Part shown: positions 1-64,000 of the stretch, in pieces | Numbering within the stretch: the first letter of the stretch is position 1 | Layout of the letters: each line of letters begins with the position of its first letter | Origin: Candidatus Pantoea soli | GTDB lineage: Bacteria; Pseudomonadota; Gammaproteobacteria; Enterobacterales; Enterobacteriaceae | DNA: 64,000 nucleotides | Direction of reading: 5' to 3' | Assembly (NCBI RefSeq): GCF_007833795.1 | Contig: NZ_CP032703.1 | Coordinates: 434,001-498,000, forward strand | Position numbers and translations under genes: made by a program | The notes under the pieces: model-generated | Databases searched by the model: none | The model's input: the letters and a program-made list of their open reading frames with translations, nothing else | Told to the model about the DNA's origin: nothing

Positions 1-226
1 AGAATTCTCAATTTTTCTTTTGCCGGTCAGCAAAAAGAGTGTGGTCGGTCCAGTTAATTCAACAGTTTCCACGCGGTAATCACGTCGATGCAGCCTTGTT
101 CCACGCGGCCTGATGCGGAAAACACCCGGCGATTTTGTCAGGTTGCACCGGGCCGTTATTTGCCCTGTGATGAAATCCGCACCAGGATTTAATTTTCTGA
201 ATGTGAATAAATAATCCGGGAGAAGT

Positions 227-1075
227 ATGAATTTTAAAGCATCAGGTGCATTAATCATGCTGATGGCATCCGCCGCGCTGGCAGCCGAAGCGCCGGATAA
301 AGCGCGCAGCACACCGCGTGTCACGCCGCTGACGGTAGGGAATCTTACGCTGCAATAGGGTAAGCCAGCCATTATTGTGTCCCTGACCGGGGCCAGTGAA
401 GAGGATATGCTGCGCCAGGCCAGCGAGGCTGCGAAGCGTGACAGCGTACAGATGGCCGAGCTGCGGGCAGATAAACTGGCCTTCGTGACGGATGCGGAGC
501 GCGTTGCCCGGCTCGGACACGCTGTACGTACGCGGCTACAGGGTAAACCGCTGCTGCTGACATTTCGTTCAAAGGCCGAGGGCGGGGACAAAACGCTGGA
601 TGCGCACACCTATTCGGCTCTTTATCGGCAATGGCTGGATGCGGGTTTCGCCGATCTCATCGACATCGAAATGCAGGCTGGCGAAGCGGTTGTCCGCCCG
701 TTGATTGCCTGTGCTCACCAGCGCAACACGCGCGTTATCCTCTCTTATCATGATTTTGCTACCACCCCTTCCCTCGCCGACATCCTCTCCCGGCTGCAGC
801 AGCAGGACGCACAGGGCGCGGACATCCTGAAAATCGCCCTGATGCCGCATAGCCCGGCCGATGTAACCCGGCTGCTGGATGCCAGCTGGCAGATGCGTCA
901 GCAGACGGACAAACCTATGCTGATTATGGCGATGGGCGATACAGGGAAAATAACGCGTATGTCGGGCGAATTGTTTGGCAGCAACCTGACCTTCGCCAGT
1001 CTGGGCGAGGCGTCTGCTCCCGGCCAGATTGCCAGTGACGAACTGGCGCAGTTTCTGGAAGCATTGCGCCAGTAA
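227..1075 (+). pseudogene. aroD: Exported type I 3-dehydroquinate dehydratase (AroD family) with an in-frame amber stop
   Basis: The reading frame opens at ATG 227 behind a GGGAGAAG ribosome site and encodes a signal peptide (MNFKASGALIMLMASAALAA). It reaches a TAG at 356-358 and then continues in the same frame to 1075. The downstream part carries the AroD barrel signatures: an IDIE strand, the catalytic His in SYHDF, the Schiff-base Lys in GADILKIALMP, and the end motif ASAPGQIAS. The family converts 3-dehydroquinate to 3-dehydroshikimate. The signal peptide suggests a periplasmic version, distinct from the cytoplasmic biosynthetic enzyme. The amber codon sits just before the conserved GKPAIIVSLTG strand, so without suppression no active exported enzyme is made. 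Internal initiation at GTG 377 would give a barrel lacking its first strand and the export signal. A sequencing error cannot be excluded. Confidence 0.82.
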
Positions 1076-1473
1076 GCGCCGTTAATCCACCACGCAGACA
1101 GATCCGGCGGTGAAGCGGCCTCTCTTGCCGGTTAAAGCGTAATAAAAGCACCCGCGAGAAAACGCGCCTGCCGGCTATGGGCGCCCGGTTCATCGCCATG
1201 CAGACATTGTCGGCGTTTCCATCAGGCTCAGGCGTTGCGGGGTAACCCTTACAGAAATAATGGACGCGCATAAACCCGGATAAAACGGCCCTGCACGCTA
1301 TGGATAAGAAACGGCATAATGCCGGATACCGCTTTAACGGAATGAATCTGACGGAAAGAAAGGTAACCACCGGTAACAAACATCCAGGTTTATGTTCTTT
1401 TGCCAGCGCAATGCCAAAGCCTGACTATGCTGAAGGCGTCTGTGGGACAATTATCAACTCGGGGAGTTATTTT

Positions 1474-1695
1474 ATGAAGACGTTATCAGTGGCGGTTATT
1501 TCAGCAGGTTTGCTGCTGGCGATCAGTGCTCAGGCAGAAGCGAAAGGCTGCCTGAAAGGTGCTGCAGCAGGCGGCGTGGCAGGCCATCTTGCGCACCATG
1601 GCGTTGCAGGTGCAGCAGCAGGCTGCGCAGTGGGTCACCATATGGCCAGTAAGAAAGAGAAAGAAGCGCAAAAAAATCAGCAGGGTCAGCAGTAA
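1474..1695 (+). CDS. Small exported glycine-rich protein, function unknown
   Basis: The product has 73 residues. ATG 1474 was chosen because GGGGAG at 1461-1466 precedes it and a classical signal peptide follows (MKTLSVAVISAGLLLAISAQAEA). An upstream in-frame start at 1300 would add a segment without protein-like character. The mature part has a Gly/Ala-rich zipper (KGAAAGGVAGHLAHHGVAG) with two His-Ala/His-His clusters and a Lys/Gln-rich tail. It resembles the glycine-zipper 2TM-type small envelope proteins of enterobacteria, with no known reaction. It stands alone, followed by a hairpin. Confidence 0.75.
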   Translation: MKTLSVAVISAGLLLAISAQAEAKGCLKGAAAGGVAGHLAHHGVAGAAAGCAVGHHMASKKEKEAQKNQQGQQ

Positions 1696-1711
1696 GTTTT
1701 GCTGATACCGG

Positions 1712-1740
1712 TTAACGGTGCAGCGCTGCTGCGCCGTTAA
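1712..1740 (+). terminator. Hairpin after the small exported protein, probable terminator
   Basis: The arms TTAACGGTGCAGC and GCTGCGCCGTTAA pair with one G-T wobble and a very short loop. Only a weak A/T-rich tail (taataaaattattt) follows, so termination is likely but not certain. Confidence 0.6.
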
Positions 1741-2229
1741 TAATAAAATTATTTCAGCCGCCCTATCTCCCTGCTGACCTGATTACACGCTATCGGGTAA
1801 AAGTGATAGCAACCGCTTCCGGCCCCCTGCGTCGTCCTGTTGTGGGTCAATACGCGCATATTCCGGCGTTTATTTGTGGTTCTGTTTGCCCTGCCAATCC
1901 GCTCTGGCTGAATAACCAGACGATTCTACCCGTTACCAACCCTCCGGCCCTGATGATTTATCGCCAGACCAACGCTGTGCTAACCCGCTACCCCTTATCC
2001 ATCTGAATAAGCGCTTTCACAAAATTGCGCTGCGGTCAGGCTGGTTTAATGCAGGGAAAAATCGTTAAGATGAGAGCAACCGTATTGCTTACGGCTACGG
2101 ATAATAAGCGCGAATAATCACCTTCTTTGTCACTTATATTGAAAAGGCTGTTTTCCAGGGAAATGCCATGCGCTGATCGGCGGATCAGTGAACATCTTCA
2201 TGGATTTTTATGTATGCAGGAGTAAACGT
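1741..2229. other. Gene-free stretch
   Basis: I see no credible gene here. A 67-codon open frame at 1803-2006 has no ribosome site and no family resemblance. Near the right end a short dyad (CTGATC, 4 nt, GATCAG at 2173-2188) lies just upstream of the acetyltransferase gene and could be a regulatory site. Confidence 0.5.
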
Positions 2230-2778
2230 ATGCAGATACCGGTACTGGAAACAAAACGCCTGATATTAAAACCGCTGGTCGCAGAAGATGCACCGCAAAT
2301 TCAGCAATACTATCCACGCTGGGATATTGTGCGGTATATGGTGGCCTCCGTTCCCTGGCCCTATCCCGAAGATGGCGCGTCACAGTACGTTAATAACGTC
2401 GCGCTGCCGGAGATGGAAAAAGGCCTTTCCTGGTTCTGGACGCTGCGCCTGCGTGACCAACCGGAAAATCTGATTGGGGTGATCTGCCTCAGCGAAGAAG
2501 AAGATAATAACCGGGGATTCTGGCTGAGACCGGAATACCAGCGTCAGGGCCTGATGCGTGAGGCCAGTATCGTGGTGACCGACTACTGGTTCAACACGCT
2601 CAACCGCACTGTGTTACGCGCGCCGAAAGCGGCCGCAAACAGCCGCTCCCGGGCCATTTCCGCCAGCAGCGGTATGCGCCTGATCAAAACCGAGAAAAAA
2701 CAGTACATCAGCGGAGTGATGGATTCCGAAACCTGGGAAATCACCCGCGACGAGTGGAATGCCCGCCATCGGCTCTGA
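2230..2778 (+). CDS. GNAT-family N-acetyltransferase (RimJ-like)
   Basis: This 182-residue protein opens with the hallmark of the RimJ/RimL branch (VLETKRLILKPL) and contains the acyl-CoA binding turn in FWLRPEYQRQGLMREA around residues 107-122. Such enzymes move an acetyl group from acetyl-CoA to an amine, often a ribosomal protein N-terminus or a small metabolite; the substrate here cannot be told. ATG 2230 is preferred over the in-frame ATG at 2188 because AGGAG at 2218-2222 is ideally placed for it. The gene is monocistronic and convergent with the DapA-like gene. Confidence 0.85.
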   Translation: MQIPVLETKRLILKPLVAEDAPQIQQYYPRWDIVRYMVASVPWPYPEDGASQYVNNVALPEMEKGLSWFWTLRLRDQPENLIGVICLSEEEDNNRGFWLRPEYQRQGLMREASIVVTDYWFNTLNRTVLRAPKAAANSRSRAISASSGMRLIKTEKKQYISGVMDSETWEITRDEWNARHRL

Positions 2779-2782
2779 CAGG

Positions 2783-2815
2783 CACCCTGCAGGGCGCGCA
2801 GCCTGCTGCAGGGTG
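2783..2815. repeat. Perfect 10-bp inverted repeat between convergent genes
   Basis: CACCCTGCAG and CTGCAGGGTG are perfect complements around a 13-nt loop. It sits exactly between two convergent genes and probably acts as a transcription stop for one or both, although no T tract follows on the plus strand. Confidence 0.55.
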
Positions 2816-2822
2816 TAACACG

Positions 2823-3716
2823 TTACTGCAGCCCGAGGTGGCGAATCACCGTGGCGACTTCTTCGGTATCCCTGGCGCTGAGCGGGCGGAGCGGACGAGG
2901 CAGGCAGTCCGCTGCTGTTAACCCCAGCACGCCAGCCGCTGCCGCCATAACGCGAATACTGCCGCCGTGCTTACTGAACAGCGCCCAGAGCGGGTTCAGC
3001 TGTTCAGACAGTTGCCGCACCCGCGCAGTATCATTCTGCTGAGCAGCATCGGTTATCGCTTTCGCCGCCTGCGGAAACAGCCCGCCGCAGACGGAATACC
3101 ACACGTCACAGCCTGCATTCAGTCCGACGCCGGCACTGGCATCACCGCTGATACCCAGCGTCATGGTGGCTGGCAGCAGCGCTTTCAGCTGCCGGATTCG
3201 CGCCTGCACTTCGGCGGGTGAAGACGACAGACCCGGCATTTTGACTGAGCGGATAAACGGTAACGAGGCGATACGTGCATATAACGCGTCGGAGAACGTG
3301 AAGCCTGTGGTGCGCGGATTATCATAAAGACAGACAGGCACCGAGACATGCTGTGACAGGGTGCTGAACAGCTCAAACACTTCTTCCTCATAAAGCGGCT
3401 GATAAGACACGGGCGGCAGCAGCAAGGCCTGTGCGCCTGCGGCCTGCGCATCTTCAGCCAGACGCAGCACTTTATCGGTGCTGACCGCCCCCACGCAGAC
3501 CATGATCGGGATCTCCCCCGCATGTGCTTTTGCCACCTCCGCAATATGCCTGCGTTGCTTTCGGGTGAAATAGGCATAGCAGCCGGTGGAACCCAGCACG
3601 CCAATGGAGTCGGCCCCGGCTGCGGTGATGCGCGCCAGAAGGCGGATGAAACCGCGTTCATCAAAACCCGCTGCGGAAACAGGCGTCAGTGGAAAGGCGC
3701 TCAGACCGGTAAACAT
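2823..3716 (-). CDS. Dihydrodipicolinate synthase/N-acetylneuraminate lyase family aldolase
   Basis: This 297-residue protein is a complete DapA-superfamily barrel. Visible landmarks are the substrate loop GSTG (42-45), the catalytic Tyr131 in YDNP, and the Schiff-base Lys159 in SVKMPG. The family condenses or cleaves pyruvate or related oxo-acids with an aldehyde. The loop lacks the GTTGE sequence of true lysine-pathway DapA, so a catabolic or promiscuous aldolase is more likely than lysine biosynthesis. The gene is solitary, with no transporter or regulator beside it to point to a substrate. The start at 3716 gives the usual family N-terminus (FTGLSAFPLTP). Confidence 0.85.
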   Translation of the reverse strand: MFTGLSAFPLTPVSAAGFDERGFIRLLARITAAGADSIGVLGSTGCYAYFTRKQRRHIAEVAKAHAGEIPIMVCVGAVSTDKVLRLAEDAQAAGAQALLLPPVSYQPLYEEEVFELFSTLSQHVSVPVCLYDNPRTTGFTFSDALYARIASLPFIRSVKMPGLSSSPAEVQARIRQLKALLPATMTLGISGDASAGVGLNAGCDVWYSVCGGLFPQAAKAITDAAQQNDTARVRQLSEQLNPLWALFSKHGGSIRVMAAAAGVLGLTAADCLPRPLRPLSARDTEEVATVIRHLGLQ

Positions 3717-3955
3717 CGCTTACTCCTGAATAACAGATTAACGGGAAGGACGCCGCGCACGCTGTCAGAGCCGGCCGCGGTCGGGATGAATGCCTGATCA
3801 AGCCATACCCATCCGCAACCGGCAAGGTACAGACAGGCGTTTTATTTTGCATACAGAGGTTATGCGCACTGTCCTTCAACGCTTCTCGTCACGAGCTGAA
3901 GCAGAGGATGCCAGGATGCGAAAAAACTGCGCTGCCGCACCTTTCATGATGCCGG

Positions 3956-4846
3956 TTACACCGGCAGAAACTGATAGGTAAGCAGGCGAACCCTTCCCGC
4001 TTTTTCCGCCGTTCTGATGGAGGGGATATTCTCCGGCAGGATAGTGCCAGCCAGTAATACCGGCTGCCGCGATCGCTGCAGAAAGTCATGATAAAGCAGG
4101 CGCTGTGCCTGAGAAGCAAGTGAACGTCCCTGAAAAGCGGGCGCAATGACTTCTTCGCGGATGCAATAGCCGTTTAAAAAAGCGAGCGTGCTTTTTTCAC
4201 AGAGAATAAATCCTGCCCTCTCCCGTTCAGCCAGTACGATATAGACATTGCCCGCAGCGATATGCTGTTCCAGCTCGCTCTCAGAAGTCGCCTTTAACCT
4301 ATCGGCTAAGCCGGAAAGCGTCCGGGCAGGGTGATAAGCCTGTGCCATGGTATGACAACACCATGCATATTCAGTCTGAAAAGCCGGACGGATAGTGACT
4401 GAGCTTGTCTCCGGCAATGGCATCAGGTCGGAACCGGCTGCGCCGTAAATATACTGATCAACCTTGCCGGGTAATAACCTATTTTCCGGCGTTAAGACAC
4501 GAACAGACTGCGGTTTCATCTCTGCCCATTCCTGGCTGATGATGCCTGCGATTTCCCGATCGGGTTCAGCATCAAACGCCACCAGATCAATAAAAGGATA
4601 ACGAATATCCCCGCCGCGATAACGCGGCCCGGTCAGAAAGTGTTTTCCATTAATGATGAGATGACGCTGCAAAAAATAGTTCTGCGGCAGCCCCAGCTCC
4701 CGCCATGGGAAGTGAGCGGAGAACGCTGGATCGGCGCATCTGCTGCGCTGCTGCACGACCCAGACTTCCAGCGCAGATCGCAGGTACGCTTTGGGCAGCG
4801 GCAGCGTCTCATAATACGTCAGTAAACCGGCTGTCAGCGTATCCAT
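3956..4846 (-). CDS. Two-part protein with C-terminal GNAT acetyltransferase domain
   Basis: The product has 296 residues. The first half is an unrecognised domain rich in aromatic and charged residues. The C-terminal third fits a GNAT fold, with a run ending AFQGRSLASQAQRLLYHDFL (an acetyl-CoA loop of the Q/RxxGxA type) followed by the IPSIRTAEKAGR strand-helix that closes many GNATs. The substrate is unknown. It lies just downstream of another GNAT on the same strand, separated by 80 bases, so the two may be co-transcribed. Confidence 0.75.
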   Translation of the reverse strand: MDTLTAGLLTYYETLPLPKAYLRSALEVWVVQQRSRCADPAFSAHFPWRELGLPQNYFLQRHLIINGKHFLTGPRYRGGDIRYPFIDLVAFDAEPDREIAGIISQEWAEMKPQSVRVLTPENRLLPGKVDQYIYGAAGSDLMPLPETSSVTIRPAFQTEYAWCCHTMAQAYHPARTLSGLADRLKATSESELEQHIAAGNVYIVLAERERAGFILCEKSTLAFLNGYCIREEVIAPAFQGRSLASQAQRLLYHDFLQRSRQPVLLAGTILPENIPSIRTAEKAGRVRLLTYQFLPV

Positions 4847-4926
4847 GGTCTGTCACCCTGTCATCTTGTTGTCTGCTGCAAACAGAAGCCCGCGGAACCT
4901 TTAGTAGCGCAGACCCTGCGTTTCCT

Positions 4927-5478
4927 TCAGCGGCTGGTCAGCCAGTCATGGCGGGTAATGCGGAACATCAGGCTCGGCGCGAAACCGGGTAAGTCGTCGA
5001 CTTTCTTCAGAAAGGTCAGGCCAGCTTTCTCCAGCACGCGGCGTGAAGCAACATGATTTTCGCGCACCACGCCAACAATCTCATCCAGCCCAATGTCATC
5101 AAAACCAAAGCGGATGGCGCGCCGGGAAAGTTCGGTGGCATAGCCTTTTCCCCATGCGGCAGGGTCAAACCGATAGCCAAGGTTATTTGTCAGCTGCCCG
5201 TCAAAATGGCTGGCAAAAATACCGCCGAAACCAATCACCGTATCCGGGTTCTCCTTTTCATATATTGTCCAGTCACCAAAGCCGTGAATATCATAACTTT
5301 GCTGCGCGCGCGTCAGTGCATCCCGTGCATAGCCGATATCCGGATAGGGCCCGCGCGGATTAAACTGATGAGTCACAGGGTTGCCAAATATGCGAAAAAG
5401 ATCCTGTACATCTTCCGCGGTTTTATAGCGATAAAGTAACCGTTCTGATTCCCACATCGGGTAAGCAGGTTGCGTCAT
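4927..5478 (-). CDS. GNAT-family N-acetyltransferase (RimJ/RimL type)
   Basis: This 183-residue acetyltransferase has a typical N-terminus (MWESERLLYR), the acetyl-CoA loop in FDPAAWGKGYATELSRRAI, and the late motif VVRENHVASRRVLEKAGL. ATG 5478 starts just before the family N-terminus. The frame stays open upstream to 5826, but that extension is Cys/Arg-rich and unlike the family, so I treat it as untranslated. Such proteins often acetylate antibiotics, amino acids or protein N-termini, and nothing here narrows it. It probably heads a two-gene GNAT unit with the next gene downstream. Confidence 0.85.
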   Translation of the reverse strand: MTQPAYPMWESERLLYRYKTAEDVQDLFRIFGNPVTHQFNPRGPYPDIGYARDALTRAQQSYDIHGFGDWTIYEKENPDTVIGFGGIFASHFDGQLTNNLGYRFDPAAWGKGYATELSRRAIRFGFDDIGLDEIVGVVRENHVASRRVLEKAGLTFLKKVDDLPGFAPSLMFRITRHDWLTSR

Positions 5479-5852
5479 GGCGATCGTTATCCCGGCATTA
5501 TATGTGCTGACAATATAGTTAAAGCACAGCGCGAACACATCTTTTTCGCTCGCCGGTTCTGCCTGAACAGCCATGCTGTCGCAACCTGTGGCCTGACCAG
5601 GGACGTTTCTGTACAGGTAACCCGCCGCAGCCGCAGGCATCAGCGCCGCAAGCGTTCGGCAACAGCGTCGGCTGACAGATAAACTCTCCATGTTGCAGAG
5701 GCAAGTGCTGGCGTGGCTGATGCAGAAAGCCCCTGCAGCCGAAAACCGACCTGGGCAATACAACGACTTTTCCAGCACTTTTTCAGAACTCAGCGCATCG
5801 TGAAGCGCTGATGTTATGCGATGCAAGAAAATAAATTGAAAAGCCTGTCAAG

Positions 5853-5880
5853 TTGGTCCCTGCCCTGACGATAATATAAA
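5853..5880 (+). promoter_or_regulatory. Candidate sigma-70 promoter
   Basis: TTGGTC (5853-5858) and TATAAA (5875-5880) are separated by 16 bases. Transcription would begin near 5887 and run into a strong terminator about 70 bases on, with no gene between. Confidence 0.4.
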
Positions 5881-5886
5881 TGTGCC

Positions 5887-5957
5887 TCTCCAGGGGAACA
5901 ATAAAACAAAATGATATTCCTGCCCTTTACGGCTCCTTTGACCGGGAGCCTTTTTTT
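5887..5957 (+). ncRNA. Candidate small RNA
   Basis: The segment from the predicted start to the end of an intrinsic terminator is about 70 nt. It has an A-rich unpaired stretch (AATAAAACAAAATG) followed by a GC hairpin and seven T residues, the layout of many Hfq-bound RNAs. I do not recognise it as a known RNA. A short leader-type open frame from ATG 5911 runs through the terminator and argues against a normal coding role. Confidence 0.35.
5931..5957 (+). terminator. Intrinsic terminator
   Basis: GGCTCC and GGGAGCC form a GC-rich stem, followed directly by TTTTTTT at 5951-5957. This is a textbook rho-independent terminator with no annotated gene upstream of it on this strand. Confidence 0.8.
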
Positions 5958-6347
5958 GCGTTTAACCGGCCTGCATAAAGTCAGCCCGTTCTGATGCAGC
6001 GCAATGGCTTTGTGCTGCTTGTGGCTTGAGAAAATAATAATCAGGTTCGGTTTTCTTTTTATCCAGGCTTACTCTTTACCGGCTGATTTATACTCCCCTG
6101 ATGATCACCCAGGTTATTTCCTGTTCTGCCCGCATTTTTCTTAACCTTCCCTCAACCCGCTGTTGAAATCCACCTTGTGAAGAAACCGCTTTGTGTTTTA
6201 TCTGGCATAAAACTCTCCTGACAGATAATCACGGCCGTCATGATAAGGCTTACTCATACAAACTTCAGTCACACCGGTTATAAATATAACGCTGATATTT
6301 TATTGATTTATAAAAACGGCGTTGATTGCTTTTTTTAAAAACCCGCA

Positions 6348-6369
6348 CAGAGGGGCATCTGCCCCTCTG
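6348..6369. repeat. Perfect 10-bp inverted repeat
   Basis: CAGAGGGGCA and TGCCCCTCTG are separated by only two bases, so the hairpin would open its closing pair. On the minus strand it is followed by TGCGGGTTTTT, giving a possible minus-strand terminator. Confidence 0.5.
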
Positions 6370-6611
6370 AACCCTTTTCAGCGCCCTGCCGGCCGGCAAA
6401 ACCGTTTTTCCCTGTTGAACACAAAATAGTGATTGATCCGCCAGGCCAGAGCAGATGATATAGGGCGTGCGTGCTGTTCGCCGGTGCGCGTCCGCTGGCC
6501 TGTCGCCGGGCTGTCAGGCCGGTGTCGCAGAGTTGTCGGGTCAGGATCGTGGTGGTGACGCGGGCAGACAGGCAAACTTTGCCGTGACCCTCAACCTTGC
6601 GGAGACGATAA

Positions 6612-7079
6612 ATGAGCACAACCAACACCTTTCGGGCGCTGCGTCTTGCACGCGCCTGGTCACAGGAACAACTGGCAGAAATGGCCGGGCTGAGCACGCG
6701 CACGATCCAGCGAATCGAGAATGGCGAGCGGCCGGGGCGGGAAACATTAAGTGCGCTGGCTGCGGTGTTTGAAGTGAGCGTGGCTGAGCTCACTGGTTCC
6801 GCCGTGGCGGAAGAGCACGCGCTGGATCAGAACATTACCGCAGCCAGAGAGAGAATAGCGGCGGAGAGCCGTTTTTACCGCGCCGCGCTCGCTGCCGCCG
6901 TGGTCTGCACGCTGCTGTATCTGTTGAACCATTTTACTTCCCCGACCAGTCACTGGTCGCTTTGGGTTGCGGCAATCTGGTTCGCCCTGATTGCGCTGCG
7001 CGGGATGCGGATCTTTCTGTTCAGCGGGCTGATTCACACATGGCAGCAAAAACGGCTGCAGCGTTTGCTGCGCAGATAA
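6612..7079 (+). CDS. XRE-family DNA-binding protein with a two-TM C-terminal domain
   Basis: The product has 155 residues. An XRE/Cro helix-turn-helix occupies about residues 6-60, with the recognition segment MAGLSTRTIQRIENGERPG. After a linker come two hydrophobic helices (about 91-107 and 115-130) and a basic tail ending KRLQRLLRR. This matches the 2TM-domain family often fused to XRE domains, giving a membrane-tethered regulator. GGAG about 10 bases upstream supports the start. It stands alone, with no partner gene to suggest a signal. Confidence 0.8.
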   Translation: MSTTNTFRALRLARAWSQEQLAEMAGLSTRTIQRIENGERPGRETLSALAAVFEVSVAELTGSAVAEEHALDQNITAARERIAAESRFYRAALAAAVVCTLLYLLNHFTSPTSHWSLWVAAIWFALIALRGMRIFLFSGLIHTWQQKRLQRLLRR

Positions 7080-7214
7080 ATACCAGACGGCGAAAACGGC
7101 CACACTAATATGCAAACAAGGCAGTGACCCGTTGTAACACGGCAGATAGCGCACATTTCCATGCCCGAATCAGCGTGCAGTTGTGCCACTGCCTGAACAC
7201 CATCCGGAGACCCC

Positions 7215-7719
7215 ATGCAAATCAGACGTGCCCTGCCTGCCGAAGCCGAAGCCTGCTGGCACATCCGCAACCAGGCTATACGCCATGGCTGCCGGGAAAG
7301 CTATGACGCAGCCGTGATTGCGGCCTGGACACCGGATACCATGCCGCAGAGTTACCGGAACGTCATTCGCGCGCAGCCTTTTTTTGTTGCCGTGGACACG
7401 GATGATCAACCGGTGGCGACGGGTTTCCTCGACGTGACTTCCGGTGGCGACGGGTTTCCTCGACGTGACTTCCGGCAGCGTCGAGGCAATCTTTACCCTG
7501 CCCGCCTTTACAGGCCAGGGATTGGCCAGCCGGATTATTGACGCCATTAAAAGCGAAGCGCGTGCGCGAGGTTTCCTGCAATTAACCCTCTTTGCCACGC
7601 CGAATGCGCGGAACTTTTATCAGAAGCAGGGGTTTCATCTGGTGCGGGAATGTTTTTATCCCTCCGCACTAGCGCACGCTGATTTACGCTGCTTTGAAAT
7701 GATCATAACGCTTCGCTAA
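7215..7719 (+). pseudogene. GNAT acetyltransferase frameshifted by an exact 31-bp tandem duplication
   Basis: The first 65 or so codons from ATG 7215 (MQIRRALPAEAEACWHIRNQ) and the last 80 codons ending at 7719 form one normal GNAT, including the acetyl-CoA loop FTGQGLASRIIDAIKSEAR and the closing motif NARNFYQKQGF. They are out of register because a 31-bp unit is present twice in tandem (7410-7440 and 7441-7471). Deleting one copy restores a continuous 157-residue protein reading PVATGFLDVTSGSVEAIF through the junction. As written, the product ends early with a nonsense tail. An exact duplication points to a very recent, potentially reversible event. Confidence 0.9.
7410..7471. repeat. 31-bp perfect tandem direct repeat
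   Basis: Two identical 31-bp copies lie head to tail (7410-7440, 7441-7471). The next four bases (CCGG) repeat the start of the unit. The length is not a multiple of three, so copy number switches the reading frame of the acetyltransferase gene that contains it. Confidence 0.97.
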
Positions 7720-8031
7720 TTGGCCAGACGCGGCAATCGATATTTTTATAAACCCCCTGTTTATAATGCAGTTACCCCTAATTGTAATATTTATTCTGAC
7801 GCTGCCTTTAACTGGTTAAATGGTTATATAACTGACCATTCCTGAATAAATAGTCACGCCGGGCATCATAACACCCGTTAAAATAAAAGTTGATCCGCAT
7901 CAATTAAATATGAGATTGGCGTAATAAACCGTCAGGAGACCGTAAATATACGCCGCAGCACGCCGATACCAGAAGATGCCCGGAGCACACATGCTGATGA
8001 CTCTGGCCATCCAACCATACAGGGTATCTTC
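7720..8031. other. Upstream region of the chemoreceptor gene
   Basis: This AT-rich, gene-free stretch ends in a FliA-type promoter (7943-7969). Nothing else is supported. Confidence 0.6.
7943..7969 (+). promoter_or_regulatory. FliA (sigma-28) promoter
   Basis: TAAA at 7943-7946, a 15-base spacer and GCCGATAC at 7962-7969 match the enterobacterial flagellar sigma consensus (TAAA, N15, GCCGATAA) in all but the last base. It lies about 60 bases upstream of a chemoreceptor start codon, the expected position for a class 3 flagellar gene. Confidence 0.8.
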
Positions 8032-9948
8032 ATGAATATGATTAAAAAGCCATTTAACCTGAAAATAGGCGGAAAGTTAGCGCTGGGCTTTTCACTGGTC
8101 ATTATCTCCTCTTTAATTATCGCCACGCTTGCGCTGCGCTGTTTTTTAAATATTCAGGACAGTTCCGCCAAGCGTGACATCACCGTTGAAATGATGGATA
8201 CCCTCGCGAAAGCGCGGCTCAATCGCACGCTGTTCCAGTACACGCGTGATAAAAAATTCATCACCATCAACGGTGAAGCGATGAATAAGCTGGCACAGCT
8301 GAAACAGCGCCTGGACACATACCAGTGGAATGAAGAGGGCCAGCAAAAGCTGACGATGCTGGGGGATTTGCTCAGCCAGTACAATCAGAAACGTCAGGCC
8401 TTTATTGAAAACACCGATAAATCCATTGCTGCGCTGAGCAATCTGAATCTGAAAGCGGTCACTGATGTCGCCGAACAGCTGGCGACACCCGCGTCTTCGG
8501 TTCCCGCGGACAGCGTGGTTCCGCTCATCTCCCTTAGCCAGAAAATGGGCCAGATGGTTGCCGCCAGCCAGGCCTTTCTGAAAACCCCGGCAGATGACGC
8601 GCTGAATAGCGTAAGTCGCCGGCAGAGTGAAGTGAATGCGCTGATTACGCAGCTGAAAAGCAGCCCGGATGCAGTGGTGAGTGCGCTGGCTAACACCGTT
8701 CAGGACAAGACCACGCGGCTTTCGTCGCAGTTAAGTGACTATCAGCAGTTAGCCCGTAATGAAAAGCAGGCTTCCGATGCGATGACGCAGGCTGCGGAAA
8801 AACTAAACAGTTCAATGACTGAATTAACTTTCTTCCAGACCCGGACAGCAGAAAGGTATATTGATACCGCGCTGTGGCAGATTGGGATCACCACCATCGC
8901 CTGTATTGTGCTCAGCCTGCTGGTGGCGTGGCGCATGACGCGCAACATCACTGTGCCGCTGAAAGAAACGCTGTTCTCCGCGCAACGCATTGCAGAAGGT
9001 GATTTGACCACGGATATCACCAGCACCCGCACCGATGAGCTGGGACAGCTGATGGCCGCAGTGGGCGCCATGAACCTGAGCTTACGCACAATTATTACGC
9101 GGGTGCGTGATGGCGTGAACAGCGTGGCGCGCGCCTCTTCTGAGATCGCCGCCGGTAATACCGATCTCTCTTCCCGTACCGAACAGCAATCGGCGGCAGT
9201 AGTGGAAACGGCAGCCAGCATGGAAGAACTGACCTCAACGGTGAAACAGAACGCTGAAAACGCGCATCATGCCAGCCAGCTGGCAACAGAAGCCTCGCAC
9301 AACGCCAGCCGTGGTGGCGAGATTATTCACGATGTGATCAACACCATGGGTGGCATCAGCCAGAGCGCCGGTAAAATTGGTGAAATTATCACGGTGATCA
9401 ACGGGATTGCCTTCCAGACCAATATCCTGGCGCTCAACGCAGCGGTAGAAGCCGCGCGCGCGGGCGAACAGGGCCGGGGTTTTGCGGTGGTGGCGGGCGA
9501 AGTGCGCAACCTGGCGCAGCGCAGCTCGCTGGCGGCAAAAGAGATCGAAGCGTTAATCCGCGAATCACTGATGCGGGTGAATGACGGCACCACGCTGGTT
9601 AACCGCGCCGGTGACACCATGGGCGATATTGTTAAATCCGTTTCGCAGGTCAGGGATATCATGGGTGAAATCGCGGCGGCCTCTGACGAGCAAAACCGCG
9701 GTATTACGCAAATTGCTCAGGCCATGACCGAGATGGATACCACCACCCAGCAAAATGCGGCGCTGGTTGAGGAGTCTTCGGCGGCCGCCAGCAGTCTGGA
9801 AGATCAGGCGCTGGAGCTGGAAAAAACCGTCTCCGTATTCCGCGTTCCCGCTTCAGGACGGCTGGCACCGGTCGCACAGGTGCAGAAAAGCGTCAAACCG
9901 GCCCCGGCGGTAATGGCGACAGCCAGTGCCAACTGGGAAACGTTCTAA
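8032..9948 (+). CDS. Methyl-accepting chemotaxis protein with CheR/CheB tether
   Basis: This 638-residue transducer has a first membrane helix (about 14-37) and a large periplasmic sensing domain of roughly 245 residues, longer than the usual four-helix Tar/Tsr type. A second membrane helix (about 283-301), a HAMP segment beginning [10 protein letters not shown] and the cytoplasmic coiled-coil hairpin follow. The hairpin tip [18 protein letters not shown] is intact for CheA/CheW coupling. The last five residues are NWETF, the pentapeptide that recruits CheR and CheB, so this is a major, self-adapting receptor. The ligand cannot be read from the sequence. The FliA promoter upstream places it in the flagellar regulon. 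Confidence 0.95.
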
Positions 9949-10080
9949 CTTTACGCATTCATCACAGGGACAGACGCAGCCAGAAAGGCGCCTGCTCCCT
10001 GCTTTCTGCCGCTATGGGCTCTCCGCCACTCCACTGCCTTACCCTTCCCTTTAACACCCGTCAACGCGCTGAAGCTCTCC

Positions 10081-10896
10081 TCAGTGGTCTGTCGCTTCCG
10101 CCTCAAACCAGGGCGTAATCAGCAGATGGGGAATGGCGAGGGCGGCGAGCGCGGCAAACAGCGAGCGGATACCCCGTGTATCGCCCGGCTGCATCATGCA
10201 GACCGTGATGGCTGCCAGCGCTAACGCGCTCAGCAGCACCGGCCAGGTGGCGCGCAGATAAGCTATATAGCCGGTACAGCCCAGTTGTTCGCGCCGCTGT
10301 GCTGTCTGCGGCAGGGCGTGCAGGATCAGGAAACCCATAGAAAAACCGACAAAAGGCGGCAGCAGCAGTAAGGCGAGCGTACCGGCGATAAGGCGCCAGT
10401 TGCGCTGCGTCACGCCGACGATCAACAACGCCGCTGCGGTGACACCGCCCGCCAGCGCCATGGCGGTGGTCAGGGCATCCAGGGCGGCGGCGTCCAGTCC
10501 GGCGCTGTGCAGAATTGTGCGCCAGCCAGCAGCGTGCAGAGTGGCCGGTGTGGCAATCAGACTGATGCCGCGGGCAAGACGTTCAGGCAGCGATCCGTCC
10601 GGGGCATCCTCAAGAGCAAAATGCAGCGCGGAGGCCAGCAGAAAACCGGGTAACGCCAGCGCCGGGCTGATGTGCCACCAGATAAGGCACAGCACCATCG
10701 CTACGCCATATCCGATCAAAAACAGCGGCTGTCTTTCCGGGCGCACGATGGCCAGATCGCTGGCACCATGCGCCATGCCGATCACACCAATGGCAATAAC
10801 CGCAAACAGTAACTGACAGACAGGCGGACTGAAAGAGGCAGCCAGCGCTGCCCCCCATAATATGCCCCATCCGGCGCATTGCTGTGGCAGGGTCAT
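10081..10896 (-). CDS. blh: Brp/Blh-type beta-carotene 15,15'-dioxygenase
   Basis: This 271-residue polytopic membrane protein belongs to the Brp/Blh family, which cleaves beta-carotene into two retinals. The conserved iron-binding histidines are visible: His43 in GMAHGASDL, His92 in ALHFALED, His193 in FLILHALPQ and His257 in IPHLL. Its ATG overlaps the rhodopsin stop codon (ATGA, 10893-10896), so the two are translationally coupled and the enzyme supplies the chromophore. The beta-carotene must come from a crt cluster elsewhere; none lies in this window. Confidence 0.93.
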   Translation of the reverse strand: MTLPQQCAGWGILWGAALAASFSPPVCQLLFAVIAIGVIGMAHGASDLAIVRPERQPLFLIGYGVAMVLCLIWWHISPALALPGFLLASALHFALEDAPDGSLPERLARGISLIATPATLHAAGWRTILHSAGLDAAALDALTTAMALAGGVTAAALLIVGVTQRNWRLIAGTLALLLLPPFVGFSMGFLILHALPQTAQRREQLGCTGYIAYLRATWPVLLSALALAAITVCMMQPGDTRGIRSLFAALAALAIPHLLITPWFEAEATDH

Positions 10897-11606
10897 ACCC
10901 GGTCAGCGCTGTGTCGTTGCGAATGGCGCAGGGCTTTTTCCAGGTTAGCCGCCGCGTAAAAGGCGTAAAACACCTTGGCGATGACATCCAGAATTAAAAA
11001 TGCCCAGACAGATGTGGCGTCAGTGATGATTTTTATCCCTTCCGGCCCCACCAGAAATACCACCGGATAGATAAACCAGACCACGGTTAACAGCGCGACA
11101 TTTTTGTTGTAGCAGGCTGCCATCACGCTGCCTTTGGCAGCGGCGATAGCCCGCAGCGGCCCCCACAGCAAATAAACCACGCCCAGGAACGCCGCGCAGG
11201 ACCACAAATACCACACCCATTTTGCAAACGGGGCTTCCGCCAGCGATGAGATCAGGCCGGTGACGATCATCATGACATCCAGCACGATAATGGCGGTTAA
11301 AAACCCACCCATTTCGCCAGGTTTGCCCTGCTCGTGGAATGCCAGCATCACCAGCCCTGCCAGCAAAATTGGTGTGGTAATTGACCAGTCCGCATAGCGC
11401 GCCAGGTAAACCGGGGTGCCACTGTCCAGCAGCACATTACCGAAGCCCAGCGCCATGGCCAGATACGCGGTGGCCGCAATAAACGGCACCGAGGCGTGCA
11501 TCAGCGTATGATGGCGGGAAGGAAAGGTTTTACCTCCGGTGGCATAAATTGCCAGCGAGGCAATGGCCATAATCGAAAAGCCGATTGTAAAGGCGGTCTG
11601 GTCCAT
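10893..11606 (-). CDS. Light-driven proton-pump rhodopsin lacking the carboxylic donor (Gly84) with helix-B His37
   Basis: This 237-residue seven-helix microbial rhodopsin has helix C RYADWSITTP, giving Arg70, counterion and proton acceptor Asp73, Trp74 and Thr77. Helix G carries Asp207 and the retinal-binding Lys211 in LDVIAK. The cytoplasmic donor position (Asp96 of bacteriorhodopsin, Glu in proteorhodopsin) is Gly84. His37 on helix B aligns with bacteriorhodopsin Thr46, counting from the conserved Pro41. This Gly plus His signature defines a described group of proteobacterial outward proton pumps in which the histidine complex replaces the carboxylic donor. CTCCT at 11615-11619 gives an AGGAG ribosome site. 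It is the first gene of a two-gene operon with blh. Confidence 0.95.
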   Translation of the reverse strand: MDQTAFTIGFSIMAIASLAIYATGGKTFPSRHHTLMHASVPFIAATAYLAMALGFGNVLLDSGTPVYLARYADWSITTPILLAGLVMLAFHEQGKPGEMGGFLTAIIVLDVMMIVTGLISSLAEAPFAKWVWYLWSCAAFLGVVYLLWGPLRAIAAAKGSVMAACYNKNVALLTVVWFIYPVVFLVGPEGIKIITDATSVWAFLILDVIAKVFYAFYAAANLEKALRHSQRHSADRV

Positions 11607-11671
11607 GCGAAATGCTCCTGTGCAGTCAGGCTGTAAATAATCCTGCGCGATGAATGATAAAAAAGGCGGTT

Positions 11672-11691
11672 ATATTCCATTTAAAGAATAT
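11672..11691 (-). promoter_or_regulatory. Dyad in the rhodopsin promoter region
   Basis: ATATTC and GAATAT flank eight A/T-rich bases, 66-85 bases upstream of the rhodopsin start. On the minus strand the dyad includes a TATAAC-like minus-10 element. It could be a repressor or activator site for the operon; the protein is unknown. Confidence 0.35.
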
Positions 11692-12812
11692 GCCTGAAGT
11701 ATATGTCCTGTTCCGCACTCTGCAAATTAACCCTGGGCAGGTGGACTTCTGATGAAAAATAACGCAACAAAAACCGCTTTAACTGCGCCGTAATTAACCG
11801 GAAAAAGCAGCGGTTATGTAATAGAGTGTGTAAAGATATGTAGGTTGCAGGCAAAAATCTTATCCCACCGCCGTAAAAATGCGGAAATTAATCAATAAAA
11901 TCATACAGATAAAAAGCAGCCACACCCGGTTAGCATAACTGGAACGAAAACCGTAAAATCCCGGTAAATTTATTTTTTATCCCGACCACCGTGTGTTTTT
12001 ATGCTAAAGCGAGACGGATGCGGGTGGGCGTTATCGTGCTGCAGGTTCAGCGTAACGCATTATGCCCTTTCCGGCGCGAAAGATTATTTTCCGGCGGCTT
12101 ATTCCCGCTAAAGCGGATGGCGGAAAAATAAGGCTTTCGCCGGCCAGCCAGCGGAACAGGCGATTGCGCCGTTTTCCGCGTTGCTGAATGTTCGCCGGCA
12201 GGGATGCAGGCAGGCATAAAAGCACGCCGGGCGTCACAGGCGTGTCTGATCCGCCACTGTTCAGCGGAAAGGCCAGTAAAAGAGAGCGGCCCGCGATAAG
12301 TTCGTTATCAGGAAGTGAAATACCGTGTTTTTTACCAGGCGCATTTCTGATGTCGGCAATAAACGTTTAATGACCGCCGTAATAATCACGCGCTGTATTC
12401 GCCGTGACTTTGTGACAGACCTCACACACCAGATGATTTCTGAAAATAATCTGCGGCGCAGAAAAATATTAAGGTTCAATTAATCTTAGCGGGGGATACT
12501 CCTTTCTATCCTGACGCAGAAGTTTAAACCAAAGGGGGCAAAAAAATCTTTTTATCGAAGCAACAGGGCTCCTGTAAGGCGGAGGGTGTTATTAACCCGT
12601 ATAACAATCGTCGGCAACCTTTTTTATACACACAGCTATCCGTTACGTAAATAATAGTCAGCAGGCCGCCTTTACCGGCATGCTGATATAAAGATGAAAG
12701 TGGGTGCGCCCTCACCAGGGGAACACCAGTGAAATCTATCACGCGCACGTTAAATAAAGACCCGACTGAAAAGGGTCAATACGGTAACGCTACACACAGC
12801 AACATTATTATT

Positions 12813-12833
12813 TGCCGGCGTCATTAGCCGGCA
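12813..12833. repeat. Short GC-rich hairpin
   Basis: TGCCGGC and GCCGGCA are perfect arms around a 7-base loop. There is no T tract, so it is a structural element of unknown role ahead of the terminator at 12941. Confidence 0.45.
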
Positions 12834-12930
12834 TCACAATAACAACACATTTGACGCGCCGCTTAACCGACATGTCACTATTCAGCGTAATCTGGCTAAA
12901 CCAGACTGCCCCTGTCAGGTTGCGTATAAT

Positions 12931-12971
12931 TCTTAAAAAAGCGCCCGGAGCCTTACCACCGGGCGCTTTTT
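12931..12971. terminator. Strong bidirectional intrinsic terminator
   Basis: GCGCCCGG and CCGGGCGC (12941-12948, 12959-12966) form a perfect 8-bp stem with a 10-base loop. An A run flanks it on the left and a T run on the right, so it works on both strands. It insulates the exported DsrE-like gene from upstream transcription. Confidence 0.85.
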
Positions 12972-13021
12972 CTTTATTCTGTGGCGCTGAACGGTCTGCC
13001 CGTCCCCCTACAGGAGTTTTC

Positions 13022-13594
13022 ATGTTCGCACGCGCTGCCTCTGTCCTGCTCATGGCTATATCCACCCTGCCGGCATTCACCCTCGCGCCGGTCACCGCAG
13101 TTGCACAGCCGGTGCCGCCGCCGATTATTGCCGGTTATGGCGACGTAAACCGCCCGGTGAGCGGCGCGTTCGCACCCGATAAAAATCAGCACTACAAGCT
13201 GGTATTCCGCGTCAGCCAGGCGGCAGCCACACCTGGCACGGTGAATCCGGGCCTGAACGAGGTTGCCCGCGTCATCAACCTGTATGGCAGTGCTGGCGTG
13301 CCTGCCGATCGGCTGGACGCGGTCGTCGCCGTCAACGGCGGGGCAACGCCCGCAATGCTGGATGAACCTCATTACCGCAAGCTGTTTGGCACTGCCAACC
13401 CCAACCTGTCACTGATTCAGGCGCTGAGCGCGGCCGGGGTAAAAGTCACGCTGTGCAGCCAGGCACTGGCCTGGCACCACTATAGTCCCGCGTGGGTTGC
13501 CGCTCCGGTCATCCGTACCCCTTCTGCCCTGACCACGCTGGCCACCTTGCAAAACCAGGGTTATGCCTTACTGGACACCCAGGGCGCGCGCTGA
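13022..13594 (+). CDS. Exported DsrE-family protein
   Basis: The 190-residue product begins with a signal peptide (MFARAASVLLMAISTLPAFT). The mature region fits the DsrE/DsrF-like alpha/beta fold: a YKLVFRVSQAA first strand, a RLDAVVAVNGGATPAML segment, and a single conserved-type cysteine in KVTLCSQAL. DsrE-like proteins bind or relay sulfur or act in redox roles; the periplasmic members are uncharacterised. ATG 13022 has CAGGAG at 13011-13016, while upstream in-frame codons run through the terminator and cannot be coding. No sulfur-metabolism gene is adjacent. Confidence 0.8.
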   Translation: MFARAASVLLMAISTLPAFTLAPVTAVAQPVPPPIIAGYGDVNRPVSGAFAPDKNQHYKLVFRVSQAAATPGTVNPGLNEVARVINLYGSAGVPADRLDAVVAVNGGATPAMLDEPHYRKLFGTANPNLSLIQALSAAGVKVTLCSQALAWHHYSPAWVAAPVIRTPSALTTLATLQNQGYALLDTQGAR

Positions 13595-13925
13595 TGTGTA
13601 ATCACCGGCTGGCAGTACTGCCCTGCCAGCCGGACGGAAGGGTCAATGACGCTTCAGGCTTTCGACCGGGCGTTACTCAATGGCTATCACCACTCCAGCA
13701 GACATGTGCACACTGTCCGGCAGACAATAAAAAGGCAGTATGACCTTTTTACGCTGTCGCCAGGCGTGCAGCGCTAAGGTTGCTTTCATCTCTGGTCTGA
13801 CGCTTTTTCAGCGATTCGTGGAATCCCTTTTCAGATGCGCGTTGCCCCAGGGCTATACTGCAGCAGGCAGACTCATTTTTTGCCAGAAACGGTCAATCAA
13901 CAGGACGTTAACGAGGCGGGCCATT
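13595..13925. other. Gene-free stretch with one strong hairpin
   Basis: A perfect hairpin (13605-13633) closes the DsrE-like gene. A weaker dyad (AAAAAGG, 8 nt, CCTTTTT) is at 13729-13750. The remainder is the leader of the VIT gene, and I see no gene. Confidence 0.55.
13605..13633 (+). terminator. Stable hairpin after the DsrE-like gene
   Basis: CCGGCTGGCAG and CTGCCAGCCGG form perfect 11-bp arms around a 7-base loop, 11 bases after the stop codon. No T tract follows, so it may stabilise the 3' end or assist termination. Confidence 0.6.
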
Positions 13926-14618
13926 ATGCTACCGGGTGAATCTCATAAAATTGCACGCTCCAGCGCACTGCGTGCCGCCGTACTGGGTGCCAATGACGGC
14001 ATTGTTTCTACCGCCAGCATACTCACAGGCGTAGCGGCAGCCAGCTCCGATCACCATAACGTGTTACTGGCCGGTATTGCCGGTGTCGTCGCCGGTGCCA
14101 TGTCGATGGCAACCGGTGAATACGTTTCGGTCTCCTCCCAGTCCGATACCGAGCGTGCGGCGCTGAATGAAGAGCAAATCGAAATCGATGAAAATTTTTC
14201 CGCAGAGGTACATGAACTGGCCGCCATCTACGTGCATCGCGGACTGGCCCCTGACCTCGCCCGCCAGGTAGCGCATGCGCTGATGCAGCATGATGCGCTG
14301 GGTGCGCATGCGCGTGACGAGCTGGGCATTACGGAGTTCAGCACGGCACGGCCGCTTCAGGCTGCCCTGTTCTCCGCTGGCAGTTTCATGGCGGGCGCGA
14401 TCGTTCCCCTGCTGGCCGCGCTGGCGGTTCCCGGCTCCGGCGGCATTACCTATATCGTCATCACCGCGCTTCTCTCGCTGGCCCTACTGGGTGCGCTGGC
14501 AGCCCGGGCAGGCGGTGCCCCGGTTTTGCGCAGCGTTATCCGGGTGAGCTTCTGGAGCAGTATGGCGATGGCCGCCTCAGGGCTGACCGGCAGTCTGTTC
14601 GGGCAGATAGCCGGCTAG
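13926..14618 (+). CDS. VIT1/CCC1-family iron/manganese transporter
   Basis: This 230-residue membrane protein has the family's first helix (VLGANDGIVSTASILTGVA), the conserved GAMSMATGEYVSVSSQSD segment in helix 2, and an acidic, metal-binding cytoplasmic domain (ERAALNEEQIEIDENF) before three further helices. Family members move Fe2+ or Mn2+ out of the cytoplasm or into storage. ATG 13926 follows GAGGCGG and starts exactly at the family N-terminus, whereas upstream in-frame codons are not protein-like. The next genes are fetA and fetB, also linked to iron export, so the three may form an iron-tolerance cluster. Confidence 0.88.
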   Translation: MLPGESHKIARSSALRAAVLGANDGIVSTASILTGVAAASSDHHNVLLAGIAGVVAGAMSMATGEYVSVSSQSDTERAALNEEQIEIDENFSAEVHELAAIYVHRGLAPDLARQVAHALMQHDALGAHARDELGITEFSTARPLQAALFSAGSFMAGAIVPLLAALAVPGSGGITYIVITALLSLALLGALAARAGGAPVLRSVIRVSFWSSMAMAASGLTGSLFGQIAG

Positions 14619-14660
14619 CCGGCGCCTGTCGTAGCTTTCATCATCATTGAGGAACATGAG

Positions 14661-15329
14661 TTGGAGAACGCGTTTCCCCTGCTTGATGCGCAGGATGTCA
14701 CTTTTTCACACCAGGGCCGGCGGCTGCTGCAGCCCGTTTCCCTGCAGCTGAACCGGGGAGACTGGCTGGTGCTGAACGGCCCTTCCGGCAGCGGTAAAAG
14801 CACGCTGCTGAAAATCCTGGCTTCCCTGCTTACGCCCGGCACCGGACAGGTTCGCTTTAACGGTCGCGATATCACAACGCTCAGACCGGAAACTTACCGG
14901 CAGCAGGTCTCCTACTGTTTTCAGGCTCCGCAGCTGTTTGGCGCAACGGTGTATGAGAATCTGGCGTTTCCCTGGCAGTTGCGCCAGCAGACGCCCCCGC
15001 GTGACCGGCTTATCGCGGCGCTGGCTAGCGTCAATCTCGCGGCGGAGATGCTGGATAAACCGGTTCAGCAACTCTCCGGCGGCGAAAAACAGCGTATCGG
15101 ACTGCTGCGCAACCTGCAGTTTACGCCCGATGTGTTACTGCTGGACGAGGTGACCAGTGCGCTGGATGAGGAGAACAAACAGGGGGTGCAGGCGCTGATT
15201 TACCCGCTGGTGGCAGAGAAAAAGATCGCAGTGGTTTGGGTCAGTCACGAGGCTGGCGACGCACCACACGCCACCGGCCACCTCCAGCTTGGCGCCGCGG
15301 ATCGGGAGAATCATCGTGAATCAGCATAA
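14661..15329 (+). CDS. fetA: FetA, ATPase of the FetAB exporter
   Basis: This 222-residue ABC ATPase has Walker A GPSGSGKST, the Q-loop in YCFQAPQLFG, signature LSGGEKQRIGLLRN, Walker B VLLLDEVTSALDE and the switch His in VWVSHEAG. It follows E. coli FetA closely along its length. FetAB is linked to iron export and resistance to oxidative stress. The start is a TTG at 14661, eight bases after GAGG. An ATG five bases earlier is in another frame. The 3' end overlaps the fetB start by 14 bases, so the two are coupled. Confidence 0.9.
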   Translation: MENAFPLLDAQDVTFSHQGRRLLQPVSLQLNRGDWLVLNGPSGSGKSTLLKILASLLTPGTGQVRFNGRDITTLRPETYRQQVSYCFQAPQLFGATVYENLAFPWQLRQQTPPRDRLIAALASVNLAAEMLDKPVQQLSGGEKQRIGLLRNLQFTPDVLLLDEVTSALDEENKQGVQALIYPLVAEKKIAVVWVSHEAGDAPHATGHLQLGAADRENHRESA

Positions 15330-16068
15330 TATCTCCGACAGTTCGCTACTGCTGTCGCTGTTGCTGGTGGGCATTGCGCTGCTCATCAGTCAGAAAGAGA
15401 AACTGGGCCTGAGCAAAGATATTCTGTGGAGCGTAAGCCGCGCCGTGGTGCAGCTGACCGCCGTCGGCTTTGTGCTGAAAACCCTGTTTGCGGTGAACAA
15501 CAGCGTGCTGACGGTCTGCATGGTGCTGTTTATCTGTGTGAATGCCGCCCTTCACGCCGGCAAACGCAGCCGGGAACGCGCGTTTGCTATCTCGTTTATC
15601 GCCATTGTCAGCGGGACGGTGATGACGCTGGCGATCTTAGTGCTGAGCGGCGCCATTGCTTTTGTGCCGATGCAGGTGATCCCACTGGCCGGCATGATTG
15701 CCAGTAATGCTATGGTGGCAGTGGGACTCAGTTACAGCAATCTGCAGCAGCGGTTTACCGATCGTCGTCAGCAGATTCTGGAGATGCTCAGCCTGGGCGC
15801 GACGGTAAAACAGGCTTCTGCCTCCATTACCGGTGACAGCATCCGCGCGGCGATGCTGCCCACGATTGATGCGGCTAAAACGGTCGGTCTGGTGAGTTTA
15901 CCGGGCATGATGTCGGGGCTGATTTTTGCCGGCATCGATCCCCTGAAGGCGATCAAATATCAAATCATGGTGACCTTTATGCTGATCGGCACGGCCAGCC
16001 TCTCGACGATTATTGCCGTCTATCTCGCCTGCCGCCGTTTTTATACCGCCCGGGCGCAGCTCAAATAG
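15316..16068 (+). CDS. fetB: FetB, membrane subunit of the FetAB exporter
   Basis: This 250-residue permease matches E. coli FetB: NQHNISDSSLLLSLLLVGIA at the N-terminus, FVPMQVIPLAGMIASNAMV in the middle, and the highly conserved LPGMMSGLIFAGIDPLKAIK near the end. Seven hydrophobic helices are visible. GTG 15316 is the start by alignment with the family; the in-frame ATG at 15289 would add nine residues not seen in homologues. It forms an operon with fetA and the pair exports iron from the cytoplasm. Confidence 0.9.
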   Translation: MNQHNISDSSLLLSLLLVGIALLISQKEKLGLSKDILWSVSRAVVQLTAVGFVLKTLFAVNNSVLTVCMVLFICVNAALHAGKRSRERAFAISFIAIVSGTVMTLAILVLSGAIAFVPMQVIPLAGMIASNAMVAVGLSYSNLQQRFTDRRQQILEMLSLGATVKQASASITGDSIRAAMLPTIDAAKTVGLVSLPGMMSGLIFAGIDPLKAIKYQIMVTFMLIGTASLSTIIAVYLACRRFYTARAQLK

Positions 16069-16108
16069 GCGCAGGCCCCGCTTACACCGCTTTTGCCAGG
16101 CAGGCCGT

Positions 16109-16270
16109 TTACTCCCGGTCGCGACAGGGGCCATAGTGGCGGATGCACGTGTAGCCGTTTTTTTCGCAGATCTGCCGCGCCCGCTGATTGGCCTTGCGGG
16201 TCGCCAGCCAGCGTTCACGATAACCCTGCTGCGTTGCCGCCTGCTTCAGATAAGCCCGCAGCGCAGCCAT
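16109..16270 (-). pseudogene. Remnant of a GNAT acetyltransferase C-terminus
   Basis: This 53-codon open frame on the minus strand reads WLATRKANQRARQICEKNGY and then IRHYGP, the closing helix-strand of the GNAT subgroup that normally has LETR.N.RA..FYEKNGY..IPNYGPY. The acetyl-CoA loop and all upstream strands are missing, and the frame ends before the usual F-E-K tail. It is best read as a decayed gene fragment. It lies back to back with an intact, unrelated GNAT. Confidence 0.55.
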
Positions 16271-16287
16271 GTGCAAAAAGAGGAACG

Positions 16288-16830
16288 ATGATTTTTACCA
16301 CCACACCGCGACTTCATATCCGCGCCTTCAAACACGATGACGCTCCGGCGCTGCTGGATTATCTTGCGTCGCCGGCTGCGCCCTGCTTTCAGGATGAAAA
16401 GCTGCGCTCGCTGGCGGAGGCAGAACGTGACGTCGCAAAGCGGGCCGCCGACGCCTCGCAGTTTGCCGTCTGTCTGCAGCAAAGCGATCGGCTGATCGGC
16501 CATCTGTTTGCGGAAAACCGTGACGAACACGATCGCAACACCTGGTCTGTGGGCTGGCACTTTAATCCGCGTTACGGCGGTCAGGGCTATGCCACTGAAG
16601 CGGTTGCCGCGCTGTTTGCTTTTCTCTTTACGGAAAAAGCGGCGCGTCGCCTCTACGCCTGGGTGGAAGACTACAATGTGGCCTCGCAAAAGCTGTGTCA
16701 CCGGCTGGGCATGCGCCAGGAGGGCTGTTTCCGCGAGTTTGTTTCGTTTACCTCCGCCGATGGCGAGGAACGCTATGACAACACGCTGGTGTTTGCGCTA
16801 CTGAAAAAAGAGTGGGAGGCCGTTGCGTAA
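16288..16830 (+). CDS. GNAT-family N-acetyltransferase
   Basis: This 180-residue enzyme of the RimJ/RimL branch starts TTTPRLHIRAF, has the acetyl-CoA loop HFNPRYGGQGYATEAVAALF, and closes with VEDYNVASQKLCHRLGMRQE. ATG 16288 follows GAGGAACG and begins at the family N-terminus; a longer in-frame start at 16093 crosses the remnant on the other strand and is not protein-like. The substrate is unknown. The gene that follows, a PdxH-like protein, is 116 bases downstream and may or may not be co-transcribed. Confidence 0.87.
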   Translation: MIFTTTPRLHIRAFKHDDAPALLDYLASPAAPCFQDEKLRSLAEAERDVAKRAADASQFAVCLQQSDRLIGHLFAENRDEHDRNTWSVGWHFNPRYGGQGYATEAVAALFAFLFTEKAARRLYAWVEDYNVASQKLCHRLGMRQEGCFREFVSFTSADGEERYDNTLVFALLKKEWEAVA

Positions 16831-16946
16831 CAACGCAGCAGCGCGGCAGGATTCTGCGCAGCCATTACACTGATATCAGGCCGCTTCGCCGCTGTAACGT
16901 CTTACCGGCGAGTCCGCATCTTTTCTACTTTGCGCAGGAACAATGC

Positions 16947-17534
16947 ATGTCTGACGATCCAATAGCAAAATTTCATCAGTGGTGGGAAGCCGTGATCCGC
17001 GATGTACAGCCGAAGCATCGCGGCGCGATGTGCCTCTCAACGGTAGCTGACAACGGAATGCCCAGCGCCCGCTTTGTCGCCCTGAAAACGGCCGATGCCC
17101 GCGGATTCCTCTTCTGTACCTGGTTTAACTCACGTAAAGGCCAGGAGCTGGCCCGTCATCCCCATGCCGCGCTCACCTTCTGGTGGGAGGAAAAAGGCTG
17201 GCAGGTGCGGGTTGAAGGCGTCATCGCGCCGGTGAGCGCGCAGGAATCCGACGCGGCGTGGCACGATCGTTCGCGGGATGCACAGCTCACCACCGTCTGT
17301 TTCCAGCAAAGCCAGCCGCTGGCCACCGAGGCCGAGCTGGAAGTGCGGTTGCAGCAGGCGCGGCAGCAATACGAAGGTCAGCCAGTGCCCCGCCCGGCGC
17401 AGTGGGGCGGATTACGTGTGGTGCCGCAGTCGCTGGAGTTTCTCACTTTCCGCGACAATCGCCTGCATCTGCGCGAATACTTCAGTCGCGCCACACCGCA
17501 GTCAGACTGGGAGAAACGCCTGCTGCAGCCGTGA
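16947..17534 (+). CDS. PdxH-like pyridoxamine 5'-phosphate oxidase family flavoprotein
   Basis: The protein has 195 residues. It follows the PdxH layout: an N-terminal FHQWWEAVIRD helix, the FMN-binding split barrel (MCLSTVADNGMPSARFVALK, FNSRKGQELARHPHAALTFWW) and the C-terminal dimerisation region with QWGGLRVVPQSLEF and LHLREYF. It is shorter than true PdxH (about 218 residues) and its C-terminal substrate motif differs. It may therefore oxidise pyridoxine or pyridoxamine phosphate, or serve another FMN role. ATG 16947 was chosen because the family N-terminus begins there. Confidence 0.8.
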   Translation: MSDDPIAKFHQWWEAVIRDVQPKHRGAMCLSTVADNGMPSARFVALKTADARGFLFCTWFNSRKGQELARHPHAALTFWWEEKGWQVRVEGVIAPVSAQESDAAWHDRSRDAQLTTVCFQQSQPLATEAELEVRLQQARQQYEGQPVPRPAQWGGLRVVPQSLEFLTFRDNRLHLREYFSRATPQSDWEKRLLQP

Positions 17535-17586
17535 CCTGTCAGGCCGCGGCGCGCCATGTTGACTATGCGCCACGGCCTGACGGCGG

Positions 17587-19131
17587 CTAAACCTGAAATT
17601 GTTCAACCATACCCTGCAACGCGCGCGCCTGCTCAGAGAGGGATTGTGATGCGGAAGAGGACTCTTCCACCAGCGCCGCATTGTTTTGCGTCACGCCATC
17701 CATCTGGCTGACTGCCACGCTGATCTGGGAAATTCCCTGCATCTGCTCATTAGAAGCCAGAGAAATCGTGTCCATGGCTTCCGCCAGTTCACTGACCATA
17801 CCGACAATGCGCAGAATGCTCTGCCCGGTGCCAGAGGCAACCGCGACTCCGCTCTCTACCTGCGCCACCGCCTGCTCAATCAGCGATTTAATGTCCCGCG
17901 CGGCGGTCGCGCTGCGCTGCGCCAGCGTTCTGACTTCGCCGGCCACCACCGCAAACCCCCGTCCATCCTCGCCGGCACGTGCGGCTTCCACCGCCGCGTT
18001 CAGCGCCAGAATGTTGGTCTGAAAGGCAATGCTTTCAATCACCGCGGTGATGTCCCGTACCCGGCTGGCGCTGCGGGAGATTTCATGCATGGTGTCCGAC
18101 ATCTGTTTCATGTCTGCTTCACCGGCCTGCGCCAGCTGCGCGGTTTCACGCGCGGTTGACGCGGTGTGACGGGCGCTGGTCGTGTTGCTTTTCACCGTTG
18201 CCGTCAGCTGTTCCATGCTGGCGGCGGTCTCCTGAAGTGCTGCGGCTTGTTGCTCGGTGCGGGAAGAGAGTTCCGTATTACCCTGCGAAATTTCGTCAGC
18301 GGCCATTGCCACAGACGCGGAAGAATCTTTGATCTGTGACACCAGACCGCGCAGGTTTGCCTGCATGGCATCCAGGGATGCCAGCAGACTGCGGGTATCA
18401 TTCGGCCGCAGCGTGACAGCTGATGTCAGATCGCCCGCCGCAATGGTTGCCGCCAGCGCCTGCGCCTGCGCGGGTTCGCCGCCCAGCTGACGCATCAGTA
18501 CCCGGATGATGATCAGACAGGTCGCTGCACCGATCAGCACCGAGGCCAGCCCCAGCGCCATCAGTATCAGGCTGGCGTTATCTGTCCGACGGCTGTTTAA
18601 CTCCACCGCCGTGCGGGTGTTTTGCATTTCCGCCTCGGTCATCACCTCAAGCCCTTTCAGCAACGCAGTCTGTGCCGGTCGCGCGACCGTCATCAGAAAG
18701 GTGGTGGCTTCTGCGGCGCGGTTCTGCAACCCCAGCTGTCCGGCCTGCTCCAGTGCGGCGAGTGCCGCCTGCTCTGCCGCCATAACCTGCTGCATCCCTT
18801 CCCGCCCCTGGGCGGAGGCGTCACTTTTCATCATCTCTTCCAGCGCCTGACGGCTCGATAAATAGAGCGCCTTCTGTTTCTGCAGGCGTTCCCATTCCGG
18901 TTGCATGTCTTTCATCTCCGTCAGCAACACCATGTTGCGCGCGGCGATAGCCATATCCCGAATGCTGCCACGCATATTCAGCGCCAGCTGGTACTGCTTC
19001 ATTTTCACGTTTACGGCGTTGTCCATTCCCTCCCGCGCCTGGTTCAGCGCATTCAGCCCGGTGCCGATGCACACCACGAACAGTAAAATTAATAAACCAA
19101 AGCCGCTAAAAAGGCGGGTTGATATTTTCAT
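17587..19131 (-). CDS. Methyl-accepting chemotaxis protein without CheR tether
   Basis: The transducer has 514 residues from ATG 19131; an alternative ATG three codons earlier abuts its own GGG sequence. It has a first membrane helix (about 10-30), a compact four-helix-bundle periplasmic domain (LNMRGSIRDMAIAARNMVLL), a second helix near 190-210, HAMP, and the signalling hairpin with tip [18 protein letters not shown]. The C-terminus ends MVEQFQV with no NWETF-type pentapeptide, so it depends on other receptors for efficient adaptation. The ligand is unknown. It is unlinked to che or flagellar genes in this window. Confidence 0.93.
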   Translation of the reverse strand: MKISTRLFSGFGLLILLFVVCIGTGLNALNQAREGMDNAVNVKMKQYQLALNMRGSIRDMAIAARNMVLLTEMKDMQPEWERLQKQKALYLSSRQALEEMMKSDASAQGREGMQQVMAAEQAALAALEQAGQLGLQNRAAEATTFLMTVARPAQTALLKGLEVMTEAEMQNTRTAVELNSRRTDNASLILMALGLASVLIGAATCLIIIRVLMRQLGGEPAQAQALAATIAAGDLTSAVTLRPNDTRSLLASLDAMQANLRGLVSQIKDSSASVAMAADEISQGNTELSSRTEQQAAALQETAASMEQLTATVKSNTTSARHTASTARETAQLAQAGEADMKQMSDTMHEISRSASRVRDITAVIESIAFQTNILALNAAVEAARAGEDGRGFAVVAGEVRTLAQRSATAARDIKSLIEQAVAQVESGVAVASGTGQSILRIVGMVSELAEAMDTISLASNEQMQGISQISVAVSQMDGVTQNNAALVEESSSASQSLSEQARALQGMVEQFQV

Positions 19132-19167
19132 CTGACGCATCCCATATGCAAATTATGAATAAAGACA

Positions 19168-19194
19168 CTATCGGTCGCGCAGACCGGCACATGA
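19168..19194 (-). promoter_or_regulatory. Weak FliA-like promoter candidate
   Basis: Read on the minus strand this is TCAT, 15 bases, ACCGATAG. The minus-10 keeps six of eight consensus bases but the minus-35 only two of four. Its position, about 37 bases upstream of the chemoreceptor start, is what makes it worth noting. Confidence 0.25.
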
Positions 19195-19699
19195 GAGGAA
19201 AAGGAAAATATTTTTTACCTATCCCGCTATGTAAAATTCAGCGGGTGGGCTGCGGGAAAACCTGCGATAACGCAGCCGCTAAGTCTGATTAAGCGGGAAA
19301 ATAGTGAAAAAATAATATAAATTATTGTTTTTAATAAATTTAATAATCAATTCACAGCGCCTGAAAATCCAGGCTGTATCTGGCGATGGGTTCTGCGCGA
19401 CGTTTGCAAAGCAACCTTTCGGGCCATATCGTTAAATATAAGTTAAGCAAAACTTTTTTAATTATTTGCTGAAACTAACGTCCCACAGGCTGACGTTAGA
19501 CGGAGTAATGTTTTATTTCATCGCTCTGGCACAACCCTAAAAGCAACGTATTGAAAATAAAATTAATCTGGCAGGTAAACCCGCGTTAATTAACGGTGAA
19601 ACAGGGTAAACTTTTTTACCTGGCACGCATCAGAAGCTGAGCCGGAACGGACAAGGGAAAAGATGTCATGCGCTGTTTCCCGGCAGGCGGGATAAGCAG

Positions 19700-19724
19700 A
19701 AAAAAAGCCCCTGAGGCGGGGGGC
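19700..19724 (-). terminator. Intrinsic terminator, minus strand
   Basis: On the minus strand GCCCC and GGGGC pair around an 8-base loop and are followed by seven T residues. No gene lies upstream of it on that strand until 20562, so it may end a non-coding transcript. Confidence 0.7.
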
Positions 19725-19925
19725 AAGTAAGCACTATCATCATAAATCCCTGGCATGATGAAAGTATTGGTGCGCGGATAATGCATGCCGTCAGGGCGAT
19801 GTTTTCTTACCCTGGCAGAGGGTGTCAGGCCGCCCTGCAGCCCGTTATTGATGGGTTAACGTCTTCGCCCTGAGGCAGTAAACGTCTTTTTCCACCCTGT
19901 GTTTTCAGGCCCACCGGTGACGCCG

Positions 19926-19952
19926 GAAAAAACCCGCTTTTGCAAGCGGGTT
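19926..19952 (-). terminator. Intrinsic terminator, minus strand
   Basis: AACCCGCTT and AAGCGGGTT form a perfect 9-bp stem with a 4-base loop. On the minus strand it runs directly into six T residues. It forms the 3' end of the candidate RNA described at 19926-20008. Confidence 0.8.
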
Positions 19953-20008
19953 GAGCGAAGAAACTGCTCCAGGGTTCTTTAGGAGCCGGCGCCAGCAAGC
20001 ACCCGCTC
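19926..20008 (-). ncRNA. Candidate small RNA
   Basis: A transcript of about 80 nt would start near 20008 from the promoter at 20015-20043. It contains a first stem (GCTCC, 11 nt, GGAGC), an unpaired stretch TTTCTTCGCTC, and the strong terminator. This stem, seed, terminator order is typical of Hfq-dependent RNAs. I do not recognise the sequence as a named family. Confidence 0.4.
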
Positions 20009-20014
20009 AGGGTA

Positions 20015-20043
20015 ATTTTGGTTTAGCCTGGCCTGACATGCAA
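20015..20043 (-). promoter_or_regulatory. Candidate sigma-70 promoter for a small RNA
   Basis: On the minus strand TTGCAT and CAAAAT are separated by 17 bases, each matching four of six consensus positions. It drives no gene, only the short stretch up to the terminator at 19926. Confidence 0.35.
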
Positions 20044-20232
20044 ACGAGGCGGCGCGATAAAATGGGGCTCCGGTAACGCCTTTTTAACAGGCCGTTATCC
20101 TGCTGGCCGCGCAGCCCCATGCGCTGGGTTTGGGTTGCGCCTCAGGCATCTTCTGACCTGAAAATCATCGCTTTCACCGCCTGCGTTTTGTCACTCTAGT
20201 CAAAAACACCCTCTTCCTGCGGGAGCACCCGA

Positions 20233-20508
20233 ATGCCTGAATACCGTTTTTATACAAAAGGAAAAAAACGGGTCGTGCTGGAGAGCGCGGCAACGGACGA
20301 AGCCAGCGCATTACGCACGCAGGGATACTGGCCACAACCGGAGGTGATCGCTGCCAGCAACCGTGCTGCTGCAATGGCGCGCTTCAGCGATATCCGCCGG
20401 GAAAACCGCCTCGATCAGCATCATTTTTTAGCCGGTGCCGGCGCGATGCCATGGATAGGTGTGCTGACAGCAATTTGCGCGTTCCTGTTGCGCCGGAAAC
20501 AGCGCTGA
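20233..20508 (+). CDS. Small protein with C-terminal membrane helix, function unknown
   Basis: This 91-residue product has a soluble basic N-terminal part (MPEYRFYTKGKKRVVLESAA) and one hydrophobic helix near residues 70-86, followed by RRKQR at the C-terminus. That gives a tail-anchored, positive-inside topology. GGGAG eight bases upstream supports the start. I do not recognise the family. It is solitary and convergent with the cupin gene. Confidence 0.65.
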   Translation: MPEYRFYTKGKKRVVLESAATDEASALRTQGYWPQPEVIAASNRAAAMARFSDIRRENRLDQHHFLAGAGAMPWIGVLTAICAFLLRRKQR

Positions 20509-20561
20509 GAAATGCCTGCCGGACTGCCCGACCGTACACGGCAGGCCGCCCGATGGCATGT

Positions 20562-20900
20562 TCAGCGCAGATCGGCACGATCGCCGCGCGTGGTGGGCTG
20601 TGATATGACAAGAAACTCAACCGCGCTATCCGCGTCGTTTCTGGCCTGATGCCGTGCCCCTGGCGGGATTTCCAGTCCCTGCATGGCGTTGATGTGGTGC
20701 ATTTCCCCTTCCATCTCCATGGTAAGTACCCCACTGAGCACATAGAAAAACTGTCTGGCAACGGCGTGAACATGCCGCTGTTCCGCTGCCCCGGCCGGCA
20801 TCTTTTCATGGATAACCAGCAGGTCCTGCCGCTTCAGCAAATACCATCCGTCACACTGCTCACCCCAGCTGTAGTGCTCTGCATTGTCCTTTGAAATCAT
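20562..20900 (-). CDS. Cupin-domain protein
   Basis: This 112-residue single-domain cupin has a first motif with His ligands in AAEQRHVHAVARQFFYVLSG and a second in GLEIPPGARHQARN, enough to bind one metal ion. Small stand-alone cupins act as isomerases, dioxygenases or sugar-binding sensors, and nothing here selects between them. It lies 125 bases downstream of the end of the AraC-type regulator on the same strand and could be part of that unit. Confidence 0.82.
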   Translation of the reverse strand: MISKDNAEHYSWGEQCDGWYLLKRQDLLVIHEKMPAGAAEQRHVHAVARQFFYVLSGVLTMEMEGEMHHINAMQGLEIPPGARHQARNDADSAVEFLVISQPTTRGDRADLR

Positions 20901-21025
20901 TGCTCACTGCCTTTTCGTTTCATGGTCGATGTAAGTTCGCGTCGGGTTTTTACACGCGTGGCCCGGTTCAGCTTGTTTCACGCTGCCAGGTAAAACGACC
21001 TTACCACAGCAGACGGCACACCCCC

Positions 21026-21898
21026 TTACTGGCGGTGCCTGCGGCTATCCCGCGCTGGCGGGTCGCCAAATAGGCGCTCGTATTCGCGGGTGAACTGCGT
21101 CAGGCTTTCATAGCCGACCGAGGCGGCGACAGCCGCCACCTTGCCCCGCATGAGCAGAAGCTGACTGCGCGCCGCGTAGAGCCGCAAATGCTTCTGATAC
21201 TGCAGCGGTGTTAACCCGGTCACCGCTTTAAAACGGCGATGAAAAACCGACAGACTCATGTTTGCCATGCCAGCCAGCGCAGCCATCCGCACCGGCTGCG
21301 CGTAATGGCTTTTCAGCCAGCTTATCGGCCTTTGCACCGCCGAAAAGTGGCTGCTGACATCCGCCGCCTGACGCAGCAGCTGTCCCTGCGGACCACACAA
21401 CAGGCGGTAGAGCAATTCACGCTCGGCCAGCGGTGCCAGCACAGCAATGTCGGCAGGATGATCCCGCAGACGCAACAGCCGTAACCAGGCCGCCAGCAGC
21501 ATATCATCGGCTGCCAGCACCGCCATGCCTTTACTCAGCGGCGCGTCTGCTGTCGCAGGCATCGTGCAGATCAGATCGCTGAGCAGCGCAAAATCCAGCG
21601 TCAGGCGCACGGCCAGATAGGGCGCATCAGCCTCTGCCACGGTGACCCTGCCCGTCGCAGGCATATCAGTTGCGGCGATAAACAGCTCCCCGGCGCGGTA
21701 ATGCACAGACTGTGTGCCGATCTGCAGCTGTTTTTCTCCCTGCAGGATCAGACTGATAAACGGCGGATACACTTCCGGCGCCAGGTCGAGCGGGCGTGTC
21801 ACGCGGTATAGCATAATGCGCGGCATCAGGGCTGACAGACGTTCATCCTCATGGTGGTCCCTCACCCAGGCTTTCATTACGGCGAGCGTCTCTTTCAT
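21026..21898 (-). CDS. AraC-family transcriptional regulator
   Basis: The protein has 290 residues. The first 190 match the AraC N-terminal regulatory domain of the PF06719 type (VYPPFISLILQGEKQLQIG), and the last 95 hold two helix-turn-helix motifs (MAALAGMANMSLSVFHRRF, VAAVAASVGYESLTQFTREY). It is divergent from a short-chain dehydrogenase gene 158 bases away, the usual arrangement for this subgroup, and very likely controls it. The inducer is unknown. Confidence 0.9.
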   Translation of the reverse strand: MKETLAVMKAWVRDHHEDERLSALMPRIMLYRVTRPLDLAPEVYPPFISLILQGEKQLQIGTQSVHYRAGELFIAATDMPATGRVTVAEADAPYLAVRLTLDFALLSDLICTMPATADAPLSKGMAVLAADDMLLAAWLRLLRLRDHPADIAVLAPLAERELLYRLLCGPQGQLLRQAADVSSHFSAVQRPISWLKSHYAQPVRMAALAGMANMSLSVFHRRFKAVTGLTPLQYQKHLRLYAARSQLLLMRGKVAAVAASVGYESLTQFTREYERLFGDPPARDSRRHRQ

Positions 21899-22056
21899 TG
21901 TGGGCTGTTCACTGGTTAGGCCGCAGCGGGCAGAAAAGCAGAATCAGGCAAATTTTAGACAGGATCAGGGCCGCTTGCCAGCGCGGTGCCGGTTAGGCTG
22001 TCATGACCCGCAGCATTGCGCAGGGCAGTGCCGGAGACAACCCTCAGGAGAAGATG

Positions 22057-22818
22057 ATGAACCTTCAGAATGCGGTGATAGTGATTACCGGCGCATCGTC
22101 CGGTATCGGCGCGGCAACCGCCCGGGCGGCGGCACAGGCAGGCGCGCAGGTCGTGCTGTTAGCACGGCGTAAAGCGCGCATTGACGCGCTGGCCGCGACG
22201 CTTCCGGCTGCGCTGGCCATTGCGTGTGATGTCACCCAGACCGATCACATCCAGCAGGCCGTGCAGCAGACGCTTCGCCATTTCGGACGCATTGATGTGC
22301 TGATTAACAACGCGGGCCAGGGGTTATACGCTGGCATTGATGCGATTGCGGCAGCGGACTTTCGTGCCTTGCTGGAGCTTAATCTGATTGCGCCGCTGAT
22401 GATGATGCAGGCTGTGATTCCGCCTATGCGCCAGCAGGGTGGCGGCAGCATCATCAACATCAGTTCCGGCGCCACCCTGGGGATCTATCCGGGCTCGGCC
22501 GCGTATACCAGCACCAAAGCGGCGCTGAATATGATCTCCGGCGTGGCACGCCTTGAGCTGGCGTCTGCCGGTATCTGCGTCTCGACTTTTTATCCCTTTA
22601 TGACCGCGACCGAATTTTATCAGGCGGTCCAGTCCGGACAGCATCAGGCAACGCAACAGGAAACGGAGAGCGCAGCCGTGATGCATTCCCCTGAGCAGGC
22701 TGCCGCGGTGATTTTACAGCTGATTATCAGCGGCGCGGCGCAAAGCGATGGCGTGCCGGAGGCGTGGGGCGGCAGCTACCGGGAAGCGCCTGACGCTACC
22801 GGGAAAGCCGGGAAATAG
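22057..22818 (+). CDS. Short-chain dehydrogenase/reductase
   Basis: This 253-residue Rossmann enzyme has the cofactor loop TGASSGIG, the NNAG motif in DVLINNAGQGLYAG, catalytic Ser in INISSGATLG and the YTSTK (YxxxK) dyad. An Arg-rich segment after strand 2 (LARRKARI) suggests NADPH. The second ATG of the ATGATG pair (22057) is preferred because AGGAG lies six bases before it. It is controlled, by position, by the divergent AraC regulator. The substrate is unknown. Confidence 0.9.
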   Translation: MNLQNAVIVITGASSGIGAATARAAAQAGAQVVLLARRKARIDALAATLPAALAIACDVTQTDHIQQAVQQTLRHFGRIDVLINNAGQGLYAGIDAIAAADFRALLELNLIAPLMMMQAVIPPMRQQGGGSIINISSGATLGIYPGSAAYTSTKAALNMISGVARLELASAGICVSTFYPFMTATEFYQAVQSGQHQATQQETESAAVMHSPEQAAAVILQLIISGAAQSDGVPEAWGGSYREAPDATGKAGK

Positions 22819-22882
22819 CGCCTGGCCGACGGACCCGTTTCAGCCGCCGGCCAGGCCATGCCGCACATCGGCAGGCGCGCGA

Positions 22883-23515
22883 TTATCCCTGGCGGCTGAA
22901 CACCAGCTTCAGACCGGCAACCGCAAAGCAGCAGGCTAACAGCGCATCCAGGCCGCGCCGGATACGGCGATAGAATGCGCCCATGGCGGCCGTCGAGAAC
23001 AGCAGCGCATAACCGCAAAACACCGTGATGCAGATTGCCGCGCAGCCGCCGATAATCAGCGGTAGCGTGGCAGCCGCCGCGTCGGGCTTGAGCGCCACAG
23101 ACATAATTGCCACCCAGGTCAGGATCGCTTTCGGGTTGCCCACATGCATCAGCATCCCCTGGCGGAACAGCCGGCCAAAACTGCTTTTCGCCAGGCTCTC
23201 TTCCGGCCCGCTCACCTCTGCATTACGCAGCGCCGACTTCCCGGCTTTGAACGCCAGCCATAACAGATAGAGCCCGCCGGCGATTTTCAGCACAATCAGC
23301 AGCTGAGCGAAGGTGGCCAGTACGGTCAGCACTCCGCAGGCAGCCAGCAGGGCCCACAGCATAGAGCCGCCAATAACGCCGGCCGCCAGCGCCAGGGCCG
23401 CGCCGCGACCGTTTTTCATGGCGGTCCCCATGATCGCCATATTGCTCGGCCCCGGGCTGGCCGTGGCGACAAAATAGGTGGTGTAAATCAACAGTAATTC
23501 CTGTGTCAGCGCCAT
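22883..23515 (-). CDS. LysE/RhtB-family amino-acid exporter
   Basis: This 210-residue protein has six hydrophobic helices and the RhtB signature near the start (YFVATASPGPSNMAIMGTAM), plus the conserved GMLMHVGNPKAILTW segment in the middle. Family members export homoserine, threonine, leucine or related compounds; the specificity cannot be read. It is convergent with the dehydrogenase gene. Confidence 0.88.
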   Translation of the reverse strand: MALTQELLLIYTTYFVATASPGPSNMAIMGTAMKNGRGAALALAAGVIGGSMLWALLAACGVLTVLATFAQLLIVLKIAGGLYLLWLAFKAGKSALRNAEVSGPEESLAKSSFGRLFRQGMLMHVGNPKAILTWVAIMSVALKPDAAAATLPLIIGGCAAICITVFCGYALLFSTAAMGAFYRRIRRGLDALLACCFAVAGLKLVFSRQG

Positions 23516-23772
23516 AATGTCCTCTGCGGTGGATGATCCTTACTCCCCTGTTATATCGGCCTGCGTAACACATTACCATCCTCATCCGTGCAGCAGGCCT
23601 GCAGACGCCGCGCCTTACGGCGTTACGTTCGCCGGTTGCAGGGTATGACTGGCATAGCCTGCCGCGAGGGCTGACAGCGTACAGGTTGCACAGGAAAATC
23701 ATCTGATAAAGGGGTCAATACGGCGTCAGTTCACGCTTAAAGGGCTCTGATGCGTCAGCACAGAGTGCGCCG

Positions 23773-24009
23773 GTGGGCAATCATAACAGTCGCTCCCGGC
23801 GGCGCGGGATTAATCCCGACATCCTTGCCTGGTCCGGGCAATATGCGAATCTGGAGGGAGAATCCCATGAAAAACATGTGATTTTCGAATTTCCTTCGTT
23901 TGCTGAAGCCAGACGCTTTTACGACAGTCCGGCTTATCAGCAGGCGAGAGCGCTACGCGCCGGGGCGGCTCAGGCAACGTTTGTACTGGTGGAGGGCGCG
24001 GGACGTTGA
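23773..24009 (+). pseudogene. 5'-truncated DUF1330 protein
   Basis: The last 55 codons match the C-terminal half of DUF1330 proteins (YANLEGESHEKHVIFEFPSF, then RFYDSPAYQQARALRAGAA and a FVLVEG end). The N-terminal half, which normally begins with a Y-W-V strand and an ExY motif, is absent. The codons upstream (GNHNSRSRRRGINPD) are not family-like. No ribosome site precedes the first start codon. It is best read as a gene fragment. Confidence 0.65.
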
Positions 24010-24055
24010 GGAAAGACACTGTACTGCCGGCTTAGCGCAACGGCAGATCTTCCGG

Positions 24056-25282
24056 TCAGAAAAACTGATAGGAACCACCCCGGCGCGCTTTCGCCTGGTA
24101 CATCGCTTTATCGGCCTGCTCAAACAGCACGGCGGCATCCGGCTTTGCAGAGCCGGCAAGGCTGATGCCAATCGCCGCGCCAATGCGCACTTCCATGTTA
24201 TTCATTAAAAAAGGCTCACGCAGGGTTTCCAGCATCCGCCGGGCGATACCGGCGGCAGCGTCACGCGTTCCGCACTTCGCGGCCACCACAAATTCGTCGC
24301 CGCCCAGTCGCGCCACGGCATCGCCCGGACGCATGCAGCGCTGCAGCCGCTCGCTGACCTGCTGCAGCAGCACATCGCCGGTGGCGTGGCCCATTGAATC
24401 ATTCACCGCTTTAAAGCCATTGAGATCGATAAACATCACCGTGGTGAGCGCCGGATGCTGCGCCAGCATCCGCTTCACCCGGTCAGTGATCCAGGCCCGG
24501 TTCGGCAGGCCGGTCAGCGTGTCGCGGGTCGCCAGCGTTTCCAGTTTGTGCAGTTTCTCTTTGTCGCGGGAAATGTCGCGCGAAACCAGCACCGCGCCGA
24601 TGTTTTTGCCGCTGGAGGGATCGCTGACACCGCACGCCTTGGTGCCAAGGGCCACATAGTGCCCGTCGCGATGCAGCTTGCGCACCTCGACGACGTCCGC
24701 CAGCTCGCCACCGCTAAAAATATGCCCCAGCGCCTCGCTGGCTGGCGTCTGGTCGTCGGGATGCAGGAAATCCACCACCGGCCGGCCAATTATCTCATCG
24801 GCGGACCAGCCAATCATTTCGCAGTAGGAGGGAGAGATAGAAACATATCGCCCTTCGGTATCGCAGTGCGCGATCAAATCGGTGCTGTTTTCAATCAGCA
24901 GCCGGTACTCTGTTGCCGTACGCAGCGCCTCTTCCAGCGCTTTGCGCTGGCCGGTGATATCAATAATGAAGCCGTTATATTGCCGGTGTGACGCACCGGC
25001 ATGGTCATCCGGCAGGCCGGATACAATGACGTGCCGCGTGATGCCGTCCAGACACTGAATGGGCACTTCCAGATGAAACGGGGAGACACACTCCAGCGCG
25101 GCGGTAAGCTGCAGCGCTATCCTGCCATCTTCATCCGCCTGCGCCAGCCGCAGCCAGGCGCACAGCGTCACACCTTTCAGCGCCGGCATCAGGCCAGCCG
25201 GACTCTCCTGGCTGCTGACGCAGATGCCCCGTGCGTCCGTGGACCAGACAGCGGAAAAAGTAGGGGTGATCACAGGGGTCAT
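24056..25282 (-). CDS. PAS-GGDEF diguanylate cyclase under a flagellar-type promoter
   Basis: The product has 408 residues from ATG 25282, which follows GGAG. Two PAS-type sensor modules occupy roughly residues 1-125 and 130-250, the second with SYCEMIGWSADEIIGRPVVD. A C-terminal GGDEF domain carries the intact catalytic RLGGDEF and the product-inhibition I-site RPGD exactly five residues before it. It should therefore make cyclic di-GMP and be feedback-inhibited. No EAL domain is present and the protein is soluble. The frame is open further upstream to 25513, but that part lacks a ribosome site. A FliA promoter at 25522-25549 would make it a flagellar-regulon enzyme. Confidence 0.9.
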   Translation of the reverse strand: MTPVITPTFSAVWSTDARGICVSSQESPAGLMPALKGVTLCAWLRLAQADEDGRIALQLTAALECVSPFHLEVPIQCLDGITRHVIVSGLPDDHAGASHRQYNGFIIDITGQRKALEEALRTATEYRLLIENSTDLIAHCDTEGRYVSISPSYCEMIGWSADEIIGRPVVDFLHPDDQTPASEALGHIFSGGELADVVEVRKLHRDGHYVALGTKACGVSDPSSGKNIGAVLVSRDISRDKEKLHKLETLATRDTLTGLPNRAWITDRVKRMLAQHPALTTVMFIDLNGFKAVNDSMGHATGDVLLQQVSERLQRCMRPGDAVARLGGDEFVVAAKCGTRDAAAGIARRMLETLREPFLMNNMEVRIGAAIGISLAGSAKPDAAVLFEQADKAMYQAKARRGGSYQFF

Positions 25283-25618
25283 GGTCGGCTCCGTTGTTTG
25301 CTGACGATACAAAACGGGCAGGCTGCCCGGTGTTACAGACTTTCTGATCGCCATCGTTGCCGCCTTCACCCGCCGGGAGGGAGTGCGGTAAAAATGTTCA
25401 GTTACGCGACTTCCATGCTGGCCGGTGACGAAGAGGGTAGCCATTCGCACGGCGTCATTCATGCACTGCAGGGCAGACACGCCTGTATGACGGGATTCCG
25501 GGTCAGAAGTCATTACCCGGGTTATCGGCCATGCCGCCGCGAATCTTTAATCTGCACCGCTGCACAGGAAGACTATGCGGTCTGCGTCACATCCGGTTGC
25601 CCTTTCTCCCTCTGCGCG
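25283..25618. other. Leader of the diguanylate cyclase gene
   Basis: From the FliA promoter to the preferred ATG is a leader of about 230 bases, unusually long. It contains in-frame start codons without ribosome sites. I see no separate gene. Confidence 0.5.
25522..25549 (-). promoter_or_regulatory. FliA (sigma-28) promoter
   Basis: On the minus strand this reads TAAAGATT, 12 bases, GCCGATAA. The minus-10 is a perfect consensus match and the minus-35 differs by one base from TAAAGTTT. The spacer is one base longer than the standard 11, which FliA tolerates. It points at the diguanylate cyclase gene. Confidence 0.7.
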
Positions 25619-26398
25619 TCAGAACGTGTAGGTAAACCCCGCCAGCGCACTGAGCTGGTTACGCTGCGCCACCAGCGGGCTCTCCGCTGCGTGCGCGTCC
25701 AGCCACGTATAGCCCGCGCTCAGCAACGATCCCCAGTGCGCATCAAACTGATGACTCCAGCTAAGGTTGGTGGTCATGCCGTAAAATCCGCCGGCGGCGT
25801 CATAGCGACGAAAACCGCTGCGGCGGCTCTGTGCGGCACTGACGCCATACCAGGTGTTAATGTAACGCGCATCGCCCCATAACCCTGCCGCAGAGAACGC
25901 CAGCGTGTCAGTGCTTCCCTGAAGCGGAACCAGCGTTACTGACGCCTGATAGTTCACGCCCTGCGCGTCGCTGAGCGGCAGCGTGGCTTTGCCTTCCACG
26001 ATCAGCCACGGCGTCAGCGACCAGCCCAGCGCCAGAGCGGTATTTGCCGTAGCGCGAATACTCCCCATGCCTTTCAGCCTGTCTGCGCCGTCTCGCCAGT
26101 CCGAATCGCGATCGCTGCGGCCCAGGCTGTAGCCCAGCGAATGCTCCAGATAAATGCCGTTATCGGTTTGCAGGTCATAGCCAATCCCTTTCTGCGCATC
26201 GGCAAAAAAAGCGCCTTTGCGCGCCTGAAACACCGGCACCGGTTGCAGGCGCAGGCTGTCGCTGCCGCTGTAGCGCGGCGCGGACTGCGCGCCCAGCCCA
26301 AGGGTCACGCCATCCTGCGGGTCATCCGCCCGTACCGGGATGGCGGCGCTGATTAAGGCCAGGCTACTCATGTACAAAAATGCGTTTCTGGTTATCAT
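25619..26398 (-). CDS. MipA/OmpV-family outer-membrane protein
   Basis: This 259-residue protein begins with a signal peptide ending VRADD and finishes with a terminal phenylalanine (LAGFTYTF), the outer-membrane insertion signal. The body shows alternating beta strands with the family's early motif GLGAQSAPRYSGSDS. MipA proteins are linked to murein synthesis scaffolding or to outer-membrane permeability in antibiotic responses. It is divergent from the AdeRS-like regulator pair 125 bases away and may be one of its targets. Confidence 0.87.
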   Translation of the reverse strand: MITRNAFLYMSSLALISAAIPVRADDPQDGVTLGLGAQSAPRYSGSDSLRLQPVPVFQARKGAFFADAQKGIGYDLQTDNGIYLEHSLGYSLGRSDRDSDWRDGADRLKGMGSIRATANTALALGWSLTPWLIVEGKATLPLSDAQGVNYQASVTLVPLQGSTDTLAFSAAGLWGDARYINTWYGVSAAQSRRSGFRRYDAAGGFYGMTTNLSWSHQFDAHWGSLLSAGYTWLDAHAAESPLVAQRNQLSALAGFTYTF

Positions 26399-26523
26399 CG
26401 TGTTGCCTCGTTATTTGTCTCTCTTCCGCCCCTTGCCCGGGCGGCCGCAGTGCGCATCAGGAGTATCCCGTGGTTGTATCAATAAACCACCAGGGATTTA
26501 TGAAGAAACTGTCAAGGTGAAGC

Positions 26524-27219
26524 ATGCAGAACAAAACTATTTTGATTATCGAGGATGACGCCGATGCGGCTGAGGTGCTGGAGGCCTATCTGCGCCGGGA
26601 AAATTACCAGGTGCGTATTGCGGCAGACGGGCTGGCCGGGCTGGCGATGGCAGAGCGCTGGCAGCCCGATCTGGTGCTGCTGGATATTATGCTGCCCGGC
26701 CTGAACGGAACAGAAGTTCTGGCGAAAATCAGACGCGTCAGCGACGTACCGGTGATCATGGTAACCGCAATGGGCGACACGCCGGACCGCATCGGCGCGC
26801 TGCGCTATGGCGCAGATGATTACGTGGTAAAGCCCTATCATCCCGGCGAAGTGGTCGCCCGCGTGCAGGCGGTTCTGCGGCGCAGCAGCGCGCGGACACC
26901 GCAGGAGGAGATCCTGCGCTGGCAGGGGCTGGAGGTCAATACCGCCGCGATGACCATTACGGTCACCGGGCCAGGCGCCCGGCACACCCGCGTTGACGCC
27001 ACGCCAACGGAATTCTCTCTGCTGGTGACAATGATGCGGGCACCGGTGCGCGCGCTGAGCCGCCAGTATCTGCTGGAACAGTGCCTGCCGGAGAGCGATG
27101 CGCTGGAGCGCGTGGTGGATACCCACGTGTATAACCTGCGCCGTAAGCTGGAGAGCGCCGGCATCCATGACGTGCTGCTTAACGTCCGCGGCGTCGGCTA
27201 CCGGTTTCGCCAGCCATGA
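26524..27219 (+). CDS. OmpR-family response regulator, AdeR-like
   Basis: The protein has 231 residues. The receiver domain has the acidic pocket EDD (10-12), phospho-acceptor Asp54 in VLLDIMLPG, Thr81 and Lys103. The winged-helix output ends VDTHVYNLRRKLESAGIHDV and RGVGYRF. The stretch SDALERVVDTHV and the overall pattern are closest to AdeR of Acinetobacter, which controls an RND pump. Here too an RND operon lies directly downstream of the kinase gene. The start overlaps nothing, and the stop overlaps the kinase ATG (ATGA). Confidence 0.88.
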   Translation: MQNKTILIIEDDADAAEVLEAYLRRENYQVRIAADGLAGLAMAERWQPDLVLLDIMLPGLNGTEVLAKIRRVSDVPVIMVTAMGDTPDRIGALRYGADDYVVKPYHPGEVVARVQAVLRRSSARTPQEEILRWQGLEVNTAAMTITVTGPGARHTRVDATPTEFSLLVTMMRAPVRALSRQYLLEQCLPESDALERVVDTHVYNLRRKLESAGIHDVLLNVRGVGYRFRQP

Positions 27220-28385
27220 AAGAGAAACGTCCGCAAACCCTCTGGCGCTGGCTTTGTCTGCGCATCCTGACGCTGGCGATTGGCACCGTGGTGCTGATCG
27301 CGCTGTGCATGTGGCTGCGCTTCACGGTGCAGTATTTATGGATTACGCACCATATGCCGCCCGAGGTGCTGCAGGCCTTTGAGGCGCTGCGTGAACATCC
27401 TGAACGCGATCCGGCCCGCTACCATGCGATTGTCGATCGCTGGTGGGGCATTCGCTACACCGATCCTTCTATCGCCTCCTCCGACTGGATTACCGTCGGC
27501 ATCCTGGTCATGGTAACGATCCCTTTCATTGTTTACTTTGGTCTGCGTCATGCCCGTCCGCTGTCGCAGCAGTTCAGTGCGCTGCGCCACGCCGCTGACG
27601 CGGTGACCGCCGGGCGGTTTGATGCCCGCTCGGCTCTGATTACCGCAGCCCCGGCGGAAGTGCAGCACTTTGCCGCCGACTTTAACAGCATGACGCAGCA
27701 ACTGGCGCACTATGAACGGGAACTGCGGGCCTCGCATGTGGCGATGGCGCATGAGCTGCGCTCCCCGCTGACGGCGGCCATTGGCCGGCTGCAGGGGTTG
27801 ATCGATGGCGTGTTTGAGGCCGATCCCCGCCATCATCATCTGATCATGAGCCAGCTGCGCTACCTCAGCCGGCTGATAGATGACCTGCACCTGCTTTCGC
27901 TGGCGGATGCCGGGCAGCTGATTCTTGAACCGGCAGCCTGCGACGCCGCGGAGCTGCTGCGTGAACGCATCGCCTGGCTGAAACCGCAGCTGGATAGCGC
28001 AGCCATCACCGTGACGCTGAACGTGGCCGATCGCGGCACGCTCTGTGCCGATGCGTTTCGGCTGGGCCAGGTGTTTACCATTTTGCTGGAAAATACCCTG
28101 CGCTATGCCGGGCCGGGCACGGCTCTGAACATCAGTCTGCGGCGGCAGGCGACACACTGGGTCATGGCCTTTGAGGATACCGGACCCGGCGTGGCCCCCG
28201 ACTTTCTCAGCGCAATGTTTGAACGCTTCAGCCGCGGCGACACCTCGCGGGCGCGTCATTCCGGCGGCAGCGGGCTGGGGCTCTCTATCGCGCGGGCAAT
28301 CTGCCGCGCGCACGGTGGCGATATCTGCGCCAGCCTGCCGGCAGGCGGCGGTTTATGTCTGCGGATCACCCTGCCCGCACGCTGA
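27216..28385 (+). CDS. Sensor histidine kinase, AdeS-like
   Basis: This 389-residue kinase has two membrane helices (about 20-42 and 92-112) bounding a short periplasmic loop, a HAMP-like linker, the H-box with phospho-accepting His179 in AHELRSPLTAA, and an ATPase domain with N-box LLENTLRYA, G1 DTGPGVAP and G2 GGSGLGLSIA. It is translationally coupled to the response regulator. The small sensor loop suggests it reads a membrane or hydrophobic signal, perhaps a pump substrate. Confidence 0.9.
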   Translation: MKEKRPQTLWRWLCLRILTLAIGTVVLIALCMWLRFTVQYLWITHHMPPEVLQAFEALREHPERDPARYHAIVDRWWGIRYTDPSIASSDWITVGILVMVTIPFIVYFGLRHARPLSQQFSALRHAADAVTAGRFDARSALITAAPAEVQHFAADFNSMTQQLAHYERELRASHVAMAHELRSPLTAAIGRLQGLIDGVFEADPRHHHLIMSQLRYLSRLIDDLHLLSLADAGQLILEPAACDAAELLRERIAWLKPQLDSAAITVTLNVADRGTLCADAFRLGQVFTILLENTLRYAGPGTALNISLRRQATHWVMAFEDTGPGVAPDFLSAMFERFSRGDTSRARHSGGSGLGLSIARAICRAHGGDICASLPAGGGLCLRITLPAR

Positions 28386-28424
28386 CGCACGCTTTTCTGC
28401 CATCTTGATATTTTCTTGACCATC

Positions 28425-28454
28425 CATCCGCTGAATCTCGATAGTCAGCGGATG
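28425..28454 (+). promoter_or_regulatory. Perfect dyad operator upstream of the RND operon
   Basis: CATCCGCTGA and TCAGCGGATG are perfect 10-bp arms separated by 10 bases, 40 bases after the kinase stop and just before the membrane-fusion gene. A TTGACC minus-35 element lies at 28416-28421, so the dyad covers the start region. It is the obvious candidate site for the adjacent response regulator or a repressor. Confidence 0.65.
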
Positions 28455-28486
28455 TAATGGCGCTGTCTTATTACAGGATATGCGCC

Positions 28487-29635
28487 ATGACTGATGAACT
28501 GACCCGCCTGCTCGGCTCCGCCGCTGACCATTTGCTCAGCATGCGGCGGCTGAATGCCCTGCTGCCATTGCTGCCCGCCGCACTCACGTTGCTGCTCACC
28601 CTGACCGGCTGTGGTCAGCCACCTGTCAGCGCGCCAGCGCCGCCGCGTCCGGTAAAAACCCTGACGGCACCGGCGGCCACCCGTGCTGCGTCCCTCAGCC
28701 TGACCGGCGAGGTGCGGGCCCATGATGAGGTTGCCCTGAGCTTCAGGCTGGCGGGCAGCGTGCTGACGCGTCGCGTCGACATTGGCGCCCGCGTGGAGGC
28801 TGGTGAGGTACTGGCAACGCTGGATGACCAGACGGGACAAAATCAGCTAAGCAGCGCCCGGTCAGAGGTGGAAAGCGCCCGTGCTGCGGCACAGCTGGCC
28901 GCGCTTAATCTCAGGCGCCTGCGTGCGCTGATGCCTTCCGGCGCCATCGCCCGGGTACAACTGGATACGGCGCAGTCCGACTGGCAGACCGCCCGCGCCC
29001 GTCTGGAGAGCAGCACCGCCGCATTGAATACCGCCCGGGAGAATCTGCGCTGGGCCACCCTCACCGCCCCGGCCGGCGGCGTGATTACCGGCGTCAGCGT
29101 TGCAGCGGGCGAAGGGGTCAGCGCCGGTCAGACGGTGCTGACGCTGGCACAGGGCGATGGCCGGGACGCGGTCGTGGATGTGGCCGACCCCGCCGTGATC
29201 GCACGCCACGCGGGCGATCCATTGCAGGTTACGCTGCTTAACAGCCCGGCAATTGCTGCCACCGGACGGCTGCGCGACATCAGTCCGCAGGCCGATCCGC
29301 AGACCCGCACGTGGCGGGTTCGTATTACTCTGATCAATCCGCCGCCAGGCATGATGCCCGGCGCCAGCGTCATCGTAACCTTGCCCGCGGCCGGTGCCGC
29401 GACCCTTGCCCTGCCCGCCACCGCGCTGACGCGCCTGGCCGGACAGCCCGCCGTGTTTGTGCTGGACACCCGCACCTGGCGCGTGCAGCGTCGCGTTGTG
29501 GTCATCGATCACTACTCCGCCACGGCCGTATTTGTCAGCGCGGGCATCCGCCCTGGTGAGCAGATTGTCACCGCCGGGGTCAGAACCCTGCGCGATAATG
29601 AGCGTGTGGCTGGCGAGGCGGGTAACGACGAATGA
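28487..29635 (+). CDS. RND efflux membrane-fusion lipoprotein
   Basis: The 382-residue product has an unusually long N-terminal segment before the hydrophobic core and lipobox LTLTGC near residue 40, so it should be lipid-anchored in the inner membrane. The body shows the split biotinyl-lipoyl motif (EVALSFRLAGSVLTRRVDIG; LTAPAGGVITGVSVAAGEGV), a coiled-coil hairpin rich in Ala/Arg/Gln, and beta-barrel strands (PQADPQTRTWRVRI). It bridges the pump to an outer-membrane channel. ATG 28487 has AGGA upstream; an internal ATG at 28541 would shorten the N-region but has no ribosome site. Its stop overlaps the pump start (ATGA). Confidence 0.9.
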   Translation: MTDELTRLLGSAADHLLSMRRLNALLPLLPAALTLLLTLTGCGQPPVSAPAPPRPVKTLTAPAATRAASLSLTGEVRAHDEVALSFRLAGSVLTRRVDIGARVEAGEVLATLDDQTGQNQLSSARSEVESARAAAQLAALNLRRLRALMPSGAIARVQLDTAQSDWQTARARLESSTAALNTARENLRWATLTAPAGGVITGVSVAAGEGVSAGQTVLTLAQGDGRDAVVDVADPAVIARHAGDPLQVTLLNSPAIAATGRLRDISPQADPQTRTWRVRITLINPPPGMMPGASVIVTLPAAGAATLALPATALTRLAGQPAVFVLDTRTWRVQRRVVVIDHYSATAVFVSAGIRPGEQIVTAGVRTLRDNERVAGEAGNDE

Positions 29636-32600
29636 AAACCCCATTTAACCTCTCCGCCTGGGCACTGCAGCGCCAGCAGCTGATGGCGTTTCTGATGCTG
29701 TTGCTGATGGCGACCGGCGTATTCTATTACCAGCAGCTGACGCGCAACGAAGATCCAGCGTTTACCATCAAAACTGCCGTGGTTTCTGCACAATGGCCGG
29801 GCGCGCCGCTTAACGATACCGTGCAGCTGCTGACCGATCCGCTGGAAAAAACGCTGCAGACGCTGCCCTGGCTCGATAATGTTCAGAGCGAAACGCACGC
29901 CGGGCGCAGCGTCATTTTTGTCAATCTGCGTGACGACACGCCGCCAGATCGGGTGCCGGCAATCTGGTATCAGATCCGTAAAAAGATGCAGGATAGCGCG
30001 CCTTCGCTGCCGCAGGGTATACAGGGCCCGGCGGTCAATGATGAATTTGACGCCACTTACGGCACCCTTTATGCCTTAACCGCAGACGGCTTCAGTCTGC
30101 GCGCGCTGCGCGACCGGGCGGAGGCGATACGCCGCGATCTGATGACGCTGCCGGATGTGGAAAAAATCACGCTGCCCGGTGAGCAGGAGCAGCAGCTGGT
30201 TATCGCTTTCTCGCCGCGCAGGCTGGCCAGTATGGGTCTGAGCCTGCAGCAGGTCAGCGATGCCCTGCAGGCGCAGAATGCGGTTGAGCCGGCAGGGACC
30301 GTGCGCACAGCGGATGACCTGATCGCGCTGCGCGTCAGCGGCGCGTGGCGCAGCGCGGCGAGCCTGCAAGCGGTGACGCTCTACCTGAATGGCCACTATG
30401 TGCCGCTCACGGCGATTGCCACCGTGACCCTGCAGGCAGCCGATCCGCCCGCGCCGCTGTTTCGTGTTAATGGCCAGCCAGCGGTCGGGCTGGCCATTGC
30501 CATGACACCCTCCGGGAATATGCTGGCTTTCGGACAGGCATTGCGCGCGCGCATGCAGGCGGAGGCGCAGCGTCTGCCGCATGGCATGTCATTGATTCAG
30601 GTGGCTGACCAGTCCCGCGTGGTCAGCGAGGCGATAGCCGGCTTTGTGCGGGTGCTGATCGAAGCGATCGCCATTGTGCTGGCGGTCTCCTTTGTTTCAC
30701 TGGGCCTGCGTGCCGGCCTGGTGGTGGCGGCGGCGATTCCGCTGGTGCTGGCAATGACTTTCAGCGGTATGCACCTGGCGGGCATAGGGTTGCAGCGCAT
30801 CTCTCTGGGCGCGCTGATTATTGCGCTGGGCCTGCTGGTCGATGACGCCATGATCGCCGTAGAGACCATGGTCTCCCGGCTGGAAGCCGGCGACAGCCGC
30901 CGCGATGCCGCCAGCTATGCGTTCCGCACCACCGCTTTCCCGATGCTGACCGGCACGCTGGTGATGATTGCCGGTTTTATCCCGGTGGGATTTGCCGCTT
31001 CCAGCGCTGGCGAATACTGCTACTCCCTGTTCGCGGTGGTGCTGATCGCCCTGCTCAGTTCGTGGGTCGTGGCCGTGCTGTTTTCTCCGCTGATTGGCAG
31101 TTGGCTGCTCCCGGCGCGCGTTGCATCGCCCACCTCTGCACCTGGCCTGGCTGGCCGGCTCTATCGTCAGCTGCTGAGTTGGGTGCTGCAGCATCGCCGG
31201 ATAACGCTGACGCTGGCGCTGATGTCACTGTTACTGGCCACGCTGGGAGCGATGTCGCTGCAGGGCGGGTTTTTCCCCGCGTCCGACCGGCCGGAACTGC
31301 TGGTCAGCCTGACGCTGCCAGCCAGCGCTTCGCAGGCAGCCACGCTACGTGAGGTGCAGCGGCTGGAGCAGGCGCTGCAGGGCAACGCCGCCATTGATCA
31401 CTACTCTGCGTATGTGGGTAGCGGTGCGCTGCGTTTTTACCTGCCGATGGAGGTGCTGCCAGACGATGAAAACACCGCGCAGTTCGTGGTGGTGGCGCGC
31501 GATCTGGCGGCCCGCCAGCGCCTGCAGACGCAGCTGACCGCGCTGCTGGCGCGGGATTTTCATACGCTGACGACCCGCGTTTCGCCGCTGGAGCTGGGGC
31601 CGCCGGTTGGCTGGCCGGTGCGTTACCGGATCAGCGGGCCCGATTACGCCCGGGTACGTTCGCTGGCAGAAACGCTGACGCGCGTGCTTGGCAGCTCTTC
31701 GCTGACGCGTGAGGTGAATCAGACCGCCGGCGAGCCGCAGCGTGTCATCACCTTTGTTGTCAACCAGACCGCCGCGAGGGCGGCTGGTCTCTCTTCTGCC
31801 GCACTGGCGCAGTATCTCAACACGTTGTGGTCGGGTCGCGTGGTGACCACGGTGCGTGAGGGCAACCGGCTGATTGATGTGGTACTGAAAGCTGACGCCA
31901 GTGCCAGGGAGGATCTCAGCCTGATCGCCTCGCTGGTGCTGACCTCCGCCAGCGGCGCAAAAATTCCGCTGGCGCAGATTGCCCATCCTCAGGCCGGGCT
32001 GGAAGACGCCGTGATCTGGCGGCGGCAGCGGCTGCCGTTTATCACCGTGCAGATGGATGCGGCGCCCGGCCTGCGCGCAGAGGATGTCTCTGCCGGATTA
32101 CAGCCGGCCATCACCCGCTTTCGGGCGCAGCTGCCGCCCGGATACCATCTGCAGGAGGAAGGCGTCGTTGCGGAATCCGGCAAAGGTAACCAGTCCGTCA
32201 TCAGCATATTGCCGGTGACGCTGGTGATCATGCTGGTGCTGCTGATGATCCAGCTGCAGCAGATATCACGTATGCTGCTGGCACTGGCGATGGCGCCCTG
32301 TGGCTTGCCGGGCGTGGTGCTGGCGATGCTGCCCACCGGCACGCCGCTGGGCTTTGTGGCGCTGCTGGGCGTGATCGCACTCGCCGGGATGATTATCCGC
32401 AATGCGGTGATACTCATCACCGAAGCAGAGAGCAACCGGCGCGCAGGCTATGCGGCCGATGACGCCATTGCCTGTGCCGCATTGCATCGCGCCCGTCCGA
32501 TCATTCTGACAGCCTGCGCAGCCATTCTTGGCATGCTGCCCATCGCGCATCAGGTATTCTGGGGGCCGATGGCACGTGCGATTATTGGCGGACTGGTGGT

Positions 32601-32709
32601 GGCCACGCTGGCAACCCTGACGCTGCTGCCGGCATTATTAAGCCTGCTGATGCAGGCGGAACAGACGCGCGCGCAACGCAAAACGGCACTGCGCCGCCAG
32701 CAGGAATAA
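29632..32709 (+). CDS. RND-superfamily multidrug efflux permease (TriC/MexK-like)
   Basis: This 1025-residue pump has twelve membrane helices and two large periplasmic loops. The N-terminus (FNLSAWALQRQQLMAFLMLL) and TRNEDPAFTIKTAVV mark the TriC/MexK branch rather than AcrB. The proton-relay pair Asp404-Asp405 is intact in LLVDDAMIAVE, and the C-terminal half has the matching GMIIRNAVILI helix. No outer-membrane channel gene follows, so TolC or another factor elsewhere must complete the tripartite pump. Substrates are unknown, but control by the AdeRS-like pair suggests inducible drug or toxin export. Confidence 0.93.
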   Translation: MKTPFNLSAWALQRQQLMAFLMLLLMATGVFYYQQLTRNEDPAFTIKTAVVSAQWPGAPLNDTVQLLTDPLEKTLQTLPWLDNVQSETHAGRSVIFVNLRDDTPPDRVPAIWYQIRKKMQDSAPSLPQGIQGPAVNDEFDATYGTLYALTADGFSLRALRDRAEAIRRDLMTLPDVEKITLPGEQEQQLVIAFSPRRLASMGLSLQQVSDALQAQNAVEPAGTVRTADDLIALRVSGAWRSAASLQAVTLYLNGHYVPLTAIATVTLQAADPPAPLFRVNGQPAVGLAIAMTPSGNMLAFGQALRARMQAEAQRLPHGMSLIQVADQSRVVSEAIAGFVRVLIEAIAIVLAVSFVSLGLRAGLVVAAAIPLVLAMTFSGMHLAGIGLQRISLGALIIALGLLVDDAMIAVETMVSRLEAGDSRRDAASYAFRTTAFPMLTGTLVMIAGFIPVGFAASSAGEYCYSLFAVVLIALLSSWVVAVLFSPLIGSWLLPARVASPTSAPGLAGRLYRQLLSWVLQHRRITLTLALMSLLLATLGAMSLQGGFFPASDRPELLVSLTLPASASQAATLREVQRLEQALQGNAAIDHYSAYVGSGALRFYLPMEVLPDDENTAQFVVVARDLAARQRLQTQLTALLARDFHTLTTRVSPLELGPPVGWPVRYRISGPDYARVRSLAETLTRVLGSSSLTREVNQTAGEPQRVITFVVNQTAARAAGLSSAALAQYLNTLWSGRVVTTVREGNRLIDVVLKADASAREDLSLIASLVLTSASGAKIPLAQIAHPQAGLEDAVIWRRQRLPFITVQMDAAPGLRAEDVSAGLQPAITRFRAQLPPGYHLQEEGVVAESGKGNQSVISILPVTLVIMLVLLMIQLQQISRMLLALAMAPCGLPGVVLAMLPTGTPLGFVALLGVIALAGMIIRNAVILITEAESNRRAGYAADDAIACAALHRARPIILTACAAILGMLPIAHQVFWGPMARAIIGGLVVATLATLTLLPALLSLLMQAEQTRAQRKTALRRQQE

Positions 32710-32761
32710 CGCGATTGATATCCGGCAACGCTTTTCAGCCCGCAACAGAGGTAACCTGACG

Positions 32762-33472
32762 ATGACAGATCCTGAACGCGCCTACCGTGCAGCCAACCAG
32801 CAGACGCTGGCCCTGTGGCAGGAAAAGGCGGACATCGGTGCCGTTAAATCATCGCACTATTATGATCCTGACCGGCTGGCGCTGGCAGCCGGCATAAAAC
32901 CGGCGCTGACCAATCCGGTCGCCCGGCTGCTGCAAGGTCTGCAGCAGCTGACAGCCGGCGATCCGCTGGCCGATGTGCTGCCGGCAAGCGGCTTTCATTT
33001 CACCTTTTTGCCGATCACCCTGCCGCTGTTTGCAGCAAACGCGCCGCTGCCGGCCAAAACCACCGCGCTGGTTGACCTCTGGCAGCCCTATCGCGCGCAG
33101 CCGATTGTCATCCGGCAACTCCGGCTGGTGGCGTTACCCGCACAGCTATTGCTGGCCGGGATCCCCGATGCCCCGGCGATCGCCCTGCGCCACGCCTTTT
33201 GCGAACGGGTGGCAGGTTCTGCCTGGCAAAATGAACTGCGGCAGCGACACGGCAGCGGTCCGTTACCCGCGCCGTTCTGGCACAGCACGCTGCTGCGTTA
33301 TCAGGCAGACCGCCTGCCTGCGCCACTGCGGGCCTGTTTTTTTCGCCAGCAAACCTTTGACTTTGGGGCAGTGTCAGCCCCGCTCATGCTGGCGCGCGTC
33401 AACTACAACTGGACGGTATGCGAGCCGATTGATCATCCGATGCCCGCGCCGCAGCGGGAAGCGGATCGCTGA
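32762..33472 (+). CDS. 2H-phosphoesterase-like protein
   Basis: The protein has 236 residues and carries two HxT-type motifs, HFT at 79-81 in SGFHFTFLPIT and HST at 174-176 in PFWHSTLLRY. The spacing of about 95 residues is expected for the 2H (LigT/2'-5' RNA ligase/cyclic phosphodiesterase) fold. Such enzymes open cyclic phosphates or related bonds in RNA or nucleotides. The rest of the protein is divergent and I cannot name the subfamily. It begins 52 bases after the RND gene and could be the last gene of that transcript. Confidence 0.6.
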   Translation: MTDPERAYRAANQQTLALWQEKADIGAVKSSHYYDPDRLALAAGIKPALTNPVARLLQGLQQLTAGDPLADVLPASGFHFTFLPITLPLFAANAPLPAKTTALVDLWQPYRAQPIVIRQLRLVALPAQLLLAGIPDAPAIALRHAFCERVAGSAWQNELRQRHGSGPLPAPFWHSTLLRYQADRLPAPLRACFFRQQTFDFGAVSAPLMLARVNYNWTVCEPIDHPMPAPQREADR

Positions 33473-33587
33473 CGACACCCTGCTGCAGAACCCGCGGAAA
33501 TCAACAGGCAGGCATATTTCGGTGTGCACCGAAGCATGCTGCGCGCGCGACGATAAACTCTCTGTACATTCACGCAGGAGCTAAACC

Positions 33588-33911
33588 ATGATTGCCGTCC
33601 TTTTTGAAGCTGAAGCACGACCAGAGGCGCTGGCGCGCTATGTTGAACTGGCAGCAGAAATGAAACCTTTGCTGGCAGACGTACCGGGATTTGTCTCTGT
33701 AGAGCGATTCCAGAGCCTGCATCAGCCTGGGAAAATTCTGTCGCTATCGTGGTGGCGCGATGAGGCGTCCATCGCAGCATGGAAGCAGAATGAAAAACAT
33801 CAGGCAGCCCGGCTGGAGGGCAAACAGTCGATCTTCGCGCATTACAGCATTCGCGTTGCGCATGTGCTGCGGGATTACGCATCAGAGAAAGGGGATTCGG
33901 CCCATGTTTGA
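33588..33911 (+). CDS. Antibiotic-biosynthesis-monooxygenase (ABM) domain protein
   Basis: This 107-residue single ABM ferredoxin-like barrel has the strand [20 protein letters not shown], then [12 protein letters not shown] and the conserved [20 protein letters not shown] followed by HQAA. Such proteins dimerise and act as heme-degrading, quinone-oxidising or structural enzymes. It is the first gene of a tight three-gene unit: the ACT-domain gene starts inside its last codons (8-base overlap). Co-regulation with an ArsR-type sensor suggests a stress or detoxification role. Confidence 0.85.
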
Positions 33912-34296
33912 TGTACATGTTCAGCTTAACTCTTCGCCGGGTGAACTGGCGGCACTGGGCACGCTGCTGGGCGCTCACGGTATCGGACTGGAGGGCGGTG
34001 GCGTGTTTACCACCTCCGCAGAAGCGCATGCCCATTTTCTGGTTGAAGAGGGTGAGAAGGCGCAGCAGCTGCTAACGGCTAACGGTTTCGAGGTACGCGG
34101 CCTGGCGCGTCCGGTAATCAGAAAATTAGCCCAGGCACGCCCTGGCGAACTGGGCGAAATTGCTGCCACCCTGGCACAGAATGGGATTAACATTCTGGTT
34201 CAATATAGCGATCACGCTAACCGACTGATTCTGCTTACCGATGATAATCGTCGTGCCGCAGACGTCACCCGCAAATGGGCGATCATGACCGAATGA
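33904..34296 (+). CDS. ACT-domain protein
   Basis: The 130-residue protein appears to be two ACT repeats: one starts [20 protein letters not shown] and the second [20 protein letters not shown] followed by [13 protein letters not shown] domains bind small ligands, usually amino acids, and control partner proteins. It has no enzyme domain of its own. It overlaps the ABM gene upstream by 8 bases and the ArsR gene downstream by 4 (ATGA), so all three are made in step. It may be the ligand sensor for the module. Confidence 0.82.
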
Positions 34297-35003
34297 AGGG
34301 TTTGAATACCGGCTATAACGCGCCATCCGCTGACGCGCTGGAGACATCAATGTCACAGGTTGCGTCAGCCTTAGCTGACCCATCAAGGGTGACGATGCTC
34401 TGCGCGCTGATGGATGGTCGTGCCTGGACCGCCACGGAGCTGGCGGTGCTGGCCGACATTGCCGCCTCCACCGCCAGCGGTCATCTGGCCAGACTGCTGA
34501 ACAGCAGGCTGGTTATTTGCCTTTCACAGGGAAGGCATCGGTATTACCGTCTGGCAGGGCAGCATGTCGCCGGATTGCTGGAGAATCTGATGGGCGTCTC
34601 CATGCACGCCGCTGTTCCGCCTGCCACGCGGACGCCAGCGCATTTGCGCTATGCCCGCACCTGTTACGATCACCTGGCGGGTGAACTGGCGGTTGAGATG
34701 TATGCATTTATGCTACAGCAGGGATGGCTGGAGAGTGATGGCAGCGCCCTGACAGCGGACGGAAAACACCAGTTCGCACAGATGGGCGTCCTGCTGAATC
34801 CTGCCGCCCGCCGCAAATCCTGTTGCGCGTGTCTGGACTGGAGCGAGCGGCGGTTCCATCTGGGCGGTGAGGCGGGCTCGGCCATGATGACGTTTTTTAT
34901 CAGCAAAGCGTGGATGACCCGCGTGACCGGCTATCGTGAAGTTCAGGTCACAGCGCGAGGGCGCCAAGCGCTTAAGCGGATCTTCAACCTGCCTGACGCC
35001 TGA
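34293..35003 (+). CDS. ArsR-family regulator with C-terminal Cys motif
   Basis: The protein has 236 residues from ATG 34293. The winged helix lies near residues 20-90 ([36 protein letters not shown]). The C-terminal half is a separate domain containing [19 protein letters not shown], a cysteine cluster seen in this ArsR branch and suited to thiol or metal sensing. It is the last gene of the ABM-ACT-ArsR unit and probably autoregulates it. An in-frame start six codons earlier lies within the ACT gene and has no advantage. Confidence 0.85.
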
Positions 35004-35057
35004 CCCGCCCGGCATATTTTTTACTGGCATCGCCGGGCGCAGGCTTGATTACGTCGG

Positions 35058-35408
35058 CTACAGCAGCACGATGCCAAAGCGTTTCAGCAGTAGCGCCCAC
35101 AGCGCAAACAGCACCACGGTGATGACACAGGAGAGCAGCAGCGTCAGCCAGAAACCGATGCGCTGATAAAAAAAGGGAAACAGAATAAACATCGGCAGGG
35201 TCGGCACCACATACCAGAACGTGTACCAGGCATGGGCGCTGATTTTTTCCTGCGTCTGCCCTTCCAGTTTCATCCAGATCAGCACCAGCACGGTGACCAG
35301 CGGCAAAGCCGCCAGCAGACCGCCGAGCCGATCGCTGCGCTTTGCCGTTTCGGAGATGAGCACCACCATAAACGCGGTGATGGCATATTTGGCGATCAAC
35401 CAGACCAT
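35058..35408 (-). CDS. DUF3147-type small membrane protein
   Basis: This 116-residue protein has four hydrophobic helices and the family features LISETAKRSDRLGGLLAALP and HAWYTFWYVVPTLPMF. The function is unknown. It is convergent with the ArsR gene and 84 bases downstream of the end of cybB's neighbouring region on the minus strand, with no clear operon. Confidence 0.8.
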   Translation of the reverse strand: MVWLIAKYAITAFMVVLISETAKRSDRLGGLLAALPLVTVLVLIWMKLEGQTQEKISAHAWYTFWYVVPTLPMFILFPFFYQRIGFWLTLLLSCVITVVLFALWALLLKRFGIVLL

Positions 35409-35492
35409 TTGGATTCCATTGCAGAAAGGTAAACCGGCATGCGCAGGCGATGCCGGTGAGAAAAGGCACCGCAGTGCCAGCAGCCTGCCGCG

Positions 35493-36017
35493 TTACGGCA
35501 TCATCCTGCGCAGCGTGTTATCGCGCAGAAAATAGTGATGAAACAGCGCGGCCAGCGCATGCAAACCAATCAGCCAGTAACCCAGCGGAGCCAGGGTTTC
35601 ATGCCAGTCAATCAGCATGGCGGCCGTTTCCGGATCGGGCGCGGTGGCGACCGGCATATTCAGTCCAAACAGCGACCACGCTTTGCCGCGCAGATAGCGG
35701 GAGGTGAGCCCCAGCACCGGTAAAGTCACGAACAGCGCATACAGCAGCGTATGCACCAGATGCGATAATCCGGTCTGCCAGCGCGCCAGCGGCGGCGTAA
35801 TGGCCGGAGTAGTTTTCCGTGTGCGCAGAAAAAGACGCGCCAGCATCAGCAGCAACACGCAAAAACCCGCAGAAAAGTGAGTAATCATCACGGCGTTGCG
35901 CTGCCAGCTGCCCCTCTCTGCCAGGCCACGCAACTCAATCGTCGCATAGGCGACAACCAGCAGTAAGACAGTCAGCCAGTGAAAAAGGATTTGCGACCGT
36001 GCGTATTTGTTCATCAT
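35493..36017 (-). CDS. cybB: Cytochrome b561
   Basis: This 174-residue protein matches E. coli CybB across its length. Four membrane helices carry the heme-ligand histidines: His13 (QILFHWL), His47 (MITHFSAG), His139 (DWHETLAPLGY) and His153 (IGLHALAALFHHYF), ending DNTLRRMMP. CybB is a superoxide:quinone oxidoreductase that clears superoxide in the inner membrane. The protein may start at either Met of the MM pair. It is divergent from a flavodoxin-fold quinone reductase-like gene, a redox-themed pairing. Confidence 0.9.
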   Translation of the reverse strand: MMNKYARSQILFHWLTVLLLVVAYATIELRGLAERGSWQRNAVMITHFSAGFCVLLLMLARLFLRTRKTTPAITPPLARWQTGLSHLVHTLLYALFVTLPVLGLTSRYLRGKAWSLFGLNMPVATAPDPETAAMLIDWHETLAPLGYWLIGLHALAALFHHYFLRDNTLRRMMP

Positions 36018-36226
36018 TGATTTATTCTCATTGGTTTGCCCTGCTTCACTATATCAGCGAATTCTTATGCGAATATTAAGGGGTTACGGCTGCTGACGAC
36101 AACTGCGCGGCTTATCCGGCCGCCAGCGCACACGCCGTTTAGTTCGCGGGCGCGGCATCCTCTATGCTCAGCAGATTATGCGTCTGTGCTTCGCGCGCCT
36201 CTTCTTTAAATAAGGAGTTATCTGCT

Positions 36227-36835
36227 ATGCACACCCTCATTGTTACTGCTCATCCCGACGCCGACTCCTACACCAAAGCCGTAGCAGAGGCGTTTATTGC
36301 CGGGCTTGCAGAATTACCAGGTCATAGCTGGGAAGTGGCTGACCTGTTCGCAGAAGGTTTTGACCCGCGGTTTAACGCACAGGATAACGCCGTGTTCAAT
36401 GGCCGCAGCGAACCCGCCGCCGATACGCAGGCAGAACAGCAGCGTATCGATCGGGCGGACCGGCTGGTGCTGGTGTTTCCGGTCTACTGGTGGTCAATGC
36501 CCGCGCTGATGAAAGGCTGGATTGATCGCGTATTCACCCAGGGCTGGGCGTTTGATTACGATGCGGAATCCGGCGTGCAAAAACGCTTAACGCACCTGAA
36601 AGCGCAGATCATTGGCATTGCGGGCGCCCCGCAGGAAACCTACCTGCGACGCGGCTACCTGGATGCGCTGCGCAAGCAGGTGGCAGAGGGCATTTTTGAT
36701 TACTGCGGCGTTGAGGTGACCGCGCTGACACTGCTGCATCCGCTGGACAGCGCGGCACAACAGGCGGGATTAGCCCAGGCGCGCGCGCTGGGCCAGCAAA
36801 GCAGCGAAGCTGTTCACCAGGCAAACGCCTGCTAA
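36227..36835 (+). CDS. NAD(P)H:quinone oxidoreductase-like flavoprotein
   Basis: This 202-residue flavodoxin-fold protein of the NQO/MdaB type starts MHTLIVTAHPDADSYTKAV (FMN/FAD phosphate loop) and carries the family core FPVYWWSMPALMKGWIDRVF followed by GWAFDYD. Such enzymes reduce quinones by two electrons to avoid semiquinone radicals. ATG 36227 follows AAGGAG at a good distance, and the longer in-frame start is not family-like. Confidence 0.87.
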   Translation: MHTLIVTAHPDADSYTKAVAEAFIAGLAELPGHSWEVADLFAEGFDPRFNAQDNAVFNGRSEPAADTQAEQQRIDRADRLVLVFPVYWWSMPALMKGWIDRVFTQGWAFDYDAESGVQKRLTHLKAQIIGIAGAPQETYLRRGYLDALRKQVAEGIFDYCGVEVTALTLLHPLDSAAQQAGLAQARALGQQSSEAVHQANAC

Positions 36836-36879
36836 CGTTATCTGCCGCAGGGTCAGCCCGCGCTGCCGGGCAGCCCTGT

Positions 36880-37581
36880 TCACGGCAACGTATGCAGTTT
36901 TGCTGCGGCGTTAACCGTTGCCATCCGCCGCTTTTCTATGAATGGCGCGATCTGCGTCCGTACTTTTTCCAGCTGTGCCGGAGTGGCGGTGCGCGGTGAA
37001 CCCGTGGCAAACGGCGGTGCGGGATCGTATTCCATCTGCAATTGCAGATCCTGCGCCACCTCGCTGCCATATAGCTCTGCGACCACGTTCAGCGCAAAAT
37101 CAATCCCTGACGTGACGCCGGCCCCGGTAATGCGGTTGCGATCGCGCACCACGCGTTCCGCGACCGGCTGTGCACCCAATAACGCCAGCTGATCCAGCGA
37201 AGCCCAGTGCGTGGTGGCCTGATAGCCGGTCAGCAAACCGGCGGCACCCAGCACCAGCGAGCCGGTACAGACCGAGGTTACATAACGCACCTGCTCACTC
37301 TGCCTGCGCAGAAAAGTCAGCACCTCTTCATCCGCCATCAGATCAATCTGACCTGGCCCGCCGGGCACACAAATCACATCCAGCGCCGGACAGGTGGCAA
37401 AAGTGGTGGTGGGTTGCAGCTTCATCCCGCGATCAGACGTGACGCTCTCCAGCGTTTTCCAGATGAGATGAACCTGAGTATGCGGGGCGCGGGCAAACAC
37501 TTCGAATGGACCCGTCAGGTCGAGCTGCGTCAGGGCCGGAAACAGCAGCAGGCCAATGGCGGTGGTGGCAGAATCACTCAT
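36880..37581 (-). CDS. DJ-1/PfpI-family protein, isonitrile hydratase-like
   Basis: The 233-residue protein starts IGLLLFPALTQLDLTGPFEV (Asp21 and Glu27 in the expected places). The nucleophile Cys105 lies in SVCTGSLVLGAAGLL, followed by the ATTHWASLD strand. This arrangement fits the isonitrile hydratase (InhA) branch, which converts isonitriles to N-formamides; a related role cannot be excluded. ATG 37581 is preferred to the longer in-frame start at 37644 because the family N-terminus begins there. It has no AraC DNA-binding tail. Confidence 0.82.
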   Translation of the reverse strand: MSDSATTAIGLLLFPALTQLDLTGPFEVFARAPHTQVHLIWKTLESVTSDRGMKLQPTTTFATCPALDVICVPGGPGQIDLMADEEVLTFLRRQSEQVRYVTSVCTGSLVLGAAGLLTGYQATTHWASLDQLALLGAQPVAERVVRDRNRITGAGVTSGIDFALNVVAELYGSEVAQDLQLQMEYDPAPPFATGSPRTATPAQLEKVRTQIAPFIEKRRMATVNAAAKLHTLP

Positions 37582-37820
37582 AGCTTTCCTTTTCGGTGAG
37601 AAACAATGGCAACAGCAGGGTGAATCAGGCTGTGCGAACAGCATGCACCGGCTTTCCCGCCTGGCGCCAGCGTTTTCTTAACGGCTGTATGATGGCGGCG
37701 GGTGCCGGTGTCGATGGGGAGCGGAAGCGTATGGGTAGTGAGTCGCGGTTGCATCACCGTGCTGTGCCTGGCGTGGTCAGCGCCTGACGCGGTACTGGCG
37801 ACAGGCGCTGGGGGACGGCC

Positions 37821-38597
37821 TCAGCTTTCCGGCGTGCTGGCAGAGTAGAGCGGCCAGGACTCAAACAGATAGCCGTCGAAATCAATGTCATCCACGTCTG
37901 AAAACTCCAGCAGCCGCTGCTTAACGTTCTCCAGATGCTGCCACATCGCCTGTTTCGCAGCGCGTGCGTCTTTTTTAATCAGCGTAGCGAGGATCTTTTT
38001 GTGATCCTCCAGCCACTGTTTGCGATAGCTGGTGTTCACCAGATGACGATGAAGCTGACTCCACATCACATTGTCTTCACGCCACTGCCAGGATTGCTTA
38101 AACAGCTCGACCAGCATGCTGTTATGCGTGGCTTCAGCAATGGCGAGATGGAAATTGCGATCGCCATTTTCACTCTCGTTGACCGCGCCGGAGGCCAGTT
38201 CACGCTCTTCCAGCGCCAGCGCCTGACGCATTTTGATGATGTCTTCACGCGTAGCCTGGAGCGCAGCAAATTCGGCAATGTTGCTCTCCAGCAACTGGCG
38301 GGCCTGCAGCATCTCAAACGGTCCCGCAGCGTTACAGGCCGGCTGAGCGCTGGCGCGTGGTGCCGGGGTGTCGTTGACGACGTAGATTCCCGCTCCGCGC
38401 CGCACCTCAATCAGCCCTTCCAGCTCCAGCATGATAAGCGCTTCGCGCACCAGCGTGCGCGTGACATTGAGCAGCATCGCCAGCTCACGCTCCGGCGGCA
38501 GACGCTCGCCCACGGCATACTGTTTCTGCATAATCATGTTACGTAACATCTCCCCCACTTCCTGATAGGGGCGCTGTGCGGAAGCTTGTAGTTTCAT
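37821..38597 (-). CDS. uxuR: UxuR, GntR-family repressor of hexuronate genes
   Basis: This 258-residue protein is very close to E. coli UxuR: winged helix with RPYQEVGEMLRNMI, GERLPPERELAMLL and VTRTLVREALIMLELEGLIE, then the FadR-type ligand domain with QARQLLESNIAEFAALQATR. UxuR represses uxuAB and binds fructuronate, which relieves repression. ATG 38597 matches the E. coli start. It lies 74 bases downstream of uxaC and ends the operon, so the repressor is made with the enzymes it controls. Confidence 0.95.
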   Translation of the reverse strand: MKLQASAQRPYQEVGEMLRNMIMQKQYAVGERLPPERELAMLLNVTRTLVREALIMLELEGLIEVRRGAGIYVVNDTPAPRASAQPACNAAGPFEMLQARQLLESNIAEFAALQATREDIIKMRQALALEERELASGAVNESENGDRNFHLAIAEATHNSMLVELFKQSWQWREDNVMWSQLHRHLVNTSYRKQWLEDHKKILATLIKKDARAAKQAMWQHLENVKQRLLEFSDVDDIDFDGYLFESWPLYSASTPES

Positions 38598-38671
38598 AGA
38601 GCTCTTTTCTGCTGTTTCAGGCGCTGAGCCGCCAGATTTTCCACCCTGCACTATAACACAGGGCGGGATGT

Positions 38672-40090
38672 TCACCGTGGATTAAGGGTGAAGTAGCGCC
38701 GGGCATTGTGGAAGCTGATATCCTGCAACATCGCGCCCAGCGCGCTTTCATCATGCGGCACAATGCCGTCACGCACCCATTCCCCGAACAGATTGCACAG
38801 AATCCGGCGGAAATACTCATGCCGCGTGTACGAGAGGAAACTGCGCGAATCGGTCAGCATGCCGACAAACTGGCTCAGCAGCCCCATCTGTGAAAGCTGT
38901 TCCAGCTGCCGCAACATACCGTCACGCTGGTCATTGAACCACCAGCCCGATCCAAACTGCATTTTGCCCGGCATCTCCGCGCTCTGGAAGTTTCCGGCCA
39001 TGGTTGCCAGCACCTCATTGTCGCGCGGGTTGAGGCAGTAAAGGATGGTTTTCGGCAGCCGATCCTGGCTGTCCATCGCATCCAGCAGGCGCGCCAGCGG
39101 CCAGGCAATCGGCCCATCGCCGATGGAATCAAACCCGCTGTCCGGACCCAGCTGCCGGAACCGGCGCGTGCTGTTATTGCGGATAGCGCCAATGTGCAGC
39201 TGCATCGCCCAGCCGCGGCGGGCATACTCTGCGCCCAGCCAGACCAGCACCGCCGTGCTGAACTGTGCCACCTCTTCTTCGCTCAGCAGGCCGCCGCTGC
39301 GCCGTTTGGCCAGGATCGCATCCAGCACGCGGTCATCAGGCACCGGCGCGTACCGCAGCGTCTCTATGCCGTGATCGGCGGCGCGACAGCCGTGAGCCGA
39401 GAAGTGGTCGAGACGGCGTTGCAGCGCTGTGCGCAGCGTCTCCATGCTGTTGATGGCGACATCTGCAGCGGCTTCCAGCCGCAGCAGATAGTCGGGAAAG
39501 CCCTCCAGCTCAATCTTAAATACCTTGTCCGGCCGCCAGCTGGGCGCGACGTCAATATCGAAGCTGCTGTCTTCTGCAATCTGCCGGTGGTAATGCAGCG
39601 AATCCACCGGATCGTCAGTGGTGCCGACCATACGCACCTTCATCTGGCGTATAATGCCGCGCGCTGAGAACGCTGGCGTGGCGAGTTGCTCTGCGCATGC
39701 GTCCCAGATCTGCGGGGCCGTGTCCGGGCCAAACAGCGTGTTGGTGATCCCAAACGGCCGGCGTAATTCAAGGTGCGTCCAGTGGTAAAGCGGGTTTCCC
39801 AGCGTCTTTGGCACTGTCTGCGCCCAGGCAAGATACTTGTCATAATCGCGGGTAGCATGGCCGGTGATCAGCGCTTCATCGACACCGGCAGCCCGCATCG
39901 CCCGCCACTTATAGTGATCACCCTCCAGCCAGATCTGACCGAGGTTGGCGAACTGACGATCTTCGGCAATCTCCTGCGGATTAAGATGGCAGTGATAGTC
40001 GTAAATGGGCATTTCGGCTGCCACCTCATGGTACAGACGACGCGCCACCTCGCTCTGCAACAGAAAATCATCATCCATAAAAGGTTTCAT
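38672..40090 (-). CDS. uxaC: UxaC, glucuronate/galacturonate isomerase
   Basis: This 472-residue enzyme begins [20 protein letters not shown] and contains the metal-binding YDYHCHLNP motif and the late [13 protein letters not shown] and [20 protein letters not shown] segments typical of UxaC. It isomerises D-glucuronate to D-fructuronate and galacturonate to tagaturonate, the entry step. Its ATG overlaps the uxuB stop (ATGA, 40087-40090), so the two are coupled. In E. coli uxaC sits with uxaA, not with uxuAB; here it is built into the glucuronate operon. Confidence 0.95.
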
Positions 40091-41568
40091 GCTGACTCCG
40101 GATTCAGTGAGGCTACGGCTGCTCTGGCGCCCTGTTCGCACAGCGCGGCATAAGCCTGCTGCAGAGCCGTGACGAACGTATCGCTGGCGGCCAGATCCGC
40201 AGGGAAGATCGCGTCAATCGCAAGCAATGCCTGCACGCGTCCGGCACCTGACGGATACTCTTGATTGATTTGCGCAAATTTTGCCGCCAGCGGGTCTGCC
40301 ACCGTGTAACGCTGCCCCTGTTCATCTTCGCCGAGGATGTAGCGCATCCAGCCCGCCACACCGAGCACCAGATGGCGACAGTCACTGCCGTGGCGCAGAT
40401 GGTAACGCAGCGCGTCCAGCAGACGCTGCGGCAGTTTCTGACTGCCATCGCTGGCAATCTGTGCTGTCCGATGGCGCAGCGACGGATTGCTGAAGCGTTC
40501 AATCAGCTGATGCGCGTAGTCCACCAGATCGACACCTGCCGGCATCGAGAGCGTCGGGCACTGCTCCTGCAGCATCAGCGCCAGCGCGGCGCGACGATAA
40601 GCGGGAAGCTGCATCGTGTCTGCGATGGTTTCGCAGCCGCCAAGAAAGCCCAGATACGCCAGGAAAGAGTGGCTGCCATTCAGCAGCCGCAGCTTCATCA
40701 GTTCAAACGGTGCGACATCCGTAACAAATTGCGCGCCGACGCGCTGCCAGTCGGGACGCCCCGCAACAAAGTTGTCTTCTATGACCCACTGGCGAAACGG
40801 CTCGCAGGCGACGCCGCACGGATCCTCTGTGCCCAGCAGCTGCGCGATCTCCTGCTGTGTTTCTTCCGTCACCGCAGGGACAATGCGGTCAACCATGGTA
40901 CAGGGGAACGTCACGTGTTCGTCAATCCAGGCCGCCAGATCGGGATCGCGCTGCTGCGCCAGACCGGTAACAACAGCCCGCGCCACGTGGCCGTTTTCGC
41001 GCAGATTGTCGCAGGAAAGCACGCTGAAAGCGGGCAAGCCCGCTTCACGCCGCAAACGCAGCGCTTCCACAATAAAACCGATGGCGGAGGCAGGCTGATG
41101 AGGATGCGCCAGATCCTGCTCCAGCAGAGGATGACTGAAATCCGGCTCTGCTGTGGCGCCCTGCGTGCAGTAGCCCTTTTCCGTGATGGTCAGGGACACG
41201 ATGGCGGTCTCCGGCCGCGCCAGCGCCTGTAAAATGCCCTCGCATCCATCCAGCGCCGGATGCAGCGCAGAATGGATCGCGCCGATAATTTTTACCACCT
41301 GGCCGGTCGCCCCTTTTTCAGTCACGCTGTACAGTAAATCCTGCGCGCGCAGCTGTTCCACCAGTGCTTTACCGCTGGCAGACATCAGATTGACCTCGCA
41401 AATCCCCCAGTCACTGTCGCTCACTTCCAGCAGATGGTGTTGATACAACGCCTGATGCGCGCGGTGAAACGCGCCGCAGCCGATATGCACGATGCGCGGC
41501 ACCAGCCGCTGATGCTGCCATGCAGGCCGCGCCACGTTGATACGGGCGTCAGCAAGATTGTGTTTCAT
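40087..41568 (-). CDS. uxuB: UxuB, D-mannonate oxidoreductase (fructuronate reductase)
   Basis: This 493-residue member of the mannitol dehydrogenase family has the Rossmann start [20 protein letters not shown] and the catalytic-region motif [20 protein letters not shown] with the family Lys-Leu-Leu-Asn-Gly-Ser-His pattern. It reduces D-fructuronate to D-mannonate with NADH. ATG 41568 follows GGAGT. It is 77 bases downstream of uxuA and overlaps uxaC. Confidence 0.95.
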
Positions 41569-41645
41569 ATAAACTCCTGATTGCCCTGGTGCGCGCAGAT
41601 CCGCCTCAGGGACGCACATGCCACATCGCCGCCGGGCGATGTGCT

Positions 41646-42824
41646 TCAGAAACAGGCGCGATGAATTGCCAGTTCCACGCCACGGATCTCCGCCAGACCT
41701 TTCAGACGACCAATCGCGGAATAGCCCGGATTGGTCTTTTTATGCAAATCGTCCAGCATCTGATGACCGTGATCGGGGCGCATTGGAATCAGATCCTCTT
41801 GTCCCGCGGTGCGGCGGCGCTGCTCTTCTTCCGCAATCGCTTTAATCACCGCAAACATGTCGACATCGCCCCCGAGGTGAGCCGCTTCGTGGAAGGTGTT
41901 CGGATTCGCTTCGCGCCGGGTTGAGCGCAGATGCGCGAAGTAAATGCGCGGGCCAAAGCGTTTCACCATGCCGGGAAGATCGTTTTTCTCCAGTACACCG
42001 TAAGAGCCGGTGCAGAAGGTGAAGCCGTTGGCCGGGCTATCAATGGTGTCAATCATCCACTGCAAATCATCGGCGTCCGAGACGATGCGTGGCAGGCCGA
42101 GAATCGGACGCGGCGGGTCATCCGGATGCACCGCCATGCGCACACCGACCTCTTCTGCAACCGGGATCACGGCGCGCAAAAAGGTGGCAAAGTTTTCACG
42201 CAGGCGTGCTTTATCAATGCCGTCATAGCGTGCCAGCTGCGCACGGAACTGATCCAGGGTATAGCCCTCTTCGGCGCCCGGCAGCCCGGCGATGATATTG
42301 CGTGTCAGCCGGGTTTTGTGCGCCTCGCTCATGCTGGCGAAACGGGTGGCCGCCTCGGCGATTTCAGCCGCGCTGTAATCTTCTTCGGCACCCGGGCGCT
42401 GCAGGATATGCAGCTCAAACACCGCGAACTCAATCTGATCGAAACGCAGCGCTTTTGCGCCATCAGGCAGTTCATACGCCAGATCGGTCCGCGTCCAGTC
42501 CAGCACCGGCATAAAGTTGTAGCAAACCGTATGAATACCGCACTGCGCCAGGTTGCGCAGCGACTGCTGATAATGACGAATCCACGTTTCACACTGGCCG
42601 ATGCCGGTTTTTATCTCTTCATGAATGGGCACGCTTTCCACCACTGACCACTCCAGGCCAGCCGCTTCAATCATCGCTTTGCGCTGCAGGATCGCTTCAA
42701 CTGACCACACCTCGCCGTTAGGAATGTGATGCAGGGCAGTGACAATGCCGGTTGCACCCGCCTGTCGGGCATCAGCGAGGGAAACGGGATCGTTGGGGCC
42801 ATACCAGCGCCAGGTCTGCTTCAT
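41646..42824 (-). CDS. uxuA: UxuA, mannonate dehydratase
   Basis: The 392-residue protein is nearly the same length as E. coli UxuA. It begins [20 protein letters not shown] and includes [18 protein letters not shown], the metal-site stretch [20 protein letters not shown] and [14 protein letters not shown]. It dehydrates D-mannonate to 2-keto-3-deoxygluconate. The start at 42824 has AGGAG before it. It is the first gene of the uxuA-uxuB-uxaC-uxuR operon. Confidence 0.96.
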
Positions 42825-42870
42825 GTTGTTATCTCCTGCGGGCCTGAGCAGCATACTCAGGACAATTCCC

Positions 42871-42888
42871 ATATTGGTTGACCTATTT
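42871..42888. promoter_or_regulatory. UxuR/ExuR-type operator
   Basis: ATATTGGTTGACCTATTT matches the enterobacterial hexuronate operator AAATTGGTATACCAATTT in 14 of 18 positions. It lies about 50 bases upstream of the uxuA start codon. Confidence 0.8.
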
Positions 42889-42975
42889 TTCGTGTGAGGC
42901 GTTGCGACCGGGGTCAGAAGCGCCTGCGCCACACCAAGTTCGGCTTTTCACCGGAAGATGTCAACCTGGCAGATG

Positions 42976-42999
42976 ATTTTGGTTAACCAGATCACAAAT
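42976..42999. promoter_or_regulatory. Second UxuR-like operator overlapping a CRP-like site
   Basis: The palindromic core TGGTTAACCA (42980-42989) is a second hexuronate-type operator. It overlaps GGTTA, 6 bases, TCACA (42981-42996), a fair CRP site with one strong half. This fits catabolite activation of the divergent genes. Confidence 0.55.
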
Positions 43000-43183
43000 G
43001 CAGCAGCTGGCTGGCGACCACCTGCCCTAACTGTGGTTCACTCCCGGCGATGGTTAAAGAGGACGCAGTAAAGTCACGCCTTTAAACACATGGGAGACGT
43101 GATGTCCTGCGCGGTATGGCTCCACCGGCAGGACAGTCAGCAACGTTGCTCACGCATGGTGTTAATAATGAATGGAGAACCAG

Positions 43184-44485
43184 ATGAACCGCAGTTTAAA
43201 TCCAGGGATTGCCGCAACCGGCACTAAGCGCATTATCCGTAACCTGCGCTGGTGGGTGCTGGTGCTGTTTCTGGCGGGCGTTACCGTCAATTACATCACC
43301 CGTAACTCGTTAGGCATTCTGGCCCCTGAGCTGAAAACCAGCCTGGGCATCACCACCGAACAATATTCATGGATCGTCGGCGCTTTCCAGCTGGCTTATA
43401 CCTTTTTCCAGCCCATCTGCGGCTGGCTGATTGACGTGATTGGCCTGAAGCTTGGCTTCTTTATCTGCGCCACCGTCTGGGCACTGGCGTGTCTGTTTCA
43501 TGCCGGTGCGGCCAGCTGGCTGCATCTGGCTATCCTGCGCTTCGTCATGGGCGGTGCAGAAGCGGCAGCCACGCCGGCCAATGCCAAGGTGATTGGCGAA
43601 TGGTTCCCGAAAAAAGAGCGTCCCGTTGCGGCTGGCTGGGCCGGGGTTGGCTTTTCCATCGGCGCAATGCTGGCACCGCCGATCATCTACTTTGCGCATG
43701 CTTCCTTTGGCTGGCAGGGCGCGTTTCTGTTTACCGGTTGTCTGGCGCTTGGCTGGGTGGTGCTGTGGTGGCTGTTCTATCGCGATCCGGAGCGTAACCC
43801 GAATCTCAGCCCCGCTGAGCGGGAATTTATCCGCCAGGACAACGAGCCACCGGCCGTCAAACTGCCCTTCTTCAAAGCACTCAGTACTGTCTCAAAAAAC
43901 AAGCGCTTTTACGGCATCGCTATTCCCGCTTTTATGGCAGAACCGGCCTGGGGCGTGCTGAGCTTCTGGGTGCCGCTCTACCTCGCGAAAGATCTGGGAA
44001 TGGATCTGAAGCAGATTGCCATGTTTGCCTGGCTGCCGTTTCTTGCGGCCGATCTGGGCAGCGCGGCCAGCGGCTACCTTACCCGTCTCTATACCCGGCT
44101 GTTTGGCCTGCGTCTGGTCAACTCGGTGGTTGCCAGCTCGGTTACCGGCGCATTTCTGATGCTCTCGCTGGCGCTGGTGGCGGTGACAAAAGATCCCTAT
44201 GTCGCGATTGCCCTGATCTCCATTGGCGGCTTTGGTCACCAGATCATCTCCTGCATGCTCAGCGCGCTGGTGGTGGAGAAATTTGATAAAGGGCAGATGG
44301 CCACGGTGAATGGCATGCGCGGTTCATTTGCCTGGATCTCCAGCTTTTTGTTCTCACTGGTGATTGGCGTAACCGCTGACAAAATCGGCTTCAACCCGCT
44401 GTTTGTCGCCATGGGCTTTTTTGACCTGATTGGTGCAGTCTTCCTGATTGCTTTTATTGCTGAGCGTCGTTCAGCCAACCGATGA
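43184..44485 (+). CDS. MFS transporter of the hexuronate (ExuT-like) family
   Basis: This 433-residue twelve-helix carrier has ExuT-family landmarks: NYITRNSLGILAPELKTSLG in helix 1, the MFS signature GGAEAAATPANAKVIGEWFP, and the AEPAWGVLSFWVPLYLAKDL region. ExuT-type carriers take up glucuronate, galacturonate or small uronides with protons. ATG 43184 has GGAG at 43174-43177, while the ATG four codons earlier has no ribosome site. It begins a two-gene operon with a GH31 glycosidase 11 bases on. Confidence 0.9.
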   Translation: MNRSLNPGIAATGTKRIIRNLRWWVLVLFLAGVTVNYITRNSLGILAPELKTSLGITTEQYSWIVGAFQLAYTFFQPICGWLIDVIGLKLGFFICATVWALACLFHAGAASWLHLAILRFVMGGAEAAATPANAKVIGEWFPKKERPVAAGWAGVGFSIGAMLAPPIIYFAHASFGWQGAFLFTGCLALGWVVLWWLFYRDPERNPNLSPAEREFIRQDNEPPAVKLPFFKALSTVSKNKRFYGIAIPAFMAEPAWGVLSFWVPLYLAKDLGMDLKQIAMFAWLPFLAADLGSAASGYLTRLYTRLFGLRLVNSVVASSVTGAFLMLSLALVAVTKDPYVAIALISIGGFGHQIISCMLSALVVEKFDKGQMATVNGMRGSFAWISSFLFSLVIGVTADKIGFNPLFVAMGFFDLIGAVFLIAFIAERRSANR

Positions 44486-44496
44486 AGTAGGTAACA

Positions 44497-46890
44497 ATGA
44501 AAACGTTAAAAAACTGGTCCGTAGCCCGCTCCGATCGCCATCATGTTGAGCTTACTGTCGAGGGTAAACACAGCCTGTGTCTGTACGTGCTGGAACCGGG
44601 GCTGTTCCGCGTGGTGATTAAGCGTCAGGGTAACTGGAGCCTCGACCGCACCTGGAGTATTGCACCGGAGCAGGATGTGCCGTGGGAGGGACGTTCGCGT
44701 GACAGTCTGGCCGGTTTCACCCTGCCCGGCTTTACGCTGCAGGAAACAGACAATACGCTGACGATCAGCACCGATGTGCTGCGTGTGATAGTCCATCAGC
44801 CGCTGGCGCTGGAGTGGCAGTACTGCGATGCTGACGGGGAGTGGCAATTACTGACGCAGGATCGCCCCACCAGCGCCTATCAGATCAACCCACACGGCGA
44901 CGGCGTGGCGCATTATCAGCGCCGCATGGCCGACGATCGCTATTATGGCCTCGGCGAAAAAACCGGCGATCTGCAGCGCAACGGCAAACGCTATGAAATG
45001 CGTAACCTGGATGCCATGGGCTACAACGCCGCATCAACCGATCCGCTGTATAAACATGTGCCTTTTACCATTACGCGTCGTGATGCCGTCAGCTTCGGGC
45101 TCTATTACGATAACCTCAGCACCAGCTGGTTCGATCTGGGTAATGAACTGGACAACTATCACCAGCCTTACCGCCGCTGGCAGGCGGAAAGCGGTGACAT
45201 TGACTACTACCTGTTTGTGGGCGCCCGCGTGCTGGATATCACCAGGACCTTTGTGCGTCTGACCGGTAAAACGCTATTCGGCCCCAAATGGAGCCTCGGC
45301 TACAGCGGTTCCACCATGCACTATACCGACGCCCCGGATGCGCAAAATCAGCTGATGAACTTCATCCGCCTGTGTGAAGAGCACGACATTCCCTGCGACT
45401 CCTTCCAGCTCTCTTCCGGCTATACCTCGATTAACGATAAGCGCTACGTCTTTAACTGGAACTACGACAAAGTGCCGCAGCCGGAAGTGATGAGTCAGGC
45501 CTTTCACGATGCGGGCCTGCGCCTGGCGGCCAATATCAAACCCTGCCTGCTGCAGGATCACCCGCGCTATGAAGAAGTGGCGGCGCAGGGGCTGTTTATC
45601 CGGGATTCTGAAGCGGATGTGCCGGAGCGCTCGGTGTTCTGGGACGACGAAGGGTCGCACCTTGATTTTACCCATCCGCAGGCTGTGGCCTGGTGGCAGG
45701 AAAATGTCACCCGTCAGCTGCTGGAGAAAGGCATCGACGCCACCTGGAATGACAATAATGAGTATGAAGTGTGGGATGGTGAAGCCCGCTGCCACGGTTT
45801 TGGTCAACCGGTTGCCATCAAGCATATTCGTCCGGTGATGCCACTGCTGATGATGCGCGCCTCCATGGAAGCGCAGCAGCGCTTTGCGCCGGAAAAACGG
45901 CCTTATTTGATCTCGCGTTCCGGCTGTGCCGGAATGCAGCGTTATGTGCAGACCTGGAGCGGCGATAACCGCACCAACTGGACGTCCCTGCGCTATAACA
46001 TTCGCATGGGCCTCGGCATGAGTCTGTCCGGCCTGTATAACGTGGGCCACGACGTGGGCGGTTTTTCCGGTGATAAGCCCGATGCCGAGCTGTTTGTGCG
46101 CTGGGTACAGAATGGCGTGATGCATCCGCGCTTTACCATTCACTCCTGGAATGACGATCGCACCGTCAATGAGCCGTGGATGTATCCTGCCGTCACGCCC
46201 GCCATCCGCGCGGCGATTGCGCTGCGCTACCGCCTGATGCCCTATCTCTATACGCTGCTGTGGCAGGCGCATAACGATGATGAACCGATGCTGCGCCCGA
46301 CTTTTCTCGATCACGAGCACGACCCCCAAACCTTTGCCGAGTGTGATGAATTTATGCTGGGGCGCGATCTGCTGGTCGCCAGCGTCGTGGAGCCGGGCCA
46401 GCGTGAACGCCGGCTATGGCTGCCGGATAATCACACCGGCTGGTACGATTTTGCCACGCAGCAGTGGTACAGCGGCGGTCAGTGGATCACGCTGCCTGCG
46501 CCGCTGGAGACCCAGCCGATGCTGGTGCGCGCCGGGGCGGCTTTACCGCTCAGCCAGCGTATTCGCCATGTGGACGCCGCCGCGGACGATCGCCGCACGC
46601 TGCAGCTCTATCCCCTGCAGGGGAAAGGCACGTGCCACGGCGAACTGTTCGAGGACGATGGCGAATCCTGGGGTTATCAGCAGGGTCACGCACTCTGGCT
46701 GCGCTGGGAGATGCGCTGTGAGGCAGCGGCGATTCACCTGAACCTCAGCCGCAGCGGCGATTACCAGCCAGCATGGAACACGCTGCAGGTTACGCTGCCA
46801 GCTGGCGAACAGCGCCCGCTGTTTATCGACGGCGTGGCGGTGCAGCCCAGCGCGGCGGCGGTGACGCTGGCGCAGATTGCCCGCAGCTGA
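44497..46890 (+). CDS. Glycoside hydrolase family 31 alpha-glycosidase
   Basis: This 797-residue cytoplasmic enzyme has no signal peptide. It has an N-terminal beta-sandwich, then YYGLGEKTGDLQRNGKRYEM at the substrate entrance and the GH31 barrel. The nucleophile is Asp419 in TWNDNNE and the general acid/base is Asp490 in WSGDNRTNW. The specificity is not set by these motifs. Its position, 11 bases behind an ExuT-like carrier and divergent from the glucuronate operon, suggests it splits an imported alpha-linked uronide, releasing glucuronate for UxaC. That substrate is an inference; alpha-glucosidase or alpha-xylosidase activity is possible. Confidence 0.92.
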   Translation: MKTLKNWSVARSDRHHVELTVEGKHSLCLYVLEPGLFRVVIKRQGNWSLDRTWSIAPEQDVPWEGRSRDSLAGFTLPGFTLQETDNTLTISTDVLRVIVHQPLALEWQYCDADGEWQLLTQDRPTSAYQINPHGDGVAHYQRRMADDRYYGLGEKTGDLQRNGKRYEMRNLDAMGYNAASTDPLYKHVPFTITRRDAVSFGLYYDNLSTSWFDLGNELDNYHQPYRRWQAESGDIDYYLFVGARVLDITRTFVRLTGKTLFGPKWSLGYSGSTMHYTDAPDAQNQLMNFIRLCEEHDIPCDSFQLSSGYTSINDKRYVFNWNYDKVPQPEVMSQAFHDAGLRLAANIKPCLLQDHPRYEEVAAQGLFIRDSEADVPERSVFWDDEGSHLDFTHPQAVAWWQENVTRQLLEKGIDATWNDNNEYEVWDGEARCHGFGQPVAIKHIRPVMPLLMMRASMEAQQRFAPEKRPYLISRSGCAGMQRYVQTWSGDNRTNWTSLRYNIRMGLGMSLSGLYNVGHDVGGFSGDKPDAELFVRWVQNGVMHPRFTIHSWNDDRTVNEPWMYPAVTPAIRAAIALRYRLMPYLYTLLWQAHNDDEPMLRPTFLDHEHDPQTFAECDEFMLGRDLLVASVVEPGQRERRLWLPDNHTGWYDFATQQWYSGGQWITLPAPLETQPMLVRAGAALPLSQRIRHVDAAADDRRTLQLYPLQGKGTCHGELFEDDGESWGYQQGHALWLRWEMRCEAAAIHLNLSRSGDYQPAWNTLQVTLPAGEQRPLFIDGVAVQPSAAAVTLAQIARS

Positions 46891-46921
46891 CACGCTGATC
46901 CCGCCGGTCTGCGCCGGCTGA

Positions 46922-46959
46922 AACGCGGTACTGCAGGTGGCAGTGCCGCGTTGCTTTTT
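46922..46959 (+). terminator. Intrinsic terminator of the transporter-GH31 operon
   Basis: AACGCGGTACTGC and GCAGTGCCGCGTT form a 13-bp stem with one mismatch and a 5-base loop, followed by GCTTTTT. The following 250 bases up to the LysR gene hold no gene. Confidence 0.85.
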
Positions 46960-47206
46960 ATCCGCCTGACACGCACCGTTCCCGTCCGCGGCTCACCTGC
47001 CCGCTTCCCGGCCCGTTTCAGTGCCGACAGGCCACCGGCTTTCCCGCCGCCTGCTATCCCGGCGTGCAGCTGCAGGGCTGATATAGCGCTTCTGGCAGAG
47101 GCGTTTTATAGTAGGGGCGATTCACTGGCCCGGCCGCGCATGCCGTCTACCGGACAGTGCATTCATCCGGCCTGGCAGCACGGCCAGTTATGTCTCTGGA
47201 GCCTGC

Positions 47207-48172
47207 ATGATTCGTCTTGAAGATGTTACGTTGTTTGTCCGTGCGGCGGCACTGGGCAGTTTTTCCCGCGCCGCCCGCGAGGCCGATATTCTGCCGGGCC
47301 AGGTCAGCGCGGCCGTTAACCGGCTGGAGCGGGATCTGAACAAACGCCTGTTTGCCCGTTCAACGCGCAGCCTGCGCCTGACAGCAGAAGGCGAAACCTG
47401 GCTGCCCTATGCCCAGGAGATGCTGAACATTCTGCACGCCGGAACGGAGCGACTGCAGGGCAGCGAAGATGAAATTCAGGGCGAGCTGAAAATTGCCCTG
47501 CCGTCAGATATCGGACGCAACGTCCTGCTGCCGGTGATCACCGCCTTTTGCCAGAAGCATCCCAAAATTTCGCTGCGGATTTTTATTTCCGATAACATCA
47601 GCGATGTCTTTCGCGATCCGGTCGATATCGCTATTCGCTACGGCGCCCTCACGGACAGCAGTTACGTGGCACTGCCGCTGGCTGAGGATAACCGCCGCGT
47701 GCTGGCCGCATCACCGGCTTACCTGCAACAGCATGGCCGCCCGCAGCGGCTGGACGATCTGCTTGCCCATCACTGCCTGCTCTACACGCTGCACGGTCAC
47801 GCCTATGACAAATGGTCCTTTCCGGAAAACGGCGTGAAGCGCCAGCTTACCGTCAGCAGCCGCATGCTGTGCGACGATGCCGATCTGGCGCACCGCTGGG
47901 CGGTGGCGGGCATGGGTATCACCTATAAATCCTGGATTGACGTCAGCGCGGATGTTTTGGCCGGTCGGCTGGAAATTCTGCTGCCGCAGCATCCGGGTGA
48001 GGCCACGCCGCTTAACCTGATCTGTCCGCACCGTAAACAGTTTTCACCGGCGATTCGTGAATTGCACGCACAGCTGCGCGAGCATCTCACCGCCATTACC
48101 GCCCTGCTGCGCACGCACCCGGCTTGTGTACCGGCGAGCCTGCCGGCAGAGCCCGCAAACCAGAGCGCCTGA
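47207..48172 (+). CDS. LysR-family transcriptional regulator
   Basis: This 321-residue regulator has the N-terminal helix-turn-helix MIRLEDVTLFVRAAALGSFS, ADILPGQVSAAVNRLERDLN and a substrate-binding domain with GELKIALPSDIGRNVLLPVI. It belongs to the large group that controls single reductase or efflux genes. The next gene, an AraC-type regulator 56 bases on, runs the same way, so two regulators may share a transcript. No obvious target is adjacent upstream. Confidence 0.9.
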   Translation: MIRLEDVTLFVRAAALGSFSRAAREADILPGQVSAAVNRLERDLNKRLFARSTRSLRLTAEGETWLPYAQEMLNILHAGTERLQGSEDEIQGELKIALPSDIGRNVLLPVITAFCQKHPKISLRIFISDNISDVFRDPVDIAIRYGALTDSSYVALPLAEDNRRVLAASPAYLQQHGRPQRLDDLLAHHCLLYTLHGHAYDKWSFPENGVKRQLTVSSRMLCDDADLAHRWAVAGMGITYKSWIDVSADVLAGRLEILLPQHPGEATPLNLICPHRKQFSPAIRELHAQLREHLTAITALLRTHPACVPASLPAEPANQSA

Positions 48173-48228
48173 CAGTTACCGTTAGCTGCCCGTCGTGCAC
48201 TGCCGCCGGGTTCAGACAGGAGAAAACG

Positions 48229-49167
48229 ATGCACCGGGTTGGCCTTTTGATTTCTGATTGTTTTCAGGTGCTGGGGCTCTCCACGCTCAGTATTTTCGAA
48301 TTTGCTAATCAGGTGGCTGGCGAGCCCTTTTATGCCTGCACGGTCTATTCCGAACATGGCGGCGCGGTGAAATCCTCGTATGGATTTGGCGTGGACAGCC
48401 AGCCGCTGGACGCAGAACTGGCCATCGACACCTGGCTGGTGGCGGGCGTACTGACGCCGCTTGAACTGCCTGCCACGCCGGGCGTTGTGGACTTTCTGCA
48501 AACGCACGCAGGCAAGGCCCGCCGCATTGCCGGCATCTGTACCGGCGCTTTTGTGCTGGGACAGGCGGGTTTGCTGGATGATCGGCGCGCCACGACGCAC
48601 TGGATGCATGCCCTGAGCCTGAAATCGCTAAACCCGTCAACGCGGGTGGAAGAGGACCGCATTTTTATCATTGACGATCGCATCTGGACCTCCGCCGGCT
48701 TGACAGCCGGACTGGATATGGCGCTGGGCATGGTAGAAAAGGATCTTGGCGCAGAGGTGGCGCGCAGCGTCGCGCATCTGCTGGTGATGCACCATCGCCG
48801 CTCCGGCGGTCAGACACAGCACTCTGAAATGCTGATGCTTTCCCCGCGCAGCGATCGCCTGCAGTCGGCGCTGGAGTATGCGCGCAAAAACCTGAGTAAA
48901 CCGCTCACCATTGAAGATATCGCCGATGCCGTGCACGTCAGCGCTCGTCAGCTGAGCCGCCTGTTTCGTGCAGAAACCGGCAAATCACCGGCCCGGGCGA
49001 TAGAAGGATTGCGGCTGGAGAATGCCCGCCTGCTGATCGAGCAGAGCCGGTTATCAATGGAGGTGATCGCACGCGAATCGGGCTTCCGCGACCGTCGCCA
49101 CATGCGCGAGGTGTTTATCCGCGGCTACGGGATCCCGCCGCAGTCGCTGCGCAGCGGTAAAGTGTAG
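48229..49167 (+). CDS. GlxA-type AraC regulator with DJ-1/PfpI sensor domain
   Basis: This 312-residue protein has an N-terminal DJ-1/PfpI domain (MHRVGLLISDCFQVLGLSTL; Cys104 in GICTGAFVLGQAGLL; RRATTHWMHA) and a C-terminal AraC DNA-binding domain (IEDIADAVHVSARQLSRLFR; IARESGFRDRRHMREVFIRG). In such regulators the DJ-1 domain binds a small metabolite. ATG 48229 follows AGGAG. A cluster of inverted half-sites lies just after its stop and upstream of the dehydrogenase genes, which it may control. Confidence 0.9.
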   Translation: MHRVGLLISDCFQVLGLSTLSIFEFANQVAGEPFYACTVYSEHGGAVKSSYGFGVDSQPLDAELAIDTWLVAGVLTPLELPATPGVVDFLQTHAGKARRIAGICTGAFVLGQAGLLDDRRATTHWMHALSLKSLNPSTRVEEDRIFIIDDRIWTSAGLTAGLDMALGMVEKDLGAEVARSVAHLLVMHHRRSGGQTQHSEMLMLSPRSDRLQSALEYARKNLSKPLTIEDIADAVHVSARQLSRLFRAETGKSPARAIEGLRLENARLLIEQSRLSMEVIARESGFRDRRHMREVFIRGYGIPPQSLRSGKV

Positions 49168-49194
49168 CGCCCGCCCTTCTGTCGACCCGTTGCT

Positions 49195-49230
49195 CATCAT
49201 GACGTCCCGATTCCGGACGTCATGATGTCC
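49195..49230. promoter_or_regulatory. Nested inverted-repeat operator
   Basis: CATCATGACGTCC and GGACGTCATGATG are perfect 13-bp arms with a 7-base centre (49195-49227). The right arm also forms an overlapping dyad, GGACGTCATGATGTCC (49215-49230), with one mismatch. There is no T tract. Three related half-sites before an operon look more like a protein-binding site than a terminator. Confidence 0.65.
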
Positions 49231-49316
49231 GAAAACACGACCTTCAATGTCAGTCCGCCACGCGTCAGACTGCGTATCCTGAATTCACCAACCCGATAAC
49301 AGACAAGGTGAATATC

Positions 49317-50132
49317 ATGACGCAGCACACTTCTTCTCATCGCGGCACCGCCGTCGTCACCGGCGCCTCTACCGGCATGGGCGCACTGTACGCCGGCCGT
49401 CTGGCCCGCATGGGCTATGACCTGATTATCATTGCACGCAACCACAACCGCCTGAATCAGCTGGCTGAACATATCACGACCGACAGCGGACGCAACGTGG
49501 AAGTGGTGGCAGCAGACCTGGCCGATCCCGCACAACTGGCTGCGCTGGAACAGAAACTGCAGCAGGATGCCAGCATCACGCTGCTGGTGAATAACGCCGG
49601 TATGGGTACGCATACGCCGCTGCTGCAAAGCAGCGCGGCGCAGATGACAACGATGATTGCCCTGAATGTCGTCGCGCTGACCCGGCTGACCTACGCCGTT
49701 GTGCCTGGCATGGTGGCACGCGGTCAGGGCGCGATCATCAACATCGCGTCGATTGTCAGCATTGCGCCTGAACTGCTGAACGGCGTGTACGGCGGCAGCA
49801 AAGCCTACGTGCTGGCCTTCAGTCAGTCACTGCATCATGAGCTGGCGGATAAAGGCATTCAGGTGCAGGCAGTGCTGCCCGGTGCCACCGCCACGCCTTT
49901 CTGGGATAACGGTGGCCTGCCTGTGAGCCAGCTGGACCCGAAAATTGTCATGAGCGCACAGCAGATGGTGGATGCCGCCCTCACCGGTTTTGCCCGCGGC
50001 GAACGGGTCACCATTCCTTCCCTGCACGATGAAACCCTGTGGGACCGCTATGAACAGGCGCGTCAGGCCATGATTCCGCATCTGGGCAGCGATGCCCCGG
50101 CAGAACGTTATCAGACCGCTGCGGTGCACTGA
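49317..50132 (+). CDS. Short-chain dehydrogenase/reductase
   Basis: This 271-residue SDR has the cofactor loop TGASTGMG, NNAGMG in LLVNNAGMGTHTPLL, catalytic Ser in INIASIVS, and YGGSK (YxxxK). ATG 49317 is chosen because AAGGTG lies six bases before it; the GTG at 49308 is part of that ribosome site. It is the first of two SDR genes and an MFS gene on the same strand. The substrate is unknown. Confidence 0.9.
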   Translation: MTQHTSSHRGTAVVTGASTGMGALYAGRLARMGYDLIIIARNHNRLNQLAEHITTDSGRNVEVVAADLADPAQLAALEQKLQQDASITLLVNNAGMGTHTPLLQSSAAQMTTMIALNVVALTRLTYAVVPGMVARGQGAIINIASIVSIAPELLNGVYGGSKAYVLAFSQSLHHELADKGIQVQAVLPGATATPFWDNGGLPVSQLDPKIVMSAQQMVDAALTGFARGERVTIPSLHDETLWDRYEQARQAMIPHLGSDAPAERYQTAAVH

Positions 50133-50186
50133 TCGCCAGCGCAGTCCTGCACATCAATCCGTATTTCATTCTGAAGGAGCAAGACC

Positions 50187-50948
50187 ATGAAACTGACACA
50201 AAACACCATTTTTATTACCGGCGGTACCTCTGGCATTGGCCGCGCAATGGCGGAAAAATTCCACCAGCTGGGCAATCAGGTGATCATTTCCGGTCGCCGC
50301 GAAGCCCTGCTGAAAGCGGTGACGACCGCTAACCCAGGCATGGATTATGTCGTGCTGGATGTGACCCGCGCTGACAGCATTCAGGCGGCGGCGCAGGACG
50401 TACTGCAGCGTTACCCGGCACTCAACGTGGTGATCAACAATGCCGGTATCATGCCGTTCGATCATGCCGACGCTGGACTGGATGACGAACAGGCCGTTAC
50501 GTTGCTGAATACCAATATTCTCGGCCCGGTGCGCGTTAGCGCCGCCTTTATTACACACCTGAAGCAGCAGCCGGATGCGGTGCTGATCAACAACAGTTCG
50601 GTGCTGGCATTCCTGCCGCTCGCCAGCAACGCGCTCTATTCAGCCACCAAAGCCGCCATTCACTCGTACACCCTGTCGCAGCGCTTCCTGTTGCGGGATA
50701 CCCCGGTGAAAGTGATTGAGATTGCGCCACCCTGGGTAGATACCGACCTGATTTACAAAAGTGGCGACCCGCGCGCCATGCCGCTGGATGACTTTATCCG
50801 CGAAACCTTTGACAAGCTGGCGACCGACACCCTCGAAGCCATTGTCGACCGCGTGCTGCCCATCCGCGACAACCCCGGTATGAACGAGCATACGCTGGTT
50901 AATCAGTTCAACCAGTCCGTTGCCGATAATCCCATCCCCGTGCAGTGA
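50187..50948 (+). CDS. Short-chain dehydrogenase, DltE-like
   Basis: This 253-residue SDR has FITGGTSGIGRAMAEKF, NNAGIMPF, catalytic Ser in INNSSVLAFLPL and YSATK. The closing part, APPWVDTDL and late FNQSVADNPIPVQ, resembles the DltE-type oxidoreductases found beside MFS carriers. It follows the first SDR by 54 bases with GAAGGAG before the start. A terminator sits between it and the MFS gene. Confidence 0.9.
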   Translation: MKLTQNTIFITGGTSGIGRAMAEKFHQLGNQVIISGRREALLKAVTTANPGMDYVVLDVTRADSIQAAAQDVLQRYPALNVVINNAGIMPFDHADAGLDDEQAVTLLNTNILGPVRVSAAFITHLKQQPDAVLINNSSVLAFLPLASNALYSATKAAIHSYTLSQRFLLRDTPVKVIEIAPPWVDTDLIYKSGDPRAMPLDDFIRETFDKLATDTLEAIVDRVLPIRDNPGMNEHTLVNQFNQSVADNPIPVQ

Positions 50949-50955
50949 CTCATCA

Positions 50956-50975
50956 GGGGCGTCACGCCCCTTTTT
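50956..50975 (+). terminator. Intrinsic terminator between SDR and MFS genes
   Basis: GGGGCG and CGCCCC form a 6-bp GC stem with a 3-base loop and TTTTT after it. The MFS gene's ribosome site (CCGGAG) starts directly behind the T run, so it should reduce, not abolish, read-through. Confidence 0.75.
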
Positions 50976-50988
50976 CCGGAGCACAATC

Positions 50989-52188
50989 ATGAATAACCCG
51001 CTGTCGTCTGCCTCCCGCCGCGCCCTGCGCGCGTTAAGTATCGCTTACTTTGTTCAGGCCACCGGCGCGCTCTGCGTGGCGGGCAGCCTGCCGGCCATTT
51101 CAGCAGCCTGGCATCTGTCTGACGCCCAGAGCGCACGCTTATTAAGCCTGTTTGGTTTGACCTTCGCGCTGGCTGCCCCGCTGGTACAGGTGTTTTTTGG
51201 TCACCATCGCCGCCGCCAGCTGGTGCTGACCGGCATGGTGCTGTTTGGTCTGGGTGCTTTTGCCTTCGCCCTTGCCCCTGCTTACCCTGGCCTGATTGCC
51301 GCCCGGGTGATCATGGGTATCGGGGCCGGTTTTATCGGCCCGGTGCTGGTGGCGCTGGGTGCGGAACTGGTGCAGGAACCGCAGCGCGGCCAGGCGATTG
51401 CGCGGGTGCTGCTGGGCGTTTCACTGGCCAGCCTGGCGGGCATCCCGCTGGCGGCGTGGATCGCCAGCCTGTGGGGCGCGAAGGCGCTGTTTGCCCTGAC
51501 AGGGGGCGTCAGTCTGTTAAGCGGACTGCATATTTTGCTGACGGTACCCGCTAATGGCGCCGGTCAGCGCATTCGTTTCACAGAGTTGACGCAGGTGCTG
51601 CGTGAAGGCCAATACCTGACCGCGTTTCTGGTGGTGTTTTTCATTACCTCCGGCGTCTATAGCTTTTATGCCTTTATTGCGCCGGTGGTACGCGATACCT
51701 ATGCGGGCGGCAGCCACGCTGTCTCTTCTGCGCTGGCGGTGCTGGGCGTGGCCGGCGTGCTGAGAAATCTCACTGTGTCACGCGTTGCGGTCCGCTACTC
51801 TGCCGAAAAACTGCTGATGGCCGGCATGATGCTGCTGCTCGCGGACATGCTGTTGCTGGTGTTGCTGCCGGCCTTGCTGGGCGGGTTGCTGGTTGCGCTG
51901 CTGTTCTGGGCGTTTGCCACCGATCTGCTGTGGCCGAGCCAGCAGCGCCGAATCGTGGAGATCGCTTCTGCCAGGCATCGCGGCATTGCGCTGGCGCTGA
52001 CCAGCGCCTTTATGTTCGCTGGCATTGGTTTCGGCTCTGCCGTCGCCTCATGGATCTATCCGCTGATGGGCTTTAACGGCCTGATCGCCGTGTCCGCGCT
52101 GTTTATTCTGCTGGCGTTACTCAGCCTGCGCGCATCGGAACAGCGGAGAAAACCCGCCGCCGCCGCATGCTGCCGCGGTGAAGCGTAA
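50989..52188 (+). CDS. MFS drug/sugar-efflux transporter
   Basis: This 399-residue twelve-helix carrier is of the AraJ-like (DHA1) type: FVQATGALCVAGSLPAISAA in helix 1, RVIMGIGAGFIGPVLVALGA in helices 4-5, and a C-terminal CCRGEA tail. Nothing in it names a substrate. It follows the two SDR genes by 40 bases, separated by a terminator, and ends 35 bases before a convergent LysR gene. Confidence 0.88.
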   Translation: MNNPLSSASRRALRALSIAYFVQATGALCVAGSLPAISAAWHLSDAQSARLLSLFGLTFALAAPLVQVFFGHHRRRQLVLTGMVLFGLGAFAFALAPAYPGLIAARVIMGIGAGFIGPVLVALGAELVQEPQRGQAIARVLLGVSLASLAGIPLAAWIASLWGAKALFALTGGVSLLSGLHILLTVPANGAGQRIRFTELTQVLREGQYLTAFLVVFFITSGVYSFYAFIAPVVRDTYAGGSHAVSSALAVLGVAGVLRNLTVSRVAVRYSAEKLLMAGMMLLLADMLLLVLLPALLGGLLVALLFWAFATDLLWPSQQRRIVEIASARHRGIALALTSAFMFAGIGFGSAVASWIYPLMGFNGLIAVSALFILLALLSLRASEQRRKPAAAACCRGEA

Positions 52189-52223
52189 CCGCCCGGCAGG
52201 CGCGTTTCTGCGTCAGAGATGCG

Positions 52224-53114
52224 CTACGGCCGTGCCAGCTCTGCCTGCCGGGACCCGAACAGCGCAATCAGATGATCGGCCAGCGCCCGCACCCGCCGCG
52301 AGCCGGCCAGGTCGGAATGCATGACCAGCCATAACGGCTGGTCAGCAGCGATATCCGGCTGAAGGCAGTGCAGCCCCTGCGACCTGGCCATAAAATGCGG
52401 CAGCACGCCCAGCCCGAGGCCGGCCGCCACCGCCGAAACCTGGGCCACCAGCGTGTTGGCCTCTATCCGGCAGGGCCGGCCGCGCAGCAAACGCGCTACC
52501 GCTTGCGCAGCAGGCAGATGCTGGTGCGAGTCCGGCCAGCCAATCAGCGGCGCCGCTGCCCGCCCGGCGTCGCCGTCAGCCCGGTAGCGGGCGGCAACCT
52601 CTGCGGAGCCATAAAGACCAAAACCCACCGTGCCAAGGCGTTTCAGCGTCAGATTGCCGCTTTCCGGTTTGACCATGCGAATGGCTAAATCCGCATCGCG
52701 GCGATGCAGATTAACGGACGGCACCCCGCTGACCACCTCAACCCGCAGGTTCGGGTGCTGCTGCAGAAAATCTGGCAGTGCCGGCAGGATCACCTGCGCG
52801 GCCAGATTGTCCGAGGTCGCCAGCCGGACAAGGCCGGAAACCTGTCCCTGCTGCGCGGCGCGCACGCCAAACGCCAGACCGGCGTATTCCAGCGCCTCGG
52901 CGCGCTCCAGCAAGGCTTCACCGTCATCGGTCAGGCGATAGCCGCTCTGATGCCGGCTGAACAACGGCACTGCCAGCGCCTGCTCCAGCCGATCGAGCCG
53001 CCGCGACACGGTGGCTACTCCCAGCCCCAGCGCGTCTGCGGCGCCGCTGAGGGTGCCAGCTCGCGCGATAGCCAGAAAAATCCGCGTGTCGTCCCAGTTA
53101 AAATTCATGTCCAT
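52224..53114 (-). CDS. LysR-family transcriptional regulator
   Basis: This 296-residue regulator has the N-terminal helix-turn-helix WDDTRIFLAIARAGTLSGAA, LGLGVATVSRRLDRLEQALA and a binding domain with the conserved late motif SAVAAGLGLGVLPHFMA. It is divergent from an MFS efflux gene 200 bases away and is the likely controller of that gene. Either Met at 53114 or 53108 could start it. Confidence 0.9.
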   Translation of the reverse strand: MDMNFNWDDTRIFLAIARAGTLSGAADALGLGVATVSRRLDRLEQALAVPLFSRHQSGYRLTDDGEALLERAEALEYAGLAFGVRAAQQGQVSGLVRLATSDNLAAQVILPALPDFLQQHPNLRVEVVSGVPSVNLHRRDADLAIRMVKPESGNLTLKRLGTVGFGLYGSAEVAARYRADGDAGRAAAPLIGWPDSHQHLPAAQAVARLLRGRPCRIEANTLVAQVSAVAAGLGLGVLPHFMARSQGLHCLQPDIAADQPLWLVMHSDLAGSRRVRALADHLIALFGSRQAELARP

Positions 53115-53131
53115 GCTTTTTCCGTTTCTGG

Positions 53132-53161
53132 AAAACAGCCCTCCGTTTTGCTGGCTGTTTT
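53132..53161. promoter_or_regulatory. Inverted repeat in the LysR-MFS divergent region
   Basis: AAAACAGCC and GGCTGTTTT are perfect 9-bp arms around 12 bases, 18 bases upstream of the LysR start. It could be the autoregulatory LysR site; a terminator is less likely in a divergent region. Confidence 0.45.
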
Positions 53162-53314
53162 ATCAAACCTGACGGGATGATACTGCAGCCTCTGCCGCCA
53201 TGAAAAGCCACCCGTCGTCAGGCCGTTTTGACCTGAGGTGACCACTGGCTTCGCGCGGCGTTCCCGTCGGAGCATGCACGCTCCGGGTTTAAGCGACTTA
53301 CAGGACAGTAAAAA

Positions 53315-54472
53315 ATGAATAACACGGCCCTCTCTGCAGACCAGCCGCGCGGACGCGCCTGGCTTGCCACAGGCGCACTGGGCATCAGTGCGTTTGCCAT
53401 CGTTACCAGCGAACTTGCCCCGGTTGGCATGCTGCAGGCGCTGGCGCAGACGTTCCAGCAAACGGCGGCGCAGACCGGCCAGGTGGTGACCGTTTACGGC
53501 TGGGTGGCGGCACTGGCCGCCCTGCTCTCCGTGGCATTGCCGGCCCGCATTTCGCGTAAAACGCTGCTGGTCACGCTGATGCTGCTGCTTGCGCTTGCCA
53601 GCCTGGCTGCCGCGCAGGCACCGGGATTCCCGCTGTTTATGGCGGCGCGGCTGGCAGGGGCCATCGCGCATGGCGTCTTCTGGGCGTTGATTGGCAGCGT
53701 TGCCGTACAGCTGGTGCCGGCAGAGAAGCTGGGGCGCGCCACTGCCGTGATCTTCGGCGGCGTGTCAGCCGCCAGCGTGCTGGGCGTGCCGCTGGCGAGC
53801 TATCTTGCGGCGGTTACCGGCTGGCGCGAGGCTTTTACGGTTATTTCGCTGCTGGCACTCGTGACTGCCTGCGCCTTACTGCGCACGTTGCCGGCGCTGG
53901 CACTTTCTGCTGCACAGCCGCTGCGCAGCTGCGGCCATCTGCTGAAAAACCCGCGTCTGCTGACGGTGTACGCTGCGACAGCCTGCATCATCTCCGCGCA
54001 TTTTGCCGCCTTTACCTATGTCGAGCCGCTACTGCGGGACGTGCGGCACGTACCGGCAGCGATGATTGCCGCACTGCTGCTGGTTTCCGGGTTGGCGGGT
54101 CTGGCCGGGAACGTTATCGCTGGCAGGCTGATTGACCGTCATCTTAAACCGCTGGTCTGTTTTGCGCTGCTGACGGGTGCCGCGGCGCTGGGCACGCTGG
54201 CACTGAGTTTCGCCATGCCGCTGTGGCTGACAGGGGCACTGCTGGCAGTGTGGAGGGCGGGCATGGCCATTGTCTTCGTTGGCCTGCAGACCCTGCTGCT
54301 GCGCCGCGCAGGCGCGCAGACCGCGGCGGCTTCCGCGCTGTATGTTGCGGTGTTTAATGCGGCGATCGGCAGCGGTGCGCTGGTCGGAGGCGTATTGTTA
54401 ACCATGACCGGGTTACCGCACATGGTGCTGCTGGCAGCCGTAATCATTGCCGCGGCGATCGCACTGCTGTAG
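53315..54472 (+). CDS. MFS sugar-efflux-like transporter (SotB/AraJ type)
   Basis: This 385-residue carrier has the SotB-family start GISAFAIVTSELAPVGMLQA, the GRATAVIFGGVSAASVLGVP segment, and a late PHMVLLAAV helix. Such proteins export sugars, drugs or arabinose-like compounds. The divergent LysR gene is its probable regulator. It is convergent with a small minus-strand gene. Confidence 0.88.
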   Translation: MNNTALSADQPRGRAWLATGALGISAFAIVTSELAPVGMLQALAQTFQQTAAQTGQVVTVYGWVAALAALLSVALPARISRKTLLVTLMLLLALASLAAAQAPGFPLFMAARLAGAIAHGVFWALIGSVAVQLVPAEKLGRATAVIFGGVSAASVLGVPLASYLAAVTGWREAFTVISLLALVTACALLRTLPALALSAAQPLRSCGHLLKNPRLLTVYAATACIISAHFAAFTYVEPLLRDVRHVPAAMIAALLLVSGLAGLAGNVIAGRLIDRHLKPLVCFALLTGAAALGTLALSFAMPLWLTGALLAVWRAGMAIVFVGLQTLLLRRAGAQTAAASALYVAVFNAAIGSGALVGGVLLTMTGLPHMVLLAAVIIAAAIALL

Positions 54473-54487
54473 ACACTGCCCAGGCGG

Positions 54488-54514
54488 AAAAGCCGGTGCG
54501 CGAGTGCACCGGCT
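54488..54514 (-). terminator. Intrinsic terminator of the small ABM-like gene
   Basis: AGCCGGTGC and GCACCGGCT form a perfect 9-bp stem with a 6-base loop. On the minus strand the stem ends in TTTT. It lies 7 bases after the stop codon of the minus-strand gene at 54521. Confidence 0.75.
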
Positions 54515-54520
54515 GAACGC

Positions 54521-54832
54521 TTACAGCGGCACGACAGCCGCAACCTCATGCTGAAACACATAGGGATCGGACAGCAGCGCAAAGGCCTCGTCATCCGGGT
54601 AGGTGACTGCGACGTGATACGCTTCACCGGCAAAGGCTTTGACGGCATCCAGATCCTGCCAGTAGGTGGCGAGGAAAAAGTGTTCGCGATCCGCCTGCGT
54701 TTCGCGACGGACAAAAGCCCCGCGATTACCGGCGACGGTACGCGCATGCTGTACCCCGGTTTTTTCCAGATGGCGGGCAAATCCTTCTGCATGCTGCAGC
54801 GGCACGCAACCGTGCCAGGTCCTTACGATCAT
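54521..54832 (-). CDS. Small ABM-like dimeric alpha/beta-barrel protein
   Basis: This 103-residue protein has a first strand MIVRTWHGCVPLQHAEGFAR, then RTVAGNRGAFVRRETQADRE and a HFFLATYWQDLDAVKAFAGE helix, a pattern seen in antibiotic-biosynthesis-monooxygenase-like proteins. The reaction is unknown. ATG 54832 has AGGAAAG before it and begins at the strand. It is followed by a terminator and lies 140 bases downstream of an SDR gene on the same strand. Confidence 0.75.
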   Translation of the reverse strand: MIVRTWHGCVPLQHAEGFARHLEKTGVQHARTVAGNRGAFVRRETQADREHFFLATYWQDLDAVKAFAGEAYHVAVTYPDDEAFALLSDPYVFQHEVAAVVPL

Positions 54833-54972
54833 GTGCTTTCCTCTCAGTTCAGACAGATTAACGCCCCCGGGCATGCCGGAGAGGCACGATCGGTGGCGCA
54901 GTAGTTGACCACCGATAATGCCGATCTGCGCCGGTGACGCAAAGCTGAACCGCAGAAAAGTTTGTCATCCGG

Positions 54973-55722
54973 TTATATTTGCGCCAGGCCGCCATCGACA
55001 TAAATTTCTGCCGCGTTGATGAAACTGGCATCGTCCGAGGCGAGAAAAACCACCGTCTTGCCGACTTCTTCGGGCTCACCCAGCCGCCCCAGCGGCACGC
55101 CCGCCGCCAGCGCATCAAACAGCCCCTGACGCTGTTCTTCCGGCACCAGTCCACCCAATCCGGGTGTGCGAACCGGTCCCGGGCTAACCACATTGATGCG
55201 GATGCCGCGCCCTTTTAAATCCAGCGCCCACGAGCGCACCAGGCTGCGCACTGCCGCCTTGCTGGCGCTGTAAACGCTGAAACTGCCTTCCCCTTTCACC
55301 GCTGCGGTAGAACCGGTAAGAATCACGGAGGCGCCGGTGCTGAGCAGCGGCAGCGCCTTCTGTACGGTGAACAACACACCGCGCACATTGGTGCCAAAAA
55401 TCCGGTCGAAATGCGCCTCCGTAATCGCCCCCAGCGGCAGCATGTCTCCGCCACCCGCATTGGCGAACAGCACATCAAGCCGGCCAGATTCACTGCTGAT
55501 ACGGGCATAAACCTCATCAAGATCGCTTAATACCGATGCATCCGCCCGGATGCCGGTTGCCGACGGGCCAATCAGCGCAACCGCCGCATCCAATTCTTCC
55601 TGACGACGGCCGGTGATCCAGACCTTCGCCCCCTGCGCGGCCAGTGCCTGTGCGGACGCCAGACCAATACCGGAACTGCCGCCTGTGACTAATGCGATTT
55701 TGTCTGCAAGTTTGTTACCCAT
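54973..55722 (-). CDS. Short-chain dehydrogenase/reductase
   Basis: This 249-residue SDR has VTGGSSGIGLASAQALAAQG, the ANAGGGDMLPLG motif, catalytic Ser in LTGSTAAVKG, YSASK, and a full C-terminus (ASFINAAEIYVDGGLAQI) typical of classical FabG-like SDRs. ATG 55722 follows AGGAGC. It is divergent from a LysR regulator 115 bases away, the common arrangement for a regulated reductase. Confidence 0.92.
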   Translation of the reverse strand: MGNKLADKIALVTGGSSGIGLASAQALAAQGAKVWITGRRQEELDAAVALIGPSATGIRADASVLSDLDEVYARISSESGRLDVLFANAGGGDMLPLGAITEAHFDRIFGTNVRGVLFTVQKALPLLSTGASVILTGSTAAVKGEGSFSVYSASKAAVRSLVRSWALDLKGRGIRINVVSPGPVRTPGLGGLVPEEQRQGLFDALAAGVPLGRLGEPEEVGKTVVFLASDDASFINAAEIYVDGGLAQI

Positions 55723-55744
55723 GATATTGCTCCTGAATTCACTG

Positions 55745-55764
55745 GCGACAACGGATGTTGTCGC
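55745..55764. promoter_or_regulatory. Inverted repeat next to the SDR start
   Basis: GCGACAAC and GTTGTCGC are perfect 8-bp arms around a 4-base centre, 23 bases upstream of the SDR gene. It may be an operator or a leader hairpin of that gene. Confidence 0.45.
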
Positions 55765-55794
55765 GATGCAAAGAGCATATCGACGCCAAACGCC

Positions 55795-55838
55795 TTTCAA
55801 AATAGAATGATTTGAAACTCATCATTGCAGATTTGAAA
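55795..55838. promoter_or_regulatory. Probable LysR-binding region, TTTCAAA/TTTGAAA repeats
   Basis: TTTCAAA (55795-55801) and TTTGAAA (55811-55817) form a perfect dyad with a 9-base centre, and a third TTTGAAA copy (55832-55838) touches the LysR start codon. Spaced repeats covering the regulator's own start fit autoregulation plus control of the divergent SDR. Confidence 0.6.
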
Positions 55839-56758
55839 TGAAGAAATTGCCTGATTTTGAAGGACTGGCGATGTTTGCCCGGGTAGCGGAAGAGGGTTCT
55901 TTCGCCGCAGCGGCCCGGGTAATGGGCGTATCCGTGCCGACGGTGTCGCGTGCGATTGCACGACTGGAGGAACGGCTGGGCGGGCGGCTGCTGAACCGGA
56001 CCTCGCGGCAGATTGCATTGACTGAGTTTGGTCAAAGTCTGGCGACGAAAGCCTCAGCGATCTATCGCCAGGCTGAAGAGGCAGAAAGCGCCGCGTCTGA
56101 ACTGGCGGTGCAGCCCCGCGGCCAGGTGCGTCTGGCGGTGCCCATGGCGTTTGGTTTACGCTGGATCGCGCCGCTGCTGCCACAGCTGCTGCGCCAGTTT
56201 CCGGCGCTGAGCATTGATTTGCACCTTTCTGATGCGCCCACCGACCTGATTGCCGACGGCTTCGACGCTGCGCTGCGTATCGCCGCCCTGCCCGACTCCT
56301 CGCTGGTGGCGCGCAGGATCTGCGCCGTGACGCAGTTTCTGGTGGCTTCACCCGCCTATCTGCAGGCCCATGGCCTGCCTGAACATCCGCGCGACCTGGC
56401 GGCGCATCCCTGCTTCAGCTATGCCTACCGCGCCCGCAGTCAGGTCTGGCGCTTTACGCACGCTTCCGGTGAGCAGGAGGACGTGATGCCAGCTGGCCCG
56501 CTGCGGGTAACCAACTCCGACGCGCTGCTGCCCTCTCTGCTGGCGGGAATGGGGATTGCCGAGCTGCCGGAGTTTATTGCCGCGGAATACCTGCGCGATG
56601 GCCGGCTGGTGCAGGTGCTGGATGGCTGGTCAATGACGCAGGGTGGACTGTATTTTGTGACACCAACGGCGCGCAGTCGTCCGCTGAAGGTAAGCGTGCT
56701 ATCAGATTTCTTTGCCAGCCAACTCAGCCAGCCCGTGTGGCGCTGGCCTGAACGGTAA
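55838..56758 (+). CDS. LysR-family transcriptional regulator
   Basis: This 306-residue regulator has the helix-turn-helix FEGLAMFARVAEEGSFAAAA, MGVSVPTVSRAIARLEERLG, then GQVRLAVPMAFGLRWIAPLL and the typical SLVARRIC and LLPSLLAGMGIAELPEF stretches. It is of the group that governs nearby SDR or quinone reductase genes, here the divergent SDR. Confidence 0.92.
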   Translation: MKKLPDFEGLAMFARVAEEGSFAAAARVMGVSVPTVSRAIARLEERLGGRLLNRTSRQIALTEFGQSLATKASAIYRQAEEAESAASELAVQPRGQVRLAVPMAFGLRWIAPLLPQLLRQFPALSIDLHLSDAPTDLIADGFDAALRIAALPDSSLVARRICAVTQFLVASPAYLQAHGLPEHPRDLAAHPCFSYAYRARSQVWRFTHASGEQEDVMPAGPLRVTNSDALLPSLLAGMGIAELPEFIAAEYLRDGRLVQVLDGWSMTQGGLYFVTPTARSRPLKVSVLSDFFASQLSQPVWRWPER

Positions 56759-56874
56759 GGTAATAGGTGACAGCCGTCTGGCACGCTGGCGGCCGCTGCG
56801 CAGCACGCCGCCAGACGCCGGCCGGAAAAAGCGCTGCGTCCTTCGCCCTTCAGCCCGGCGGCTTGCTGATAGCT

Positions 56875-57240
56875 TCAGACCGGCGGACTGACTTCCGGAA
56901 CGGCATCAATGTGCTGGAAGATTTCCAGCCCCAGCTGCTGGCCGAGAGCCACATCGTTATCCGCCCCACCAGAGGCGCCGGGCAGGCGCAGTATCGCATC
57001 ACAGCTGTGGATCAACCGGTGCGCTACCGGATACAGATAGCGCTCACTGATGGCATCACCGATGCACGCAGAGCCGGCGGCGCTGGCAATCGGCAGCGCC
57101 AGCCATTCACCCACGACCGGCGTATGCCCTTTGTGGTAAACCTGTAACGCCATCTGATTGAGCGCCTGCAGGTTTGCCGCAATACGCGTCTGGTCGCCCT
57201 GCGTGCCGCTGCGCACCGGTCCGGCAATGAGAATCATCAT
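56875..57240 (-). CDS. DUF4406/nucleoside-deoxyribosyltransferase-like protein
   Basis: This 121-residue protein starts MMILIAGPVRSGTQGDQTRI, the beta-strand and phosphate-loop pattern of DUF4406 and nucleoside 2-deoxyribosyltransferase-like folds, and later has the CDAILRLPGASGGADNDVAL strand with the expected GxS-G-A-D ending. The family binds or modifies nucleotides and its exact reaction is unknown. Its ATG overlaps the nudK stop (ATGA, 57237-57240), so it is coupled to a sugar-nucleotide pyrophosphatase. Confidence 0.7.
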   Translation of the reverse strand: MMILIAGPVRSGTQGDQTRIAANLQALNQMALQVYHKGHTPVVGEWLALPIASAAGSACIGDAISERYLYPVAHRLIHSCDAILRLPGASGGADNDVALGQQLGLEIFQHIDAVPEVSPPV

Positions 57241-57827
57241 GCGGCGTTCTCCTGAAATGGCCCATGCAGGGCAAGGTACTGCAACAGCATAATGGTTTTA
57301 GCATCCATGATTTCACCGCGGGTGACAGCAGCCAGCGCCCGTGACATTGGCCACTCCAGCACCTGAATATCTTCGCCCTCTTCCGCCAGCCCACCGCCGT
57401 CGCTGCAGCGATCCGCATCGGTGTATTCTGCGATGAAAAAGTAAAGTTTTTCGGTTACCGACCCCGGACTCATGTAGGCTTCCATCACTTTTTCGATCCG
57501 GCTGACGCGAAAACCGGTCTCTTCTTCCGCCTCTGCCACGATGCGCGCCTCCGGTGAGGCGTTATCCAGCAGGCCGGCGGCCGCCTCGATCAGATAACCG
57601 TGATGGCCGTTGATGAACACCGGCAACCGGAACTGCCGGGTCAAGACCACGCTGCGCTTATCGCGGTTATACAGCAGAACGACCGCGCCATTGCCCCGGT
57701 CATAGGCCTCGCGCTGCTGCTCCTGCCACGAGCCATCGCTGCGCTGTAACTCAAAGGTATATTTTTTCAGGGTGTACCAGTTATCGGATAACAGCTGCTC
57801 ACGAATATTACGAACGTTAGCTTGCAT
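57237..57827 (-). CDS. nudK: NudK, GDP-mannose pyrophosphatase
   Basis: This 196-residue Nudix enzyme matches E. coli NudK: DNWYTLKKYTFEL, YDRGNGAVVLLYNRDKRSVV, LIEAAAGLLDNASPEARIVA and AYMSPGSVTEKLYFFIAEYT. The catalytic E-A-x-E-E core of the Nudix box is intact, while the residue before it, Lys in E. coli, is Ala. NudK hydrolyses GDP-mannose to GMP and mannose phosphate, drawing sugar away from capsule or colanic acid. It is divergent from a DeoR regulator 78 bases away. Confidence 0.9.
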   Translation of the reverse strand: MQANVRNIREQLLSDNWYTLKKYTFELQRSDGSWQEQQREAYDRGNGAVVLLYNRDKRSVVLTRQFRLPVFINGHHGYLIEAAAGLLDNASPEARIVAEAEEETGFRVSRIEKVMEAYMSPGSVTEKLYFFIAEYTDADRCSDGGGLAEEGEDIQVLEWPMSRALAAVTRGEIMDAKTIMLLQYLALHGPFQENAA

Positions 57828-57905
57828 AGTGCGCTCCTGTGGATGACAGCAGGCACCGTATCATGCATAATCGTGCACATTCAAGAAAAAATAAGGATGC
57901 TTTTT

Positions 57906-58655
57906 ATGCTCTCTGTCCAGCGAAAACAGCAGATACTCGCCCTGCTGGCCGCCGAGAATCAGGTGATGTCGCGCGAACTCAGCCAGCGATTTGGCGTCTC
58001 CGAAGACTCAATACGCCGCGATTTACGTGAGTTAGCGGCAGAAGGCTTGCTGCAGCGCGTGCATGGCGGCGCCCTGCCGGTCTCGGCGGCCATTGCACCG
58101 TTTGAAACACGCAAAAACGTGCAAATCAGTTCCAAGCAGGCGATTGCCCGCAAAGCCGTGCAGCTGATCCAGCCCGGGCAGGTGGTGATTCTGGACGGCG
58201 GCACCACGACCACGGAACTGGTGCGCGCGCTGCCAGCAGATCTGGCTTTTACGGTGATTACCCATAGTCCCGGCATTGCAGTGGCGCTGGTGGATTTTCC
58301 GCAGGTGGAGGTAATTATGCTGGGCGGCCAGCTTTACCGGCATTCGGTGGTCAATGTGGGTGCGACGGTGCTGCAGGCTGTCGCGCTCATCAATGCCGAT
58401 CTGTTTTTTATGGGCGTGACCGGCGTCCACAAAACGGCTGGCCTGACGACCGGCAACTATGAAGAAGCGGGCGTGAAACGGGCACTGGCAGCCCGCGCCG
58501 CAGAAACGGTGGTGATGGTTTCCCGCGAGAAACTTAACTCTGCTTCCGCGTTTGCCATTGGGGATTTATCGCTGGCCAGCACACTGATTGTCGATGGCGA
58601 GCCGGACAGCGCCATGCGCGAGGCGCTGCAGCAGCAGCAGGTAGCGCTGCTGTAA
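57906..58655 (+). CDS. DeoR-family transcriptional regulator
   Basis: This 249-residue repressor has the helix-turn-helix QRKQQILALLAAENQVMSRE, FGVSEDSIRRDLRELAAEGL, RVHGGALP, and the sugar-phosphate-binding domain with LDGGTTTTELVRALP and LFFMGVTGVHKTAGLTTGNY. The ligand is probably a phosphorylated sugar. ATG 57906 has AAGGA eight bases before it, while ATG 57897 overlaps that site. It is divergent from nudK and may control that operon. Confidence 0.9.
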   Translation: MLSVQRKQQILALLAAENQVMSRELSQRFGVSEDSIRRDLRELAAEGLLQRVHGGALPVSAAIAPFETRKNVQISSKQAIARKAVQLIQPGQVVILDGGTTTTELVRALPADLAFTVITHSPGIAVALVDFPQVEVIMLGGQLYRHSVVNVGATVLQAVALINADLFFMGVTGVHKTAGLTTGNYEEAGVKRALAARAAETVVMVSREKLNSASAFAIGDLSLASTLIVDGEPDSAMREALQQQQVALL

Positions 58656-58889
58656 GGCGAGGCGGCTGGGTTTTTGTTGAACATGTGACAAGGCGCGCAG
58701 CAGGCAGGAACGATCATTGCGTCTCCCGGCGGGCACGACAGGAAAAACGCAGAGAGAAGTTTACTGCATAACCGTTGCTCAGCTGGCCGGGCAACGCTTG
58801 TATCCACAACCGGCGATGGCGGGCCATGCCGGAAAGCAAACAGCCCGCATGACGCGGACCGTTATCTTGTGCTCAGGGGGTGCCTTTAC

Positions 58890-59066
58890 TTACTCCAGCT
58901 TATCCAGCCGTTCCAGCATGGCGTCAGCGTCTGCCAGGTTTAAAAGCACCTCACCGCAGGTCAGGCAATGACTGCCCTGCACTGCCGGCACCACATCGCC
59001 CGTCTCCAGCTCAACGTCGCGCTTACCGTAAACAAAACCCTCGTTACCACATTCCGGACATTTCAT
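58890..59066 (-). CDS. Lone YgiT/MqsA-type zinc-finger protein
   Basis: This 58-residue protein has two CxxC pairs (MKCPECGNEGF and HCLTCGEVLLN) as in the N-terminal zinc domain of the antitoxin MqsA/YgiT. MqsA continues with a helix-turn-helix of about 70 residues, which is missing here, and no MqsR-type toxin gene is adjacent. ATG 59066 follows GGGGAG. It could be an independent zinc-binding protein or the remains of an antitoxin. Confidence 0.78.
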   Translation of the reverse strand: MKCPECGNEGFVYGKRDVELETGDVVPAVQGSHCLTCGEVLLNLADADAMLERLDKLE

Positions 59067-59329
59067 GCTGCTGCTCCCCTGCCTTGGTGTATCGCTAAGC
59101 GTAGCTGACAGAACAGAAGCCATGCGGCAGCGCCACGGTTATTTCTTTTCGGCCTGTACGGATACCCGCGTTGTACCGACATAAAAAACCCGCTGCGGGA
59201 GCGGCCATATACGCGGCAAAAGGGATCGTCAGGCAGGGCATTTTATTTTGTCGTGCTGGAACCAGGGCTGTTCAGAATGCAGGGCGCGGTGCCCACCGAA
59301 CAACCTTGATGTTCGATCGCGAAAGCAGG

Positions 59330-59899
59330 TTACATCGACATCGCCTGCGCGGACTTCAGATGCTGCTCCACAACTGGAGTATGCGCATCGGCCAGCGCCT
59401 TCACGTCGGGATCCTTGATCTTTTTGGCATCGCTCTGCAGCGTTGACAGCACCATCTTGTGATCCTTCGTGCCGGCGTTTTCCATGTACATCTTGTCAAA
59501 GGCTTTGCCGCTCTGTTTTTCCAGTCTGGCCGCCACGCCTTTGTGTTTAGCGTCTGGCTCAGTCGGTAATTTCACGCCTTTTTGCTGCGCGACCGTCTGC
59601 ACTTTTGTCAGGGCTGCGCCATGGTCATCAACCATTTTCTGAGCGAAGGCTTTAACTTCGTCGCTGCTCGCTTTGCTGAGCGCGATCTTCGCCGCCGCGA
59701 TTTCATTGATATTGGCCTGCGCCATGTCCTTCAGTGCTTTCTCATCGCCGGCGCTGAGTTTGGTGCCGGATGCGCTCTGCCCTGCACTGCTGCTTTGCGC
59801 AGGGCTCGCTGGCGTCTGAGCCTGCACGCCAACACTGCTGCACATCGCGACGACAGCGGATATGGCCAGCAGCCCTTTCAGTGTTTTACTTTTTTGCAT
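59330..59899 (-). CDS. Exported DUF4142 protein
   Basis: This 189-residue protein has a signal peptide (KGLLAISAVVAMCSSVGVQA), a low-complexity linker, and a ferritin-like helical domain typical of DUF4142: MAQANINEIAAAKIALSKAS, VKAFAQKMVDDHGAALTKVQ, then MENAGTKDHKMVLSTLQ. The His/Glu pattern resembles ferritin-like folds but metal binding is not proven. A large hairpin (60020-60055) lies 120 bases upstream. Confidence 0.88.
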   Translation of the reverse strand: MQKSKTLKGLLAISAVVAMCSSVGVQAQTPASPAQSSSAGQSASGTKLSAGDEKALKDMAQANINEIAAAKIALSKASSDEVKAFAQKMVDDHGAALTKVQTVAQQKGVKLPTEPDAKHKGVAARLEKQSGKAFDKMYMENAGTKDHKMVLSTLQSDAKKIKDPDVKALADAHTPVVEQHLKSAQAMSM

Positions 59900-60418
59900 G
59901 TTGTTCTCCGAAAATAATCAATGAGGCGAATTTCAGGTAATACACCCTGCGCAGCCTCGCAGGAAAATGACACGTGCAAGGGTCAGTATAGTCGCGCTGT
60001 TATTGCTCAGCATTTTTAATTATTTTCTCTGCACAAATATGTGCAGAGAAAATAAAGCCAGCCACCTGATGCTGATGATATACGAAGCGGTAAATCGCCT
60101 TTAATCAGCAGCCATAACGCCGCGTAATCCATAGAAAATAAAGGATAAACCGCTTCCGTACGCCAGCGATTACGAATAAAACGTTCGTCGCGGAAAAATT
60201 TAACAAACTTTTAATTTCAAAAGGTTATTGTTTTTTATTACAATCACTCGCTGCCAGAAAGTCGTGATTTCGTCACAGCAGCGCTTTGTGTGATATACAG
60301 ATCTGGCAGACACGCTGCGGCTGCGCTTTAATTTTTGCGCGCTGCCAGTGATATTCGTAACGGGGCATGAAACCGGTGCTGGCTGACATAATGTGAATAT
60401 GGAGAGTGAGGAGGCGCA
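59900..60418. other. Gene-free stretch with a large perfect hairpin
   Basis: The main feature is the 16-bp perfect inverted repeat at 60020-60055. The rest is AT-rich, with the leader of the connector-protein gene at its right end (GGAGG before 60419). No gene is evident. Confidence 0.6.
60020..60055. repeat. 16-bp perfect inverted repeat with 4-base loop
   Basis: TTATTTTCTCTGCACA and TGTGCAGAGAAAATAA are exact complements around AATA. No T tract follows on either strand, so it is not a standard terminator. It may be an RNA hairpin in the leader of the DUF4142 gene or a protein-binding dyad. Confidence 0.85.
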
Positions 60419-60631
60419 ATGAATATCGGGTCTTCACAAACGATGGAAGAAATTAATCTGGTCATCGGGCGGGCAATATCCAGCCTGATTTCATCCGGTA
60501 TAGAGGTTGAAAAAAGCAGCATTCTGGCGCAACTGCGGCAGTCTGAAGAACAGGCAGTTGACGGTATGAAAATGATTTATGCGCAGGCCATTCGTCTGGT
60601 AACTGAGGATCAACCCTGGGCGCGTGACTAA
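60419..60631 (+). CDS. AriR/YmgB-family connector-type small protein
   Basis: The 70-residue product has an EEINLVIGRAISSLISSGIE helix, then SSILAQLRQSEEQAVDGMK, that line up with the C-terminal part of E. coli AriR (YmgB), a small helical dimer involved in biofilm and acid resistance through the Rcs pathway. The start has GAGGAGGCGCA before it. It is solitary. The assignment is by pattern only. Confidence 0.65.
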   Translation: MNIGSSQTMEEINLVIGRAISSLISSGIEVEKSSILAQLRQSEEQAVDGMKMIYAQAIRLVTEDQPWARD

Positions 60632-60852
60632 GCGACTCAAGCGGATGCTGCGCCTGCACGGCCCGCTCCTGACGGAAATGGGTCTGCTTTCCCGGTCGAG
60701 AGGTTATGCAGTCAAAGAAGATCAGCTGAGCGTTACCTCCGGCCCGCTGCCAGGTGCGGTTGATCCACCCGTGGCGGTGCTGATGAAATCAGCCGCAGGA
60801 AGGCTGCTGAAATCGGAAAGCATAACGCAGCAGCGGGCCATTCCAGAGAGCC

Positions 60853-61281
60853 TCAGGTACGGATCCGCCTGCCCTGCTCATCCACGACCTGTTCGCCGTC
60901 CTCTTTGGTAAAGGCTTCACGTTGCGGATTCGGCAGAATATCCAGAACCGTTTCGGACGGACGACATAGCCTGGTACCCAGCGGCGTGACCACTATCGGC
61001 CGGTTAATCAGAATCGGATACATCAGCATCATATCCAGCAACGCCTCATCGCTGAACTGCGCTTCGGCAAGGCGGAGTTTTTCATATGGCGGCGTGTTTT
61101 TGCGCAGCAGGTCACGCACGCTGATGCCCATATCCGCAATCAGCTTTTGTAATTCGTCACGTGCCGGCGGCGTTTCCAGATAGCGAATGACCGCCGGTTC
61201 TGTGCCGCTGTTGCGAATCAGCGCCAGCGTATTACGCGACGTGCCACAATCCGGGTTGTGATAAATAGTGATGTCAGTCAT
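60853..61281 (-). CDS. arsC: ArsC, glutaredoxin-dependent arsenate reductase
   Basis: This 142-residue protein is typical of classical plasmid-type ArsC: YHNPDCGTSRNTLALIRNSG with catalytic Cys12, the LLRKNTPPYEKL segment, then INRPIVVT and CRPSETVLDILP with the arsenate-binding arginines. It reduces arsenate to arsenite. There is no arsB, arsA or arsR next to it, so export and sensing must be encoded elsewhere. Confidence 0.93.
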   Translation of the reverse strand: MTDITIYHNPDCGTSRNTLALIRNSGTEPAVIRYLETPPARDELQKLIADMGISVRDLLRKNTPPYEKLRLAEAQFSDEALLDMMLMYPILINRPIVVTPLGTRLCRPSETVLDILPNPQREAFTKEDGEQVVDEQGRRIRT

Positions 61282-61518
61282 TCACGTGATTCCGTTAAGG
61301 AGCTTCACTTTCGGCTCCGGCTTAAAGGTAGAGTGCCAGCGGCTTTGATAACCGCACGCCGGCCCCGGCGTTGCCATGGACGCACGCTCCGCTGACTTCT
61401 CAGCGCTTAGATGTCCGCATGCTGGAAGAAGAGTCATTCCTGCGGCTTTCTGTCGCGGCTGATACAGAGCAACGCGGCTGGTGAAAAGTGCTGATGTCAC
61501 CCCCTGCTGCCTGCGATG

Positions 61519-61935
61519 TCAGGCGTTTTCAGCCTGCTGCACAACCGGCGGAATCCGGGCAATCACCTTGATTTCAAAATCAAATCCCGCCAGCCAGTTC
61601 ACGCCCACCGCCGTCCAGTTCGGATAAGGAGGCGCCGGGAAAATGGCCTGCTTAATCTGCATAATGGTCGGAAACTGCTTTTCCGGGTCAGTGTGAAAGG
61701 TAGTAACATCAAGCAGATCGTCAAACGTACAGCCTGCGGCTGCAAGCGTGGCTGCCAGATTATCAAAAGCGAGTTGTACCTGCGCGGCAAAATCTGGTTC
61801 TGGTGTGCCGTCTGCGCGACTGCCAACCTGGCCTGAAACGAATAACATATCACCGGAGCGGATGGCTGCGGAATAGCCGTGCTGTTCATAAAGGGCATGG
61901 CGGTTAGCGGGGAAAACAGGTTCGCGTGAGATCAT
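61519..61935 (-). CDS. RidA-family protein
   Basis: This 138-residue protein is of the RidA/YjgF type: GYSAAIRSGDMLFVSGQVGS, QVQLAFDNLAATLAAAGCTF, TTFHTDP, and the catalytic-region end FEIKVIARIPP. RidA deaminates reactive enamines and imines, but this branch ends ARIP with Arg in the usual place and a different pocket. It is divergent from a TetR gene across a strong double operator. Confidence 0.85.
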   Translation of the reverse strand: MISREPVFPANRHALYEQHGYSAAIRSGDMLFVSGQVGSRADGTPEPDFAAQVQLAFDNLAATLAAAGCTFDDLLDVTTFHTDPEKQFPTIMQIKQAIFPAPPYPNWTAVGVNWLAGFDFEIKVIARIPPVVQQAENA

Positions 61936-62000
61936 GATATTTCCTCTGTTCAGTAAGCCACTGCGTGATGGGGTGTACGCTGCGGAGAATCCGATTTCAC

Positions 62001-62042
62001 ATACACAGCGTATGTGAAATTAATATCACATACGCTGTGTAT
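62001..62042. promoter_or_regulatory. TetR-type double operator
   Basis: ATACACAGCGTATGTGA (62001-62017) and TCACATACGCTGTGTAT (62026-62042) are perfect 17-bp arms with an 8-base centre. Each arm is itself a near-palindrome (ACATAC/GTATGT). It covers the centre of the divergent ridA-like/tetR region, 42 bases before the TetR start, and is almost certainly the binding site of that repressor. Confidence 0.85.
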
Positions 62043-62083
62043 TTCAAATGACATTTCCTGTGCAGGATGAAAAAGGAGAGAGT

Positions 62084-62707
62084 ATGGCTGTCACACGCCG
62101 CGCTGAAACAATGGAACAGAACCGCGCCCGATTAATAAGTGCAGCGCGAAAAGCCTTTGCCGAACACGGCTTTGCTTCTGTCTCTATGGATGAACTGACC
62201 GCCAGCATAGGCCTGACCCGGGGCGCGCTTTATCACAACTTTGGCGATAAAAAAGGATTGCTTGCTGCGGTTGTAGCGCAGGTAGATGGCGAAATGGCGC
62301 AGCGCGCCAAAGCCGCCGCGGCGACCGCCACAGACGACTGGGAAAAATTACTGGCTGAAGGTGTGGCTTATATCAGGATGGCGCTGGATCCAGAAGTGCG
62401 CCGCATTGTCCTGCTTGATGGCCCGGCTTTCCTGGGCGATCCGGCACACTGGCCCAGCCAGAATAGCTGTCAGGAAGCCACCCGTCAGACGGTTGTGCGG
62501 CTGATAGAAAAAGGGGTGTTTAAAGCGGTGGACGCAGATGCGGCGGCCTATCTGTTAAACAGCGCCGCGCTGAATTCCGCCCTGTGGATTGCAGCCAGTG
62601 CGGATCCGCAGCGCGCCTTGCCCAGAATAATTGAGGCATTCACGCAGTTAGCATCCGGCTTGCGTGAGAACACCATTCAGGCGTTGATGGGTGATATAGC
62701 TGAATAG
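62084..62707 (+). CDS. TetR-family transcriptional repressor
   Basis: This 207-residue protein has the N-terminal helix-turn-helix ARKAFAEHGFASVSMDELTA and IGLTRGALYHNFGDKKGLLA. The C-terminal ligand domain includes ILLDGPAFLGDPAHW-like sequence and LLNSAALNSALWIA. ATG 62084 follows AAGGAGAG. It faces a ridA-like gene across the double operator and is followed by a glutathione-S-transferase gene, so both neighbours may be regulated. Confidence 0.92.
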   Translation: MAVTRRAETMEQNRARLISAARKAFAEHGFASVSMDELTASIGLTRGALYHNFGDKKGLLAAVVAQVDGEMAQRAKAAAATATDDWEKLLAEGVAYIRMALDPEVRRIVLLDGPAFLGDPAHWPSQNSCQEATRQTVVRLIEKGVFKAVDADAAAYLLNSAALNSALWIAASADPQRALPRIIEAFTQLASGLRENTIQALMGDIAE

Positions 62708-62825
62708 TTCAGAAAACCGGCACATACGCTGAGCAGTTAAACTCACCGGCATCGGCCAGATGCAGTCAGGGCCAGAAATCAAGGTGCCTTCAGATGCTTG
62801 CGGGCACTCAAAACAGGAGTCAGAT

Positions 62826-63464
62826 GTGCTGACAATATGGGGAAGAAAAACGTCATCAAACGTGCAGGCCCTGATGTGGTGTGTCGGGGAACTGGGGCTG
62901 GACTACCAGCGTCACGATATTGGTCATAAATATGGCGGGACAGATTCGGCTGCCTTTTATGCGCTAAACCCGAATCGTACTATCCCGGTATTACAGGATG
63001 GTTCCAATCCACCGCTGTGGGAAACAGGCGCTATTTTACGTTATCTCGCAACCCGGTACGGGCCTGACAGCTTCTGGCCTGCAGAACTGTTAGCGAGAAC
63101 CGACGTTGACCGCTGGGCAGAGTGGTCAAAGCTCAATATTGCGCAGGCTTTTACTGCGCCTGTGTTCTGGCGGGTGGTACGCACGCCGGCAGACAAACGA
63201 GACGCTGACGCCATAAATGCAGCGGTGCATTTCTTTGAAGCGAAGCTGCAGATTGCCGCGGCGCGTCTGGCAAAGCACGCGTATTTAGCGGGCGATACGT
63301 TTACGCTGGCAGATATCCAGTTTGGCCATGTTCTGTACCGATACTATGACATCGCGATCAACCGCCAGTCGCTTCCGCAGGTACAGGCGTATTATCACCG
63401 TCTCACCGCCCGCCCGGCTTTCCGGGAACATGTCATGGTCTCTTATGATGAGCTCAGGGCATAA
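62826..63464 (+). CDS. Glutathione S-transferase family protein
   Basis: This 212-residue GST has the thioredoxin-like N-domain (LTIWGRKTSSNVQALMWCVG, active Ser/Thr near SSN; NPNRTIPVLQDG; WETGAILRYLATRYG) and the helical C-domain with TLADIQFGHVLYRYYD. It conjugates glutathione to electrophiles. The start is GTG 62826, supported by AGGAG and the family N-terminus; the ATG two bases earlier is in another frame. It follows tetR by 118 bases. Confidence 0.9.
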   Translation: MLTIWGRKTSSNVQALMWCVGELGLDYQRHDIGHKYGGTDSAAFYALNPNRTIPVLQDGSNPPLWETGAILRYLATRYGPDSFWPAELLARTDVDRWAEWSKLNIAQAFTAPVFWRVVRTPADKRDADAINAAVHFFEAKLQIAAARLAKHAYLAGDTFTLADIQFGHVLYRYYDIAINRQSLPQVQAYYHRLTARPAFREHVMVSYDELRA

Positions 63465-63923
63465 GCGCCGGCAGCCTGAAAACCTGCTTGGCCACCTCAG
63501 TTAAAACCCATTAGCGCAGCGGAGGACAGGCGCAAAATTTACCGCAGGGTGTTATCCCCGGTAACGGCTGATACTGCAGAGAAAGCGCTGATTAAAATGC
63601 GATGATGAGGACTTTACGCAGCGAGCTATCGCGAGACAGGAAAAGGATTATCGCATCCACTCAAAAAGGCAATATGAAAAAACCTTTTTGACCGAATCCT
63701 GCCTGAATACCTCTTCAGCTCCGGTTATACGTCTGCTACAGGCTATTGCTGACCTCGGTTATGTATGCGTCCGCTTTGTGCCAGATGCGGACACAAAAAT
63801 TTCCCGATGGTAATGATTGATAAACCCATTATTTCGTAGATGCCAGCCTTAAAATTTGCATTCTCAAGATGATGAACATTAAAGTTGCTCAAATAGATTA
63901 TAGGTAAAATCAAGGAATCAGTT
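63465..63923. other. Gene-free stretch shifting to AT-rich sequence
   Basis: I see no gene. Base composition falls visibly towards AT from about 63,800 to the edge. A short dyad (GTCCGC, 12 bases, GCGGAC) lies near 63770-63793. The shift may mark the start of a horizontally acquired segment. Confidence 0.45.
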
Positions 63924-64000
63924 ATGGCCCGCCGAAGGGAATTAAAAGGCATAGCAAATGCTATTAATGAGAGTTTCATAAGTAGAAACAACGACTTCAA
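63924..64000 (+). CDS. 5' end of a hypothetical protein, cut by the window edge
   Basis: Only 25 codons are present (MARRRELKGIANAINESFIS and on). AAGGA at 63912-63916 precedes the ATG at a good distance. The opening resembles a family of proteobacterial hypothetical proteins that begin MARR.L.....G....F.SRNND. The function is unknown, and the gene continues to the right. Confidence 0.6.
   Translation, partial: MARRRELKGIANAINESFISRNNDF

Follow-up and report, generated by a model that had tools for sequence, protein, structure and literature searches.

A mirror-proteorhodopsin gene overlapping a divergent Brp/Blh gene of a Gln197 branch in Candidatus Pantoea soli

The described mirror proteorhodopsins are SpaR from Sphingomonas paucimobilis, PaR from Pantoea ananatis and PspR from Pseudomonas putida, the latter two being the work of Harris et al., as cited in PMC10154332. 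In that source, D73 is the proton acceptor and H37 the proposed donor, with H32, H33 and E92 located around a cytoplasmic cavity. SpaR absorbs at 540 nm, is inhibited by millimolar zinc, and pumps outward at acid pH and not at neutral pH; acid-only pumping of PaR and PspR is presented there as an inference by the SpaR authors. For the 66A03 Blh, the review PMC9227343 reports less than 5% activity for each alanine mutant of His21, His78, His188 and His192. Here I describe a rhodopsin-blh pair in a window of 64,000 nucleotides (the whole stretch of DNA analysed), corresponding to bases 434001-498000 of the 556,856-base contig C2 in the 4.63 Mb, five-contig genome of Candidatus Pantoea soli.

A rhodopsin of the mirror type and its gene pair

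The first-pass annotation had placed a rhodopsin and an overlapping Brp/Blh gene at this position, and both are found there, in open reading frames that look intact, with the rhodopsin stop and the blh ATG sharing four nucleotides, ATGA (Table 1). The rhodopsin matches the Pfam family Bac_rhodopsin (PF01036) with an E-value of 1.8e-46. The Blh matches BCD (beta-carotene dioxygenase, PF15461) at 74.9 bits, above the Pfam cut-off of 28, and is 2.7 bits short of the NCBIfam TIGR03753 cut-off (92.6 vs 95.25 bits). Pairwise dN/dS between the window and nine relatives is 0.072-0.125 for the rhodopsin and 0.135-0.287 for Blh, with dS above 1 and therefore saturated; in four pairs of relatives that are closer to each other (dS 0.12-1.07), the ratios are 0.03-0.08 and 0.14-0.23, respectively. 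By this measure Blh evolves faster than the rhodopsin; it is under purifying selection, with no sign of decay.

Table 1. Coordinates of the gene pair and of candidate control elements in the window.
Feature	Coordinates	Strand	Basis
Rhodopsin gene, 237 aa, mirror-proteorhodopsin type	10893..11606	-	ORF; PF01036; diagnostic residues; structure match
Brp/Blh beta-carotene dioxygenase-like gene, 271 aa, Gln197 branch	10081..10896	-	ORF; PF15461; residues
Possible sigma-70 promoter of the pair, TTTGCA-17-TATACT	11698..11726	-	Consensus scan; TATACT conservation
Inverted repeat CATATTC-N9-GAATATAA, just downstream of the promoter-like site	11670..11692	-	Pattern match

Upstream of the pair, the consensus scan found two promoter-like sites where 1.3 are expected, so that the scan by itself is weak and not above chance; TATACT is kept in all 11 aligned upstream sequences, which are not independent since several come from close relatives. 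The inverted repeat keeps its ATATTC/GAATAT form in 9 of these 11, with varying spacing, and is absent in L018 and L019. Its pattern matches once in the genome, at the site in Table 1, and the reversed control gave no match. Because the spacing varies, the repeat is possibly a leader hairpin rather than an operator.

The residues of the rhodopsin include H32, H33, H37, T46, Y48, R70, D73, T77, L81 and G84, followed by E92, S121, S199, D207 and K211. PMC10154332 defines mirror proteorhodopsins by D73 and T77 with Gly, Ser or Thr at position 84 (no carboxylic donor), where the window rhodopsin has G84, and by the helix-B His37 with His32, His33, Ser121 and Ser199, all five of which are present. 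The DT(G/S/T) motif, H32, H33, H37, E92, S121, S199, D207 and K211 are thus common to the window rhodopsin and SpaR, PaR and PspR, with Gly at position 84 in the former as opposed to Ser in SpaR. Identity is 70% with the protein of S. paucimobilis in L027 and 80% with that of P. ananatis LMG 2665 in L015. Its best match among solved structures is 8anq, which I take to be SpaR, followed by 7w74. The nearest of 22 related loci in a one-genome-per-species collection are from Pantoea and Erwinia (75-87% identity), then Sphingomonas and Stakelama (67-72%), Rosenbergiella (61%), and Croceicoccus and Aurantiacibacter (51-52%). Rhodopsin identities of 66-72% to Sphingomonas and Stakelama relatives, together with the 8anq match, are consistent with a place in a SpaR-like clade.

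Judged from its sequence, the window rhodopsin is a member of the published SpaR/PaR/PspR mirror proteorhodopsins, a group that is itself already known. The first-pass annotation had pointed to a proteobacterial pump group marked by Gly in place of the donor and by a His on helix B, and had proposed a comparison of helix-B/C residues with the PspR group; the residues match those of SpaR, PaR and PspR, with all mirror-type positions present. In xanthorhodopsin-like antenna pumps, a Gly on helix E opens a side window. Assignment to such carotenoid-antenna pumps was rejected, the window rhodopsin having Tyr at this position (VWYLWS). The three DTE rhodopsins shown (L050, L054 and L061) have Gly at the same place, within LWGTLS or IWGTLS.

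Blh histidines and the partner rhodopsin

Aligned with canonical Blhs, whose motif is HSxxH, the window Blh reads H193-A-L-P-Q197, so that the equivalent of 66A03 His192 is Gln197. Three of the four histidines reported as essential in 66A03 are present (H43, H92 and H193, equivalent to His21, His78 and His188), and the protein is therefore filed as a divergent PF15461 member, not as a canonical Blh. It has in common with the 66A03 type the PF15461 domain, these three histidines and a C-terminal H257, and differs by Gln197 for His192, HAxPQT for HSxxH, and Glu96 for Asp. The first-pass annotation had described a pump coupled to its own retinal-making enzyme, with four intact histidines. H43, H92, H193 and H257 are indeed all there, as is the gene, but the His192 equivalent, reported as essential, is not. 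Since this histidine is missing, the activity of the window Blh can only be inferred and is not a given.

The substitution is not a peculiarity of one protein. Among the window Blh and the best 120 of its 123 window-like homologues, residue 197 is Gln in 120 of 121 and Lys in one, while it is His in all of the best 120 of 238 homologues of the canonical enzyme (both lists consisting of 90%-identity cluster representatives). H43, H92, H193, H257, D47 and E96 are invariant in the former 121 sequences. In the latter 120, H193 and H257 are always present, H43 is found in 115 (five gaps) and H92 in 117 (two gaps, one Ile). The AlphaFold model of the window Blh is confident (mean pLDDT 90.8, and 90.2 for the canonical Blh model); in it, H43, H92 and H257 are each carried by a helix of their own, and a further helix holds both H193 and Q197, at a distance of four residues. 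I propose that H43, H92, H193 and H257 form a common metal site, to which residue 197 may be auxiliary. Against such a site in the canonical enzyme stands the loss of activity of the His192 mutant, as reported in PMC9227343.

I then compared residue 197 with the type of the partner rhodopsin. A scan of 66 loci found 63 with a Blh and 58 with a rhodopsin; in the partner counts, six duplicates were dropped and the window was included. The 28 mirror-type (H37) rhodopsins, which are no unbiased sample since most of their loci were fetched by similarity to the window rhodopsin, comprise 26 with a Gln197 Blh (26 of 27 partner Blhs), one with Leu and one without Blh in the fetched stretch. The Leu is found in Croceicoccus (L031, 6687-7481), where a mirror-like rhodopsin accompanies a Blh reading HSLPL; the fetched stretch in which no Blh was found is from Aurantiacibacter (L032), and also has a mirror-like rhodopsin. 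Residue 197 is His in all 11 partners of DTE rhodopsins and in both partners of A37 DTS-type rhodopsins, and in none of the 10 partners of NTQ rhodopsins (six Val, and one each of Ile, Leu, Met and Arg). Two loci whose rhodopsin is unaligned at the motif have Arg, and six without a rhodopsin in the flank have His (three), Ala (two) or Val (one). The NTQ-partnered Blhs show that the loss of this His is wider than the branch of the window. Loci L045-L082 were obtained by searching 398 and 296 genomes for Blh, only the best 30 matches of the second search being made into loci. Among them, L064 and L069 encode Blh-like proteins with HGIRAL and Ala at position 197, no rhodopsin being detected closer than about 1.5 kb, and the Sphingomonadales loci L070-L082 have NTQ-partnered Blhs with Val, Leu, Ile, Met or Arg at the position of the fourth-ligand His.

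In a tree of 82 Blh rows, the Gln197 branch forms a single group apart from one Lys row (100/98), and is joined to the NTQ-partner branch (99/89, midpoint root). The Croceicoccus pair, and a rhodopsin-less pair that lacks His197, are placed among His197 rows. His occupies positions 43, 92 and 193 in every one of the 82 rows, and position 257 in 81, the remaining row having a gap. The NTQ-partnered Blhs of Sphingomonadales (L071, L073-L081) resemble the window branch, with which they are grouped, in lacking His197 and keeping H43, H92, H193 and H257, and differ in having Val, Leu, Ile, Met or Arg instead of Gln and a partner rhodopsin of another motif. No description of the Gln197 branch was found in the open-licence literature searched, and no experiments on the window Blh or any Gln197-type Blh were found in the literature searched.

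Carotenoid supply, distribution and surroundings

A probable source of beta-carotene is encoded on the same contig. Along locus L009 of C2, the genes for a prenyl synthase (crtE) and a glycosyltransferase (crtX) are followed by crtY, crtI, crtB and a converging crtZ-like ORF. The NCBIfam scores are above cut-off for crtY (484.7 vs 215.2 bits), the crtI family (767.7 vs 238.1) and crtB (567.5 vs 480). Related models are matched below cut-off by crtE and crtX, and none by the crtZ-like ORF, so these three names are my assumption, based on gene order. The cluster spans approximately 410.3-416.6 kb of the contig and blh 444.1-444.9 kb, with a gap of about 27 kb between them. The search for crtE-B-I-Y that the first-pass annotation had recommended is therefore answered on the same contig, with crtE named from gene order, and its refuting condition of a genome lacking any carotenoid pathway does not apply. 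A search for RPE65-type carotenoid oxygenases, positive in 2 of 14 control genomes, found none in the window's genome, where no other known retinal maker is thus seen. Thirty plasmid records match the crt region (28 are from Pantoea, and 16 have a query coverage of 80% or more), so that C2 is probably a Pantoea megaplasmid, presumably the one named LPP-1.

The rhodopsin was found in 7 of 60 genomes, its own included, all seven belonging to the same genus, which accounts for 36 of the genomes searched. Blh adjoins the rhodopsin in each of the seven, and none was found in the other 53 at an E-value of 0.001. crtB is present in all seven, and in 34 of the 36 members of the genus. The cassette and crtB are on one contig in the window's genome and in G020, and the other five genomes have them on separate contigs, with the cassette of G016 and that of G033 on a contig of roughly 4 Mb. 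In a comparison of 13 loci, DNA similarity is mostly limited to the pair and at most some 125 bases upstream of it, the exceptions being three closely related pairs, chemotaxis-gene matches, and stretches common to L013 with L018 and L019. Only two of 72,556 plasmid records, one from Pantoea anthophila and one from Sphingomonas parapaucimobilis, match the cassette region. The pair thus looks like a unit that is often gained, lost or moved.

The pair is flanked by genes for methyl-accepting chemotaxis proteins, at 8032-9948 and 17587-19140. Between 13740 and 16068 are a VIT-family gene, an ABC ATPase and a UPF0014 membrane protein, the last two of which I assume to resemble the FetAB iron exporter. 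A PAS-GGDEF diguanylate cyclase gene at 24056-25513 has counterparts on two plasmids of Pantoea piersonii, with about 78% DNA identity along 0.9 kb.

Proposed function of the pair

I consider it likely that these genes constitute a working, acid-active, two-gene retinal photosystem, in which the retinal is supplied by a divergent Blh whose metal site is altered. In favour of this are the full set of mirror-type residues, the crt genes on the contig, the joint occurrence of rhodopsin, Blh and crtB in all seven rhodopsin-bearing genomes, the RPE65-type search that found no other retinal maker, and the constraint on Blh, including its Gln197. Blh would cleave beta-carotene from the crt cluster to retinal, which the rhodopsin would bind at K211. 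In the light, the Schiff-base proton would be transferred to D73 and on to the outside, and a proton would return from the cytoplasm via H37 instead of a carboxylic donor, with H32, H33 and E92 lining the entrance. By analogy with SpaR, the rhodopsin may be a green-absorbing outward pump at acid pH, inhibited by millimolar zinc. The Blh, on its side branch with Gln197 for the fourth classical iron-ligand His, would still be active, its metal held by H43, H92, H193 and H257, and Gln197 would be auxiliary or second-shell. As SpaR pumps outward at acid pH only, light-made proton-motive force on leaves, as the first-pass annotation had inferred it, would hold only in an acid setting. The main point of the first-pass annotation is thus right, but it left this acid limit unmentioned and overstated the integrity of Blh.

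It could be argued that Gln197-type Blhs make no retinal from beta-carotene, being inactive or producing another apocarotenoid, and that the opsin takes up retinal from outside. The Gln at a position reported as essential in 66A03 (PMC9227343) and the score under the NCBIfam Blh cut-off both speak for this. Yet the gene is constrained and adjoins the rhodopsin in every rhodopsin-bearing genome (7 of 7, among 60 searched), the retention of Gln197 in 120 of 121 sequences (the window and the best 120 of 123 homologues) is unlike decay, and Blhs without His197 are also found beside all 10 NTQ rhodopsins examined; I therefore regard such a loss of retinal synthesis as unlikely.

Two further alternatives concern the rhodopsin itself. 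The gene next to the pair, whose end is about 130 bases from that of blh, is the chemotaxis receptor gene at 8032-9948, and of 19 other loci, four (L013, L016, L018 and L019) have a related receptor in their fetched flanks, as might be expected if the rhodopsin were a light sensor paired with this receptor. However, the other 15 loci yielded no receptor, L018 and L019 are closely related to each other, the L016 receptor lies upstream of the rhodopsin, at the opposite end of the pair, and the window rhodopsin retains the residues of characterised pumps, which makes a sensor very improbable. The least probable alternative is that the rhodopsin pumps sodium in the manner of MpR from Methylobacterium populi, which has the same DTG motif according to PMC10154332; the carboxylates at positions 30, 31 and 33 (SpaR numbering) that mark MpR-like proteins in that source are replaced here by S30, R31 and H33, and H32, S121 and S199 are of the SpaR type, so membership in this sodium-pump group was rejected.

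A photosystem fed by the divergent Blh thus being the preferred reading, the rhodopsin extends a published pump group to one more Pantoea-like genome, in which carotenoid genes and the retinal enzyme are found together with it. The Blh result is weightier than the pump, and the Gln197 branch is the part worth following. The chances seem about even that the Blhs paired with mirror-type pumps are an undescribed functional subfamily of retinal synthases, lacking the His that defines the iron site of the model enzyme and using H43, H92, H193 and H257, with Gln197 tuning the metal or the substrate and residue 197 changing together with the type of the partner rhodopsin across Proteobacteria. In the literature searched, the four-histidine iron site of bacterial retinal synthases is apparently based on mutations in one marine enzyme, and here a large natural branch of Blh is without one of the four histidines reported as essential. 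If Gln197-type Blhs are active, the metal site of the family would have to be redefined; if they are inactive, their rhodopsins would be fed in another way.
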